Below are positions 1 to 64,000 of a DNA stretch of 64,000 nt, piece by piece. Each line of letters starts with the position of its first letter. The stretch's first letter is position 1. A program made the position numbers and the translations under genes. The notes beneath the pieces are model-generated. The model did not search any database. It was given only the letters and a program-made list of their open reading frames with translations, and was not told where the DNA came from. The stretch lies in assembly GCF_003634555.1 (NCBI RefSeq), contig NZ_RBKS01000001.1, positions 186,001 through 250,000 on the forward strand, read 5' to 3'. This DNA is from Frondihabitans australicus. Its GTDB lineage: Bacteria > Actinomycetota > Actinomycetes > Actinomycetales > Microbacteriaceae.

Positions 1-2
1 AC

Positions 3-560
3 TCGCCGGTCTACGCGTTCGCCAACTTCTTCGGCTACTTCACGATCCAGAGCAACCTCATCGTGGCCGCGGTCATGGCGATCTCCGGCGCGCTGCTGGT
101 CATGAACCGGGTCCAGCCGCACTGGCTGGTCCTCGCGCGCGCCGCCGCGACGGCCTACATCGCGACGACCGGCGTGGTCTTCAACGTGCTGCTCGTCAAC
201 GCGAGCCTCGACCAGTCGTTCAGCCTGCAGTGGGCGAGCGACGTCATGCACCGAGTCGTGCCGCTCGTCGTCGTGCTCGACTGGGTCTTCTTCGGCGACC
301 GCAGCCGGATCCGGTGGTCTCGCCTGTGGTGGTTCCTCGCCTACCCGCTCGTCTGGGTGGTCGTGATCCTGCTGCGCGGCCAGAGCTTCGTGCCCTACCC
401 GTTCCTCAACGTCGTGAAGCTCGGCTGGGGCGTCGTGCTGCTCTACTGCCTCGGCATCGCCATCTTCATCGCGGGGATGTCCGCGATCGTCATCTGGCTG
501 AGCAGGTATCGGATCCTGACGTCGCCGGCGATCGACCTGCAGACCGTCAGCGCACGGTAG
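3..560 (+). CDS. Pr6Pr-family integral membrane protein, 5' end cut by window
   Basis: The frame is open from the window edge, so the N-terminus is missing; 185 residues are visible. The first residues, SPVYAFANFFGYFTIQSNL, and the spacing of five to six hydrophobic helices resemble the Pr6Pr family of actinobacterial membrane proteins, whose biochemical role is unknown. Hydrophobic stretches include the segments around AYIATTGVVFNVLLVNA, VVPLVVVLDWVFF and LGWGVVLLYCLGIAIFIAG. The C-terminus is short and polar. The gene converges on the nuclease gene on the other strand and the two overlap by 14 bases, so no dedicated terminator separates them. Family assignment is from motif memory; function is not known. 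Confidence 0.75.
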   Translation, partial: SPVYAFANFFGYFTIQSNLIVAAVMAISGALLVMNRVQPHWLVLARAAATAYIATTGVVFNVLLVNASLDQSFSLQWASDVMHRVVPLVVVLDWVFFGDRSRIRWSRLWWFLAYPLVWVVVILLRGQSFVPYPFLNVVKLGWGVVLLYCLGIAIFIAGMSAIVIWLSRYRILTSPAIDLQTVSAR

Positions 561-1173
561 CGGCGAGGGCCTCGAGCACCTGGTCGGCGAGGTGGATCAG
601 CTGCTCGATCTCGTCGTCGTCGCGGTCGACCCAGCGGCACTCCGGCTCGGCGGCGATCGGCACGAAGTCGACGTGCTGCTCCCAGACGACGAGCGTGCGC
701 TCGGCGCCGAGGACGTACTGCTGCCACCACACCTGGCGCAGGTACGAGCGGGGGATCGACCGCCACGCCTTGGCCGTGGTCTTGATCTCGGCGAGCTCGA
801 GCGTGCCGTCGGCCCGGACCCCGACGCCGTCGGGCGTGGCCAGGTGCAGTCGCTGGCCGCGGGCGTGGAAGAGCTTCGTGCTCGGGTCGATCCGGTGGTG
901 AACCTTCACCCAGCGGGCGATCTCGGGCTCGCGATTGCGACCGTGGTCGGTGTAGGCGTTGCCCGAGAAGGTCGAGCCGAACAGCTTCTCGTTCACGACG
1001 GCCCGCACCGCCGCGGGGCTGGACAGACGGGCGACGTCGGTCGCGGTGATGCCTCGGCTGCGCGCCCGCAGCCAGGCGACGCGGTCGGACGAGTCGGCCA
1101 GGATCCGGTCGGTGTGGAGCCTCGCGGGCAGCGGCTCGTCCCAGAGGGAGAGAGTCGGCTGCACGAGGGTCAC
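547..1173 (-). CDS. YqaJ-type (PD-(D/E)XK) nuclease-like protein
   Basis: This 208-residue protein carries the motif order of the YqaJ viral-recombinase/lambda-exonuclease fold: GITATDVARL near residue 41, HGRNREPEIARW near 78, TPDGVGVRADG near 113, the catalytic-looking LAEIKTT near 127, and a late QVWWQQYVLG helix near 147. Together these supply the Glu, Asp, Glu-x-Lys and Gln positions of the active site. The family processes DNA ends in recombination, usually in phages; here no other phage gene is nearby, so a host repair or defence role is possible. The GTG start is the first good in-frame start after the ROK gene, leaving 26 bases after that gene's stop, so the two may be cotranscribed. 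Exact substrate unknown. Confidence 0.75.
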   Translation of the reverse strand: MTLVQPTLSLWDEPLPARLHTDRILADSSDRVAWLRARSRGITATDVARLSSPAAVRAVVNEKLFGSTFSGNAYTDHGRNREPEIARWVKVHHRIDPSTKLFHARGQRLHLATPDGVGVRADGTLELAEIKTTAKAWRSIPRSYLRQVWWQQYVLGAERTLVVWEQHVDFVPIAAEPECRWVDRDDDEIEQLIHLADQVLEALAATVR

Positions 1174-1199
1174 CCGACCATTGTCGCCCACGCCGGGCG

Positions 1200-2393
1200 T
1201 CAGAGCGCTTCGGCCGCCAGGGTGTCGAGGCTTTCGGGCGCGAGCGCGTGGTGGATGGCGAGCATGCTCGCACCGAGGATCGCCGCGCGGTCGGCGGCGC
1301 GCGACTGGACGATCGTGAGGTGCTCGGTCGCGAGCGGCATCGATCGCGAGTAGACGACCTCGCGGACGCCGGCCAGCAGGTGCTCGCCCGCCTCCGACAT
1401 CGAGCCGCCGATGGCGATGACGGAGGGGTTGATGAGGTTGACGCAGGTGGTGAGCACCTCGCCGATGTCGCGCCCAGCCTGACGCACGGCGCGGACGGCG
1501 TCGATGTCGCCTCGGCGCACGAGGTCGACCACGTCGGATCCCCGGCTCACGTCGATCCCCTCGGCGCGCAGCGCGGCGACGATCGCCGGCCCGGACGCCA
1601 CGGCCTCCAGGCAGCCGGTGTTGCCGCAGCGGCAGGCGATGCCGTGCCCGCGGCTGACCGGGATGTGCCCGATGTCGCCGGCGATGCCCTGGGCGCCGCG
1701 CTGCAGCTGTCCGCCCGAGATGATGCCGGAGCCGATGCCGGTCGCGACCTTGAGGAAGAAGAGGTGGTCGACGTCGGGCCACGAGTACGTGCGCTCGCCG
1801 AGGGCCATGATGTTGACGTCGTTGTCGACGTACACGGGCACGTCGATGTGTCGTCGCACCCAGCCGGGCACGTCGAAGGCGTCCCAGCCCGGCATGATCG
1901 GCGGGTTCACCGGGCGACCGGTGGAGAACTCGACGGGCCCGGGCAGTCCGATGCCGGCGGCGATGAGGTCGCCGCGCGTGCGGCCGAGTCGGCCCAGGAG
2001 CCGGTCGACCTGCTCGACGAGGAACGTCAGGACGACCTCGGGGCCGAGGTCGATCGGCAGCCGCTCGCGGTGGCTGATGAGCTCGTCGCCGAGAAGATCG
2101 GTGAGCGCGACGTGCGCGTGGCTCGCGCCGAGGTCGGCGGCCAGGACGATGCGCGACGAGGGGAGCAGGGCGATGCGCGACGGCGGCCGACCGCCGGTCG
2201 AGACGGCATCGGCGACGGGGCCGATGAGGCCGAGGTCGGTCAGCGTGTCGAGGCGCAGACCGATGGTCGAGCGGGCCAGACCGGTGAGCGCGGCCAGCTC
2301 GGCGCGGGTGCGCGGGGCGCCGTCGCGGAGGAGCTGGAACAGGTCGCCTGCTCCGGTGGATCCGAGGGCAGACGAGCGGATCGCGTCTGACAT
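1200..2393 (-). CDS. ROK-family transcriptional regulator
   Basis: The 397-residue product has an N-terminal winged helix (about residues 12-70, with RAELAALTGLARSTIGLRLD) followed by a ROK sugar-kinase-like fold. The zinc-binding signature CRCGNTGCLE is intact near the middle and VYVDNDVNIMALGE lies in the expected sugar-binding region. ROK repressors bind sugars or sugar phosphates and release operators of sugar catabolic genes. It is divergent from the sugar cluster beginning with the IolE-like isomerase, which makes that cluster the likely target. The ATG chosen is about 6 bases after a TTTACT -10 element, giving a leaderless transcript; a longer frame exists upstream but would cover the promoter. 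Effector sugar unknown. Confidence 0.9.
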   Translation of the reverse strand: MSDAIRSSALGSTGAGDLFQLLRDGAPRTRAELAALTGLARSTIGLRLDTLTDLGLIGPVADAVSTGGRPPSRIALLPSSRIVLAADLGASHAHVALTDLLGDELISHRERLPIDLGPEVVLTFLVEQVDRLLGRLGRTRGDLIAAGIGLPGPVEFSTGRPVNPPIMPGWDAFDVPGWVRRHIDVPVYVDNDVNIMALGERTYSWPDVDHLFFLKVATGIGSGIISGGQLQRGAQGIAGDIGHIPVSRGHGIACRCGNTGCLEAVASGPAIVAALRAEGIDVSRGSDVVDLVRRGDIDAVRAVRQAGRDIGEVLTTCVNLINPSVIAIGGSMSEAGEHLLAGVREVVYSRSMPLATEHLTIVQSRAADRAAILGASMLAIHHALAPESLDTLAAEAL

Positions 2394-2399
2394 GAAGAG

Positions 2400-2428
2400 A
2401 GTAAAGCACAGGTTCCGACGGCCGTCAG
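2400..2428 (-). promoter_or_regulatory. Candidate promoter of the ROK gene
   Basis: On the minus strand CTGACG is followed after 17 bases by TTTACT, which ends 6 bases before the ATG. This is the geometry of a leaderless actinobacterial promoter. It lies back to back with the promoter of the sugar cluster. Confidence 0.5.
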
Positions 2429-2459
2429 GAAAAGATGTCGATGAACACGCTACTTTTGC

Positions 2460-2488
2460 TTGACCATCGACAGAAGTGCCCCTAGTGT
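2460..2488 (+). promoter_or_regulatory. Candidate promoter of the sugar cluster
   Basis: TTGACC, a 17-base spacer and TAGTGT give a good sigma-70-like promoter about 65 bases upstream of the isomerase start. It is the best matched promoter of the cluster. Confidence 0.55.
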
Positions 2489-2553
2489 GAGACCCGATCG
2501 ACGCGGATGCCCGCGCGCTCACGGTTTCGACGCACTCGACGAGGAGGCACGCG

Positions 2554-3294
2554 GTGACGACGGTTCCACTCTCCGTTCAGCTCTACACGGTTCGCGAGGC
2601 CATCGCCGCCGATCTCCCGGGCACCCTCCGCCGCATCGCCGACCTCGGCTTCACGCAGGTCGAGCCCTGGGGCTTCGTCGAGAGGGTCGACGAATACGCC
2701 GAGCTGCTGCCGGCGCTCGGTCTCGCCCCGACGAGCGCGCACGCGCGTCTGGTGGGGCAGGATCTCGGCCCCATCGTCGCCGCGGCGAAGCGCCTGGGCA
2801 TCGGCACCCTCATCGACCCCCACATCGACGACGCCCGCTGGACCACCCGCGACGGTGTCGAGGGGGTGGCCGCCGACCTGAACGCGATCGCCGCCGAGCT
2901 CGCGCCCGAGGGCATCGCGGTCGGCTACCACAACCACGCGTTCGAGCTCGAGAACCTCATCGACGGCGTCCCGGCCCTCGAGGTCCTCGCCGGGCACCTC
3001 TCGCCCGAGGTCGTGCTCGAGGTCGACACCTATTGGGTCGAGGTCGGCGGGCAGGATGCCCCCGAGCTCCTCGGCCGACTCGGCGACCGGGTCCGCTTCC
3101 TCCACGTGAAGGACGGCCCCATCACGAAGGACGACGCGCAGCAGGTCGCCGTCGGCGCAGGCTCGATGCCCGTCGTCGAGATCCTCCGCGCAGCTCCTCG
3201 CGCGCTTCCCGTCATCGAGCTCGACGACCACACCGGCGACGTGTTCACGGCCATCGCCGACAGCGTCGCGTATCTCGAGAGCGTGCTCGGCTGA
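2554..3294 (+). CDS. Sugar phosphate isomerase/epimerase family protein (IolE-like TIM barrel)
   Basis: A 246-residue xylose-isomerase-like TIM barrel. Visible family marks are VQLYTVRE at the start, the metal-site segments VGYHNHAFELE (about residues 128-138) and LEVDTYWVEVGG, and the late HVKDG segment. Members act on ketoses, inososes or 3-keto-glycosides using a divalent metal. The GTG start follows GAGGAGG with good spacing. It is the first gene of a cluster that also holds a sugar ABC importer, a ThuA-like protein and a Gfo/Idh/MocA dehydrogenase; isomerase plus dehydrogenase pairs of this kind occur in inositol and oxidised-glycoside catabolism. The true substrate cannot be read from sequence. 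Confidence 0.85.
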   Translation: MTTVPLSVQLYTVREAIAADLPGTLRRIADLGFTQVEPWGFVERVDEYAELLPALGLAPTSAHARLVGQDLGPIVAAAKRLGIGTLIDPHIDDARWTTRDGVEGVAADLNAIAAELAPEGIAVGYHNHAFELENLIDGVPALEVLAGHLSPEVVLEVDTYWVEVGGQDAPELLGRLGDRVRFLHVKDGPITKDDAQQVAVGAGSMPVVEILRAAPRALPVIELDDHTGDVFTAIADSVAYLESVLG

Positions 3295-3342
3295 GCCGCC
3301 TCCCTCCGACCCTCATTTCCTCCCTTGTCCCCGACGCAGCAG

Positions 3343-3375
3343 AGAAAGTTTCTATGAACTGAGAGAGAAGTTTCT
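3343..3375. promoter_or_regulatory. Two GAAA-n-TTTC-type palindromes, candidate operators
   Basis: AGAAAGTTTCT at 3343-3353 is a perfect 5+1+5 inverted repeat, and a one-base-shorter copy, AGAAGTTTCT, lies at 3366-3375, two helical turns away. A third copy is at 3519-3527. Similar palindromes have been described in front of Streptomyces xylanase genes, and LacI-family BxlR is described as binding a CGAA-n-TTCG repeat. The LacI-type regulator encoded downstream is the likely local binder; this is inference. Confidence 0.5.
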
Positions 3376-3432
3376 GGCTTCCTTGAGTTCGTCACACAGC
3401 GATAACAATGCGAAAACTCAACGAAAATGACG

Positions 3433-3461
3433 TTGACACGGATCGCAAGGTCGGTGAAGAT
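3433..3461 (+). promoter_or_regulatory. Possible promoter of the binding-protein gene
   Basis: TTGACA followed after 17 bases by GAAGAT. The -35 is perfect and the -10 is poor. It lies between the palindromes at 3343-3375 and the copy at 3519-3527, so a repressor bound at both sides could loop across it. Confidence 0.35.
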
Positions 3462-3518
3462 GAAGCCAGAAAGCAGTGTTTCGACCGAAAAGTCCCACAG
3501 CATCACGACATTCGGTTC

Positions 3519-3527
3519 GAAAGTTTC
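3519..3527. promoter_or_regulatory. Third GAAAGTTTC palindrome
   Basis: A perfect GAAA-G-TTTC inverted repeat 56 bases before the binding-protein start, in the presumed 5' untranslated region. It matches the two sites upstream of the possible promoter. Confidence 0.45.
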
Positions 3528-3583
3528 TATTCAATGACGAATACAGCGTCGGGCGAAGTGGCCCGCGCGAAAGGACACTGACA

Positions 3584-4900
3584 ATGGCTAACGAAAACAC
3601 GGGTTCGGCTTTCAGCCGTCGCGCCTTCCTCGGCGGGGCTGTCGGAGCCGGCGCCGTCGCGTTCCTCGCGGCCTGCTCGTCGAGCGGCGGATCGGGCAGC
3701 GGCTCGAAGACGATGAAGTTCTGGAACATGCCCTGGGGCAACACCGACTTCAACACCCTCGACAAGAAGATCACCCTCGCCTACAAGCCCAAGAGCGGCC
3801 TGCCGGCGGCGACCTACCAGGTCATCCAGTGGGCGAACTTCACCCAGACCTTCTCCTCGGCCGTCGCGTCGAACACCGGCCCCGCCGTCTCCTCCGGCGG
3901 TGGCACGCAGGCGTTCCAGTACGCCGCTCAGGGCAAGATCGCCTACGCCGACGACCTCATCTCGTCGTGGGGTAGCAACGGCCTCAAGGCCGACTTCCTC
4001 CCGGGCCTCCTCGACACGATGAAGACCGACAAGGGCTACGCGGCCGTCCCCTACAACCTCGACATGCGTGTCGCGTGGTACTCGAAGTCGCTCCTCGCCA
4101 AGGCCGGCACCACGGTGCCCACCGACTGGCAGAGCTACCTCGACACCTGCGCCGCGCTCAAGAAGATCGGCGTCTACGGCTGGGGCCAGGGTTCCGGCTC
4201 GGGCAACTTCACCGGCTCGCACATCATGGTCAGCTTCATGATCAACAACGGCGGCGGTCTCTTCGACGAGAACCAGAAGGCCAACTGCGTCACGAACGAG
4301 AACATCGAGGCCATGAACTTCATGCTCGAGCTCGTCTCGAAGGGCTACACCGACCCCGCGTGCGCCACGTACACCTCGGCGAACGTGCAGGCTCAGTGGA
4401 AGGCGAACAAGTTCGGCTTCGGCTGGGACGGCGCGGCGCTCGACCAGAACGTCGGCGGCACCAAGGCGGCCGACCTCTTCGTCGCCGACCCGCTGACCGG
4501 CCCCTCGGGCAAGAAGGGCGCGCTCTTCTTCCCGAACAACATCATGATGTACAAGAACACCCCCTCCCAGAAGGGCTCGGAGGCGTTCCTCACGTACTAC
4601 TACAAGAACATGCACACGCTGTGGACGTCCAACACCGGCGTCGGCCTGCCCGTGCTCTCCTCGATCGCCGACCTCGCCGGCTTCAAGAAGAACGCCAACG
4701 CGGTCAAGGTCATCAACGAGTGGCAGCCCATCTCGAAGACGTGGGCCGCCCCCGGCGGCAGCGCGCTCTTCTCGGGCGTCTCGGCTGTGGACGGCACGCC
4801 GGCCATGACCACCTTCACCCAGTCGATCCTGGGCGGCAAGGTCACGGCCAAGGCCGCCCTCACCACCCTGCAGAACGCGATCCTTTCGTCCGCGTCCTGA
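3584..4900 (+). CDS. ABC transporter extracellular sugar-binding lipoprotein
   Basis: A 438-residue solute-binding protein of the carbohydrate family 1 type. The N-terminus reads SRRAFLGGAVGAG then a lipobox LAAC with the lipidated Cys at residue 31, so it should be tethered outside the membrane. SRRAFLGG is twin-arginine-like, which may mean folded export. The start was set at the ATG 9 bases after GAAAGGA; a longer frame upstream would lack a signal peptide at its N-terminus. Two permease genes follow, but no ATPase gene is present, as is usual for sugar importers that share an MsiK-type ATPase encoded elsewhere. Ligand unknown; neighbours suggest a glycoside or polyol. Confidence 0.9.
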   Translation: MANENTGSAFSRRAFLGGAVGAGAVAFLAACSSSGGSGSGSKTMKFWNMPWGNTDFNTLDKKITLAYKPKSGLPAATYQVIQWANFTQTFSSAVASNTGPAVSSGGGTQAFQYAAQGKIAYADDLISSWGSNGLKADFLPGLLDTMKTDKGYAAVPYNLDMRVAWYSKSLLAKAGTTVPTDWQSYLDTCAALKKIGVYGWGQGSGSGNFTGSHIMVSFMINNGGGLFDENQKANCVTNENIEAMNFMLELVSKGYTDPACATYTSANVQAQWKANKFGFGWDGAALDQNVGGTKAADLFVADPLTGPSGKKGALFFPNNIMMYKNTPSQKGSEAFLTYYYKNMHTLWTSNTGVGLPVLSSIADLAGFKKNANAVKVINEWQPISKTWAAPGGSALFSGVSAVDGTPAMTTFTQSILGGKVTAKAALTTLQNAILSSAS

Positions 4901-4969
4901 CCCATCGATGCGACGTGGCGGGCCTGACTGCCTCCCCACGGATCCAAGCCATCACGAAGGAGTGAAGTC

Positions 4970-5938
4970 ATGACGGCCAATAGCGTCGCAGACAATCTGA
5001 AGCGCGCCCGGCGCGGAGTCGGTATGTCCGGCTCCGGGTCGGGCGCGCCCCGCCCGGTCCGTAAGTCGAAGCGGTTCGGGCCCCGCACGTGGACGCTGCT
5101 CGCGTTCGCGTTGCCGTCGCTGGTGCTTCTGCTGCTGATCAACCTGTACCCGGTGATCTACGCGTTCATCCAGTCGCTGCACAACGGCACCCTGCTCGAC
5201 GCCGGCCCGTTCGTGGGCCTGCACAACTACCTGAACATCCTGACGGAGCCGGCGTTCTGGAAGGCGGCGGAGTTCACGCTGATCTTCACGATCGTGGGTG
5301 TGTTCGGGTCGTGGATCGTGGGCCTGCTGCTCTCGCTGCTGCTGCGCACCTACATTCCGGCGAACAACCTGTTCAAGGTGCTGCTGCTGCTGCCCTGGAT
5401 CGTGCCGGTCGTGGTGTCGGCGACGAGCTGGAACTGGCTGGTAGCGACCCCGCAGTCGCCGCTGCCGATCCTGTTCGCGCACCTCGGCTTCGGCAACGTG
5501 CTCTTCCTCGCCGACCCGTTCCTCGCGCAGGTCGTGGTCTGCGTGTTCAAGGTGTGGATCTCGTTCCCGTTCATGATGATGATGATGTCGTCGGCGCTGG
5601 CCGCGGTCGACACCAACGTGTACGAGGCCGCGAAGGTCGACGGCTCCTCCGGGTTCAAGACGTTCCGGTACATCACGATGCCGATGATCGCCCGCACCAC
5701 GTTCGTGTCGTGGATCCTCATGACGATCTTCTGCGTGAACGACTTCCCGACCATCTTCCTGCTGACCGGCGGCGGCCCGGTCAACGCCACCCAGTCGCTG
5801 GTGGTCCTGGCGTACCTGACGGTGTTCCAGAACTTCCAGACCGGCCCCGGCATCGCGATCGCGTTCCTGATGACCCTGGTCCTCGTCATCATCTCGGTCG
5901 CCCTGTACCGCCAGATCCGAAAGGTGAACATCGAATGA
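4970..5938 (+). CDS. Carbohydrate ABC transporter permease, MalF/UgpA type
   Basis: A 322-residue permease with a basic cytoplasmic N-terminus and six predicted helices, the first being TLLAFALPSLVLLLLINLYPVIYAF. The coupling loop that docks the ATPase is readable as YEAAKVDGSSGFKTFRYITMP. The start follows AAGGAG with 7-base spacing. The stop codon overlaps the start of the next permease by four bases (ATGA), indicating translational coupling. It should pair with the second permease to form the membrane channel for the sugar delivered by the lipoprotein encoded just upstream. Confidence 0.92.
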   Translation: MTANSVADNLKRARRGVGMSGSGSGAPRPVRKSKRFGPRTWTLLAFALPSLVLLLLINLYPVIYAFIQSLHNGTLLDAGPFVGLHNYLNILTEPAFWKAAEFTLIFTIVGVFGSWIVGLLLSLLLRTYIPANNLFKVLLLLPWIVPVVVSATSWNWLVATPQSPLPILFAHLGFGNVLFLADPFLAQVVVCVFKVWISFPFMMMMMSSALAAVDTNVYEAAKVDGSSGFKTFRYITMPMIARTTFVSWILMTIFCVNDFPTIFLLTGGGPVNATQSLVVLAYLTVFQNFQTGPGIAIAFLMTLVLVIISVALYRQIRKVNIE

Positions 5939-6828
5939 GCACCCTCAGCGTCCGCCGCGCCCGCGTCGGAGACACCGCGAAAGGCAGCGTCACCGCGCGT
6001 CGCCGCCGCACCCAGACCGAGCAGCGCAAGCGTGGCGGCTGGTGGAGGTTCACCCTCATCCTCATCGTCACCGCGGTCGTCCTCGTCCCGATCGTCGCGG
6101 TCGTGGGCCTGTCGTTCCAGCCCGGTCTCGGGTCGACGGCGAACGGGTTCACGTTCGAGAACTACTCGCTGATCTTCTCCCAGACGGCGGTGCTGACCTG
6201 GTTGCAGAACAGCCTCACGGTCACCGTCGTCACGGTCGTGATCGCGGTCGCCGTCGCGGCTCCCGCCGGGTACGTCCTCAGCCGAGCGCGGAACAAGCTC
6301 GTGTCGGGGTACTCGCTGGTGCTGTTCGTGGTGCAGTCCCTGCCGGTGGTGTCGGCGGTGATCCCGCTGTTCATCCTGTTCTCGAAGCTGGGCCTGGTCG
6401 ACAACCTCGTCGGTGTCACGATCATCTACGTCGGATCGACGATGTCGGTCGCGATCTGGATGATGGCGGCGTACTACGACTCGATCCCGATCGCGCTCGA
6501 AGAGGCCGCGTGGATGGACGGCGCGTCCCTGTTCGGCTCCTTCACCCGCATCGTGCTCCGGAACTCGCTCCCGGGGATCCTGTCGACCGCGATCTTCTCG
6601 TTCCTGCTCGCCTGGAACGACTACCTGATCGCTCTCGTGTTCCTCCGCTCCGACCCGAACTACACCCTCCCCGTGGGTCTCGAGACGTTCTTCCAGCAGA
6701 ACGCGACGAACTGGGGTCTCGTCATGGCGGTCGCCGTCGTGATGATGCTGCCCCCGATCATCCTGTTCGCGTTCCTGAACAAGTACTTCTCCGTCGGCGG
6801 CATCGGAGGCTCCCTCGCCGGCCGGTAG
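5935..6828 (+). CDS. Carbohydrate ABC transporter permease, MalG/UgpE type
   Basis: A 297-residue inner-membrane permease and partner of the preceding one. It has an Arg-rich N-terminus, a first helix FTLILIVTAVVLVPIVAVVG and the coupling motif EEAAWMDGASLFGSFTRIVL. The C-terminal segment LPPIILFAFLNKYFSVGG is typical of MalG-like proteins. It overlaps the upstream gene by four bases. A 14-bp perfect hairpin follows the stop and may partly separate the transport genes from the catabolic genes. No ATPase gene is present in the cluster. Confidence 0.92.
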   Translation: MSTLSVRRARVGDTAKGSVTARRRRTQTEQRKRGGWWRFTLILIVTAVVLVPIVAVVGLSFQPGLGSTANGFTFENYSLIFSQTAVLTWLQNSLTVTVVTVVIAVAVAAPAGYVLSRARNKLVSGYSLVLFVVQSLPVVSAVIPLFILFSKLGLVDNLVGVTIIYVGSTMSVAIWMMAAYYDSIPIALEEAAWMDGASLFGSFTRIVLRNSLPGILSTAIFSFLLAWNDYLIALVFLRSDPNYTLPVGLETFFQQNATNWGLVMAVAVVMMLPPIILFAFLNKYFSVGGIGGSLAGR

Positions 6829-6848
6829 GCCAGGCCCGCGCAACAACC

Positions 6849-6882
6849 TCGGCCGCCGACCGGACGCTCGGTCGGCGGCCGA
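6849..6882 (+). terminator. 14-bp perfect hairpin between transport and catabolic genes
   Basis: Arms at 6849-6862 and 6869-6882 pair perfectly around the loop GACGCT. No T-run follows, so this is more likely an mRNA-stabilising or partial attenuation hairpin than a full intrinsic terminator. Confidence 0.5.
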
Positions 6883-6933
6883 TGCACGCCCCCCGCGACG
6901 CAGTCGCCCTCACAGAAATCGGTTCCCTCTCGC

Positions 6934-7647
6934 ATGTCTGACACCCAGCCACCGCTCCGCCGGAAAGCCCTCGTGGTGCGAGGGGGGTGGGACGGCCACC
7001 AGCCGGTCGAGGCGACCGACCTGTTCGTCCCGTTCCTGGAGGCGAACTTCGGCGAGGTCCGCGTCGAGGACTCCACGGCGGTGTACGCCGACACCGACTA
7101 TCTCCAGGGCGTCGACCTCATCGTGCAGACGGTGACGATGTCGACGATCGAGAAGGAGGAGTTCGAGGGCCTCCAGCAGGCGGTCATCTCAGGCACGGGC
7201 TTCGGCGGCTGGCACGGCGGCATCGCGGACTCGTTCCGCAACACCTCGGACTACCTGCACATGGTCGGCGGCCAGTTCGCCACCCACCCGGGCAACGACC
7301 CGAAGGATCGTCTCGGCGAGCAGTCCGACAACTACGTGCCGTACACGGTGAACATGACCGCAGCTGCGGCGACGCACCCGATCACCGAGGGCCTGACCGA
7401 CTTCGACCTCACGACCGAGCAGTACTGGGTGCTGCACGACGACTACAACGATGTGCTCGCCACGACGACGCAGAAGGTGCGCCCGTGGGATCCCTTCCAC
7501 CGCGAGGTGACGAGCCCCGCGATCTGGACCCGCCTCTGGGGCGAGGGCCGCATCTTCGTGACGACGCTGGGTCACCACGTCGACATCCTCGAGATCCCGA
7601 CCGTCCGCACCATCATCGAAAGGGGACTGCTGTGGGCAGCCCGCTGA
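6934..7647 (+). CDS. ThuA-like domain protein
   Basis: A 237-residue protein of the ThuA/class I glutamine-amidotransferase-like fold. It begins with the strand KALVVRGGWDGHQP and has GFGGWHGGIADSFRN near residue 88 and a late WGEGRIFVTTLGHH segment, all typical of ThuA-like proteins. ThuA takes part in trehalose and other disaccharide catabolism in rhizobia, together with the Gfo/Idh/MocA protein ThuB; the pair works through 3-keto sugars. Here too a Gfo/Idh/MocA gene follows, overlapping by 16 bases. The amidotransferase Cys is not evident, as expected for the family. The substrate need not be trehalose. Confidence 0.8.
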   Translation: MSDTQPPLRRKALVVRGGWDGHQPVEATDLFVPFLEANFGEVRVEDSTAVYADTDYLQGVDLIVQTVTMSTIEKEEFEGLQQAVISGTGFGGWHGGIADSFRNTSDYLHMVGGQFATHPGNDPKDRLGEQSDNYVPYTVNMTAAAATHPITEGLTDFDLTTEQYWVLHDDYNDVLATTTQKVRPWDPFHREVTSPAIWTRLWGEGRIFVTTLGHHVDILEIPTVRTIIERGLLWAAR

Positions 7648-8729
7648 GAGTCGGCGTCATCGGCGTCGGAAAGATCTCCGAGCAGTACTTCGCCAGCCTC
7701 CCGAGCCTGCCGAACCTGACCCTCGTCGCGGTCGCGGACATCGACGCGGCACGCACGAAGCAGGTCGCCGACGAGCAGGGCGTGCGCGCCCTCACCGTCG
7801 ACGAGCTCCTCGCCGACGAGTCGATCGACGCCGTGATCAACCTCACCATCCCGGCCGCGCACGTCGAGGTCGGCATGAAGGCGCTCTCGGCCGGCAAGCA
7901 CGTCTTCGCCGAGAAGCCCCTGGGGCTCAACCCCGCCGAGGCGCAGCCGATGCTCGACCTCGCAGCCGAGAAGGGCCTCCGGGTCGGCAGCGCGCCCGAC
8001 ACCGTCCTCGGCACGGGCGTGCAGACCGCTCGCCAGGTGCTCGACTCGGGGCTCATCGGCGACGCGGTGGGCGCGCAGGTGCACTGGTCCGCTCCCGGCC
8101 ACGAGCGCTGGCACCCGTCGCCGCTGTTCTACTACCAGCCCGGCGGCGGCCCACTGCTCGACATGGCGCCGTACTACCTCACGACGCTCATCACCCTGTT
8201 CGGCCCGATCGTGCGCGTCACCGGTCTCGCGACGCGTTCCAACCGGGAGCGCCACGTGTGGACGGGTCCGCTCGAGGGCACCCCGATCCCCGTCGACATC
8301 GACACGCACGTCACGGCTCTGATCGAGCACGCGAACGGCGTCACCACGACTCTCACCGTGAGCTTCGAGGTGTGGGCCACGAGGTCGCCGCTGTTCGAGG
8401 TCTACGGCACGAAGGGCACCCTGGCCGTCCCCGACCCGAACCGGTTCTCCGACCCCGTCGAGGTCGCCACCCAAGACGAGCCCGAGTGGCACGAGGTGCC
8501 GGTGTCCGCAGGATACGAGAACGCCGGCCGCGGCTACGGCCTGGCCGACATGGCCCGTGCGATCGAGACCGACCGGCCCCACCGCGCCTCCGGCCAGCTC
8601 GCGTTCCACGTCCTCGAGGCGATGGACGCCATCCTCCGCTCGAGCGCCGAGAAGCGCGAGATCGCCCTCACCTCGACCGTCGACCGACCCGAGCCCGTCC
8701 CGCACGGGGCCGCGCCCGAGACCTGGTAG
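7632..8729 (+). CDS. Gfo/Idh/MocA-family NAD(P)-dependent oxidoreductase
   Basis: A 365-residue dehydrogenase. The Rossmann nucleotide motif GVIGVGKIS lies at the N-terminus; AGKHVFAEKPLGLN near residue 95 holds the catalytic EKP lysine. The region GGGPLLDMAPYYL near 177 contains the substrate-side Asp and Tyr in place of the more common Asp-x-x-x-His motif. These enzymes oxidise a sugar hydroxyl, often C3, with NAD(P). The GTG start inside the ThuA gene follows GAAAGGGG. Together with the IolE-like isomerase and ThuA-like protein this argues for an oxidised-sugar route. Exact substrate unknown. Confidence 0.88.
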   Translation: MGSPLRVGVIGVGKISEQYFASLPSLPNLTLVAVADIDAARTKQVADEQGVRALTVDELLADESIDAVINLTIPAAHVEVGMKALSAGKHVFAEKPLGLNPAEAQPMLDLAAEKGLRVGSAPDTVLGTGVQTARQVLDSGLIGDAVGAQVHWSAPGHERWHPSPLFYYQPGGGPLLDMAPYYLTTLITLFGPIVRVTGLATRSNRERHVWTGPLEGTPIPVDIDTHVTALIEHANGVTTTLTVSFEVWATRSPLFEVYGTKGTLAVPDPNRFSDPVEVATQDEPEWHEVPVSAGYENAGRGYGLADMARAIETDRPHRASGQLAFHVLEAMDAILRSSAEKREIALTSTVDRPEPVPHGAAPETW

Positions 8730-8776
8730 CCGCGACCGAGGCCCGGTTGCACGACACCTGACGGGAGCCCAGTACG

Positions 8777-9871
8777 ATGACGACTGTGCCGCACACCCGC
8801 GACGAGGCCGAGCGCGAGGCACGCGCCACGCTCTCGGAGGTGGCCGAGCGCGCCGGGGTCTCCATCTCGACCGTCTCCAAGGTGCTCAACGGGCGCAGCG
8901 GGGTCTCCCTCGACACGCGCAACCGGGTGACCTCGATCCTGCAGGACCGCCAGTACAACCGGCGAAACACCGCCTCGCCCATCGCGCCGCTGCTCGAGCT
9001 GGTGTGCACGGCGCTCGACTCGGCGTGGATGGTCGAGATCCTCGTCGGCGTCGAGCGCATTGCGCGTGAGAGCGGCCTCAGCCTCGTCGTCACCGGCATG
9101 AAAGACCGCGGGAAGCCCTCGGGCTCGTGGATCGAGGGCGTCCTGCAGCGGAAGCCGGCAGGCGTGATCCTTGTGATCTCCGATATCTCCGAGGGCAATC
9201 AGCACCAGCTCCGCAGCCACGGCATTCCGTTCGTCATGGTCGACCCGGAAGGCGATCCTGCGCCCGACGTCCCCTCGATCGGCTCGGCGAACTGGATGGG
9301 CGGGTTCATGGCGACCCGGCATCTCATCGAGCTGGGGCACCGCGACATCGCCTTCCTGGCGGGCCCGCAGTTCTTCCTGGCCGCGACGGCGCGCATGTCG
9401 GGGTACCGGGCGGCACTCGCCGGAGCGGGGATCCCTGAGCGGCCCGAGCTCGTCGGGCCATTCGGCGAGTTCAGCGAGCCGGCGGGCCGCCAGGTGGCGC
9501 TCCGGATGCTCGAACGCGACGACCGGCCGACGGCGATCTTCGCTGCGAGCGACATGCAGGCCCTCGGCGCGTACGCCGCGGCGCGCGACCTCGGCATCTC
9601 GATCCCGGACGAGCTCTCCGTCGTGGGCTACGACGACCTCCAGGTGACGCGCTTCGCCGGTCCGCCCTTGACGACCGTGCACCAGCCGATGACGGAGATG
9701 GCGGAGGAGGCCACGCGCCTCGTCCTCCGCCTCCGCGAGGAGCCCGCGCTCAAGTCGACGCGCCTCGAGCTCGCGACCAGCCTCGTGGTGCGGGGGAGCA
9801 CCGCGGCGCCGGCCCCCGCGGCGGACTCCGCCCCGGGCCCGCAGCGGGCCTCCGTCTCGGTGCACGACTAG
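8777..9871 (+). CDS. LacI-family transcriptional regulator
   Basis: A 364-residue repressor. The DNA-binding domain is TLSEVAERAGVSISTVSKVL at residues 18-37, the classic LacI helix-turn-helix, followed by a periplasmic-binding-protein-like sensor domain with a D-x-QALGAYAA segment and a SVVGYDD strand near the C-terminus. LacI proteins repress sugar genes until a sugar effector binds. It sits 47 bases behind the dehydrogenase gene in the same direction, so it may be part of the operon and bind the GAAAGTTTC palindromes in front of the binding-protein gene. With the ROK regulator this gives the cluster two potential sugar sensors. Confidence 0.9.
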   Translation: MTTVPHTRDEAEREARATLSEVAERAGVSISTVSKVLNGRSGVSLDTRNRVTSILQDRQYNRRNTASPIAPLLELVCTALDSAWMVEILVGVERIARESGLSLVVTGMKDRGKPSGSWIEGVLQRKPAGVILVISDISEGNQHQLRSHGIPFVMVDPEGDPAPDVPSIGSANWMGGFMATRHLIELGHRDIAFLAGPQFFLAATARMSGYRAALAGAGIPERPELVGPFGEFSEPAGRQVALRMLERDDRPTAIFAASDMQALGAYAAARDLGISIPDELSVVGYDDLQVTRFAGPPLTTVHQPMTEMAEEATRLVLRLREEPALKSTRLELATSLVVRGSTAAPAPAADSAPGPQRASVSVHD

Positions 9872-9873
9872 CG

Positions 9874-10785
9874 ATGGCGCGCGGGCTCCTGCCGGGGCAG
9901 AGGTGCCGGCTCCTGCTCGTCGACGTCGGTTCGGGTGAGACGGCGATCGTCTTCGCGAGCGATCGGATTCTGCTCGAGGCGCCCAACTGGAGCCCCGACG
10001 GCCGCTGGCTCGTCGTGAACGGCGACGGACTGCTCTGGCGGCTGCCGGTGGCGGGCGGCGCGCTCGAGCCGATCGCGATGGGCGGCGTGCCCGAGATCAA
10101 TAACGACCACGTGATCGCCCCCGACGGGCGCAGCGTGCTCGTGAGCGCGCGCGACGGCCATCTGTACGACGTGCCGTTCGAGGGCGGCGAGGGGCGCAGG
10201 ATCACACGATCGCACCCTGAAGGTCGCGGCTACAAGAACTACCTGCACGGCGTCTCGCCCGACGGCGAGACGCTCTCGGTGATCGTCGGATCCCGGCCCA
10301 CCGCCACGTCGACGCCCGACGAGTGGCGCACGAACGTCGCGCTCGTGTCGCGCTCGACCGGCGAGACCGCGCTCCTCACCGACGACGACCACCCGGACGA
10401 CGGCGCCGAGTTCTCGCCCGACGGCGACTGGGTCTGGTTCTCGACCGAGCGCTTCACGACGGCACCCGGGCACGCGCAGCTGGCCCGCATCCGCCCCGAC
10501 GGAACGGACCTCGTGCGCGAGTCGCACACCGACACCGTCGACTGGTTCCCGCACCCGTCGCCCGACGGCGCCCGCCTGCTCTCGCTGTCGTATCCGGCCG
10601 GGACCCTCGGCCACCCGGAGAACCGTGAGGTGGTGCTCAGGATCCGCGAGCTCACCCCGGGTTCCGACGACACGTCGACGACGCGCGACCTCCTCGCGCT
10701 CTTCGGCGGCCAGGGAACCAGCAATGTGCCCGGCTGGTCGCCCGACTCCCGTCGTGTCGCGATCGCGGACTACCCGCTCGCCTGA
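9874..10785 (+). CDS. PD40/TolB-like beta-propeller protein
   Basis: A 303-residue protein built from repeats such as [47 protein letters not shown] and [13 protein letters not shown]; these are PD40 blades of a beta-propeller. No signal peptide is seen, so it is probably cytoplasmic. Its start lies two bases after the LacI stop, so it is cotranscribed. TolB-like and oligogalacturonate-lyase-like propellers share these blades, so it could be a carbohydrate-active enzyme, but no catalytic motif is clear. It converges with the MacB-type ABC gene 16 bases away. Confidence 0.75.
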
Positions 10786-10801
10786 CCACTGCCCGGGTCG
10801 G

Positions 10802-11470
<669 letters not shown>

Positions 11471-11499
11471 GGTGTCCTTGTCTTTCGTCGTGGAGTCGG

Positions 11500-13068
11500 T
11501 CAGGCGACGCTGCGGAGCGCCTCTGCGGGGCGGAGGCGGGAGGCGCGCCAGCCGCCGATGGCGCCGGCGAGGAGGCCGCCGACGATGGCCAGCACGACCG
11601 CGATGACGATGATCTCGACCGCGACGGGGGCGTGGAGGGTGACGGAGGTGGTGGCCTTGGCCGCTGCCTGGCCGAAGCGTGCCGCGGCTCCTGCAGCGCC
11701 CTCCGTGCCGGTACCCGTTCCGGTGCCGGTCCCGCCCGCTGCGCCGCCCGGCGCGCCGCCTCCGAAGCCGCCGCCACCGAAGGCCGTGGTCGTCGTCGCC
11801 CCGCCGGAGAGCGTCGGGCCGATGATGTTGATGACGAGCACGCCGATCAGGCCGACGGCCACGCCGACGACGCCGCCGATGAGGCCCTGGACGAACGACT
11901 CGCCCGCCACCTGCCGCACGATGCGGCCGTTCGACCAGCCGATCGCCTTCAGGGTGCCGAACTCACGGGTGCGGCGGGTGACGCCCGACACGGTGAACAG
12001 GATCGCGATGAGGAACGCCGCCGCGAGGACGAGCACCGAGAGCCAGGTGCCGAGGGTGGAGACGAGGCTCGACGCCGTCGAGAGCGAGCCGGAGACGCTG
12101 GAGGCGAGGTCCGCTTCATCCGAAACGGTCGCCTTGGGCAGCGCCTTCTCGAGGGCCGACTTGAGTGAGGAGACGTTGCCGGCCGAGTCGGCCGTGACGT
12201 AGATGTTCGTCACCTTCCCGGTCTCGCTCGAGATCTTCTGGGCGGTGTCGAGCGGGATGTACATGTTCGACGCCGTCGTGGACGACGACGAGGTCGAGGC
12301 GACGAGGCCGATCACGGTGAACTTCGTCGAGCCGATGGTGACGGTGTCGCCGACCTTCTTGCTGTTGGTCTTGGCGTACGACTTGTCGAGGATCACGACG
12401 TCCTTGCCGGTGTCGGCGGCCTTGAACGTCCGGCCGCTCGACAGCGAGACGCTGGAGATGGGGCCGACCGCGTCGGCGGTGACGTCGACGCCCTCGATGG
12501 TCGTCGAGTCGAACGAGAAGTTGCCGCCGCCGAAGCCGCCGCCGGTGACGCCGCCGCCCTCGGTGCCCGTGCCGGTTCCGCGCTGGAACCCGCCGGTCGT
12601 GCCGGAGCCGCTGCCGGTGCTGGTCGACGGCTTCTGCGTCACGGTGCCCGAGAAGTCCGTCATCTGCAGAGAGAGCGTCGCCGCTGCGGACTTCACCCCG
12701 GCGGTCTTCTTCACCGTGGCCAGCTGCGTGGAGGCGAACGCGGCGGTTCCGCGGGCGACGGTGACGCGGCTCTGGCTCAGGTTGGTCGAGCTGCCGGATC
12801 CTGCGTTCCCGGTGGACGAGCCGCCGCCCGAGCCGAAGCTGAACGTGGGGCGGCCGCCGGTCGACGACGGGGTCTCGGCCTGGCTGATGGTGATGTCGGT
12901 GCCGACGCCGTAGACGGACTGCAGGACCGTCGCCTGGGCGGCCTTCACACCGCCCGAGAACGAGTTGACGATGATGACGAGCGCGATGGCCAGGGCGAGG
13001 CCCGAGGCGATGATGGCCGTCTGCTTGCGTCGATTGCTGAGCTCTCTGAACAGGTAGGTCCAGAACAT
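11500..13068 (-). CDS. FtsX/MacB-like ABC transporter permease with glycine-rich loops
   Basis: A 522-residue permease: one N-terminal helix (about residues 18-39), a large extracellular MacB-PCD-like domain, and three C-terminal helices, the order typical of MacB. The [10 protein letters not shown] and [18 protein letters not shown]-like segments fit the family. Unusual are two Gly/Thr/Ser-rich stretches, one inside the extracellular domain around residues 160-190 with [20 protein letters not shown], and one of about 55 residues between helices 3 and 4 with runs of GTGTGTG. The ATG follows AGGAG with 5-base spacing. It partners the ATPase encoded downstream. Confidence 0.88.
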
Positions 13069-13227
13069 GGGTCTCCTCGTGAGGTGGGCGTGCGTGTCGC
13101 AGGGGATGGAAGGGGAACGGCCACGCGCAGAGGGCGCAGATGTCGGCCGGTGCCAGAAAAATAGGCGGGGGCGCTATGGCGGGACTATCGCCGACTTCGC
13201 AATTACCTATGAAGGAAGTCCTGGGCA

Positions 13228-13256
13228 GGCTCATCAGGGCGTCACAGTGGGCTCAT
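13228..13256. promoter_or_regulatory. GGCTCAT direct repeats 22 bp apart, candidate response-regulator site
   Basis: GGCTCAT occurs at 13228-13234 and 13250-13256, exactly two 11-bp turns apart, in the intergenic space between the ABC genes and the response regulator. OmpR-type regulators bind direct repeats on one DNA face, so this may serve autoregulation and control of the divergent transporter. Confidence 0.4.
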
Positions 13257-13280
13257 AGGAATCAGCAGATACTTGGAAAG

Positions 13281-14030
13281 GTGACCACTTCAGCCCCCAT
13301 CACCTCACCCGCCGCGCCGCGACTGACTCGCGCTGACGGCTCGCCCCTCCGCGTTCTCGTGGTCGACGACGAGAACTCCCTCACCGACCTGCTCTCCATG
13401 GCCCTCCGCTACGAGGGCTGGGAGGTCAAGGCGGCGCCGGACGGCCAGACCGCCCTCACGCTCGCCCGCGAGTTCAAGCCCGACGCCATCGTGCTCGACG
13501 TCATGCTCCCCGACATCGACGGCCTGCAGGTGCTCGGACGCCTCCGCACCGGGGGCGACGACACCCCGATCCTGTTCCTCACCGCGAAGGACGCCGTGGA
13601 GGACCGCGTGACCGGCCTCACCGCCGGCGGCGACGACTACGTCACCAAGCCGTTCAGCCTCGAAGAGGTGGTCGCCCGACTGCGCGGCCTGATCCGCCGC
13701 TCGGCCGCGATGGTGTCGGAGGGCGGCGACTCGCGCATCACCGTGGGCGACCTCGTGCTCGACGAGGAGAGCTACGAGGTGTCGCGTGCCGGTCGCGAGA
13801 TCGAGCTCACCGCGACCGAGTTCGAGCTCCTGCGCTTCCTCATGCGCAACCCCCGCCGCGTGCTGTCGAAGGCGCAGATCCTCGACCGGGTCTGGAGCTA
13901 CGACTTCGGCGGCAAGTCGAGCGTCGTCGAGATCTACATCTCGTACCTCCGCAAGAAGATCGACGCCGGCGAAGAGCCGATGATCCACACGGTCCGTGGC
14001 GTCGGGTACGTCATCAAGCCCGTCTCGTGA
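13281..14030 (+). CDS. OmpR/PhoB-family response regulator
   Basis: A 249-residue regulator with a receiver domain (RVLVVDDENS, phospho-acceptor Asp73 in VLDVMLPDIDG, Lys in YVTKPF) and a C-terminal winged helix ending in VSYLRKK-like and HTVRGVGYVIKP segments. The GTG start was chosen because the receiver begins shortly after it; a GATACT sequence 7 bases upstream would make the message leaderless, and a GGAAAG sits almost on the start. It overlaps the kinase gene by four bases. It probably controls the divergent MacB/FtsX-type transporter. Confidence 0.9.
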   Translation: MTTSAPITSPAAPRLTRADGSPLRVLVVDDENSLTDLLSMALRYEGWEVKAAPDGQTALTLAREFKPDAIVLDVMLPDIDGLQVLGRLRTGGDDTPILFLTAKDAVEDRVTGLTAGGDDYVTKPFSLEEVVARLRGLIRRSAAMVSEGGDSRITVGDLVLDEESYEVSRAGREIELTATEFELLRFLMRNPRRVLSKAQILDRVWSYDFGGKSSVVEIYISYLRKKIDAGEEPMIHTVRGVGYVIKPVS

Positions 14031-15613
14031 CCACTGTTCCGACCGCCTCGTCGCCGTCGCGGGCGTCCGTCGTCTCACGTTGGGCTTCGGCCTTCCGCGG
14101 GCCGATGACCCTGCGCCGACGCCTCGTGCTGTCGATCGTGGCGCTCGCCGCGGGGCTCGCGATCGTCATCGGCCTGCTGAGCGTGATCGTGCTGCAGGCC
14201 GTGCTCGAGAAGCAGCTCGACACGCAGGTGCAGGGCGCGCTCAACCGCGCGACCGAGCAGATCAGCGGCATGCCGTCACCGGGATCTGACTCGTCGACGA
14301 TCCAGGACGGTCGAGGTCAGTCTCCTGGCACCCTCACGGCCATTGCTCTCGGCAAAGAGAATTACTACTCCAGCCGGGTCACGGAACAGGGCGAGCGTGT
14401 CTCCATCGACTCCGCCGTCGCCAAGAAGCTCGAGGCCGTCACGCCTGGCCAAGACCCGAAAACCGTCGACCTCGGCGGCACGGTCGGGCGCCAGCGGGTC
14501 GCCGCCGTAGCGCTCAACGGCACGACGCGCTCAGGAGCAGCGATCACGGTCACCGTGGCCGTCGCTCTTCCGCTCGACAGTGTCACCGGCCCCGTGTCCA
14601 AGCTGATCGTCGGCATCGCCATCATCGCCGCCGTCGGCATCGCGGTCTCGATCTTCGTCGCCATGTTCACCGTCAAGTACGCCCTCGGCCCGCTGCAGCG
14701 CATGGCCGAGACCGCGTCTCGCGTCGCCGAGATGCCGCTCGACCGCGGCGAGGTCGCCCTCGACGCCCGCGTCGACGAGGAGGACACCGACCCGCGCACC
14801 GAGGTCGGCCGAGTCGGCGCCGCCATGAACCGCATGCTCGGTCACGTCTCGCATGCGCTCACGGCCCGGCAGGAGTCCGAGAACAAGGTGCGACAGTTCG
14901 TCGCCGACGCCTCGCACGAACTGCGCACGCCGCTCGCCAGCGTCCGCGGCTACGCCGAGCTCACCCGCCGCATGGGCAAGGACCTCCCGGAGGACGTGGT
15001 CTACGCGATGGGGCGCATCGAGTCCGAGTCCGTGCGCATGACCAGCCTGGTGGAGGAGCTCCTGCTGCTCGCGCGGCTCGACGAGGGAACCGACCTCGTC
15101 CTGAAAGACGTCGACCTCACCCGCATCGTGCTCGACGCCGTCCACGACACGCACGTCTCCGACACCGATCACCGTTACGAGGTGACGGTGCCCGAGGAGC
15201 CGATCCAGCTGCTCGGCGACCCGATGCGCCTGCACCAGGTCGTGGCGAACCTGCTCGGCAACGCCCGCACCCACACCCCCGAGGGCACCGAGGTCTGGGT
15301 GACGCTGGAGCGCTACGAAGGCACGCACGAGGCGGTCGTGACCATCGCCGACAACGGCCCCGGCATCGATCCTGCGGTCATGCCCGTGCTCTTCGAACGG
15401 TTCGCCCGCGCGGACTCGTCGCGAAGCCGGAAGGCAGGATCGACGGGACTCGGCCTCGCGATCGTCCAGGCCGTCGTGCACAGCCATGGCGGAACGGTCA
15501 CCGCCGCTAACGGCACCCCCGGCGCCGTCTTCACCGTGCGGCTGCCCCTCGTGCGCTCGCTTCCCCAGGGCGCCCCCGTCGATCTGCCTGCCCCCGAGCC
15601 CGCCCGCTCGTAA
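14027..15613 (+). CDS. Membrane sensor histidine kinase
   Basis: A 528-residue kinase: helix 1 at about residues 34-60, an extracellular sensor of about 125 residues, helix 2 near 187-212, HAMP, then the dimerisation helix with His297 in DASHELRTPLASVRGYAEL. The ATP-binding domain shows the N box LLGNARTHTP, ADNGPGID and GSTGLGLAIV. It phosphorylates the response regulator encoded just upstream, with which it is translationally coupled through GTGA. The extracellular part resembles no ligand domain I know. The context suggests sensing of envelope stress or a substrate of the neighbouring ABC system. Confidence 0.92.
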   Translation: MTTVPTASSPSRASVVSRWASAFRGPMTLRRRLVLSIVALAAGLAIVIGLLSVIVLQAVLEKQLDTQVQGALNRATEQISGMPSPGSDSSTIQDGRGQSPGTLTAIALGKENYYSSRVTEQGERVSIDSAVAKKLEAVTPGQDPKTVDLGGTVGRQRVAAVALNGTTRSGAAITVTVAVALPLDSVTGPVSKLIVGIAIIAAVGIAVSIFVAMFTVKYALGPLQRMAETASRVAEMPLDRGEVALDARVDEEDTDPRTEVGRVGAAMNRMLGHVSHALTARQESENKVRQFVADASHELRTPLASVRGYAELTRRMGKDLPEDVVYAMGRIESESVRMTSLVEELLLLARLDEGTDLVLKDVDLTRIVLDAVHDTHVSDTDHRYEVTVPEEPIQLLGDPMRLHQVVANLLGNARTHTPEGTEVWVTLERYEGTHEAVVTIADNGPGIDPAVMPVLFERFARADSSRSRKAGSTGLGLAIVQAVVHSHGGTVTAANGTPGAVFTVRLPLVRSLPQGAPVDLPAPEPARS

Positions 15614-15619
15614 GCACGG

Positions 15620-15679
15620 GTGAGGTGCCACGATCTGCTGATGCACGGAGCCGTTCATCAGCAGATCGTGGCACCTCAC
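15620..15679. repeat. 24-bp perfect palindrome arm pair, left border of DUF559 gene
   Basis: Arms at 15620-15643 and 15656-15679 are perfect inverted complements around a 12-base loop. The half-site starts GTGAGGTGCCACGATCTGCT. The stop codon of the nuclease gene lies within the right arm. A related, less perfect palindrome sits beyond the other end of that gene. No T-run follows, so a simple terminator is unlikely although it could stop convergent transcription from the kinase gene. Confidence 0.8.
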
Positions 15680-16593
15680 GATGCGCGCGCGAGCGGGAGG
15701 TGGCGACGAAAGCGTGCCGCCAGGGCAGCCGGGCGCTGCAGGTCGAGTTCGGTGACGTGGAGGGTCCTCCACCCGGCGTCGGCGAAACGTTCGCGTCGCG
15801 CGATGTCGCGCCGGAAGGTCGACGTCGAGGTGCGATGATGGTCGCCCTCATACTCCACCCCGATGCCCAAGCTCTCGTAGGCGAGGTCCGGGCGCCCGAG
15901 GTAGCCTCCGTCGTCGGCGTACATGCGCCGGTTGAGCTCCGGCGGCTCGACGCACCCGGCCCTCACGATGGCCAGCCGGAGCGCAGTCTCCTTCGGCGAC
16001 CAGGATCGGGGACGCACCATCGAGAGCGCCTCGGCCAGTTTCGCGGCACCCCGGCGCCCGGCCCACCGCGTCACGAGCTCGTCGAGCTGGCGCATCGAGC
16101 GGTAGCGCGCGGGCCCGTGGGGCGACCACTTCGACAGGAGTGCGTCGCCCATCACCACGAGGTCGTCGAGCGAGAAGCGCTCGGCGCACTGCGCCCACGC
16201 CCGCAGCGGGGCGACGATCGGCAGACCGCGATGGTCCAGGATCAGCACGTCGCGGCTGCGATGGCCGATGACTCCCGGCCGTCGCGGTGCGCGGCCGTCG
16301 CCGGTCGCCATGACGTGGAGAGTCTCGTCGTGCAGCACGTCGAGGGGCACCGGGAGACCCCAGAGCACCGCCGCCGTCGTGTGGCTGAAGCACTGGTCGC
16401 CGGCGAGGAGGGGCGCGTATTGGCGACACCGGTCGAGTGCGGTGACCGGTTCCTCGTCGGTGCACCGCAGACCCCAGTGTGGAGCGCGGAGATCGAGGGC
16501 CCGGAGCCGATGCGGGCGCACGCCGCGCTCGAGGGCATCGGCGACGCGGAAGCGTTCGCGCGGCAGGTCTTGGGGGAGCGGTTCGCGGAGCAT
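15676..16593 (-). CDS. DUF559-type endonuclease-domain protein
   Basis: A 305-residue protein. The C-terminal 110 residues are a Vsr/DUF559 restriction-endonuclease-like domain: GRPDLAYESLGIGVEYEGDHH supplies the Asp and Glu residues of a PD-(D/E)XK site, followed by RRDIARRERFADAGWRTLHV. The N-terminal part, with FSHTTAAVLWGLPVP and HVMATGDGRAPRRPGVIGHR, resembles the AbiEi-like wing found in many actinobacterial paralogues. Such genes are numerous in Micrococcales and their role is unproven. The gene is bracketed by two related palindromes and stands alone. The start ATG was chosen where the family domain begins; a longer frame has no similarity to the domain. Confidence 0.8.
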   Translation of the reverse strand: MLREPLPQDLPRERFRVADALERGVRPHRLRALDLRAPHWGLRCTDEEPVTALDRCRQYAPLLAGDQCFSHTTAAVLWGLPVPLDVLHDETLHVMATGDGRAPRRPGVIGHRSRDVLILDHRGLPIVAPLRAWAQCAERFSLDDLVVMGDALLSKWSPHGPARYRSMRQLDELVTRWAGRRGAAKLAEALSMVRPRSWSPKETALRLAIVRAGCVEPPELNRRMYADDGGYLGRPDLAYESLGIGVEYEGDHHRTSTSTFRRDIARRERFADAGWRTLHVTELDLQRPAALAARFRRHLPLARAS

Positions 16594-16665
16594 CCGGCAT
16601 GATCCCCTGGTCGCCCTCCCTCTCGCTGGCGCTGTCCACACGTCCCTGGAGGTTGTCCACAGCAC

Positions 16666-16725
16666 GTGAGGTGCCGCGTTCTGCTGATCGGACGGCGCCG
16701 GTATCAGCAGAACGTGGAATCTCAC
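16666..16725. repeat. Imperfect palindrome related to the left border copy
   Basis: Arms at 16666-16688 and 16703-16725 pair at 20 of 23 positions around a 14-base loop. The left arm differs from the arm at 15620 by only two bases over 23. The copy is 72 bases upstream of the nuclease start and just upstream of the ribosomal leader promoter. Confidence 0.75.
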
Positions 16726-16740
16726 CTGCCGACGGCGGAG

Positions 16741-16769
16741 TTGCGGAGGAGAAAGGGCTCGCCTATAGT
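16741..16769 (+). promoter_or_regulatory. Promoter of the rplJ-rplL transcript
   Basis: TTGCGG, a 17-base spacer and TATAGT. The transcript would begin near 16776 and carry a leader of about 190 bases before rplJ. Confidence 0.65.
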
Positions 16770-16775
16770 GAACGA

Positions 16776-16924
16776 AGCCCAAGACCGCTGGATGCAGTCG
16801 CGCGCGCAAGTGCGAGACGGCCGAAGGTTCTCTCACGAGAAGTCCCGCGCAGGTGTGTACGGCAAGACCGGTGTCATCGACATCAGTGTCAAGGCTCTGC
16901 GCTCCTGCGCAGAGCCTTTTTTCG
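16776..16924 (+). promoter_or_regulatory. Ribosomal protein L10 leader with intrinsic attenuator
   Basis: The leader before rplJ has the elements of the L10 leader: a folded region around AGACCGCTGGATGC and CTCTCACGAGAAGTCCCGCG, and then a perfect 10-bp GC-rich stem (16893-16902 with 16907-16916) around TCCT, followed by six Ts. In the known system L10(L12)4 binds the leader to shut off its own synthesis. Here the strong terminator before rplJ implies control by premature termination. Confidence 0.75.
16893..16922 (+). terminator. Intrinsic terminator/attenuator in the rplJ leader
   Basis: GGCTCTGCGC, loop TCCT, GCGCAGAGCC and then TTTTTT. This is the strongest intrinsic terminator in the window and lies 47 bases before the rplJ start, so readthrough must be regulated. 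Confidence 0.85.
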
Positions 16925-16968
16925 TGTGAGCGCCCGGGGGCTGCCAGCATTCACACGTTAGGAGCGAC

Positions 16969-17484
16969 ATGGCGAACAAGGAAGCTTCGGTCGCCGAGCT
17001 CACGGAGTCCTTCCGTAGCTCGACCGCCGTCCTGCTCACCGAGTACCGCGGCCTCTCCGTGGCGCAGCTGAAGAGCCTGCGCAACGGAATCCGTCAGGAT
17101 GCCACCTACGCCGTCGTGAAGAACACGCTCACCAAGATCGCCGCGAACAACGCGGGCATCAGCGCCTTCGACGCTGAGCTCGTGGGACCCTCGGCGATCG
17201 CCTTCGTGCACGGAGACCCGGTCACCGTCGCGAAGAGCCTGCGTGACTTCGCCAAGGCGAACCCCGAGCTGATCGTGAAGGGCGGTTACTTCGACGGTAA
17301 CCCCCTGACCGCAGCCGAGGTCAACAAGCTCGCCGACCTCGAGTCGCGGGAGGTGCTGCTCGGCAAGCTGGCCGGCGCCTTCAAGGCCTCGCTGTTCGGT
17401 GCGGCCTACCTGTTCAACGCACCGCTGTCGCAGGCCGTTCGCACGGTCGACGCGCTGCGCGCGAAGCAGGACACCGCGGCCTGA
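16969..17484 (+). CDS. rplJ: 50S ribosomal protein L10
   Basis: A 171-residue protein beginning [20 protein letters not shown] with the RNA-binding segment [16 protein letters not shown] and [11 protein letters not shown], characteristic of L10. It anchors the L7/L12 stalk to 23S rRNA. TAGGAG precedes the start. The leader in front carries the autoregulatory L10 element and an attenuator. rplL follows after 59 bases in the same transcript. Confidence 0.98.
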
Positions 17485-17543
17485 TCCGGCCCGCAGCAGT
17501 ACTCACACCACCACACTTCAGCACTACCAACTAGGAGAAAATC

Positions 17544-17933
17544 ATGGCAAAGCTCAGCCAGTACGAACTGATCGACGCTTTCAAGGAGCTCACGCTCATC
17601 GAGCTCTCGGAGTTCGTCAAGAAGTTCGAAGAGGTCTTCGAGGTCACCGCGGCCGCTCCGGTCGCCGTTGCCGGCCCCGCCGCTGCCGGCGGTGGCGCTG
17701 CCGCCGAAGAGGTCGAGGAGAAGGACTCGTTCGACGTCGTCCTCGAGTCGGCCGGCGACAAGAAGATCCAGGTCATCAAGGAGGTGCGCGGCCTCACGAG
17801 CCTCGGCCTCGGCGAGGCGAAGGCCGTCGTCGACGGTGCCCCCTCGACCGTTCTCGAGGGTGCCAACAAGGAGACCGCCGAGAAGGCCAAGGCTGCCCTC
17901 GAGGCTGCCGGCGCCACCGTCACCCTCAAGTAG
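17544..17933 (+). CDS. rplL: 50S ribosomal protein L7/L12
   Basis: A 129-residue protein: N-terminal dimerisation helix ([20 protein letters not shown]), an Ala/Gly-rich hinge around residues 36-55, and the C-terminal factor-binding domain with [20 protein letters not shown]. It forms the flexible stalk that recruits translation GTPases. The start follows TAGGAGA. A strong bidirectional hairpin ends the transcript. Confidence 0.98.
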
Positions 17934-17993
17934 TCGCGACGCAGGAGCGACTACAAGACAAGCACAGGGCGACCCCCGTGCAGGTCTAGCTTC

Positions 17994-18033
17994 AGGCCAA
18001 CCCCGGTTCGAGAGAGCCGGGGTTGGCCTTTTT
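17994..18033. terminator. Bidirectional terminator between rplL and the UvrA-like gene
   Basis: AGGCCAACCCCGG (17994-18006) pairs perfectly with 18017-18029 around a 10-base loop and is followed by TTTTT. It ends the rplJL transcript and lies just beyond the stop of the convergent UvrA-like gene. Confidence 0.85.
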
Positions 18034-18038
18034 CTGCG

Positions 18039-20408
<2,370 letters not shown>

Positions 20409-20459
20409 GGTTCCTCCTTCGGTCGGGTCAGGAGAAACCTACCAGCGGGGCCGCCGCCG

Positions 20460-22073
20460 TCAGTGCGAGTCGGTGAGCCCCAGGGCGATGGCGCGCGCGA
20501 TGGCCTCGCGCCGGTTCGTCGCGCTCAGCTTGCGGTAGATGCTCCGCACGTGGCTCTTCACGGTGTTGACCGAGATGAACAGCTCGACGCCGATCTGGCT
20601 CAGGGTCGCGCCGGTGGCGAGGTGCCGCACGATCACCAGCTCGCGCTCGCTGAGCGGGTCCGCGAGGGCTGCGGTCTCGTCGGTCGCCCCGCCCGAGAGC
20701 CGATCGATGAGGGCCGCGGTCGCGGGGGACTGCGGCCGCTCCGTGGCCAGGGCGAGAAGGTGCTCGAGGACTTCGCCGGGCAGCGTGTCGAAGGGCCACG
20801 AGATGTCGTGAGTCGCGCCCGCGAGAAGGGCCCGGTCGAACGCGATGCCCGAGGCGATCGTCCGCCCGAGGTCGTAGTGCGCGGCGGCCGACAGCGCGTA
20901 GACCTGCGCCATCGCCCGGGTCGAGTGGAGGTCGCCGAGCCTCAGGCAGTCCTCGAGCGTGTCGAGCGCGGCCTGCGGGTCGCCGACGGTGAACTGGCTC
21001 AGAGCGATCAGGCGTGCGGGGCAGGTCACGTGGTGCTGCGACGGCTCGAGACCCGCCAGGGTGCTCCTGGCGGCGTCGGTCTCGCCGAGGCTGCGGAGGA
21101 TCTCCGCTCGCAGGATCCGAGAGCCCGCCTCGAGCACGAGTTCTCCCGTGTACGACGCCGAGAGGCGGGCCACGCGGCCGAGCAGGTCGAGCGCCTCGAT
21201 CGCCGCTCCGACGGCGTACCGGGAGAGCGCCTCGGCGAAGAGGGCGTCGGGCTCCCAGTCGCTGTTGCGGCTCGCGATGCGGAGGTCGCGCAGGAGCGAG
21301 TCGTGGTCGGCGGTCGACGAGTCCTGCTCGACGAGCAGCAGGAACCGGGTCAGCTGGGCGAGCGCTCCGAAGGCGCTGCGGCCGAGCTCGGTGCCCTCGG
21401 CGTGCTGGAGGGCGAGGTCGGAGTGCTTCTCGGCCTCGGCGAAGTCGCCGAGCTGGTAGGCGACGTAGGCGAGTCCGGAGTGCACCTCGACGGTCTCGGC
21501 GGGGGAGAGGTGCTCGTCGGCGAGACCCTCGGCCAGCGCCAGGGCGAACTGGCTCTCGTCGAAGGCGCCCAGGTGGATCCTGGTGAGGCCGAGCTGGAGC
21601 GAGAACGAGGCGCTGAGGTCGATCCGCCGGCTGATCTCCAGCGAGTCGTCCTGCTCGATGAGGGTGCGAGCGCGCTCGAGGTGGGCCAGGGCCGACACGA
21701 AGTCGCCCATCGACCGCTCGGTCGTCGCGAGCTGGATCAGATAGCCGGCGCGGACGTCCAGAGGGCTGGCCGGGTCGGCCGTGATGGCCTTGTCGACGGC
21801 GCGGAGCCAGGGCAGCGCGGCGCTGCGGCTCGTCGAGCCGATCGACCGGTGGCTCGCCGCCAGGGCCAGCAGGATGCGCGGACGGCCGCTCCACTCGCCC
21901 TCGGGCACGCTGCGGACGGCGTCGCGCAACCTCGAGCCCTGGATCGGAGCGATCTGCGGCCACATCGCCTCGATCGTCTCGAGCAGCGTTCGGTGGTCGA
22001 GCTGAAGGGCCGACGACGTTCTGGGGTCGACGGTCGTGTCGTTTCGGGAGTTCACGGGATACCTCTGCCACAT
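20460..22073 (-). CDS. LuxR-family regulator with TPR-like repeats
   Basis: A protein of 537 residues whose C-terminal 65 residues are a LuxR helix-turn-helix: DPLSERELVIVRHLATGATL and VNTVKSHVRSIYRKLSATNR. The rest is an array of paired helices of TPR type (for example AGYLIQLATTERSMGDFVSALAHLERA), without the NTPase domain of MalT/LAL regulators. Two starts are credible: the ATG used here after GGGGAG, and a GTG six codons later with AGAGG at 6-base spacing. It is divergent from an ABC exporter gene and could control it. Signal unknown. Confidence 0.85.
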   Translation of the reverse strand: MWQRYPVNSRNDTTVDPRTSSALQLDHRTLLETIEAMWPQIAPIQGSRLRDAVRSVPEGEWSGRPRILLALAASHRSIGSTSRSAALPWLRAVDKAITADPASPLDVRAGYLIQLATTERSMGDFVSALAHLERARTLIEQDDSLEISRRIDLSASFSLQLGLTRIHLGAFDESQFALALAEGLADEHLSPAETVEVHSGLAYVAYQLGDFAEAEKHSDLALQHAEGTELGRSAFGALAQLTRFLLLVEQDSSTADHDSLLRDLRIASRNSDWEPDALFAEALSRYAVGAAIEALDLLGRVARLSASYTGELVLEAGSRILRAEILRSLGETDAARSTLAGLEPSQHHVTCPARLIALSQFTVGDPQAALDTLEDCLRLGDLHSTRAMAQVYALSAAAHYDLGRTIASGIAFDRALLAGATHDISWPFDTLPGEVLEHLLALATERPQSPATAALIDRLSGGATDETAALADPLSERELVIVRHLATGATLSQIGVELFISVNTVKSHVRSIYRKLSATNRREAIARAIALGLTDSH

Positions 22074-22253
22074 CGGGTAGCTCCCCGGTCGGGACGGGGA
22101 ATGCGGCGCGCGCCCGGCATCGGGGTGGTGATCGAACTGTGGGCGGATGCCCTGGCCGATCACTTCGGGTGGATGATCGGCCTGCCTCGATGCCTGACTC
22201 GGTTCACATCATAAACTGAGAGTTCGTCCCTCTACAGGCTTTTCGCTCATCTG

Positions 22254-22282
22254 CCCCAACTGGGGTCAGGCCGGTCTACGCT
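22254..22282 (+). promoter_or_regulatory. Leaderless promoter with small palindrome before the ABC exporter
   Basis: TACGCT at 22277-22282 ends 6 bases before the GTG start. CCCCA-AC-TGGGG at 22254-22265 covers the -35 position and could be a repressor site. Confidence 0.4.
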
Positions 22283-22288
22283 CAGGTC

Positions 22289-24154
22289 GTGAGCATGCGC
22301 GGCGGTGGCGGCGGTGGCCGCGGTGGCGGAGGCGGTCGGGTCTCGGCGGCCGACGCCCGTGCGCAGAAGGCTCTGAACGCCGAGGCGCCGAAGATCCCCG
22401 ACCTCGTCAAGCGGATCCGCTCGCTCTTCTCCCCGCACGGCCGGGCGCTCGTCATCACGGTGATCCTGGTGCTCATCGGCGCGGCGATCAGCGTCCTCCC
22501 GCCGCTCCTGACGCAGCAGGCGTTCGACCGCGGGCTGTTCCCGAAGGGCGGCCCGAACCTGCCCGAGCTGTTCCGGCTGGTCGGCGAGATGGTGGCGCTC
22601 TGGATCCTGTCCGCCGCCATCGGCGTCTGGCAGACGTACCTCACCGCCACGGTGGGCAACAAGGTGATGGGAGCCCTGCGGATCCGGCTGTTCGGCCACC
22701 TGCAGCACATGGAGCTCGCTTTCTTCACCCGCACCAAGACCGGCATCATCCAGTCGCGCCTGCAGAACGACGTCGGCGGTGTGGCGAACGTGCTGAGCAA
22801 CACGATCTCGAGCGTGCTCGGCAACACGGTCACCGTGATCGCGGCGTTCGTGGCGATGCTGCTGCTGTCGTGGCAGATGACGATCGTCGCGGTGGTCCTC
22901 CTGCCGGTCCTCGTCATCGCGCAGCGGCGCGTCGGGCAGGTGCGTGCCCGGATCGCGACGGCGACGCAGGAGTCGCTGTCGGACATGACGGCCATCACGC
23001 AGGAGACGCTGAGCGTGTCCGGGATCCTGCTGGCCAAGAGCTTCAACCAGCAGCGCACCGAGATCGAGCGGTACTCGGCCGAGAACCGCAATCAGATCCG
23101 TCTGCAGGTGAAGCAGCAGATGAGCGGCCAGTGGTTCTTCGCCACGGTGCAGATCTTCCTGTCGATCATCCCCGCCGTGATCTACGTCGTGGCGGCGTAC
23201 CTGATCCAGGGCGGCGTCGATGTCACGGCGGGGACGATCGTCGCGTTCACGACCGTGCAGGCCCGTCTCACGTTCCCGCTCATGGCCCTCCTGCGCGTCG
23301 CCCTCGACATCCAGACGTCGGGCGCCCTGTTCGCCCGCATCTTCGAGTACCTCGACCTCCACCCGGCGATCCGCGACCCGAAGACGCCCAAGCACGTCCA
23401 CCGCGAGGCCCTCGGCCGGGTCGAGTTCGACGACGTCTCGTTCTCGTACCCCGACGCGGAGCCGGGGGCGAAGACGCTCGACGGCCTCTCGTTCGACATC
23501 GAACCGGGGCAGTTCGCCGCCTTCGTCGGCCCCTCGGGTGCCGGCAAGACGACGGTGTCGTACCTGATCCCGCGCTTCTACGAGGTCTCGGGCGGCGGAG
23601 TCCGCTTCGCCGGCGTCGACGTGCGCGACCTCGAGCAGGAGGAGCTCGTGTCGCACATCGGCATCGTGAGCCAGGAGACCTACCTGTTCCACGCCACCAT
23701 CGCCGACAACCTCCGCTACTCGCGGCCCGATGCGACGCAGGAGCAGCTGGAGCAGGCCGCCAGGCAGGCCAACATCCACGAGACGATCGCGTCGTTCCCC
23801 GACGGCTACGACACCGTCGTCGGCGAGCGGGGCTACCGGCTGTCGGGCGGCGAGAAGCAGCGGATCGCCATCGCCCGCGTGCTGCTGAAGGACCCAGCGG
23901 TCCTGGTGCTCGACGAGGCCACGAGCGCACTCGACTCGGTCTCCGAGCGGGTGGTGCAGGCCGCCCTCGACACCGCCGCCCGGGGCCGGACCACGATCGC
24001 CATCGCGCACCGGCTCTCGACCGTGCGGAGCGCCGACGTCATCTTCGTCGTGCAGGCCGGCCGCATCGTTGAGCGGGGCTCGCACGACGAGCTGCTCGAG
24101 CTCGGCGGGCTCTACGCGCAGCTCTACGACCAGCAGGTGTCGACCCCGGTCTGA
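22289..24154 (+). CDS. ABC exporter, fused membrane and ATPase domains
   Basis: A 621-residue half-transporter of the MsbA/LmrA type: Gly-rich N-terminus (two GGGGG runs), six-helix membrane domain (about residues 45-330) and an ATPase with Walker A GPSGAGKTT, signature LSGGEKQRIAIARVLL, Walker B VLVLDEATSALDS and H-loop IAHRLST. It should homodimerise and export a lipid or drug. The GTG start is used because a -10-like TACGCT lies 6 bases upstream; an ATG two codons later is also possible. Divergent from the LuxR/TPR regulator. Confidence 0.93.
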   Translation: MSMRGGGGGGRGGGGGRVSAADARAQKALNAEAPKIPDLVKRIRSLFSPHGRALVITVILVLIGAAISVLPPLLTQQAFDRGLFPKGGPNLPELFRLVGEMVALWILSAAIGVWQTYLTATVGNKVMGALRIRLFGHLQHMELAFFTRTKTGIIQSRLQNDVGGVANVLSNTISSVLGNTVTVIAAFVAMLLLSWQMTIVAVVLLPVLVIAQRRVGQVRARIATATQESLSDMTAITQETLSVSGILLAKSFNQQRTEIERYSAENRNQIRLQVKQQMSGQWFFATVQIFLSIIPAVIYVVAAYLIQGGVDVTAGTIVAFTTVQARLTFPLMALLRVALDIQTSGALFARIFEYLDLHPAIRDPKTPKHVHREALGRVEFDDVSFSYPDAEPGAKTLDGLSFDIEPGQFAAFVGPSGAGKTTVSYLIPRFYEVSGGGVRFAGVDVRDLEQEELVSHIGIVSQETYLFHATIADNLRYSRPDATQEQLEQAARQANIHETIASFPDGYDTVVGERGYRLSGGEKQRIAIARVLLKDPAVLVLDEATSALDSVSERVVQAALDTAARGRTTIAIAHRLSTVRSADVIFVVQAGRIVERGSHDELLELGGLYAQLYDQQVSTPV

Positions 24155-24278
24155 CCCTCCGGGATGGTTTGTACCCCGAACCGTCCTGCATTCGACCGTA
24201 CCGAAGGCGCAGGAGCAGTGGTAATCATTGCTCAGGGGCACTGAGACCCACTCATGGATGTCCCCCGAGGGAGTCGAC

Positions 24279-26456
24279 GTGAGCCAGGATTCCGCAGTCA
24301 GCAGCCCCGTTCCGCACCGCCGATTCCGGTGGCGAGCCCTGTTCGGGCGCGGATCGCTCGACATCCAGTCGAAGCTGCTGATCATGCTCCTGGCCGTGAG
24401 CGTCCTCGCGACGCTCGTCGTCGGAGCGATCGGCTACGTCTCGGGGCGGAACTCGCTCGAGCGGGCGGCCTTCCAGCAGGTAACGAACCTGCGTGAGTCG
24501 AGGTCGTCCGAGCTCAAGCGGACGATCGCCGAGATCCAGCAGGACGTGATCCTCGACAGCCGCAACCAGAGCGCGATCCAGGCGACCACGGCCTTCACGA
24601 ACGGCTTCGACGCCCTCCAGAGCTCGCACATCAGCGCAGACCAGACGTCGGCGCTCTCGTCGTTCTACGCCGACGACTTCGCGCCGGCGCTGGAGAAGAA
24701 CAGCGGGCAGACCACCGATCCGAGCCTGTTCGAGCCCACGTCGAACGCCCAGAAGTACCTGCAGTCGTACTACACGGTCCCGTTCAAGCTCGACTACGAC
24801 AACGCCCTCGCGGTCGACGACGCGGGCGACGGCAGCGCCTGGTCGGCCGCGCACGCGAAGTACCACGACTACTTCCGAGAGCTGGTGAAGCAGGCGGGCT
24901 ACGAGGACGTCCTGCTGCTCGACACGAAGGGGAACGTGGTCTACAGCGCGTACTCGGGCGTCGACCTCGGCACGAACGTGCTGACCGGGCCGTACTCGAA
25001 GTCGAACCTCACGACCGCCTACAACGCGTCGCTCCGCTCCAACTCCGTCGACTCGGCCGTCACCGCCGACTACGCGGACTACCAGCCCTCCCTGGACGCA
25101 CCGACCGCGTGGGTCGCGTCTCCCGTCGGCTCCGGCGCGAACGTCGAGGGAGTGCTCGCGATCCAGGTTCCGACCGCCACCATCAACGCCGTCATGACCG
25201 GCAACGGGCAGTGGAAGAGCGACGGTCTCGGCGACACGGGGGAGGCGTACATCGCCGGGCCCGACAAGCTCATGCGGTCGGACTCGCGCGAGCTCCTGCA
25301 GCACCCGAAGGAGTTCGAGAAGGACGCCGTCGCGAACGGCACGCCGGTGGCCACCGCGAAGGAGGAGGTCGCGCGGGGGAGCAGCGTGCTGCTGCAGCCG
25401 GTCAACACCACCGCGGTGAACGACGGGTTGAAGGGCAGGAGCGGCACCCTCATCGACAGCGACTACGTCGGCCACCAGGCGCTCGTCGCCTACGCGCCGC
25501 TGTCGCTGAACGGGCTCAACTACGTCATCGTCGCGAAGATCAAGGCCTCCGAGGCGTTCGCGCCCGTGACGACGTTCACTCGCAACCTGGCGCTGTCGAT
25601 GGCGGCGATCATCGTCATCGTCACGCTGCTGTCGCTGCTCCTCGCGCAGGTGTTCATCCGGCCGGTGAGACGCCTGCAGTCGGCGGTGAACCGGGTGAGC
25701 GCCGGCGACATCGGCGCCGAGGTGGAGACCAGGGCGGGCGACGAGTTCGGCGACCTCGGCATTTCGTTCAACGACATGAGCCGGAGCCTGAAGCTGAAAC
25801 AGGATCTTCTGGACGAGCAGAAGGCCGAGAACGACCGGCTCCTGCTCACCCTGATGCCGGCCGACGTCGCCGAACGCTACAAGCAGGGCGAGGAGACCAT
25901 CGCCGAGGACCACGCGGACGTCTCGGTGGCGTACGCCGACATCGTCGGCTTCGACGAGTTCGCGCGCGGCAAGAAGTCGGGCGAGGCGCTGGTCGCCCTC
26001 AACAGCATCTGGAAGCAGTTCGACGAGGCGGCCGACCGGCTGGGCGTCGAGAAGGTGCGGTCGACGCAGCGCGGCTATCTCGCCAACTGCGGCCTGACCG
26101 TGCCGAGGGTCGACAACGCCCGCCGCATCGTCGACTTCACGCTCGAGCAGCAGGCGATCGTCGAGCGGTTCAACGTCTCCACCGGGACGAAGCTGTCGCT
26201 GCGCGCGGGCCTCGACACCGGAAGCGTCACCAGCGGCCTCATCGGCCGCACGAACCTGGTCTACGACATGTGGGGCGACGCCGTGAGCCTGGCCTTCCGG
26301 GTGCAGGGCACCGGGGCGGTGCCGGGCATCTACGCCACCCAGCGCGTCATCGACAAGCTCGGCGACAGCGTCGACTCGACCGAGGAGGGCAGCGTGGAGA
26401 CCTCGACCGGGCCACAGCGCGTCTACCGCATCGCAGGGGAGTCGAACCGTGCCTGA
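24279..26456 (+). CDS. Membrane receptor with HAMP and degenerate class III cyclase domain
   Basis: A 725-residue protein: helix 1 (about 33-55), a large extracellular Cache-like sensor, helix 2 (about 437-459), HAMP, a LLLTLMPADVAERYKQGE linker and a C-terminal adenylate/guanylate cyclase homology domain (about 545-720). The first metal-binding Asp554 (YADIVGF), Asp663 (YDMWGD) and Arg674 are kept. The segment EKVRSTQRGYLANCGL replaces the usual EKIKTIGDAYM pattern, so the second metal Asp is Arg598, and the catalytic Asn is Ser670. The domain is therefore predicted inactive or altered. The start is GTG after GAGGGAG. The stop overlaps the channel gene by 8 bases. Confidence 0.88.
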   Translation: MSQDSAVSSPVPHRRFRWRALFGRGSLDIQSKLLIMLLAVSVLATLVVGAIGYVSGRNSLERAAFQQVTNLRESRSSELKRTIAEIQQDVILDSRNQSAIQATTAFTNGFDALQSSHISADQTSALSSFYADDFAPALEKNSGQTTDPSLFEPTSNAQKYLQSYYTVPFKLDYDNALAVDDAGDGSAWSAAHAKYHDYFRELVKQAGYEDVLLLDTKGNVVYSAYSGVDLGTNVLTGPYSKSNLTTAYNASLRSNSVDSAVTADYADYQPSLDAPTAWVASPVGSGANVEGVLAIQVPTATINAVMTGNGQWKSDGLGDTGEAYIAGPDKLMRSDSRELLQHPKEFEKDAVANGTPVATAKEEVARGSSVLLQPVNTTAVNDGLKGRSGTLIDSDYVGHQALVAYAPLSLNGLNYVIVAKIKASEAFAPVTTFTRNLALSMAAIIVIVTLLSLLLAQVFIRPVRRLQSAVNRVSAGDIGAEVETRAGDEFGDLGISFNDMSRSLKLKQDLLDEQKAENDRLLLTLMPADVAERYKQGEETIAEDHADVSVAYADIVGFDEFARGKKSGEALVALNSIWKQFDEAADRLGVEKVRSTQRGYLANCGLTVPRVDNARRIVDFTLEQQAIVERFNVSTGTKLSLRAGLDTGSVTSGLIGRTNLVYDMWGDAVSLAFRVQGTGAVPGIYATQRVIDKLGDSVDSTEEGSVETSTGPQRVYRIAGESNRA

Positions 26457-27909
26457 GCTCTGGCGCCAGTCGTGGTTCTGGCCGGCCGTCTTCGTGGTGG
26501 TCGGCCTCCCGATCCTGCTCATCGTCCTCACCGAGCTGGCGTCGAGCCTCGAGCGGCGCGGAAACGGCATCGCGTCGCTGGTGCGCCTCGCCCGCAACTT
26601 CGTCGTGCCGACGGCCGCGGTCGCGGTGCTGCTCGCCGAGATCACCAAGGCGGTCGGCTCGACCGACTTCACCTGGTCGAAGCTCGTCACGACGCTGTTC
26701 GGGTTCCTCGCCCTGCTGTTCATCCTCAACACGTTCAACCTGGTGCTGTTCAGGAACGCGAAGGAGGGCTCGTGGCGCGAGCGACTGCCCTCGATCTTCC
26801 TCGACATCGCGAGGATCATCCTCATCGCGATCGGTCTCGCGATCCTGTTCAAGCTGGTCTGGGGCACCGACGTCGCCGGGCTCTTCACGGCCCTCGGAGT
26901 CACGTCGATCGTCCTCGGCCTCGCGCTGCAGGGAGCGATCGGCAGCGTCGTGTCGGGCCTGCTGCTACTGTTCGAGCAGCCGTTCCGGCTCGGCGACTAC
27001 CTCGACGCCGGAGGCACGCGCGGCCGGGTCGTCGAGGTCAACTGGCGCGCCGTGCACATCGACACCGGCAACGGAATCCAGATCATCCCCAACGCGTCGC
27101 TCGCCGGCTCGTCGTTCACCAACCTCAGCCTCGGCGGCCGCGCCTTCACGGTGTCGACGAAGGTCACCTTCACCACCGACGACCCGCCGGCCGAGGTGGT
27201 GGCGCTGCTCGTCGGCGTCGCCTCCGGGCTGCCGTCGCTCTACCCGAAGACGACCCCGGTGGCGGTGCCGCTCGGCGGCTCGGACTACGAGCTCTCGTTC
27301 GAGGTCCGCGGCCCCGGTGTCGAAGGCGAGGCGTTCGCGATGTTCCGCAGCAGGATCTGGTACGCCGCCCGGCGAGCCGGTCTCGGCCTCGACGGCGACA
27401 CCACCGACGCCTTCGTGACACCCGAGCGCACCCAGGAGGCCCTCCGCCAGATCTCGCCGCTCTTGCACCTGACCGGAGACGACTCGACTGCGCTCCTGCC
27501 CGTCGTGCACCTCGAGCGCTACGCCGCCGGCGAGACCGCGGCGCAGGGCGGCGTGATCCCCACCTCGGTGCAGTTCATCCTGCGAGGCGTCGCCACTCTC
27601 GGGGTGCCGCTCGCCGACGGCGGACTCCTGCCCGCGGGCCGCATCGAGGCCGGCGACTACATCGGGCAGACGGCCCTGACCCGGGAGCCCCTGTCGATGT
27701 CGGTCGTCGCCGCCACGGAGCTCGCCGTGCTGCGCATGCCGGTCGACGTGCTCGACGCGCTCGTGCGGACGAGGCCCCGCCTCGCGCGCGAGCTCGGCGA
27801 GGTGATCGAGCGGCGGCACCGCATCGCCCGGGACGCGCTCGCCGCGGCGACGCCGTCCGAGCTCGGCACCACACGTCTCGCCCCGTCACACTCCAGGGGC
27901 GCTCGTTAG
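26449..27909 (+). CDS. MscS-family channel with C-terminal cyclic-nucleotide-binding-like domain
   Basis: A 486-residue membrane protein. Several N-terminal helices lead to the pore helix TSIVLGLALQGAIGSVVSGLLL, then the MscS beta domain (FEQPFRLGDYLDAGGTRGRV, IIPNASLAGSSFTNLS). Residues about 345-450 form a CNB-like barrel (GRIEAGDYIGQTALTREPLS). Canonical CNB domains have a Glu and an Arg for the ribose and cyclic phosphate; here these positions read Asp403 and Leu415. The architecture matches the bCNG subgroup of MscS channels. It overlaps the cyclase-like receptor gene by 8 bases, so the two are coupled. It probably gates ions by a signal passed from the receptor rather than by classical cAMP binding. 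Confidence 0.88.
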   Translation: MPELWRQSWFWPAVFVVVGLPILLIVLTELASSLERRGNGIASLVRLARNFVVPTAAVAVLLAEITKAVGSTDFTWSKLVTTLFGFLALLFILNTFNLVLFRNAKEGSWRERLPSIFLDIARIILIAIGLAILFKLVWGTDVAGLFTALGVTSIVLGLALQGAIGSVVSGLLLLFEQPFRLGDYLDAGGTRGRVVEVNWRAVHIDTGNGIQIIPNASLAGSSFTNLSLGGRAFTVSTKVTFTTDDPPAEVVALLVGVASGLPSLYPKTTPVAVPLGGSDYELSFEVRGPGVEGEAFAMFRSRIWYAARRAGLGLDGDTTDAFVTPERTQEALRQISPLLHLTGDDSTALLPVVHLERYAAGETAAQGGVIPTSVQFILRGVATLGVPLADGGLLPAGRIEAGDYIGQTALTREPLSMSVVAATELAVLRMPVDVLDALVRTRPRLARELGEVIERRHRIARDALAAATPSELGTTRLAPSHSRGAR

Positions 27910-27912
27910 ACT
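27907..27912 (+). promoter_or_regulatory. -10 element for leaderless cystathionine beta-synthase mRNA
   Basis: TAGACT ends 6 bases before the GTG start, overlapping the stop codon of the channel gene. This gives the sulfur genes their own leaderless promoter. Confidence 0.6.
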
Positions 27913-27918
27913 CGCAGG

Positions 27919-29283
27919 GTGAAGTTCGCCAAGACCGTCATCGACCTCGTCGGCAACACTCCGCTCGTGCAACTCAACAGTGTCACCGAGGGGATCTCGG
28001 CGACCGTCCTGGCGAAGGTCGAGTACCTCAACCCCGGCGGCTCGTCGAAAGACCGCATCGCGACGCGCATCATCGACGCGGCCGAGCGCGACGGTCTCCT
28101 GAAGCCCGGCGGCACGATCGTCGAGCCGACGAGCGGCAACACCGGCGTCGGGCTCGCGCTCGTCGCCCAGCAGCGCGGCTACCGGTGCGTGTTCGTCCTG
28201 CCCGACAAGGTCGGCGAGGACAAGCGGAACGTCCTGACGGCCTACGGCGCCGAGATCGTCGTCACCCCGACCGCCGTCGCGCCCGACAGCCCCGAGTCGT
28301 ACTACAGCGTCTCCGACCGACTCGTGGCCGAGATTCCCGGCGCCTTCAAGCCGAACCAGTACGAGAACCCCAACGGTCCGCTCAGTCACTACGAGACCAC
28401 CGGCCCGGAGATCTGGCGCGACACCGATCAGAAGATCACGCACTTCGTCGCGGGCGTCGGCACCGGGGGCACCATCTCGGGCACCGGCCGCTTCCTCAAG
28501 GAGGCGTCGAACGGAGCCGTGACCATCGTCGGCGCCGACCCCGAGGGCAGCGTCTACTCGGGCGGCACCGGTCGCCCCTACCTCGTCGAGGGCGTGGGCG
28601 AGGACTTCTGGCCGGGAGCCTACGACGGCTCGGTCGTCGACCGGATCATCGCCGTGTCGGACGCCCGCTCGTTCGACATCACGCGCCGCCTCGCCCGCGA
28701 AGAAGGCCTGCTGGTCGGCGGCTCGAGCGGCATGGCCGTCGCCGCCGCGCTCGACGTGGCGCGCGAGCTCGGCCCCGACGACGTCGTCGTCGTGCTCCTG
28801 CCCGACTCGGGCCGCGGCTACCTCGGCAAGATCTTCAACGAGAAGTGGATGCGCTCCTACGGGTTCAGCCAGGAGTCCGACGAGCGCACCGTCGGCGACC
28901 TCATCGCGTCGAAGTCCGGCGAGCTGCCCGACCTCGTGCACGCGCACCCGTCCGACACCGTCCGCGACGTCGTGCAGATCATGGCGAAGTACGGCGTCTC
29001 GCAGATGCCGGTCCTCTCGGCCGAGCCGCCCGTCGTCATCGGCGAGGTCGTCGGCGCGGTGGAGGAGAAGGCGCTGCTCGAGCAGGTCTTCTCGGGAGAG
29101 GCGCAGATGACCGATCCGATCGAGCGCTTCACCGGCGCGCCCCTCGCGCTCATCGGCTTGAACGAGCCGATCACCGCCGCCCGCCGCGCCCTCGAGCAGA
29201 GCGACGCGCTGCTCGTGACGAGCGACGGCAAGCCCGCCGCCGTCATCACGCGGCACGACCTCCTCGCCTTCTTGTCCGAATAG
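27919..29283 (+). CDS. cbs: Cystathionine beta-synthase with CBS domain pair
   Basis: A 454-residue PLP enzyme that joins homocysteine and serine. The PLP lysine is Lys44 in NPGGSSKDR; PTSGNTGVGLA and the phosphate-binding GVGTGGTISGTGR loop follow. The C-terminal 125 residues form two CBS motifs, possible regulatory sites. O-acetylserine sulfhydrylases lack this C-terminal pair, and Micrococcales enzymes of this layout are called cystathionine beta-synthase. The following gene makes the other half of transsulfuration. The start is GTG on a leaderless message. Confidence 0.92.
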   Translation: MKFAKTVIDLVGNTPLVQLNSVTEGISATVLAKVEYLNPGGSSKDRIATRIIDAAERDGLLKPGGTIVEPTSGNTGVGLALVAQQRGYRCVFVLPDKVGEDKRNVLTAYGAEIVVTPTAVAPDSPESYYSVSDRLVAEIPGAFKPNQYENPNGPLSHYETTGPEIWRDTDQKITHFVAGVGTGGTISGTGRFLKEASNGAVTIVGADPEGSVYSGGTGRPYLVEGVGEDFWPGAYDGSVVDRIIAVSDARSFDITRRLAREEGLLVGGSSGMAVAAALDVARELGPDDVVVVLLPDSGRGYLGKIFNEKWMRSYGFSQESDERTVGDLIASKSGELPDLVHAHPSDTVRDVVQIMAKYGVSQMPVLSAEPPVVIGEVVGAVEEKALLEQVFSGEAQMTDPIERFTGAPLALIGLNEPITAARRALEQSDALLVTSDGKPAAVITRHDLLAFLSE

Positions 29284-29321
29284 GACAGCCTGTCCGCCTC
29301 ACACCCCTCTAGGACTCTTCC

Positions 29322-30473
29322 GTGACCTCCTCCTTCGAGACCCGCGCCATCCACGACGGTCAGGCGTTCGACCCGACCACGGGCGCCGTCGTCCCGCCGA
29401 TCTACCAGACCTCGACGTTCGTGCAGGACGGCATCGGCGGCTTCCGCTCCGGGTACGAGTACGGCCGGTCGGCGAACCCGACCCGCGACTCGCTGCAGAC
29501 GGTGCTCGCCTCCCTCGAGGGCGGATCACACGCGTTCAGCTTCGCGTCGGGGCTGGCTGCCGAGGACTCGCTCCTGCGCGCCGTCCTCTCGCCCGGTTCG
29601 CGCGTCGTCATGGGCAACGACGTCTACGGCGGCACCCACCGCCTTGTGAACCGGGTGTGGCGTCCGTGGGGCGTGGACCTCGTCACCGTCGACATGAGCG
29701 ACCTCGACGCCGTCCGCGCCGTCGTCGCGGCCGCGCCGACCACCGTGCTCTGGGTCGAGACGCCGTCGAACCCGCTCATGAAGATCTCCGACATCGCGGC
29801 CCTCGCGTCGATCGGGCACGACGCGGGCGCGCTCGTCGTCGTCGACAACACGTTCGCGTCGCCGTACATCCAGCAGCCGCTCGCGCTCGGCGCCGACGTC
29901 GTGGTGCACTCGACCACGAAGTACCTCGGCGGTCACTCCGACACCCTCGGCGGGGCTCTGGTGCTGCAGGATGCCGAGCTGGCCGAGAAGGTCGGCTTCA
30001 TCCAATTCGGCGTCGGCGCGGTGTCCGCTCCCATGGAGGCCTGGCTCACGGTCCGCGGCATCAAGACCCTCGGCGTGCGCGTCGACCGGCACTCCGAGAA
30101 CGCGCAGGCGGTCGCCGAGGCCGTCGTCGGCCACCCGGCGGCGGCGCAGGTGTTCTACCCGGGCCTGTCGTCGCACCCAGGCCACGAGCTGGCCGCCCGT
30201 CAGATGAAGCGCTTCGGCGGAATGCTCTCGGTGGGGCTCGCCGGGGGAGCGGCGGCGGCGCGGCAGTTCGCCGAGGCGACGGAGATCTTCCAGCTCGCGG
30301 AGTCGCTCGGCGGCGTCGAGTCGCTGATCGGCTACCCGACCGCGATGACCCACGCGTCGGTCATCGGCACCGAGCTCGAGGTGCCCGACAACATCGTACG
30401 GCTCTCCGTCGGCATCGAGTCGGTCGACGACCTCGTCGCCGACGTCGTGCAGGCCCTCGACCGCGTGCAGTAG
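29322..30473 (+). CDS. metB: Cystathionine gamma-synthase / gamma-lyase
   Basis: A 383-residue Cys/Met-metabolism PLP enzyme. It starts with FETRAIHDGQAFDPTTGAVV, has YEYGRSANPTRD, the PLP Lys200 in HSTTKYLGGHSD and SVGIESVDDLVADV near the end. Synthase and lyase members cannot be told apart reliably by eye. Following cystathionine beta-synthase by 38 bases, the pair supports reverse transsulfuration (homocysteine to cysteine), so a lyase activity is equally possible. Confidence 0.93.
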   Translation: MTSSFETRAIHDGQAFDPTTGAVVPPIYQTSTFVQDGIGGFRSGYEYGRSANPTRDSLQTVLASLEGGSHAFSFASGLAAEDSLLRAVLSPGSRVVMGNDVYGGTHRLVNRVWRPWGVDLVTVDMSDLDAVRAVVAAAPTTVLWVETPSNPLMKISDIAALASIGHDAGALVVVDNTFASPYIQQPLALGADVVVHSTTKYLGGHSDTLGGALVLQDAELAEKVGFIQFGVGAVSAPMEAWLTVRGIKTLGVRVDRHSENAQAVAEAVVGHPAAAQVFYPGLSSHPGHELAARQMKRFGGMLSVGLAGGAAAARQFAEATEIFQLAESLGGVESLIGYPTAMTHASVIGTELEVPDNIVRLSVGIESVDDLVADVVQALDRVQ

Positions 30474-30516
30474 GCCGCCGCTGCGCCGCGTCGGCCGCGC
30501 CGCGCCGAGCGTCGTT

Positions 30517-31044
30517 CTATGCGCGCGGCCGCCGCGCGCGCTCGCTCGGCCATGGCCAGTCGTCGTCGGGCCCGTCCTGCAGCACGTACTGGTCGAGGTC
30601 GATCTCGGCGCCGATCCGGCCGAGCAGCGCTACCCACTCGGCCGAGACGCCGCCGCCGTGGCTCTGGAACGCTCGCCCGTCGAAGTAGCGCACGATCGAT
30701 AGCGCCCGGTAGGGCTCGGCGGGCAGTCGCGCGACGTTCTCGAGCGCCGGGGCGTGGCGGGTGTAGAGGTCGTCGAGGTGATCCCACTCGAGGTCCCGGC
30801 TCGACAGCGTGGAGAACACCGACCATCGGCTGAACCGCCGCACGCGGTCGGAGGTCGCCCCGAGTTCCGGGGGCGGGTTGTAGTCCGGAGGCCACGGCCA
30901 AGGCTCGCCGATGCTCCAGGAGCGATCGGGGTCGGTGCCGAGGATCGACGTGATGTCTGCCGCCGACAGAACTTCGCTCGTGATCTCGAAGCTCACCCTG
31001 ATGCGGTCGTCGGCCGGCGGATCGGCCTCGTCGTCGTCGCTCAT
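30517..31044 (-). CDS. DUF4279-like protein
   Basis: A 175-residue acidic soluble protein with the DUF4279-like order: IRVSFEITSEVLSAADITSI, a SRWSVFSTLSSRDLEWDH segment and RYFDGRAFQSHGGGVSAEWV. The family has no established role and often appears near other small immunity-like proteins, but no toxin is nearby. The ATG is 7 bases from TAGTCT on the minus strand, so the message is likely leaderless. It is divergent from the LytR-CpsA-Psr gene. Confidence 0.7.
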   Translation of the reverse strand: MSDDDEADPPADDRIRVSFEITSEVLSAADITSILGTDPDRSWSIGEPWPWPPDYNPPPELGATSDRVRRFSRWSVFSTLSSRDLEWDHLDDLYTRHAPALENVARLPAEPYRALSIVRYFDGRAFQSHGGGVSAEWVALLGRIGAEIDLDQYVLQDGPDDDWPWPSERARRPRA

Positions 31045-31051
31045 CTCGGCA

Positions 31052-31057
31052 AGACTA
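31052..31057 (-). promoter_or_regulatory. -10 element of the DUF4279 gene
   Basis: TAGTCT on the minus strand, 7 bases before the ATG. Confidence 0.45.
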
Positions 31058-31073
31058 TCTCCCGCAGCAAGAG

Positions 31074-31097
31074 GAATGCATGTAGAATGTTGCATTC
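31074..31097. promoter_or_regulatory. Palindromic operator over the -10 of the LCP gene
   Basis: GAATGCA (31074-31080) and TGCATTC (31091-31097) are perfect inverted arms around a 10-base centre that contains TAGAAT (31083-31088), the probable -10 element. A bound repressor would block the promoter directly. The size suits a TetR-type dimer, and a TetR gene lies downstream. Confidence 0.6.
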
Positions 31098-31123
31098 ATG
31101 CAGCCGACGAGAGGGACGCCACG

Positions 31124-32158
31124 ATGCCGCACGCAGACAGCGCTCCGACGCGCGCGACGACGAGGCGCGGGCGCCGGCGACGCCGCGCCGTGCGGCGGGG
31201 GCTCATCGCGGCGGCGGTGGTCGTGGCGCTGCTGGCCTCGGCCGTGGGAGCGGGGGCGCTGCTCCTGCGGTCCGAGGTCACGAAGAACGTCACAACCCTC
31301 CCCGCAAGCCAGGTCTTCCCCGACGAGGCGCAGCGGCCGGCGCCGTCGAAGGGGGCGAAGAACATCCTGCTGCTCGGCTCGGACTCTCGGCAGGCGAGCG
31401 ACCAGCACGACCTCGACGGCGCCGGCGGGCAACGCTCCGACGTGATGATGCTTGCGCACATCCCGGCCGACCGCTCGGGCGTGCAGATCATGTCGATCAT
31501 GCGCGACACCTGGGTCGACGTCCCGGGCCACGGGCAGGCGAAGATCAACGCGGCGCTCGCCTGGGGCGGCGTGCCGCTGACCGTCCGGACCGTCGAGAAC
31601 CTGCTCGGCGTCCGCATCGACCACGTCGCCATCATCGACTTCGCCGGGGTCGAGGGCATCACGACCGCGCTCGGCGGTGTCTGGGTCGACAACGCGATGC
31701 CGTTCACGTCGGGCGGGCACTTCTTCGCTGCGGGCCCGATCGAACTCGAGGGGCCGCTCGCTCTCCGCTACGTGCGAGAGCGCCACGCCTTCGCCACCGC
31801 CGACTATCAGCGGGTGCAGAACCAGCAGGCGCTGCTGAAGGGGATCCTCGATCGCGCCGTCAGCCGCGACGTGCTCGGCGACCCGCGTCAGCTCCTCGGC
31901 TTCGTCAGCGAGACCTCGAAGTACCTCACCGTCGACAGCGGATTCACCACCGGCGAGGCGGCGTCGCTGGCCTACAGCCTCCGCGGCATCGACGGCAGCG
32001 CCATCGCGTTCTTCACGATGCCGACGGCGGGCACCGGCACGTCGGCCGACGGGCAGTCGATCATCAGGCTCGACCCCGGCGCCCTGGCGAAAGTGCGCTC
32101 GGCTCTCGCCGGCGATTCACTGCAGGAGCTCGCGAAGAGCCCCTCGGCTGATCGGTGA
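31124..32158 (+). CDS. LytR-CpsA-Psr family enzyme
   Basis: A 344-residue single-pass membrane protein: Arg-rich N-terminus (RRGRRRRRAVRRG), one helix (about 27-50) and the extracellular LCP catalytic domain. Characteristic motifs are NILLLGSDSR, RSDVMMLAHIP, MSIMRDTWVDVPGHG, KINAALAWGG and RYVRERHAF. LCP enzymes transfer wall glycopolymers from lipid carriers to peptidoglycan. The ATG follows GAGAGGGA at 7 bases. A palindrome covers its promoter, so it is regulated. Confidence 0.9.
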   Translation: MPHADSAPTRATTRRGRRRRRAVRRGLIAAAVVVALLASAVGAGALLLRSEVTKNVTTLPASQVFPDEAQRPAPSKGAKNILLLGSDSRQASDQHDLDGAGGQRSDVMMLAHIPADRSGVQIMSIMRDTWVDVPGHGQAKINAALAWGGVPLTVRTVENLLGVRIDHVAIIDFAGVEGITTALGGVWVDNAMPFTSGGHFFAAGPIELEGPLALRYVRERHAFATADYQRVQNQQALLKGILDRAVSRDVLGDPRQLLGFVSETSKYLTVDSGFTTGEAASLAYSLRGIDGSAIAFFTMPTAGTGTSADGQSIIRLDPGALAKVRSALAGDSLQELAKSPSADR

Positions 32159-32164
32159 CGGCGC

Positions 32165-32734
32165 CTAGTCCCACCACGTCGGGAACATCAGCATGATGTT
32201 GTCGACCAGCGCCTTGCGGCTCGCCCGCTTGCCCGTCAGCCAGTTCTCGATGACGCCGACGAGGCCGTGCGCCACGAACCCCGCGGCCAACGGCTCGGAC
32301 AGTTCGCCGGGGCGCTTCGCCGACGCGCGCGAACGCTCGAGGTGGCCGAGAGACGACACCTCGAAGTGGTGCGCCAGGACGCGGTGCGTCGACGCATCGA
32401 GAGCGTCGGGCAGTGCGAGGCGGTAGATGTCGCGGTACTTGACCACGTGGTCGACCACGCGCTCCATGCCCTTTCGCGTGATGGCGGCCTCGTCGAGGCC
32501 GCCCTGCTCGCGGAGGGCGAGGTCGTCGGCACGGATCTGATCGAGCTCGGGCGTCAGCACGTCGACGAGCAGAGCCCCCGGCGATGTGGCGTGGCTGTAG
32601 AAGGTGGCCCGGTTGATGCCCGCGGCCCGAGTGACGTCGGCGACGGTGATCGACGACACCGGTGTCGCCGAGGCCAGTTCGACGATCGCCGCGTGAAGCG
32701 CCTTCGTCGTCTGGACGATTCGTGCGTCGACCAT
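32165..32734 (-). CDS. TetR-family transcriptional regulator
   Basis: A 189-residue regulator with an N-terminal helix-turn-helix (SITVADVTRAAGINRATFYSH) and a helical C-terminus for ligand and dimer formation. The start follows GAGGA. It is divergent from the efflux gene, the usual target of such regulators. GTTCGTTC is found at 32751-32758, just before its start, and the inverted GAACGAAC at 32862-32869 near the efflux promoter; these are candidate operators. Confidence 0.9.
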   Translation of the reverse strand: MVDARIVQTTKALHAAIVELASATPVSSITVADVTRAAGINRATFYSHATSPGALLVDVLTPELDQIRADDLALREQGGLDEAAITRKGMERVVDHVVKYRDIYRLALPDALDASTHRVLAHHFEVSSLGHLERSRASAKRPGELSEPLAAGFVAHGLVGVIENWLTGKRASRKALVDNIMLMFPTWWD

Positions 32735-32750
32735 CGTCGGTCCTCCCCAT

Positions 32751-32869
32751 GTTCGTTCGGTGCCCGAAGCCTAGCCCTCGGGGCTGTGCACGAGCAGTCG
32801 CCGATTATGCCAGGTCGGGGCCTGTTTTGCTCGCGCGGTCGAAGGGCGCACCACTAGCATTGAACGAAC
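32751..32869. promoter_or_regulatory. Inverted GTTCGTTC / GAACGAAC pair in the TetR-efflux intergenic space
   Basis: Two 8-base inverted copies lie 111 bases apart (start to start), one beside the TetR start and one next to TAGCAT (32855-32860), a possible -10 for the efflux gene. Confidence 0.35.
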
Positions 32870-32967
32870 GACAGTCGTCGACTTGTCGTCCCTTTCCTCC
32901 GCATCGTCACGATCACTGACGTGCGCCCTGGCGTGTGAGCGCTCACTCTCGATCCTGAAGGACCACC

Positions 32968-34200
32968 GTGACCATCGTCGTTCATCCGGGCGACTCCCTG
33001 ACCGCGCGCCAGCGACTCGTCTACGTCGTCGTCCTCGGCGCTCTCACCGCTCTCGGCCCCGCGACCATCGACCTCTACCTTCCGTCGTTCCCGTCGCTCG
33101 AGGCGGACTTCCAGGTGAGCACGGGCGTGATCCAGCTCACCCTCACGGCGACGACCATCGGCTTCGCCCTCGGGCAGCTGCTCGTCGGGCCGTGGAGCGA
33201 CAAGGTCGGCCGCCGCACCCCGCTCATCGTGGCGAGCGCCGTGCACGTCTGCGCGAGCCTCGGCGCGGCGACGGCGCCGAGCGTCGAGGTGCTGGGCCTG
33301 TTCCGGGTGCTTCAGGGCATGGGCGCGGCGGCCGGCGGCGTCGTCGCGATGGCGCTCGTGCGCGACCTGTTCGGCGGGCGGCCGCTGGTGAAGATGCTGT
33401 CGCGCCTGGCCATGGTGAACGGGCTGGCGCCGATTCTCGCGCCGGTGATCGGGTCTCAGATCCTGCGCTTCACGTCGTGGCGGGGCATCTTCGTCTTCCT
33501 CATGGCCTACGGCGTGCTCGTCGTGCTCGCCGCCGTCTTCTTCATCGTCGAGACCCTCCCGCCGGAGCGCCGCCACGAGGCCGGCCACACGACGCTGCGG
33601 CAGCGCTACCGCGTGCTCTTCCGAGACCGGGTGTTCGTCGGCGTCGCCATCGTCGGGGCGATGGTGTTCTCGGGGTTGTTCGCGTATCTGGCGACGTCGT
33701 CGTTCCTGTTCCAGCAGGTCTACGGGCTGACCGCGCAGCAGTTCGGCGTGCTGTTCGCCATCAACTCGCTGGGCGTGGTGGTCGGCGTGCAGGTCTCGTC
33801 GAGGCTGGCGCAGCGGTACGGGCCGCAGTGGATCCTCGCCTGCTCGACCTCGGTGATGATCCTCGCGGCCGCGACCATCGTCGCGCTCGACTCGGCGCAC
33901 CTCTTCGGCCTCGCCGGAGTGCTCGTGCCGCTGTGGATCTTCATCGCCTCGTGCGGCTTCTCGTTCCCGCAGGTGCAGGTTCTCGCGCTCGCGAACCACG
34001 GCAAGGAGGCCGGCACGGCGGCGTCGCTCCTCGGGGCGCTCAACTTCGGTCTGGCCGGCCTGATCTCGCCCGTCGTCGGCTTCATCGGGGTGTCGACGGC
34101 GGCGCCGATGGGTGCGGTGATGGTGTGCACGACGGCGATCGCGATCCTGAGCCTGTGGATTCTGGTGCGTCCGCGGACGGTGCCCGAGCTCGGCCACTGA
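32968..34200 (+). CDS. Bcr/CflA-type multidrug MFS transporter
   Basis: A 410-residue, 12-helix major-facilitator protein. The early motif PATIDLYLPSFPSLEADF and the motif-A region GPWSDKVGRRTPL are typical of Bcr/CflA drug:proton antiporters. It probably exports small toxic molecules. The GTG start follows GAAGGA. It lies divergent from a TetR repressor gene, the classic drug-efflux arrangement. Substrate unknown. Confidence 0.9.
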   Translation: MTIVVHPGDSLTARQRLVYVVVLGALTALGPATIDLYLPSFPSLEADFQVSTGVIQLTLTATTIGFALGQLLVGPWSDKVGRRTPLIVASAVHVCASLGAATAPSVEVLGLFRVLQGMGAAAGGVVAMALVRDLFGGRPLVKMLSRLAMVNGLAPILAPVIGSQILRFTSWRGIFVFLMAYGVLVVLAAVFFIVETLPPERRHEAGHTTLRQRYRVLFRDRVFVGVAIVGAMVFSGLFAYLATSSFLFQQVYGLTAQQFGVLFAINSLGVVVGVQVSSRLAQRYGPQWILACSTSVMILAAATIVALDSAHLFGLAGVLVPLWIFIASCGFSFPQVQVLALANHGKEAGTAASLLGALNFGLAGLISPVVGFIGVSTAAPMGAVMVCTTAIAILSLWILVRPRTVPELGH

Positions 34201-34254
34201 CGCCTGCGCGGCGTTTCGGCCGCTCCAGGGGGTGCGTGGGCGCGGGCTGACTTC

Positions 34255-34260
34255 TAGAGT
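34255..34260 (+). promoter_or_regulatory. -10 element of the HerA-like gene
   Basis: TAGAGT ends 6 bases before the ATG, consistent with a leaderless transcript. Confidence 0.5.
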
Positions 34261-34266
34261 GGCGAC

Positions 34267-36297
34267 ATGAGCGACGTTCAGAACGCGCAGGCGGCACTGG
34301 AGGCGGCTGTCGCGGCCGCCGAGAAGGCGAAGGCCGAGGCGGACGCCGCGCTGGCCAGAGTGCAGCAGCTCGCGGCCGACGCTGCTGCGGCGGCGCAGCA
34401 GGCGGCGGCGGGCACGAGCGCGGCGGCTGCGGTGGCGGCCCAAGCGCCGGCCCCGGCAGACGAGGGCGCGGCCCCGGGGGCGCAGGAGCCCGCCGGCACA
34501 CCCGCCCCGGTCGAGTCTGCGGCGGCTCCTGCGCCCTCGGCCGACACCCCGGCACCACCGCCCGCTGCGCCGGAGGCCTCGGCCGCCGGCCCCCTCGCCG
34601 CGCCCGCCGTCGACGCGATCCGCGCCGGGTACGCGTTCGACGGGCCCGCCATCGAGGTCGGCGCCCTCGTCAACGGCGACGCGCGGGCGGACGTGCCCGT
34701 GCGGATCCCGCTGGCGATGATGAACCGCCACGGCCTCGTCGCCGGCGCCACCGGCACGGGCAAGACCAAGACCCTGCAGGTGCTCGCCGAGCAGCTGTCG
34801 GCCGCCGGCGTGGCGGTGTTCGCCGCCGACATGAAAGGCGACCTGTCGGGCATCGCGACGCCGGGGGAGTCGAACCCGAAGCTGCTCGAGCGCACGGAGG
34901 GCCTCGGCCAGCAGTGGACTCCGCGGGCGGCTCCGACCGAGTACTACGCGCTGGGCGGTAAGGGCACGGGCATTCCCGTGCGGGCGACGGTGGCCGGCTT
35001 CGGGCCGCTGCTGCTGGCGAAGGTGCTCGGGCTCAACGACACGCAGGAGTCGAGTCTCGGCCTCGTCTTCCACTACGCGGAGCAGGCCGGGCTCGCGCTG
35101 CTCGACCTGAGCGACCTCCGCGCCGTGCTCACCTACCTCACCAGCGACGAGGGGAAGGGCGAGCTGGCATCGCTCGGAGGCCTCAGCTCGCAGACGGCGG
35201 GCGTGATCCTGCGCGAGCTGATCACCTTCGCCGACCAGGGCGCCGACCAGTTCTTCGGCGAGCCGGAGATGGACACCGCCGAGTTCCTGCGGATCGCCCC
35301 CGACGGGCGCGGCGTCGTGAGCCTGCTGGAGCTGCCCGGGGTGGCGACGCAGCCGGCGCTGTTCTCGACCTTCCTCATGTGGATGCTCGCCGACCTCTAC
35401 AACGACCTGCCCGAGGTGGGTGATCTCGACAAGCCCAGGCTCGTGTTCTTCTTCGACGAGGCGCACCTCCTGTTCACCGGAGCCTCGAAGGACTTCGTCG
35501 CGCAGATCACCCAGACCGTGCGGCTGATCCGCTCGAAGGGCGTCGGCATCGTGTTCGTGACGCAGACCCCGAAGGACGTGCCGAGCGACGTGCTGGCGCA
35601 GCTCGGCTCCAGGATCCAGCACCAGCTGCGGGCGTTCACCCCCGACGACGCCAAGGCGCTCAAGGCGACGGTCTCGACCTACCCGAAGAGCGGCTACGAC
35701 CTCGGCGAGGTGCTGCAGTCGCTGGCGACCGGCGAGGCGATCGTCACCGTCATGAACGAGAAGGGCGCGCCGTCGCCCGTGGCGTGGACCAGGCTTCGCG
35801 CACCGCAGGGATCGATGTCGCCCACCCCGACTCCGGCGATGGAGGCGGCCGTCGCGGCGTCGCCGCTGCTCGCGACGTACGGCACGGCGATCGACCGGGA
35901 GTCGGCGCGCGAAATCCTGACCGCCAAGCTCGAGTCCGCCTCGGCAGCGGAGGCGGCCCGCGTCGCCGCGACCGAGCAGGCCAAGGCGCAGGCGGAGGCG
36001 GAGAAGGCCGCGGCCGCCGCGGCGAAGGCTGACGCAAAGGCCCAGGCCGACGCGGAGAGGGCCCGGGCCGCCGCGCAGAAGGAGTACGAGCGGCAGCAGC
36101 GCGAGTTCGAGAAGGCCGAGAAGGCGCGGCGCACCGCGGCCTCGCGCTCGACCACCACCCGGTCTCGCTCGACGTCGTCGCGCTCGCGGTCGTCGGCAGG
36201 CGACTCGCTCATGGGCGACCTGCTCGGCTCGAGCGCGAGCCAGAAGATCATGACCGAGGTGGTCAAGGGGATCTTCGGCACGCTGCGTCGACGCTAG
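34267..36297 (+). CDS. HerA-like/DUF853 ATPase
   Basis: A 676-residue protein with an Ala/Pro-rich N-terminal 110 residues, an ATPase of the HerA/FtsK superfamily and a C-terminal Ala/Lys/Arg-rich coiled-coil-like tail. Walker A is GATGTGKTKT at 160; the DEAH box is at 397-400 in VFFFDEAHLLF; VFVTQTPKDVPSDVLAQLGSRI matches DUF853 (YjgR-like). Role in DNA handling is likely but undefined. It is probably monocistronic. Confidence 0.88.
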   Translation: MSDVQNAQAALEAAVAAAEKAKAEADAALARVQQLAADAAAAAQQAAAGTSAAAAVAAQAPAPADEGAAPGAQEPAGTPAPVESAAAPAPSADTPAPPPAAPEASAAGPLAAPAVDAIRAGYAFDGPAIEVGALVNGDARADVPVRIPLAMMNRHGLVAGATGTGKTKTLQVLAEQLSAAGVAVFAADMKGDLSGIATPGESNPKLLERTEGLGQQWTPRAAPTEYYALGGKGTGIPVRATVAGFGPLLLAKVLGLNDTQESSLGLVFHYAEQAGLALLDLSDLRAVLTYLTSDEGKGELASLGGLSSQTAGVILRELITFADQGADQFFGEPEMDTAEFLRIAPDGRGVVSLLELPGVATQPALFSTFLMWMLADLYNDLPEVGDLDKPRLVFFFDEAHLLFTGASKDFVAQITQTVRLIRSKGVGIVFVTQTPKDVPSDVLAQLGSRIQHQLRAFTPDDAKALKATVSTYPKSGYDLGEVLQSLATGEAIVTVMNEKGAPSPVAWTRLRAPQGSMSPTPTPAMEAAVAASPLLATYGTAIDRESAREILTAKLESASAAEAARVAATEQAKAQAEAEKAAAAAAKADAKAQADAERARAAAQKEYERQQREFEKAEKARRTAASRSTTTRSRSTSSRSRSSAGDSLMGDLLGSSASQKIMTEVVKGIFGTLRRR

Positions 36298-36337
36298 CCG
36301 CGCGCGTCACCTCTCGACGAGGTGCTACACGCGGGTG

Positions 36338-36964
36338 CTACCTCTCGACGAGGTGCTGGACTCCCATGACGAGCAGGCCCACGGCGATGGCGCCTGCGCC
36401 GATCATGACGAGCCGGAACACCCGGGTCGCGTACCAGCCGCGCGCCATCGGGAACATCTCGTAGTAGTCGCCGCGCGAGAGCGGGAGGTCGTCGACGACG
36501 ACCTGCACCTCGAGCGCCTCGGCGACGCGGACGATGTCGGCCTTCGACCAGAACAGCCCGTTCATGCCGTAGAGCCGGCGACCCTCGGCGTCGAGCACGA
36601 GCATCTGGGTCAGCGAGTCGTTCGACGATCCGCGGTAGACGCGGTTGAGGACGACGTGGTCGATCTCCGACCGCTCGATCGACACCGACGGCAGCAGCAT
36701 GCGCCGCTTCACCAGGTGCGTCGGCGTGACCGCCGCGAAGACGAGCTTGTAGCGCAGGAACACCACGAAGAACGCGCCCGTCACGGCGGCCTCGGTGCTG
36801 AGCACGGCGGGCAGCGCCTCGCTCTCGACGGTGAGCCACAGCAGAGCGGCGAACACCGGCAGCAGGCTGCTCGCCCCCGAGACCAGCGCTGTGCGCCCCA
36901 GAGACTGGAGCGGTGTCGTGTAGATCGTGAACCCGGTTCGGTCGGGCCCGCGGGTGATGGTCAT
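36338..36964 (-). CDS. Hypothetical membrane protein with three predicted helices
   Basis: A 208-residue protein with helices near residues 20-42, 46-66 and 180-202 and a cytosolic middle part containing IERSEIDHVVLNRVYRGSSN, which resembles a bacterial PH-like fold. No partner gene is evident. The start ATG lies where the first conserved-looking sequence begins; the frame continues upstream without a plausible ribosome site. Function unknown. Confidence 0.65.
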   Translation of the reverse strand: MTITRGPDRTGFTIYTTPLQSLGRTALVSGASSLLPVFAALLWLTVESEALPAVLSTEAAVTGAFFVVFLRYKLVFAAVTPTHLVKRRMLLPSVSIERSEIDHVVLNRVYRGSSNDSLTQMLVLDAEGRRLYGMNGLFWSKADIVRVAEALEVQVVVDDLPLSRGDYYEMFPMARGWYATRVFRLVMIGAGAIAVGLLVMGVQHLVER

Positions 36965-37109
36965 GCTTCCCCCATGGAATCGGAGCCTGCGCCTCCTCCA
37001 CCCCTGGGGAGACGCCCTGGCTGGTACCACCGTAGGGCAGACCACCGTCACGGCGGACCGCCCAGTTCGGGTGGTATCCGACCAGCCGGTATGTTCTGTC
37101 GGGACGATC

Positions 37110-37511
37110 TCAGTCGTCGTCCGCGGCGCCGAACATCGTGTCGCGGAAGCGGTCCATCTCGCGCCGGTCGCGCTTCGTCGGGCGCCCTGCGCCGCGGTCG
37201 CGGAGCGGGATGTAGAGGAGCTCCTCGCGCTTCGGCGGGGGCGGGCTGGCGTCGATCAGTGCGGTGGCGGCGACGGGGGCGCCGACTCGCTTCACCAGGA
37301 TCCTGCGGACCGTGACGATGCGCTCCCATCCCTCGATGCGCGTGCGGATCTCGTCGCCCGGCCGCACCGGCTGCGCGGCCTTCACGCGCTCGCCGTTGAC
37401 GCGGACGTGCCCGGCGCGGCAGGCCGCGGTGGCCGCCGACCGCGTCTTGTAGATGCGCACGGCCCACAGCCACGCGTCGACGCGGGCGCTCGTGGGTTCG
37501 ACGGCCGGCAT
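37110..37511 (-). CDS. S4-domain RNA-binding protein, Hsp15-like
   Basis: A 133-residue basic protein. The S4 domain spans about residues 8-65: RVDAWLWAVRIYKTRSAATA then CRAGHVRVNGERVKAAQPVRPGDEI. The Arg/Lys-rich tail (RPTKRDRREMDRFRD) matches Hsp15/HslR, which binds stalled 50S subunits carrying a nascent chain. The start ATG is 9 bases downstream of the adjacent membrane gene's stop, so they may be cotranscribed. Confidence 0.88.
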   Translation of the reverse strand: MPAVEPTSARVDAWLWAVRIYKTRSAATAACRAGHVRVNGERVKAAQPVRPGDEIRTRIEGWERIVTVRRILVKRVGAPVAATALIDASPPPPKREELLYIPLRDRGAGRPTKRDRREMDRFRDTMFGAADDD

Positions 37512-37520
37512 CCGGTCATT

Positions 37521-38174
37521 TTACGTCCGCGTCGCGCGCCTCACCTCTCTGCGATCACGAGGGAGGAGGAAGCCGAGGGCGATGAGCCAGGCGAGCCCGG
37601 CGAAGCGGCCGATCGGCAGGAGAGCGTCGAATCCCGGCCACAGCAGAGCGAGGAAGGAGACCTCGGCGACGGCGGCGATCACGAGGCCCGCGGCGGCGAG
37701 AGGGCGCGGCACGAGGTGGAGGATGAACGACGGGACCGCTGCTCCTGCGACCAGAAGCCCCAGCCCGCCGACGAAGCCGACGCCGCCGAGCGCGAAGGCC
37801 ACGTCGCGCACCAGGGTGATCGTGCCGGTGGTGACCGCGTGACCCGCACGGAGCGAGGGCGCACCGGAGCGGCCGATCGCCCAGGTGACCAGACCCGAGA
37901 CGGCGAGCAGCACCGACGCCGAGATGCCGCCCACGAGGGCGATGTTCGGGCCGGGAACCCGGATTCCGAGGCGCAGGAGCCGGGCGTAGACGGTTGCGGC
38001 GTAGATGCCGAGGGGCACCGAGGCTGCGAACGTGAAGAAGCCGGTGAGTGTGTCGGACGCCGTGAACGTGGCGGCGGCCGCGACGGTGAAGGCGAGGCCG
38101 ACGATCGCGAGCACACCGGCGGGAGGGCCGTCGGGTCGGCGTCGCGCACTGCGAGGTGGCTGGTTCTCGGTCAT
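37521..38174 (-). CDS. Multi-pass membrane protein of unknown function
   Basis: A 217-residue protein with six to seven hydrophobic helices, for example LAIVGLAFTVAAAATFTA, ALVGGISASVLLAVSGLVTW and FALGGVGFVGGLGLLVAGA. No family is recognised. It is divergent from a MarR gene and a MarR-type palindrome sits between them, so it is probably repressed by that regulator. An ATG four codons earlier is also possible. Confidence 0.7.
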   Translation of the reverse strand: MTENQPPRSARRRPDGPPAGVLAIVGLAFTVAAAATFTASDTLTGFFTFAASVPLGIYAATVYARLLRLGIRVPGPNIALVGGISASVLLAVSGLVTWAIGRSGAPSLRAGHAVTTGTITLVRDVAFALGGVGFVGGLGLLVAGAAVPSFILHLVPRPLAAAGLVIAAVAEVSFLALLWPGFDALLPIGRFAGLAWLIALGFLLPRDRREVRRATRT

Positions 38175-38179
38175 GCGCT

Positions 38180-38204
38180 GAATCATTCACCTTGTGAATC
38201 GTTC
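38180..38204. promoter_or_regulatory. MarR-type operator palindrome
   Basis: ATTCAC-CTT-GTGAAT at 38185-38199, extended by GAA and TTC three bases further out on each side, forms a near-perfect 25-bp dyad between the membrane-protein gene and marR. Confidence 0.6.
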
Positions 38205-38215
38205 TGTCAATGACC

Positions 38216-38221
38216 TAAAGT
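38216..38221 (+). promoter_or_regulatory. -10 element of the MarR gene
   Basis: TAAAGT ends 6 bases before the ATG, giving a leaderless message; the operator lies just upstream, over the -35 region. Confidence 0.5.
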
Positions 38222-38227
38222 GGGCGC

Positions 38228-38704
38228 ATGCCTGAAGGAAACCGCCCGGCGCGGATCGGCTTCGCGCTCTCGCAGCTCGGTGCGCTGGCGGCCGGGATCT
38301 TCGCCGCCGAGACAGCGGCACTGGGGGTGACGCCGGCCGAGGCGGGCGTGGTGCGGATCATCGGCAGGTCGCCCGGCCTCAGCCAGCGAGAGCTCGCCGA
38401 GCGCCTCGGCACCGTGCAGAGCCGCGTCGTGGCCCTGGTCGACGGTCTCGAGCGTGGCGGCCACGTGTCGCGTGCCCGGAGCGCGACCGACAGGCGGGTG
38501 CAGGAGCTCGACCTCACGCCGTCGGGCCGCACCCTCCTCTCGGCGCTCCGTCGTGCCGCCGAGCGCCAGGATGTCGCTCTCACCGAAGGTCTCGCCCCCG
38601 AGGACGTGGCGACCCTCGCGGCTCTTCTCGCGCGCCTCACCGCCGCCCGCGCTCTGGACCCCGCCGTCCACCCCGCCTACCGTCCGCGCGCCAGCGCCGA
38701 GTGA
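38228..38704 (+). CDS. MarR-family transcriptional regulator
   Basis: A 158-residue winged-helix protein: SQRELAERLGTVQSRVVALV is the recognition region and SRARSATDRRVQELDLTPSG the wing. MarR proteins respond to phenolic or oxidant signals. The divergent membrane protein and its own gene are the expected targets through the intervening palindrome. Confidence 0.9.
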   Translation: MPEGNRPARIGFALSQLGALAAGIFAAETAALGVTPAEAGVVRIIGRSPGLSQRELAERLGTVQSRVVALVDGLERGGHVSRARSATDRRVQELDLTPSGRTLLSALRRAAERQDVALTEGLAPEDVATLAALLARLTAARALDPAVHPAYRPRASAE

Positions 38705-38891
38705 TCGTCGCCGGGAGAGGCTGTCGCCGGGCGCCCCCTCGCCGGCCGGCAGCGCAGCGTCCCGGCGCTTCAGCGCCGGGTGGAAGTGTCGCCGGGCAGA
38801 GCCTCGCCGGGCGTCCGCGGCAGCGGACCAGACCAGCACTGAGCCAGGCCCCTGGGAGGATGCGCAGCATCCGAACAGGGCAAAAGCATGG
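38705..38891. other. Non-coding stretch with TCGCCGGG repeats and a palindrome
   Basis: TCGCCGGG occurs four times between about 38706 and 38820. CCCGGCGCT and AGCGCCGGG at 38761-38780 form a 9-bp hairpin with a 2-base loop, a possible end for the MarR message. No coding signal is seen. Confidence 0.5.
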
Positions 38892-38976
38892 CGGAGAATG
38901 GGGGATTCGAACCCCCGAGGGCTTTCACCCAACACGCTTTCCAAGCGTGCGCCATAGGCCACTAGGCGAATTCTCC
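38892..38976 (-). tRNA. tRNA-Ser (anticodon GGA)
   Basis: Read on the minus strand the 85-base sequence folds as a class II tRNA: acceptor GGAGAAT/ATTCTCC, D-arm GCCTAGTGGCCTATGGC, anticodon arm CACGC-TTGGAAA-GCGTG with anticodon GGA, a long variable arm and TPsiC arm GGGGG-TTCGAAT-CCCCC, ending in discriminator G. The long variable arm and GGA anticodon identify serine. Confidence 0.97.
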
Positions 38977-39070
38977 GTGGCGCCGGCTGCTTGTGGCGGC
39001 CGACGACCTAGAGAACTCTAGCCCAGGGGAGGGGTGGGGGGCGAACCAGCCATCGTTCATGTGGTGGCCG

Positions 39071-39076
39071 TACAGT
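39071..39076 (+). promoter_or_regulatory. -10 element of the pta-ackA operon
   Basis: TACAGT ends 7 bases before the GTG start, again a leaderless arrangement. Confidence 0.5.
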
Positions 39077-39083
39077 TCTGAGC

Positions 39084-41243
39084 GTGTCGACTCGCATCTT
39101 CATCACCTCGGCTGAGGGTCATACCGGCAAATCGACGATCGCCCTCGGGGTGCTCGACACGCTGAGCCATGAGCTCGGCCGGGTGGGGGTGTTCCGGCCG
39201 GTGGCCCGGTCGGTGAGCGAGCCGGACTACGTGCTCGAGCTGCTTCTGGCGCACGACTCGGTGGATCTGCCGTACGAGCAGTGCGTGGGGGTCACGTACG
39301 ACGAGGTGCATGCGGATCCTGATGCCGCTCTGGCCACCATCGTCGCGCGGTTCGCGGCGATCGAGCGTCAGTGCGACGCGGTCGTCATCGTGGGGTCGGA
39401 CTACACGGATGTGGGCAGCCCGACCGAGCTGTCGTTCAACGCCCGGATCGCGGCGAACCTGGGCGCTCCGGTGCTGCTGGTGCTGGGCGGGCGGACCTCC
39501 GACGGCTCGCACGCGCGCACGGGCGCGGACATGCGGCAGGTGGCGGATGTCACGACGGCCGAGCTCCGGTCGGAGCACGCGAGTCTGCTGGCGGTGATCG
39601 CCAACCGCGCCGACCCCGAGCACCTCGACGAGATCGTCGCCGGGGTGCGCGAGTCGGTGGCGGCGTCGGCCGAGGGGGCCGAGCCGGTGCCCGTGTGGGC
39701 GCTTCCCGAGGACCGCGTGCTCGTGGCTCCGACCCTGCGCTCGGTGATGGACGCTACCGGGGCGCGCCTGGTGCGGGGCGACGAGGCCCTGCTCGAGCGA
39801 GAGGCCGTCGGCGTCGTCGTGGCGGCGATGTCGATGGAGAACGTCCTGCCGCGCCTCATCGAGGGCTCGGTCGTCGTGGTTCCCGGCGACCGGACGGACG
39901 TCCTCGTCGCGACCGTGCTGGCGCACGCATCGGAGACGTTCCCGTCGCTGGCGGGCATCATCCTCAACGGCGGCTTCGACCTCGCGCCGCAGGTGGTGCG
40001 GCTGCTCGGCGGCCTCGACAGCTCGCTGCCGATCCTCTGGAACGAGCTCGGAACCTACGACACCGCCCTCCGCATCACCGAGACGCGAGGTCGGCTCGCG
40101 GCCGACTCGACGCGCAAGTACGACCTCGCACTGTCGCTGTTCGAGACCCACGTCGACGGGGCCGCGCTGCTCGCCCTGCTTGAGGTGGCGCCGTCGCAGG
40201 TGGTCACGCCTCTCATGTTCGAGTACCAGCTGCTCGACCGGGCCCGCTCGATCCGGAAGCACATCGTGCTGCCCGAGGGCGACGACGACCGCATCCTGCG
40301 CGCCGCGTCGTCACTCCTGCAGCGCGGCGTCGCGAAGCTCACGCTCCTCGGCAACGAGTCGGCGGTCCGCGCCCGCGGCGCCGAGCTCGGCCTCGACCTG
40401 GCGGACGCCGACGTGCTCGACCCGAACGACCCTGCGCTGCAGCGCCAGTTCGCCGCCGAGTACGCGACCCTGCGCGCCCACAAGGGCACCACGGTCGACA
40501 TGGCGATGGACACCGTGACCGACGTCTCGTACTTCGGAACCATGATGGTCAAGATGGGCCTCGCCGACGGCATGGTGTCGGGCGCGAAGCACACGACGGC
40601 GCACACGATCCGGCCGGCGTTCGAGGTCATCAAGACCCTGCCCGACGTGAGCGTCGTCTCGAGCGTCTTCCTCATGGCGCTCGCCGACCGCGTCCTCGTC
40701 TACGGCGACTGCGCCGTGATCCCCGATCCCACCGCCGAGCAGCTCGCCGACATCGCGATCTCGTCCGCGCAGACGGCGCAGCAGTTCGGCATCGAGCCGC
40801 GCATCGCGATGCTCAGCTACTCGACCGGCGACTCGGGCTCCGGCGCCGACGTCGACAAGGTCCGGCAGGCGACGGCACTCGTGCGCGAGCGCCGCCCCGA
40901 CCTGCTCGTCGAGGGGCCGATCCAGTACGACGCCGCCGCCGACCCGACCGTCGCGGCGACGAAGATGCCCGACTCGCAGGTCGCCGGCCGTGCGACGGTG
41001 TTCATCTTCCCCGACCTCAACACCGGCAACAACACCTACAAGGCCGTGCAGCGCAGCGCGGGCGCGGTGGCGATCGGCCCGATCCTGCAGGGCCTCCGCA
41101 AACCGATCAACGACCTGTCGCGAGGTGCTCTGGTCTCCGACATCGTCAACACCGTCGCCATCACCGCCATCCAGGCCGGGACGCAGGAGCCGGGGTCACC
41201 CGCCGAAGCACCCGCCCCGACCCCCGAAGGAGCCTCGTCATGA
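39084..41243 (+). CDS. pta: Phosphate acetyltransferase
   Basis: A 719-residue, long-form Pta: N-terminal P-loop-like part (ITSAEGHTGKSTIALGVL), a central DRTGG domain and the C-terminal catalytic PTA_PTB domain (about 390-700) with VLPEGDDDRILRAA, GMVSGAKHTTAHTIRPA and FPDLNTGNNTYKAVQR. It converts acetyl-CoA and phosphate to acetyl phosphate in acetate overflow. It overlaps ackA by four bases. The start is GTG. Confidence 0.96.
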   Translation: MSTRIFITSAEGHTGKSTIALGVLDTLSHELGRVGVFRPVARSVSEPDYVLELLLAHDSVDLPYEQCVGVTYDEVHADPDAALATIVARFAAIERQCDAVVIVGSDYTDVGSPTELSFNARIAANLGAPVLLVLGGRTSDGSHARTGADMRQVADVTTAELRSEHASLLAVIANRADPEHLDEIVAGVRESVAASAEGAEPVPVWALPEDRVLVAPTLRSVMDATGARLVRGDEALLEREAVGVVVAAMSMENVLPRLIEGSVVVVPGDRTDVLVATVLAHASETFPSLAGIILNGGFDLAPQVVRLLGGLDSSLPILWNELGTYDTALRITETRGRLAADSTRKYDLALSLFETHVDGAALLALLEVAPSQVVTPLMFEYQLLDRARSIRKHIVLPEGDDDRILRAASSLLQRGVAKLTLLGNESAVRARGAELGLDLADADVLDPNDPALQRQFAAEYATLRAHKGTTVDMAMDTVTDVSYFGTMMVKMGLADGMVSGAKHTTAHTIRPAFEVIKTLPDVSVVSSVFLMALADRVLVYGDCAVIPDPTAEQLADIAISSAQTAQQFGIEPRIAMLSYSTGDSGSGADVDKVRQATALVRERRPDLLVEGPIQYDAAADPTVAATKMPDSQVAGRATVFIFPDLNTGNNTYKAVQRSAGAVAIGPILQGLRKPINDLSRGALVSDIVNTVAITAIQAGTQEPGSPAEAPAPTPEGASS

Positions 41244-42433
41244 GCGCCGTCCTCGTCGTCAACTCCGGCTCGTCGTCGTTCAAGTACCAGCTGATCGACC
41301 TCGACGGCGAACGGACGCTCGCGTCGGGGCTGGTGGAGCGGATCGGCGAGGAGGTCGGCGCCACGAAGCACAAGAACGCGCTCACGGGCGACGAGACGAG
41401 CAACGACTCGACTCCGATCCCGGATCACACGGCCGGCTTCGCCGTGATGCTGAAGGCGTTCGAGCAGCACGGCCCGTCATTCGACGAGCACCCGCTCATC
41501 GCGGTCGGCCATCGCGTGGTGCACGGCGGCTCGGAGTTCGACCGCGCCACGATCGTCACCCCCGAGGTCGAGCACGCGATCGACAGGCTCTCCGCTCTCG
41601 CGCCGCTCCACAATCCGGCGAACCTCGCCGGCATCCGCGCCGCGAAAACGGCGTTCCCAGACGCCCCGCAGGTCGCGGTCTTCGACACCGCGTTCCATCA
41701 GACGCTCGCTCCCGAGAGCTACACGTACGCCATCGACGACGCGCTCGCCCGCGAGTACGGCGTGCGGCGCTACGGCTTCCACGGCACGTCGCACAAGTTC
41801 GTCTCCGAGAAGGCGGCCGAGTTCCTGCGCAGGCCGCTCGCCGAGCTCAAGATGATCGTCCTGCACATCGGCAACGGCGCGTCGGCCACGGCGATCCGGG
41901 GCGGCCGCAGCATCGAGACGTCGATGGGCCTCACGCCGCTCGAGGGCCTCGTGATGGGCACGCGGTCGGGCGACGTCGACCCTGCCGTCGTCTTCCATCT
42001 CCACCGCGAGGCCGGCCTGTCGTTCGACGAGCTCGAGACGATGCTGAACAAGCGGTCCGGGCTCCTGGGCCTCACCGGCAACGGCGACATGCGCGACGTC
42101 CAGGACTCCGCGTCGCGAGGCGACGAGGTCGCAGAGGCGGCGCTCGCGGTCTACCGGCACCGGATCCGGCACTACGTCGGGGCGTACACCGCCCAGCTCG
42201 GAGGGCTCGACGCCATCGTGTTCACGGCGGGCGTCGGCGAGAACAACGCGCTCCTGCGGCGCCGCACCCTCGCCGGGCTCGAGTTCTTCGGCGTGCACAT
42301 CGACGACGACCGCAACGAGCTCGCGAGCCGCGAGGCTCGCTTCATCTCTGAGGAGGGCGCGCCGGTGTCGGTGCTCGTCGTGCCGACCGACGAGGAGCTC
42401 GAGATCGCCCGGCAGGCCGCCGCCCTCGTCTGA
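41240..42433 (+). CDS. ackA: Acetate kinase
   Basis: A 397-residue ASKHA kinase with VVNSGSSSFKYQLID at the start, HRVVHGGSEF, VFDTAFHQT, YGFHGTSHKFV and FTAGVGENN motifs. It makes ATP and acetate from acetyl phosphate, downstream of Pta. GAAGGAGC before the ATG lies in the end of pta and the two genes overlap by ATGA. Confidence 0.97.
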   Translation: MSAVLVVNSGSSSFKYQLIDLDGERTLASGLVERIGEEVGATKHKNALTGDETSNDSTPIPDHTAGFAVMLKAFEQHGPSFDEHPLIAVGHRVVHGGSEFDRATIVTPEVEHAIDRLSALAPLHNPANLAGIRAAKTAFPDAPQVAVFDTAFHQTLAPESYTYAIDDALAREYGVRRYGFHGTSHKFVSEKAAEFLRRPLAELKMIVLHIGNGASATAIRGGRSIETSMGLTPLEGLVMGTRSGDVDPAVVFHLHREAGLSFDELETMLNKRSGLLGLTGNGDMRDVQDSASRGDEVAEAALAVYRHRIRHYVGAYTAQLGGLDAIVFTAGVGENNALLRRRTLAGLEFFGVHIDDDRNELASREARFISEEGAPVSVLVVPTDEELEIARQAAALV

Positions 42434-42446
42434 GCCCTCTGGCAGG

Positions 42447-43124
42447 TCAGTAGCGGATCGTCACGAGGGCGTCGCTGATCGTCGCCTCGCCTGAGACGGT
42501 CTCGAACTGCGTGCGGACCGCGGTGCCCTCGTCGATCGCCGTCGCGACGATCGCGGCGACGTCGGCGCGGGGGATGCTGCCGCGCTCGAGGCGGCGGCCC
42601 ACCGAGATGAGGCCAGTGGGCGCTTCGTCGGTGAGTGCTCCCGGCCGGACGATCGTCCAGTCGAGACCGTCGCGGGCGCGGAGGTCGGCGTCGGCCTCCG
42701 CCTTCGCGCGCAGGTAGACCTGGAACGTGTCGGCGTCGTCGGACGGCCACGCCGCACGGACCTCGTCGAACTCGTCGGCGTGCATCGCCGAGATCATGAC
42801 GTAGCGGGTCACGCCCGCCTGCTCGGCGGCGTCGGCGAGCAGGATCGCGCCATCCCGGTCGATGGTGAGCTTGCGGGCGGCCCCACTGTTCCCTCCTCCG
42901 CCCGCGGCGAAGACCACGGCGTCGGCTCCGTCGAGGTGCCCGGCGAGGTCGGAGGCTTCGCAGTGCTCGAGGTCGAGTACGAGTGCTCGGGCTCCTGCGG
43001 CCTCGACGTCCGGCACGTGGTCGGGGTTGCGGACGATGCCGACGGGGTCGTGGCCGAGGTCGGCGAGCTGTCGCTCGAGGAGGAGGGCGATCTGGCCGTG
43101 GCCGCCCGCGATGACGATTCTCAT
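42447..43124 (-). CDS. NAD(P)-binding atypical SDR (NmrA/YwnB-like)
   Basis: A 225-residue Rossmann protein. RIVIAGGHGQIALLLERQL is the dinucleotide loop and LDWTIVRPGALTDE the late segment of atypical short-chain dehydrogenases. The canonical catalytic Tyr-Lys pair may be the VYLRAKAEAD segment. These proteins act as reductases or redox sensors. It converges with ackA 13 bases away. Substrate unknown. Confidence 0.85.
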   Translation of the reverse strand: MRIVIAGGHGQIALLLERQLADLGHDPVGIVRNPDHVPDVEAAGARALVLDLEHCEASDLAGHLDGADAVVFAAGGGGNSGAARKLTIDRDGAILLADAAEQAGVTRYVMISAMHADEFDEVRAAWPSDDADTFQVYLRAKAEADADLRARDGLDWTIVRPGALTDEAPTGLISVGRRLERGSIPRADVAAIVATAIDEGTAVRTQFETVSGEATISDALVTIRY

Positions 43125-43158
43125 GCCCCCACTCAACCCCGTGGCCCTGGGTGCGAAC

Positions 43159-43281
43159 GAAAAGACTCCTCACGCACCCGCCACGCGAGGACGGCGAAGC
43201 CGGCCGCGCTAGCAAGCACTGCGATGGCGGGCCGCGCTTATTTCGAGCGAAGCGAAGAAAAGACTCCTCACGCACCCGCCA
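43159..43281. repeat. 25-bp exact direct repeat of the SRP RNA 3' end
   Basis: The 25-base sequence starting GAAAAGACTCCTCACGCACC is present at 43159-43183 and 43257-43281. The second copy is the 3' end of the SRP RNA plus the T-run behind it (read on the minus strand); the first is a duplicate 98 bases further downstream of the RNA gene. Confidence 0.75.
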
Positions 43282-43350
43282 GAGCCCGGTTACCCTTGCT
43301 GCATTTCTGCCCTGGGGGAGTTGGCCTGGATGGCGCCACGTGAGGAGCCG
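43262..43350 (-). ncRNA. ffs: Signal recognition particle RNA, small bacterial (4.5S) type
   Basis: On the minus strand the sequence has the conserved SRP helix 8: CCCAGGGCAGAAATGCAGCA followed by AGGGTAACCGGGC. Outer arms GGCTCCTCACG and CGTGAGGAGTC pair to close the hairpin. The RNA binds Ffh and targets membrane proteins. TTTTC follows the 3' end. AGTGTA at 43357-43362 is TACACT on the minus strand, a -10 element at the right distance from the 5' end. Confidence 0.93.
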
Positions 43351-43356
43351 GAGATC

Positions 43357-43362
43357 AGTGTA
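43357..43362 (-). promoter_or_regulatory. -10 element of the SRP RNA gene
   Basis: TACACT on the minus strand, 6 bases before the predicted first base of the RNA. Confidence 0.5.
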
Positions 43363-43836
43363 GCGGAATCGTGACTGGGCATTGCCCGGTAGACAGACCG
43401 GTCGGCACTTCTGCGGACACCACTCCTTTTGGGGGTACAAACGACCCGGTTCGGCCGGACACGTGTCTGAGAGTCTGTTTATGATGGGCGTCACGCACCA
43501 CCTTCGAGGCCACTCACCACGGCTTCGCTGCACTCGCTCCTCACCAGGGCGTACCTCCCCTCACCAGGGAATCGCTGCTCCAGCCGGAGAAAGGATCGCG
43601 ACTATGACGTCGCCTGCCAGGATCAGGACCTGCCGCCCACCGGGCACGCTTTCTCGCGCTCCGATCGGAGTCGGCGCGCCCGATCACTGACGCGCGCCGT
43701 CGATCACTCGCCCCGCATCACCCCGCTTCACCGGAGCCGCCGAACCACCGGCACCGTGCACCGCCGCTTCACCCCTTCGCCACCCACGGAGGGTTCGGAT
43801 CAGTGACAGACACCGTCTGTCAGAAAGAGGCACCTC
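43363..43836. other. 474-base non-coding stretch before the giant surface-protein gene
   Basis: Contains GGGGGTACAAAC at 43431-43442, a possible promoter (CGGACA at 43456-43461, 18 bases, TATGAT at 43480-43485) and a C-rich leader of about 340 bases with two CTCACCAGGG copies near 43540-43570. AAAGAGG precedes the ATG. No coding frame is convincing. Confidence 0.5.
43456..43485 (+). promoter_or_regulatory. Possible promoter of the giant surface-protein gene
   Basis: CGGACA and TATGAT separated by 18 bases. It would give a long leader of about 345 bases. Confidence 0.4.
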
Positions 43837-52803
<8,967 letters not shown>

Positions 52804-52814
52804 CGCCGTATAAA

Positions 52815-52853
52815 GGGGCGGTCCCTTCCGTTCGGGTGTGAAGGGGCCGCCCC
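52815..52853 (+). terminator. Hairpin after the giant surface-protein gene
   Basis: Arms at 52815-52828 and 52840-52853 pair over 14 positions with one G-T wobble and an 11-base loop. The tail is CT-rich rather than a T-run. Confidence 0.6.
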
Positions 52854-53028
52854 GCTCTCTTCTCGGGCGTTCCGGTCGCAGGATCAGGAAGTCCGCGCAC
52901 GGAGCCGGCGATCGGCCCGGAGGGTGTATTCGGTCACCGTCCGGTCCGGTCGTCTCCGCGCGCGCCCGCGTACCGCCGACCGGCGGAGCCGCCGTCCGCG
53001 AGCGGTCGGCAGTGTCGGTCGTGCCGAC

Positions 53029-53034
53029 TACTCT
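53029..53034 (+). promoter_or_regulatory. -10 element of dnaX
   Basis: TACTCT ends 6 bases before the GTG start; the message would be leaderless. Confidence 0.55.
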
Positions 53035-53040
53035 GTGTGT

Positions 53041-55653
53041 GTGGTCACCGCCCTGTATCGCCGTTACCGGCCAGAGAACTTCGCCGAGCTCATCGGCCAG
53101 AATCAGGTGACCGATCCGCTGCGCACCGCCCTCCGCACGAACCGCGTCAACCACGCCTACCTTTTCTCGGGGCCGCGCGGCTGCGGCAAGACGACGTCGG
53201 CCCGGATCCTGGCGCGCTGCCTCAACTGCGCCGAGGGCCCGACCGACACCCCCTGCGGCGTGTGCCCGAGCTGCGTCGAGCTGTCGCGCGGCGGTTCCGG
53301 CTCGCTCGACGTCATCGAGATCGACGCCGCCAGCCACAACGGCGTCGACGACGCCCGCGACCTCCGCGACCGCGCGATCTTCGCCCCGGCTCGCGATCGC
53401 TACAAGATCTTCATCCTCGACGAGGCGCACATGGTCACGCCGCAGGGGTTCAACGCCCTGCTCAAGATCGTCGAAGAGCCGCCCGAGCACGTCAAGTTCA
53501 TCTTCGCGACGACCGAGCCCGACAAGGTCATCGGCACGATCCGCTCGCGCACCCACCACTACCCGTTCCGCCTCGTGCCGCCGGCGCAGATGCTCGACTA
53601 CGTGCAGCAGCTCTGCGAGTCCGAGGGCGTCTCGGCGGCGCCCGGCGTCCTGCCGCTCGTCGTCCGGGCCGGCGGTGGCTCGGTGCGCGACACGCTGTCG
53701 CTGCTCGATCAGCTGATCGCCGGCTCCGATGGCGGCGAGGTCCTCTACGAGACCGCCGTGGCCCTCCTCGGCTACACGCACGCCTCGCTCCTCGACGGCG
53801 TGGTGGACGCCCTCGGCGCCCACGACGGCGCCGCGGCGTTCGCCTCCGTCGACCGCGTCATCCAGACCGGTCAAGACCCCCGGCGCTTCGTCGAAGACCT
53901 CCTCGAGCGCCTCCGCGACCTCATCGTCGTCGGCGCGACCACCGACGGCGCCGCAGCCGTCCTCCGCGGCATCACGCCCGAAGAGCTCGAGCACCTGTCG
54001 CGCCAGTCGCACGCCTTCGGTGCCGCCGAGCTCTCGCGGTCGGCCGACGTCGTCAACCGCGCCCTGACCGAGATGACCGGCGCGACCTCCCCCCGTCTCC
54101 ACCTCGAGCTCATGATCGCCCGTGTCCTCGTGCCGGAGGCCGACGAGTCCGAGCGCGGCGCCCTGGCGCGCGTCGAGCGGCTCGAGCGCCGTGTCGGGGT
54201 CAACGGGTCCGCCGGGTCGGTCGGTTCCGCCGGGCCGGTCGGCGGCGGAGCGCTCGGCGGCGGGGCGGTCGGTTCCGTTGGGCCGGTCAGCGGCGGTGCT
54301 GCCACGACGCCCGCGGGCGGCGCGCTCGCCGGTGCCACGGCCGCTCCCGTGCGCGCACCCGAGCAGCGGAGCACCGCTGCCCCCGCGACATCCGCGGCCG
54401 AGGCGGCTCCCGCGGCGACGGCGTCGTCGTCCGATCCCGCGACCGCGGCGGCCGCCTGGGCGGCGCACGCGCCGTCGGCTTCCGCCGGTGCCGGGCAGCA
54501 GGCCGTGGCACCCGCCTCGGCCGAGCGGTCGACGTCGTCTCCCGAGCCCGCGACTGCCGCCGCCGAGCAGTCGCCGGCAGGGGCTGAGAAGTCGGGCGGA
54601 GCGGCCGGAGGGTCGGCCACGGCGGGCTCGGGCGCGGCTCCTGCGCCCTCCGCAGCCGCAGGCCCGGTCAGCGTCGAACAGCTGCGCGACGCGTGGCCCG
54701 AGATCCTCGAGATCGTCGAGCGCGAGAAGCTCGCGGCGTGGATGGTCGTGATGACCGCCACCGTGCGCGCCTTCGCTGACGAGGTGCTGACCCTGACGTT
54801 CCCGAGCGCGAACGATGTCGAGCTGTTCAAGAAGCCCGCAGGAGGGGGCGAGGGCGTCAGCGAGTACCTCCGCCGGGCCATCCAGCAGCTGCTCGGAGTG
54901 CGGGTGAAGTACATCGCCCGAGTCGAGCGGCCCGACGACCCGCCCGTCGCGGCCTCCGCCGCGGCTGTGCCGGACGTCGCTGCCACGCCGGACGACGCGC
55001 CTGCTGCGAACGCCGTTGCCACGCCGGATGCCGCGCCTGCGACGAGCGCCTCCGCGCCCGTGGCCGCTGCGGCACCCGCCGCACCGCCCGCGGCCTCGCC
55101 TGCGACGCCCGCACCCACGAGTGCGCCGGCATCCGCTGGAGCCTCGGCATCGAGGCCGGCCGCCGAGCCGTCCTCGGCCGCGCCGTCCGCCGGCCGCCCC
55201 GCGCCGCAGGCCGCCGCCCGGCCGGCTCCCGCAGGGCCGGCCCCCGCGCAGCCCGCGGCGCCCACGACGAGCTGGGAGGTCGCGCAGATCCCTCAGTCGC
55301 CGCCGCCCGAGCCCGACGAGCCCGAGTACATCACCGAGGAGCCTCCGGGAGGGGCGCCGGTCTACGACTCCGAGCCGGCTGACGCCGGTGGTGCGGGTGT
55401 CGCCGCTCCTGCGCCCGCGACCTCGCCGAGCAGCGTCGCGAGCCCAGCGGGGCCCGCTGCAGCGGCGCCCCCCGCGCCCGTCGCCGTGACCGCCCCGCCG
55501 GCCGCTCCACGCGGCAACCCGGCCCGCGGCATCGCGCCCGGCTCGCGGTACGGCGAGGCCGTCGTGCGCGAGATCCTCGGGGCGCAGTTCATCCACGAAG
55601 AGACGATCGCACCGAAGGTGACGCCGCAGGCGCCGCCGACCGAGGGGGCCTGA
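53041..55653 (+). CDS. dnaX: DNA polymerase III subunits gamma/tau
   Basis: An 870-residue clamp-loader ATPase. It begins [13 protein letters not shown], with Walker [15 protein letters not shown], a zinc module CLNC...[23 protein letters not shown] and the sensor [16 protein letters not shown]. Domain III ends near 380. Beyond lie Ala/Pro/Gly-rich linkers (about 385-545 and 645-840) around a tau-like fold ([19 protein letters not shown]). It loads the beta clamp and ties polymerase to helicase. The GTG start is chosen because the frame before it encodes basic, non-conserved sequence over the promoter. recR follows one base after its stop. Confidence 0.96.
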
Positions 55654-55654
55654 G

Positions 55655-56254
55655 ATGTACGAGGGCATCGTGCAAGACCTCATCGACGAGTTCGGCCGCC
55701 TGCCCGGGATCGGGCCGAAGTCGGCTCAGCGGATCGCGTTCCACATCCTGCAGACCGAGAACTTCGACACGTCGCGCCTGGCCGAACTGCTCGTCGACGT
55801 CAAGACGAAGGTGCGCTTCTGCGAGATCTGCGGCAACGTCACCGAAGAGACGACCTGCTCGATCTGCCGAGACCCGCGCCGGTCGCCGGCCGTGATCTGC
55901 GTGGTCGAAGAGGCGAAAGACGTCCAGGCGATCGAGCGCACCCGCGAGTTCCGCGGGCTCTACCACGTGCTCGGCGGCGCGATCAGCCCGATCGACGGAA
56001 TCGGGCCCGACGACCTCCGGATCCGCCAGCTGGTGCAGCGTCTCGCCGACGACACCGTGCAGGAGGTGATCATCGCGACCGACCCCAACCTCGAGGGCGA
56101 GGCGACCGCGACCTACCTCTCGCGCATGCTCGCGCCGTTCGGACTGCGGGTCACGAGGCTCGCGTCGGGGCTGCCCGTCGGCGGCGACCTCGAGTACGCC
56201 GACGAGGTCACGCTCGGTCGCGCTTTCGAGGGCCGGCGGCTCGTCAGCGAGTAG
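55655..56254 (+). CDS. recR: Recombination mediator protein RecR
   Basis: A 199-residue protein: helix-hairpin-helix ([18 protein letters not shown]), a four-Cys zinc finger ([16 protein letters not shown]) and a Toprim domain ([30 protein letters not shown]). It works with RecF/RecO to load RecA at gaps. It starts immediately after dnaX and is translationally coupled. Its last 10 codons and stop are tandemly duplicated; the second copy ends in TAA at 56282-56284 in the same frame. Confidence 0.97.
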
Positions 56255-56279
56255 TCCGAGGGGCGGCGGCTCGTCAGCG
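56235..56279 (+). repeat. 30-bp tandem duplication of the recR tail
   Basis: GGCGGCTCGTCAGCG repeats at 56235-56249 and 56265-56279. The whole 30-base unit matches at about 25 positions and both copies end in an in-frame stop, so readthrough would add SEGRRLVSG. Confidence 0.75.
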
Positions 56280-56297
56280 GATAAGCCGGGGGCCGTC

Positions 56298-59081
<2,784 letters not shown>

Positions 59082-59193
59082 CACCCGGCCGCGACGCGAG
59101 GCGCCTGACGCCGAGCGCCGTGAACACCGCGGCGACATCTCGTCGTCGAGAGACCCCCGCCTCTCCAGCAGACGTCCAGCGGGCACCCGGCCA

Positions 59194-59199
59194 TAGACT
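59194..59199 (+). promoter_or_regulatory. -10 element of mqo
   Basis: TAGACT ends 6 bases before the GTG start; leaderless. Confidence 0.6.
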
Positions 59200-59205
59200 T
59201 GACCG

Positions 59206-60687
59206 GTGACTGCTGCAACGGAGCCCATCGACGTCGCCCTGATCGGCGGCGGAATCATGTCCGCGACCCTCGGCACGCTGCTCAAGCAGCTCCAGCCCGA
59301 CTGGTCGATCCGCGTCTACGAGGCGCTCAACGACGTGGCGCAGGAGAGCAGCAATCCCTGGAACAACGCGGGCACCGGTCACTCCGCGCTCTGCGAGCTG
59401 AACTACTCGCCCCAGAAGCCCGACGGCTCCATCGACATCACGAGCGCGATCAAGGTCAACGAGCAGTTCCAGGTCTCGCGCCAGTTCTGGTCGTTCATGG
59501 TCGGCCAGGGCTCGCTGCCCGAGCCCGAGCAGTTCATCAACCCGACGCCGCACATGTCGTTCGTCTGGGGTTCGGACAACGTCGAGTACCTCCGCAAGCG
59601 CTTCGAGACGATGCAGGGCCACCCGCTCTTCCAGGGGATGGAGTTCAGCGACGACCCCGAGCAGATCGCGAAGTGGGCGCCGGCGCTGATCCCCGGCCGA
59701 AACAAGGCCCAGCCGATCGCGGCCACGCACATCCTCGCCGGCACCGACGTCGACTTCGGCTCGCTGACCCGCAACCTCTTCTCGTACCTCACCGACAACG
59801 GCGCCGAGCTGCACCTCGGGCACCGCGTCACGAACATCTCGCGCGAGCGCGACCGCACCTGGCGCATCAGCCTCGCGGTGGGCGCGACCGCCGAGCCGCA
59901 GACGGTCCGCGCGCGCTTCGTCTTCGTCGGCGCAGGCGGCGGCGCGCTGAACCTCCTGCAGAAGTCGGGCATCCCCGAGATCCGCGGCTTCGGCGGCTTC
60001 CCCGTGTCGGGCGAGTTCCTCCGCACCGACAACCCCGCGGTCGTGGTGAAGCACCAGGCCAAGGTCTACGGCAAGGCCTCCGTCGGCGCCCCGCCGATGT
60101 CGGTGCCTCACCTCGACACCCGCGTCGTCGACGGCTCGGCGAGCCTCATGTTCGGCCCGTACGCCGGGTTCAGCCCCAAGTTCCTCAAGAGCGGCTCGTA
60201 CCTCGACCTGTTCAAGTCGATCCGCCTGCACAACCTCTACCCGATGATCCGGGTGGCGCTGTCGAACATCGACCTGCTGAAGTACCTCATCAGCCAGCTC
60301 GCCGCATCGAAGCGCACCAAGTTCGACGCCCTCACCGACTTCATGCCCGACGCCGACCCGAAGGACTGGTACCGCATCACCGCCGGCCAGCGCGTCCAGG
60401 TCATCAAGGCCGACAAGGAGAAGGGCGGCGTCCTCCAGTTCGGCACCGAGGTCGTCACCGCGAAAGACGGCTCGATCGCGGGGCTGCTCGGCGCGAGCCC
60501 GGGGGCGTCGACGGCCGTGCCGATCATGCTCACGGTGCTCGAGCGCTGCTTCCCGTCGAAGAAGGCCGAGTGGGCGCCGAAGATCACCGCGATGATCCCG
60601 ACGGCCGGCACCTCTCTCGCCGCCGACGAAAAGAAGGCCGCGAAGACGATGTCCGCGACCGCCGAGGCGCTCCACATCCACGCCTGA
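59206..60687 (+). CDS. mqo: Malate:quinone oxidoreductase
   Basis: A 493-residue FAD enzyme: IDVALIGGGIMSATLGTLLK at the N-terminus, NNAGTGHSALCELNYSP and FVFVGAGGGALNLLQKSG, as in Mqo proteins. It oxidises malate to oxaloacetate at the membrane face and passes electrons to quinone, a TCA-cycle entry to respiration. Leaderless GTG start. No genes are cotranscribed. Confidence 0.97.
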   Translation: MTAATEPIDVALIGGGIMSATLGTLLKQLQPDWSIRVYEALNDVAQESSNPWNNAGTGHSALCELNYSPQKPDGSIDITSAIKVNEQFQVSRQFWSFMVGQGSLPEPEQFINPTPHMSFVWGSDNVEYLRKRFETMQGHPLFQGMEFSDDPEQIAKWAPALIPGRNKAQPIAATHILAGTDVDFGSLTRNLFSYLTDNGAELHLGHRVTNISRERDRTWRISLAVGATAEPQTVRARFVFVGAGGGALNLLQKSGIPEIRGFGGFPVSGEFLRTDNPAVVVKHQAKVYGKASVGAPPMSVPHLDTRVVDGSASLMFGPYAGFSPKFLKSGSYLDLFKSIRLHNLYPMIRVALSNIDLLKYLISQLAASKRTKFDALTDFMPDADPKDWYRITAGQRVQVIKADKEKGGVLQFGTEVVTAKDGSIAGLLGASPGASTAVPIMLTVLERCFPSKKAEWAPKITAMIPTAGTSLAADEKKAAKTMSATAEALHIHA

Positions 60688-60992
60688 CCTCCCCGGCCTC
60701 AGGTCGCAGGAGCCCGGCGCACGCGCCCTCCACGCCACGCCCGCGCGCCTCGGCAACGGTTGTCGTCATCCGTGCCGCGCGAGGGATATGATCACCTCTG
60801 GACCGCTTTCGGGGCACAAAAACTGCCCTGAGGGGGGTTCGAGACCGATCTGTCCCCTGATATCGGGGTACACGACAAGTCGATGATTTGGCATACTTCC
60901 AGTACGCCACGGTGTCGTCCCACGCGACGCCGACGATCCACACCGCGTCGTCGACCCGACGGCGCGCTGACGACCGGAGAGAAGGAGGGCTC
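60688..60992. other. 305-base leader and promoter region before the kinase operon
   Basis: Holds TATGAT at 60787-60792, a small hairpin GGGCA/TGCCC (60812-60828), CCCC-TGATATC-GGGG near 60855-60869, two GGGG(T/C)ACA motifs (60811 and 60866) and TTGGCA at 60888-60893. No coding frame with a convincing start is seen. Confidence 0.5.
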
Positions 60993-62252
60993 GTGCTGCT
61001 CGGGCTCCCCAGCCATCTCGCTCCGCAGAGCTCCTCCCGCGCCATCGCCCGGGCGTGTCACGCGATCGCCACCGTCCTCCTCGTCGCTGCGACCGTCATC
61101 CTGGTCGCCGCGCAGATCACGAACCCGGCGCTCATTCTCTGGCCCGCCATGGTGGCGCTCGTCCCGATGCTGGCGCTCCTCCTCGTCGTGGAGCGGGTGC
61201 GCTCGACCGTCTCGACGATCGCCTACCTCGTCGTCGGCGCCGCGGCCGTCTACGTCTACGCCGTCACCGCGCTGGCCCAGTTCAGCTGGATCACGTCCTC
61301 CGACGCGTTCACGATCTCCCTGCCGAAGCTGGCCCTCGTCATGGTCGGCGGGTCGGGTCTCCGCGCTCGCCGCGGGCCCCTCTGGGCGACGTTCGGCCTG
61401 GTCGCGGGCGAGGTCGCGACGCAGATCGCGACCTGGCAGGCCGGCGCGACCCCGCGCATCGACGCCACGACCCTCCTCGGCTACGTCCTCATCGTGGCGA
61501 CGATGGGCGGCTCGCTCATCGCGCGCGACCGCGCCCGCCGCGTCCAGCCGAACCTCCACCGCGCGGCGCGCGACGAGCAGGTCTCCGAGGTGCGGCACGA
61601 GATCGAGCAGCAGGCCTCCGCCCTCGTCCACGACACCGTGCTGAGCCACCTCGCCGCGATCTCGGTCGCCGCCGACGGTCGTCTCGACCCGTCGCTCGCC
61701 GCCGACATCCAGCGCGACCTCGAGGTCATCGTCGGTCAGGAGTGGCTGCACGAGAGCGTGGCCGACGCGTCGCACGTGCAGGGGGAGTGGGAGGCGAGTG
61801 AGCTGCATCGCGCGGTCGAGCAGGCCGAGGCGCAGGGGCTCGACGTGAGCGTGACGGGGGATGTCTCGGCTCCTGCGCGCCTGGCTCCTGCGGTCGCCCG
61901 CGCCCTGTCGCTGGCCGTCGCCCAGTGCTTCTCGAACGTTCTGCGCCATGCGGGCACGAAGCAGGCCGAGCTCGTGCTGCTCGCGAGCGACAGCGACGTG
62001 TCGGTCATGGTGATCGACAACGGGGTCGGGTTCGACGAGTCGAAGACGGGTGCGGATCGCCTCGGCGTGAAGAACTCGATCCGGGGCCGGATCGAGCGGG
62101 TCGGCGGCACGGTGCAGATCTGGTCGTCGCCGGGCAGCGGCACCTCGGTCATGTTCGGCCTGCCCGTGGGCGCACCCGGCGTGGTGGCCGCGGGCCCGCG
62201 GGGCGCCGAGCGCAGCGAGCTCGAGCGTGATCGCCCGGAAGACGCCGCGTGA
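60993..62252 (+). CDS. NarL-type sensor histidine kinase
   Basis: A 419-residue membrane kinase. Several N-terminal helices (about 20-165) precede a short dimerisation region with His213 in LVHDTVLSHLAAIS and an ATPase domain: N box CFSNVLRHAG, MVIDNGVGFDE and IWSSPGSGTSVMF. This matches kinases paired with NarL/LuxR-type regulators. The GTG start is preceded by AAGGAGG at 4 bases; an earlier TTG in the same frame is less likely. It overlaps the next gene by GTGA. Confidence 0.88.
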   Translation: MLLGLPSHLAPQSSSRAIARACHAIATVLLVAATVILVAAQITNPALILWPAMVALVPMLALLLVVERVRSTVSTIAYLVVGAAAVYVYAVTALAQFSWITSSDAFTISLPKLALVMVGGSGLRARRGPLWATFGLVAGEVATQIATWQAGATPRIDATTLLGYVLIVATMGGSLIARDRARRVQPNLHRAARDEQVSEVRHEIEQQASALVHDTVLSHLAAISVAADGRLDPSLAADIQRDLEVIVGQEWLHESVADASHVQGEWEASELHRAVEQAEAQGLDVSVTGDVSAPARLAPAVARALSLAVAQCFSNVLRHAGTKQAELVLLASDSDVSVMVIDNGVGFDESKTGADRLGVKNSIRGRIERVGGTVQIWSSPGSGTSVMFGLPVGAPGVVAAGPRGAERSELERDRPEDAA

Positions 62253-63394
62253 GCATCCGCGAGTCGACCGCCCAGCAGACCGACCCGCTGGGCGCCCTCA
62301 ATCAGAGGCCCATCACCGTCGTCATCGCGCTCTTCGCCGTGGTGCTGGCGGCGGGTCGCACCGTCGTCGACCACGACGCCGGCGCCGACGTGCCGCTCGC
62401 GGTCCTCGCCGTGGCGCTCGTGATGGTGGCCGCAGGAGTCATGGTGCGGGCGTCGAGTCCGTTCCGCGCGCCCTTCACCCGGCGCAGCTTCGGAGTCATC
62501 GCCGCCGCCGGCACGCTGGCCCTCGTGGTCGAGGGCGTGTCGACCTACCGCCACGACCTCTACGTCCACGACGACTGGGGCGGCGCCGTCCTCGGCCTGC
62601 TGCTGCTCTCGTGCGCGCCGTTCCGCCCCGGCCGCGATCTGGCCGTGGCCACCGGCGTCGGCGCCGTCGTCCAGGCCGTGGTCGTCGTGGCCGAGATCCC
62701 GTACTTCGCGACCCCCGCGCCTCCCGTCCTCTTCCTCGTCGTCGGCATCACGCCCGTGATCGCGCTCGGCGTCGGCGCGGCGGTCTACGCGGCGACGTTC
62801 GTGCACCTCGTGCGCCTGTGGCTCGAGAGGGCCTCCGCGCTCACCGTCGACGCGGCGCGCGAGATGCGACCGGGCATCGCGCGATCGGTGCAGCAGGATC
62901 GCGTGACCGGCCTCAACAAAGAGGTCGTCCCGTTCTTCACCGACCTCGTGGCGGGCGGGGAGGTCACCGAGGCCGATCGCCGCCGCGCCACCGAGGTCGC
63001 CACCGCGATCCGTCAGCGCATCGTCGACGAGAGCGACCGGTCGTGGCTCGAGCAGGTGCTGCTCGACGTCTGCCCTCGCGGCGAGGCCGGGACCGTGATC
63101 GACCGCGGGCGCCTGGCGGAGGCCATGACCAGCGACCAGCGAACCGCGATCCGCGCTGTCGTCGGCGCGATGGCGGTCGACCCCGACACCCGGTCGTCGA
63201 GCCTCGGCATCGTCCTGCACGACGACGCGCCGATGGTGCGAGCACTGATCCGGGTCGAGAGCTCGTCGCCCGACGTGGCGATCCGTCAGCACTACGCGCC
63301 GTACTTCGCCGTCTTGCGCATCCTGTTCACCGACCTGCACGTCGACGTGAGCGGTTCGTTCCTCACACTAAGGTTTTCATATGAGCAGCACTGA
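62249..63394 (+). CDS. Unknown membrane protein between kinase and regulator genes
   Basis: A 381-residue protein with an N-terminal block of six helices (about 22-195) and a C-terminal cytosolic part of about 180 residues with ALTVDAAREMRPGIARSVQQ and LHVDVSGSFLTLRF. The layout copies that of the kinase next to it, but no catalytic His or ATP-binding motif is present, so it may be a degenerate partner. It overlaps the genes on both sides, so all three are coupled. No family recognised. Confidence 0.75.
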   Translation: MSIRESTAQQTDPLGALNQRPITVVIALFAVVLAAGRTVVDHDAGADVPLAVLAVALVMVAAGVMVRASSPFRAPFTRRSFGVIAAAGTLALVVEGVSTYRHDLYVHDDWGGAVLGLLLLSCAPFRPGRDLAVATGVGAVVQAVVVVAEIPYFATPAPPVLFLVVGITPVIALGVGAAVYAATFVHLVRLWLERASALTVDAAREMRPGIARSVQQDRVTGLNKEVVPFFTDLVAGGEVTEADRRRATEVATAIRQRIVDESDRSWLEQVLLDVCPRGEAGTVIDRGRLAEAMTSDQRTAIRAVVGAMAVDPDTRSSSLGIVLHDDAPMVRALIRVESSSPDVAIRQHYAPYFAVLRILFTDLHVDVSGSFLTLRFSYEQH

Positions 63395-64000
63395 CCCGAT
63401 TGGCACGAGCAACCTCCGATCGAGCGGCTCTCGCACAGGTTCCGTCGCGTCGTGGAACTCCCTCTCGGCCGAGGCGCCCTCCCAGCGCCGGGTGCGCCTG
63501 GCGATCCTCGACGACCACGAGGTCCTCCTCGACAGCCTGTCGAGCTGGATCAACGTGAACGCCTACGACTTCGACCTCGTCCTGACGGCGCACACCTGGC
63601 TGCAGCTCGTGCACAGCGACAACTTCCCGACCGATCTCGTCTTCCTCGACTTCCAGTTGAAAGAGCCGGTGTCGATCGAGGCGCGCGTCCGCACGTGCCG
63701 CGCAGCGGGGGCGAAGGTCGTCGTGCTCTCCAGCCTCGATACGCGCGAGTCGCGTGAGCGGGCACTCGACGCCGGCGCGAGCGCGTTCCTCTCCAAGGCC
63801 CTGCCGATGCGCGAGGTCATGGACGCCGCGCGTCAAGTGATGGGCGTGGCGCGCGACAGCGCCCCGCAGCGCGACTGGCGTCCGCTGCCCGTGGGCGCGG
63901 CGAACCAGAGCCGCCCCAAGCTCTCCGCCGGCGAGGCGGAGGCGTTCCGGCTCTACGTCTCGGGCTTCTCGACGAACGAGGTCGCCCAGCAGATGAACGT
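63381..64000 (+). CDS. NarL/LuxR-family response regulator, 3' end cut by window
   Basis: The frame is open to the edge; 206 codons are visible. The receiver domain reads RLAILDDHEVLLDSLSSW with the phospho-acceptor Asp90 in LVFLDFQLKEP and the Lys in AFLSKALP. The LuxR-type helix-turn-helix begins with KLSAGEAEAFRLYVSGFSTN and EVAQQMNV before the cut. It overlaps the membrane-protein gene by 14 bases. It is the cognate regulator of the upstream kinase. Start is ATG. Confidence 0.9.
   Translation, partial: MSSTDPIGTSNLRSSGSRTGSVASWNSLSAEAPSQRRVRLAILDDHEVLLDSLSSWINVNAYDFDLVLTAHTWLQLVHSDNFPTDLVFLDFQLKEPVSIEARVRTCRAAGAKVVVLSSLDTRESRERALDAGASAFLSKALPMREVMDAARQVMGVARDSAPQRDWRPLPVGAANQSRPKLSAGEAEAFRLYVSGFSTNEVAQQMN

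Follow-up and report, generated by a model that had tools for sequence, protein, structure and literature searches.

We found, in a 64,000-nucleotide window of the Frondihabitans australicus genome (the window being the whole stretch of DNA analysed), two overlapping genes that are kept together. By sequence, the first encodes a transmembrane receptor with a sensor and HAMP, the cyclase fold of which is missing its standard catalytic set, and the second encodes an MscS-type channel with a CNB domain that has lost the standard contacts to cyclic phosphate. We lean towards reading them as a two-gene, cAMP-independent receptor-channel module that signals by protein contact. Little is known of receptor-operated ion channels in bacteria; if the reading is right, this is a compact two-gene receptor-operated channel with many natural homologues. 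We found no activity or structure for any pair member.

The receptor and channel genes

The receptor gene (24279-26456, on the forward strand like all features given here; delimited by ORF, translation, Pfam and AlphaFold model) starts at GTG 24279, with GAGGGAG (24267-24273) 5 bases upstream; TTG 24228 and ATG 24258 are alternative in-frame starts, and the stop is TGA 26454-26456. Its product, P0001, is ordered as TM1, extracytoplasmic sensor, TM2, HAMP, helix and degenerate class III cyclase domain. The sensor includes a weak dCache_1-like stretch (P0001 216-429, 24873-25514; Pfam 32.4 bits, under the 45-bit cut-off), and is followed by HAMP (P0001 471-522, 25638-25793; Pfam E 4.2e-12) and by the cyclase domain (P0001 559-732, 25902-26423), which matches Pfam Guanylate_cyc (PF00211, E 5.3e-28) and by Foldseek has the class III fold, with TM up to 0.85 by target against solved cyclase domains. 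The helix region between HAMP and cyclase (25794-25895) has the highest mean conservation among the compared receptor stretches (mean top-residue fraction 0.72), and its dN/dS against three congeners is 0.08-0.11.

The channel gene (26449-27909; ORF, Pfam, solved relatives, AlphaFold model and Foldseek) begins at GTG 26449-26451, giving the overlap of 8 bases (26449-26456) that the earlier note had described. By Pfam and Foldseek its product, P0002, has the bCNG layout, with the MscS pore and beta-domain (MS_channel_2nd, P0002 164-227, 26938-27129; Pfam E 2.1e-17) ahead of a C-terminal CNB domain (cNMP_binding, P0002 356-441, 27514-27771; Pfam E 5.6e-8). The CNB fold is retained (Foldseek to MloK1 4muv, TM 0.81 by target), with a degenerate phosphate cassette in which, by the register of 4d7s, Gln407 replaces Glu and Leu415 replaces Arg. 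Neither the cassette Glu nor an Arg at 415 occurs in any of the 99 readable channels; Arg at 418, in another register, occurs in 12 of them, and a family-specific Arg412 in 95. Degeneracy of the CNB pocket extends from the window's channel to its family. The domain order is that of bCNG channels, but the window's family differs from them in the missing cassette Glu and Arg (99/99) and in being tied to a receptor gene. The CNB domain is the fastest-changing part of the receptor-channel pair.

No further PF00211 or PF00027 match was found in the window's genome outside this pair, which leaves neither a partner cyclase with which an active site could be shared nor another CNB receptor belonging to these families. 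An active site shared with another cyclase was rejected on this PF00211 result, and cAMP signalling through these two families may be absent from this genome. A search for other cyclase classes gave no PF01295 match and one CYTH match, so that a class IV source of cAMP may be present. An ordinary cAMP relay, in which an active cyclase would serve a cAMP-gated channel, is disfavoured by the residues at both sites. An anti-phage system of the Pycsar kind was also considered and was rejected, since PADLOC assigned 0 families to either protein (E up to 0.01).

Residues of the cyclase active site

Residues were counted over 104 distinct cyclase domains, with 8 rows of ordinary cyclases as control; receptor residues carry the earlier note's numbers, which are P0001 numbers minus 17, and the metal-binding Asp residues are given the roles assigned to them in class III cyclases. 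All 8 control rows read DKDDNR at the six catalytic positions. The window's domain retains three of these letters: Asp554 at the first metal position (codon 25938-25940; Asp or Glu in 103/104), Asp663 at the purine position (26265-26267; Asp in 104/104) and Arg674 at the transition-state Arg position (26298-26300; Arg in 57, Gln in 41 and others in 6). The second metal position is occupied by Arg598 (26070-26072), Asp being found there in 2/104, the transition-state Asn position by Ser670 (26286-26288; Asn 60, Ser 28, Asp 13, Thr 3), and the substrate Lys position by Arg594 (26058-26060; Arg 98, His 5, Gln 1). The five residues that the earlier note had listed (Asp554, Arg598, Asp663, Ser670 and Arg674) all read as it stated; it did not mention the replacement of Lys by Arg594, nor that of the phosphate-loop Thr, found in 8/8 control rows, by Asp559 (25953-25955; Asp or Glu in 103/104).

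Losing the catalytic set is characteristic of the family, with none of the 104 domains complete and none retaining more than four of the six letters; a homologue in the same neighbourhood with a complete set was sought as evidence against the earlier note, and none was found among them. Both metal Asp residues are present in 24/24 non-pair domains of a class sample. Receptor-type class III cyclases such as Rv1625c, whose structure is solved, share the cyclase fold with the window's receptor (7yz9, TM 0.84 by target), but differ from the window's family, in which no complete set occurs in the 104 distinct domains. Six of the 104 combine acids at both metal positions with Asn and Arg (DREDNR or EREDNR), and to judge from these letters may have residual activity; DRDDNA and ERDDSR also occur. 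Arg616 is present in 104/104 domains, where the control rows have Ala or Ser, and within the genus the cyclase domain is under purifying selection (dN/dS 0.25-0.32).

A published M. smegmatis primer whose frame 1 reads SLAYQL, resembling the degenerate motif, was rejected as a lead; its source table gives Rv1900, and the primer is found in 0/191 loci.

Conservation of the pair and its mycobacterial members

Two sets of homologues were gathered, the first of 26 loci and the second of 80 loci out of 525 counted relatives, with three loci common to both. The channel lies directly downstream of the receptor in 26/26 loci of the first set and 79/80 of the second, and an independent PF00211 survey, covering 150 Microbacteriaceae, shows the same arrangement for 20/20 domains of the pair type. 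Within these samples the pairing is close to universal. Conservation does not extend to the particular letters that the earlier note named (Arg at 598 is found in 4/104, Ser at 670 in 28/104); these are lineage-local, and it is the losses themselves that are conserved. An apparent receptor-channel fusion in Leifsonia aquatica (L043) was not used, its receptor end being in a different frame from that of an unfused near relative (L042).

The pair spans two families, with Mycobacteriaceae loci among the 80, and these show the same receptor architecture beside an MscS-CNB channel; because mycobacteria carry the pair, the pairing extends beyond the window's genome. The mycobacterial pair probably corresponds to Rv2435c-Rv2434c of M. 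tuberculosis, a kinship that fits the locus numbers; within the second set, the pair is carried by other mycobacteria. In the passages concerned, Rv2435c is described as having a double Cache sensor (PMC4822843) and is termed a mammalian-type cyclase (PMC3961136), and Rv2434c is given as a membrane protein with a possible role in cAMP signalling (PMC11205783). The inactivity of Rv2435c may already have been noted by Shenoy et al. 2004 (PMC2447327), in which Rv2435c is named 10 times and the phrase 'inactive cyclase domain' occurs once. If our reading holds, a family of mycobacterial proteins now labelled 'adenylate cyclases' or 'cNMP-binding' membrane proteins would need re-annotation, and its members should be left out when cAMP enzymes and cAMP receptors are tallied.

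Proposed coupling by contact, and other readings

In the module that we favour, the sensor would read a cue outside the cell and the signal would pass through HAMP and the helix to a pseudo-cyclase dimer. This dimer would touch the cytoplasmic part of the channel (its CNB domain or vestibule) and alter the channel's state, so that the receptor, perhaps jointly with membrane tension, would set opening with no diffusible messenger. Purifying selection on the cyclase domain and its new family-specific invariant residues count for the module, as do the conserved pairing and the losses at both sites; the fast-changing CNB domain counts against it, since a tight interface would suggest otherwise. 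We are more tentative about a broader proposal, to which we would give slightly less than an even chance: that a receptor operating its own MscS-type channel by contact is a widespread actinobacterial mode, with an abandoned cyclase as output, an abandoned CNB domain as input and no second messenger, a mode that labels such as adenylate cyclase and cNMP-binding protein would have concealed.

The main rival, which we consider unlikely, is that the altered pockets bind small molecules: the pseudo-cyclase would sense a purine nucleotide, or the CNB domain would bind an uncharged ligand, for example a nucleoside, and this ligand would set the channel either jointly with the external cue or in its place. 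Half of the cyclase pocket is kept, and the purine Asp (104/104), the first-metal acid (103/104) and the Arg or His at the Lys position (103/104) also suit ligand binding, as do the retained CNB fold and its Arg412. There is a precedent in the PKA regulatory subunits of trypanosomatids, whose CNB domain is reported to have lost the cassette Arg and to answer to nucleosides instead of cAMP (PMC10959531); a mutant of this system converted to cAMP, 6h4g, is among the Foldseek matches of the window's channel. These subunits differ, however, in acting on a kinase, and their ribose-binding Glu is without a demonstrated counterpart in the window's CNB domain, making the likeness one of analogy, not kinship. 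The acid that replaces the phosphate-loop Thr in 103/104 domains is unfavourable to a triphosphate, and low confidence of the AlphaFold receptor model at 669-680, beside the purine site, prevents the pocket geometry from being judged.

It is quite improbable that the receptor still works as a cyclase, weakly or in some unusual way, and that the channel is gated by cAMP or cGMP through a non-standard pocket. The six DREDNR or EREDNR domains and the other letter sets named above would suit such an enzyme, and the literature refers to Rv2435c as an adenylate cyclase (PMC3961136, PMC4822843). Against it stand the family-wide incompleteness of the catalytic set, the three letters left in the window's copy, and the absence of the CNB cassette residues from all 99 channels; moreover, five H37Rv cyclases are described as without demonstrated activity in a passage that names only Rv1359 (PMC3961136).

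Co-transcribed genes might also act apart, the receptor regulating another target and the channel serving as an ordinary osmotic valve. Cyclase and HAMP columns are enriched for covariation with the TM and CNB columns of the channel (96 of 104 pairs), and within-clade shuffles reproduced this receptor-channel enrichment, leaving no covariation beyond ancestry in support of contact. Receptor and channel trees are congruent (r 0.947 over 72 pairs, 9 of the 80 loci having been left out). Of the 35 strong receptor splits, 28 recur in the channel tree and 5 are contradicted by strong channel splits; such congruence is no proof of coupling, because linkage alone would yield it. Separate action is nonetheless highly improbable given the persistence of the pairing over the two families and in three deep relatives, which retain the partnership in another arrangement and with other lesions. 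Three Frondihabitans congeners, furthermore, have an empty site and a fourth carries the pair at another site, so that within one genus the two genes are present, absent or relocated jointly.

That the cyclase domain is merely decaying is hardly credible: its presence is patchy (20 of the 150 sampled Microbacteriaceae) and a few copies have an in-frame stop or frameshift (L009, L053 and L043), but both the purifying selection within the genus and the new invariant residues, such as the Arg616 that is Ala or Ser in the controls, speak against it.

Conservation of the receptor-channel pair

The Frondihabitans australicus genome is a single contig of 4.04 Mb, of which the window covers bases 186001-250000. 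Its receptor gene (24279-26456) and channel gene (26449-27909) each have a purine-rich site upstream of the start, and their coordinates bear out the 8-base overlap claimed in an earlier note. Pfam finds HAMP and Guanylate_cyc domains in the receptor, with dCache_1 below cut-off, and MscS and cNMP_binding domains in the channel, whose CNB domain is the only PF00027 match in the host genome. AlphaFold models have mean pLDDT of 75.9 for the receptor (below 50 in cyclase domain stretches 621-628 and 669-680) and 78.3 for the channel (residues 231-460 in blocks of at least 87); Foldseek matched solved cyclase domains, with TM by target up to 0.85, and also solved MscS channels and CNB domains.

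A receptor search of 60 relatives matched five genomes including the window's own, with three of the six other same-genus genomes, one of the 30 other family genomes and none of the 23 genomes of the order. At class level (E 1e-30) 24 of 296 genomes matched, own included, three of them (G102, G247, G276) with ordinary cyclases only. Beyond the window's own copy, these searches gave 26 homologues of full or nearly full length (L003-L026, L030, L031; the N-terminal fragment L034 was left out), and each has the channel gene directly downstream, with the channel match starting from 8 bases within the receptor gene to 99 bases past it. A second locus set, the best 80 of 525 relatives, is chiefly from Microbacteriaceae and Mycobacteriaceae and repeats three loci of the first (L036 = L004, L077 = L006, L082 = L011); the channel is downstream in 79, cut in some by the contig end. 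The sole exception, a Mycobacterium sp. MAG (L078:4260-8244), has 3,985 bases past the receptor without a channel match. In a survey by domain, PF00211 was present in 24 of 150 Microbacteriaceae, giving 25 domains; 20 are pair-type, all with the channel beside them, and in 19 of these 20 genomes the pair-type domain is the only PF00211 match, while the remaining five domains have no channel in the flanking DNA examined. This survey agrees with the protein-based search on pairing, and the neighborhood conservation that the earlier note left to be checked is seen in all three collections (26/26, 79/80, 20/20). In Leifsonia aquatica (L043:5900-6250) a frameshift close to the end of the receptor, either genuine or a sequencing error, makes receptor and channel appear as a single open frame. 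A MAG labelled Acidobacteria bacterium (L081) has the pair, with receptor identity of 48%, which may reflect gene transfer or a misbinned contig.

Judged by sequence, the flanking genes are probably ABC-transporter-like (22289-24154) before the pair, and cystathionine beta- and gamma-synthase-like, or transsulfuration-like (27919-29283, 29322-30473), after it; a large minus-strand ORF at 18039-20408 is presumably a UvrA-like ATPase. The transporter gene adjoins the first synthase gene in G002, G004 and G006, three congeners that lack the pair, and also in G003, a congener whose pair is sited elsewhere in the genome. The pair behaves as a cassette, present or absent as a pair. Among loci with enough flank from the best 80 of 525 relatives, a synthase gene is next in 14/39 and a transporter before in 14/40 for Microbacteriaceae, and in 0/25 and 0/26 for Mycobacteriaceae; these genes are outside the unit.

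Loss of both nucleotide sites

We gathered 104 distinct cyclase domains by likeness to the window's receptor, and read six positions whose roles follow from general knowledge of class III cyclases. The first metal position is Asp in 74, Glu in 29 and Asn in one; the substrate Lys position is Arg in 98, His in five and Gln in one; the second metal position is Asn in 44, Gly in 20, Ser in 12, Gln in 9, Glu in 8, Arg in 4, Thr, Ala and Asp in two each, and Lys in one. The purine Asp is invariant (104/104). The transition-state Asn position is Asn in 60, Ser in 28, Asp in 13 and Thr in 3, and the transition-state Arg position is Arg in 57, Gln in 41 and another residue in 6. None of the 104 has the complete set, at most four of the six letters being kept. 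Control rows, ordinary cyclases from the same search with the channel absent from the flanking DNA examined, read DKDDNR (in the above order) in 8/8 rows (six distinct domains), and their phosphate-loop Thr (8/8) is replaced by Asp or Glu in 103/104 pair-type domains. Non-pair domains of the class sample, taken as the best-scoring domain per genome, have both metal Asp and the Arg in 24/24 and the Asn in 23/24; four further loci were left out because the stretch was cut. Six of the 104, reading DREDNR or EREDNR, come nearest to a working site, two of this group (L042, L043) with one residue inserted next to it; the domain survey adds DREDNR (L175), DRDDNA and ERDDSR. The catalytic set is lost across the whole pair-type receptor family, with the limit that the 104 domains were chosen for their resemblance to one receptor. 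The second metal-binding Asp, claimed lost in the earlier note, is kept in only two domains, and homologues with a complete set in the same neighborhood, its would-be refuter, are absent from the 104; of the Arg598/Ser670 replacements whose conservation it left to be checked, loss of the complete set stands throughout and the particular letters do not (Arg in 4, Ser in 28).

Compared with the StHK CNB (4d7s, E 0.003), the channel's phosphate cassette has Gln in place of Glu and lacks the Arg. Among 99 readable channels of 104 rows (one genome counted twice, L011 and L082), none has Glu at the cassette position or Arg at position 415; Arg occurs at 418, another register, in 12, and a family-specific Arg412 in 95. 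With the cyclase set incomplete in every domain, the supposed degeneracy of both sites holds.

Constraint and possible signaling

Against three congeners, dN/dS is 0.25, 0.28 and 0.32 for the pseudo-cyclase, near the sensor's 0.21, 0.28 and 0.30; it is 0.08-0.11 for the HAMP-to-cyclase helix, and 0.41, 0.38 and 0.29 for the CNB, the least constrained in all cases but one. The value of 0.67 from a fourth comparison, with a more distant genome, was set aside, since synonymous differences there were low. Residues invariant in the family and absent from control rows, such as Arg616 in the earlier note's numbering (104/104), mark new constraint, and the pseudo-cyclase does not look like a product of decay.

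Beyond the architecture, pairing, residue-level loss of both sites, constraint and presence or absence as a pair, which the sequences show, we infer that the receptor senses outside the cell, that the signal would pass through HAMP and the helix, and that the receptor may touch the channel's cytoplasmic part and so alter its opening. Three results count as against or neutral for this contact mechanism: receptor-channel covariation beyond ancestry was sought and not found, the congruence of receptor and channel trees adds co-inheritance only, and the CNB changes fast. The main rival is that the altered pockets sense a ligand, for which trypanosomatid PKA is a precedent by analogy (PMC10959531).

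Deep relatives and previous descriptions

A channel profile search of 396 genomes of the phylum matched 19. Thirteen of these, the window's own genome among them, have the same-family channel; G374, G424 and G626 have a distant channel of full length, at E values of about 1e-65 to 1e-68; the last three gave partial hits. In the three deep relatives with the distant channel (L136, L137, L138) the channel is flanked by two receptor-like genes; all six genes are incomplete, with lesions differing from those of the pair-type family (HKSDTG, AQEGGE, TKDDTV, TRDGRA, TRESRA, TKDDTA, the first position being hard to align). Mycobacterium simulans (L108:3923-9747) likewise has a receptor-channel-receptor order with both catalytic sets incomplete, the second receptor reading DRNDNQ.

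Rv2435c-Rv2434c is probably this receptor-channel pair; the locus numbers fit. Rv2435c appears in PMC3961136 among the adenylate cyclases, as one of mammalian type; its sensor is a double Cache (PMC4822843) and the gene is expressed (PMC3938503). Rv2434c is described as a membrane protein possibly in cAMP signaling (PMC11205783). A search of titles and abstract starts, with subscription journals mostly outside it, found such a module nowhere described, and inactive-cyclase terms returned PMC2447327 alone. In Tables 1 and 2 of PMC3961136, the primer for MSMEG_4477 reads SLAYQL in frame 1, resembling the family's degenerate motif, and the ortholog table pairs MSMEG_4477 with Rv1900 and MSMEG_3578 with Rv2435.
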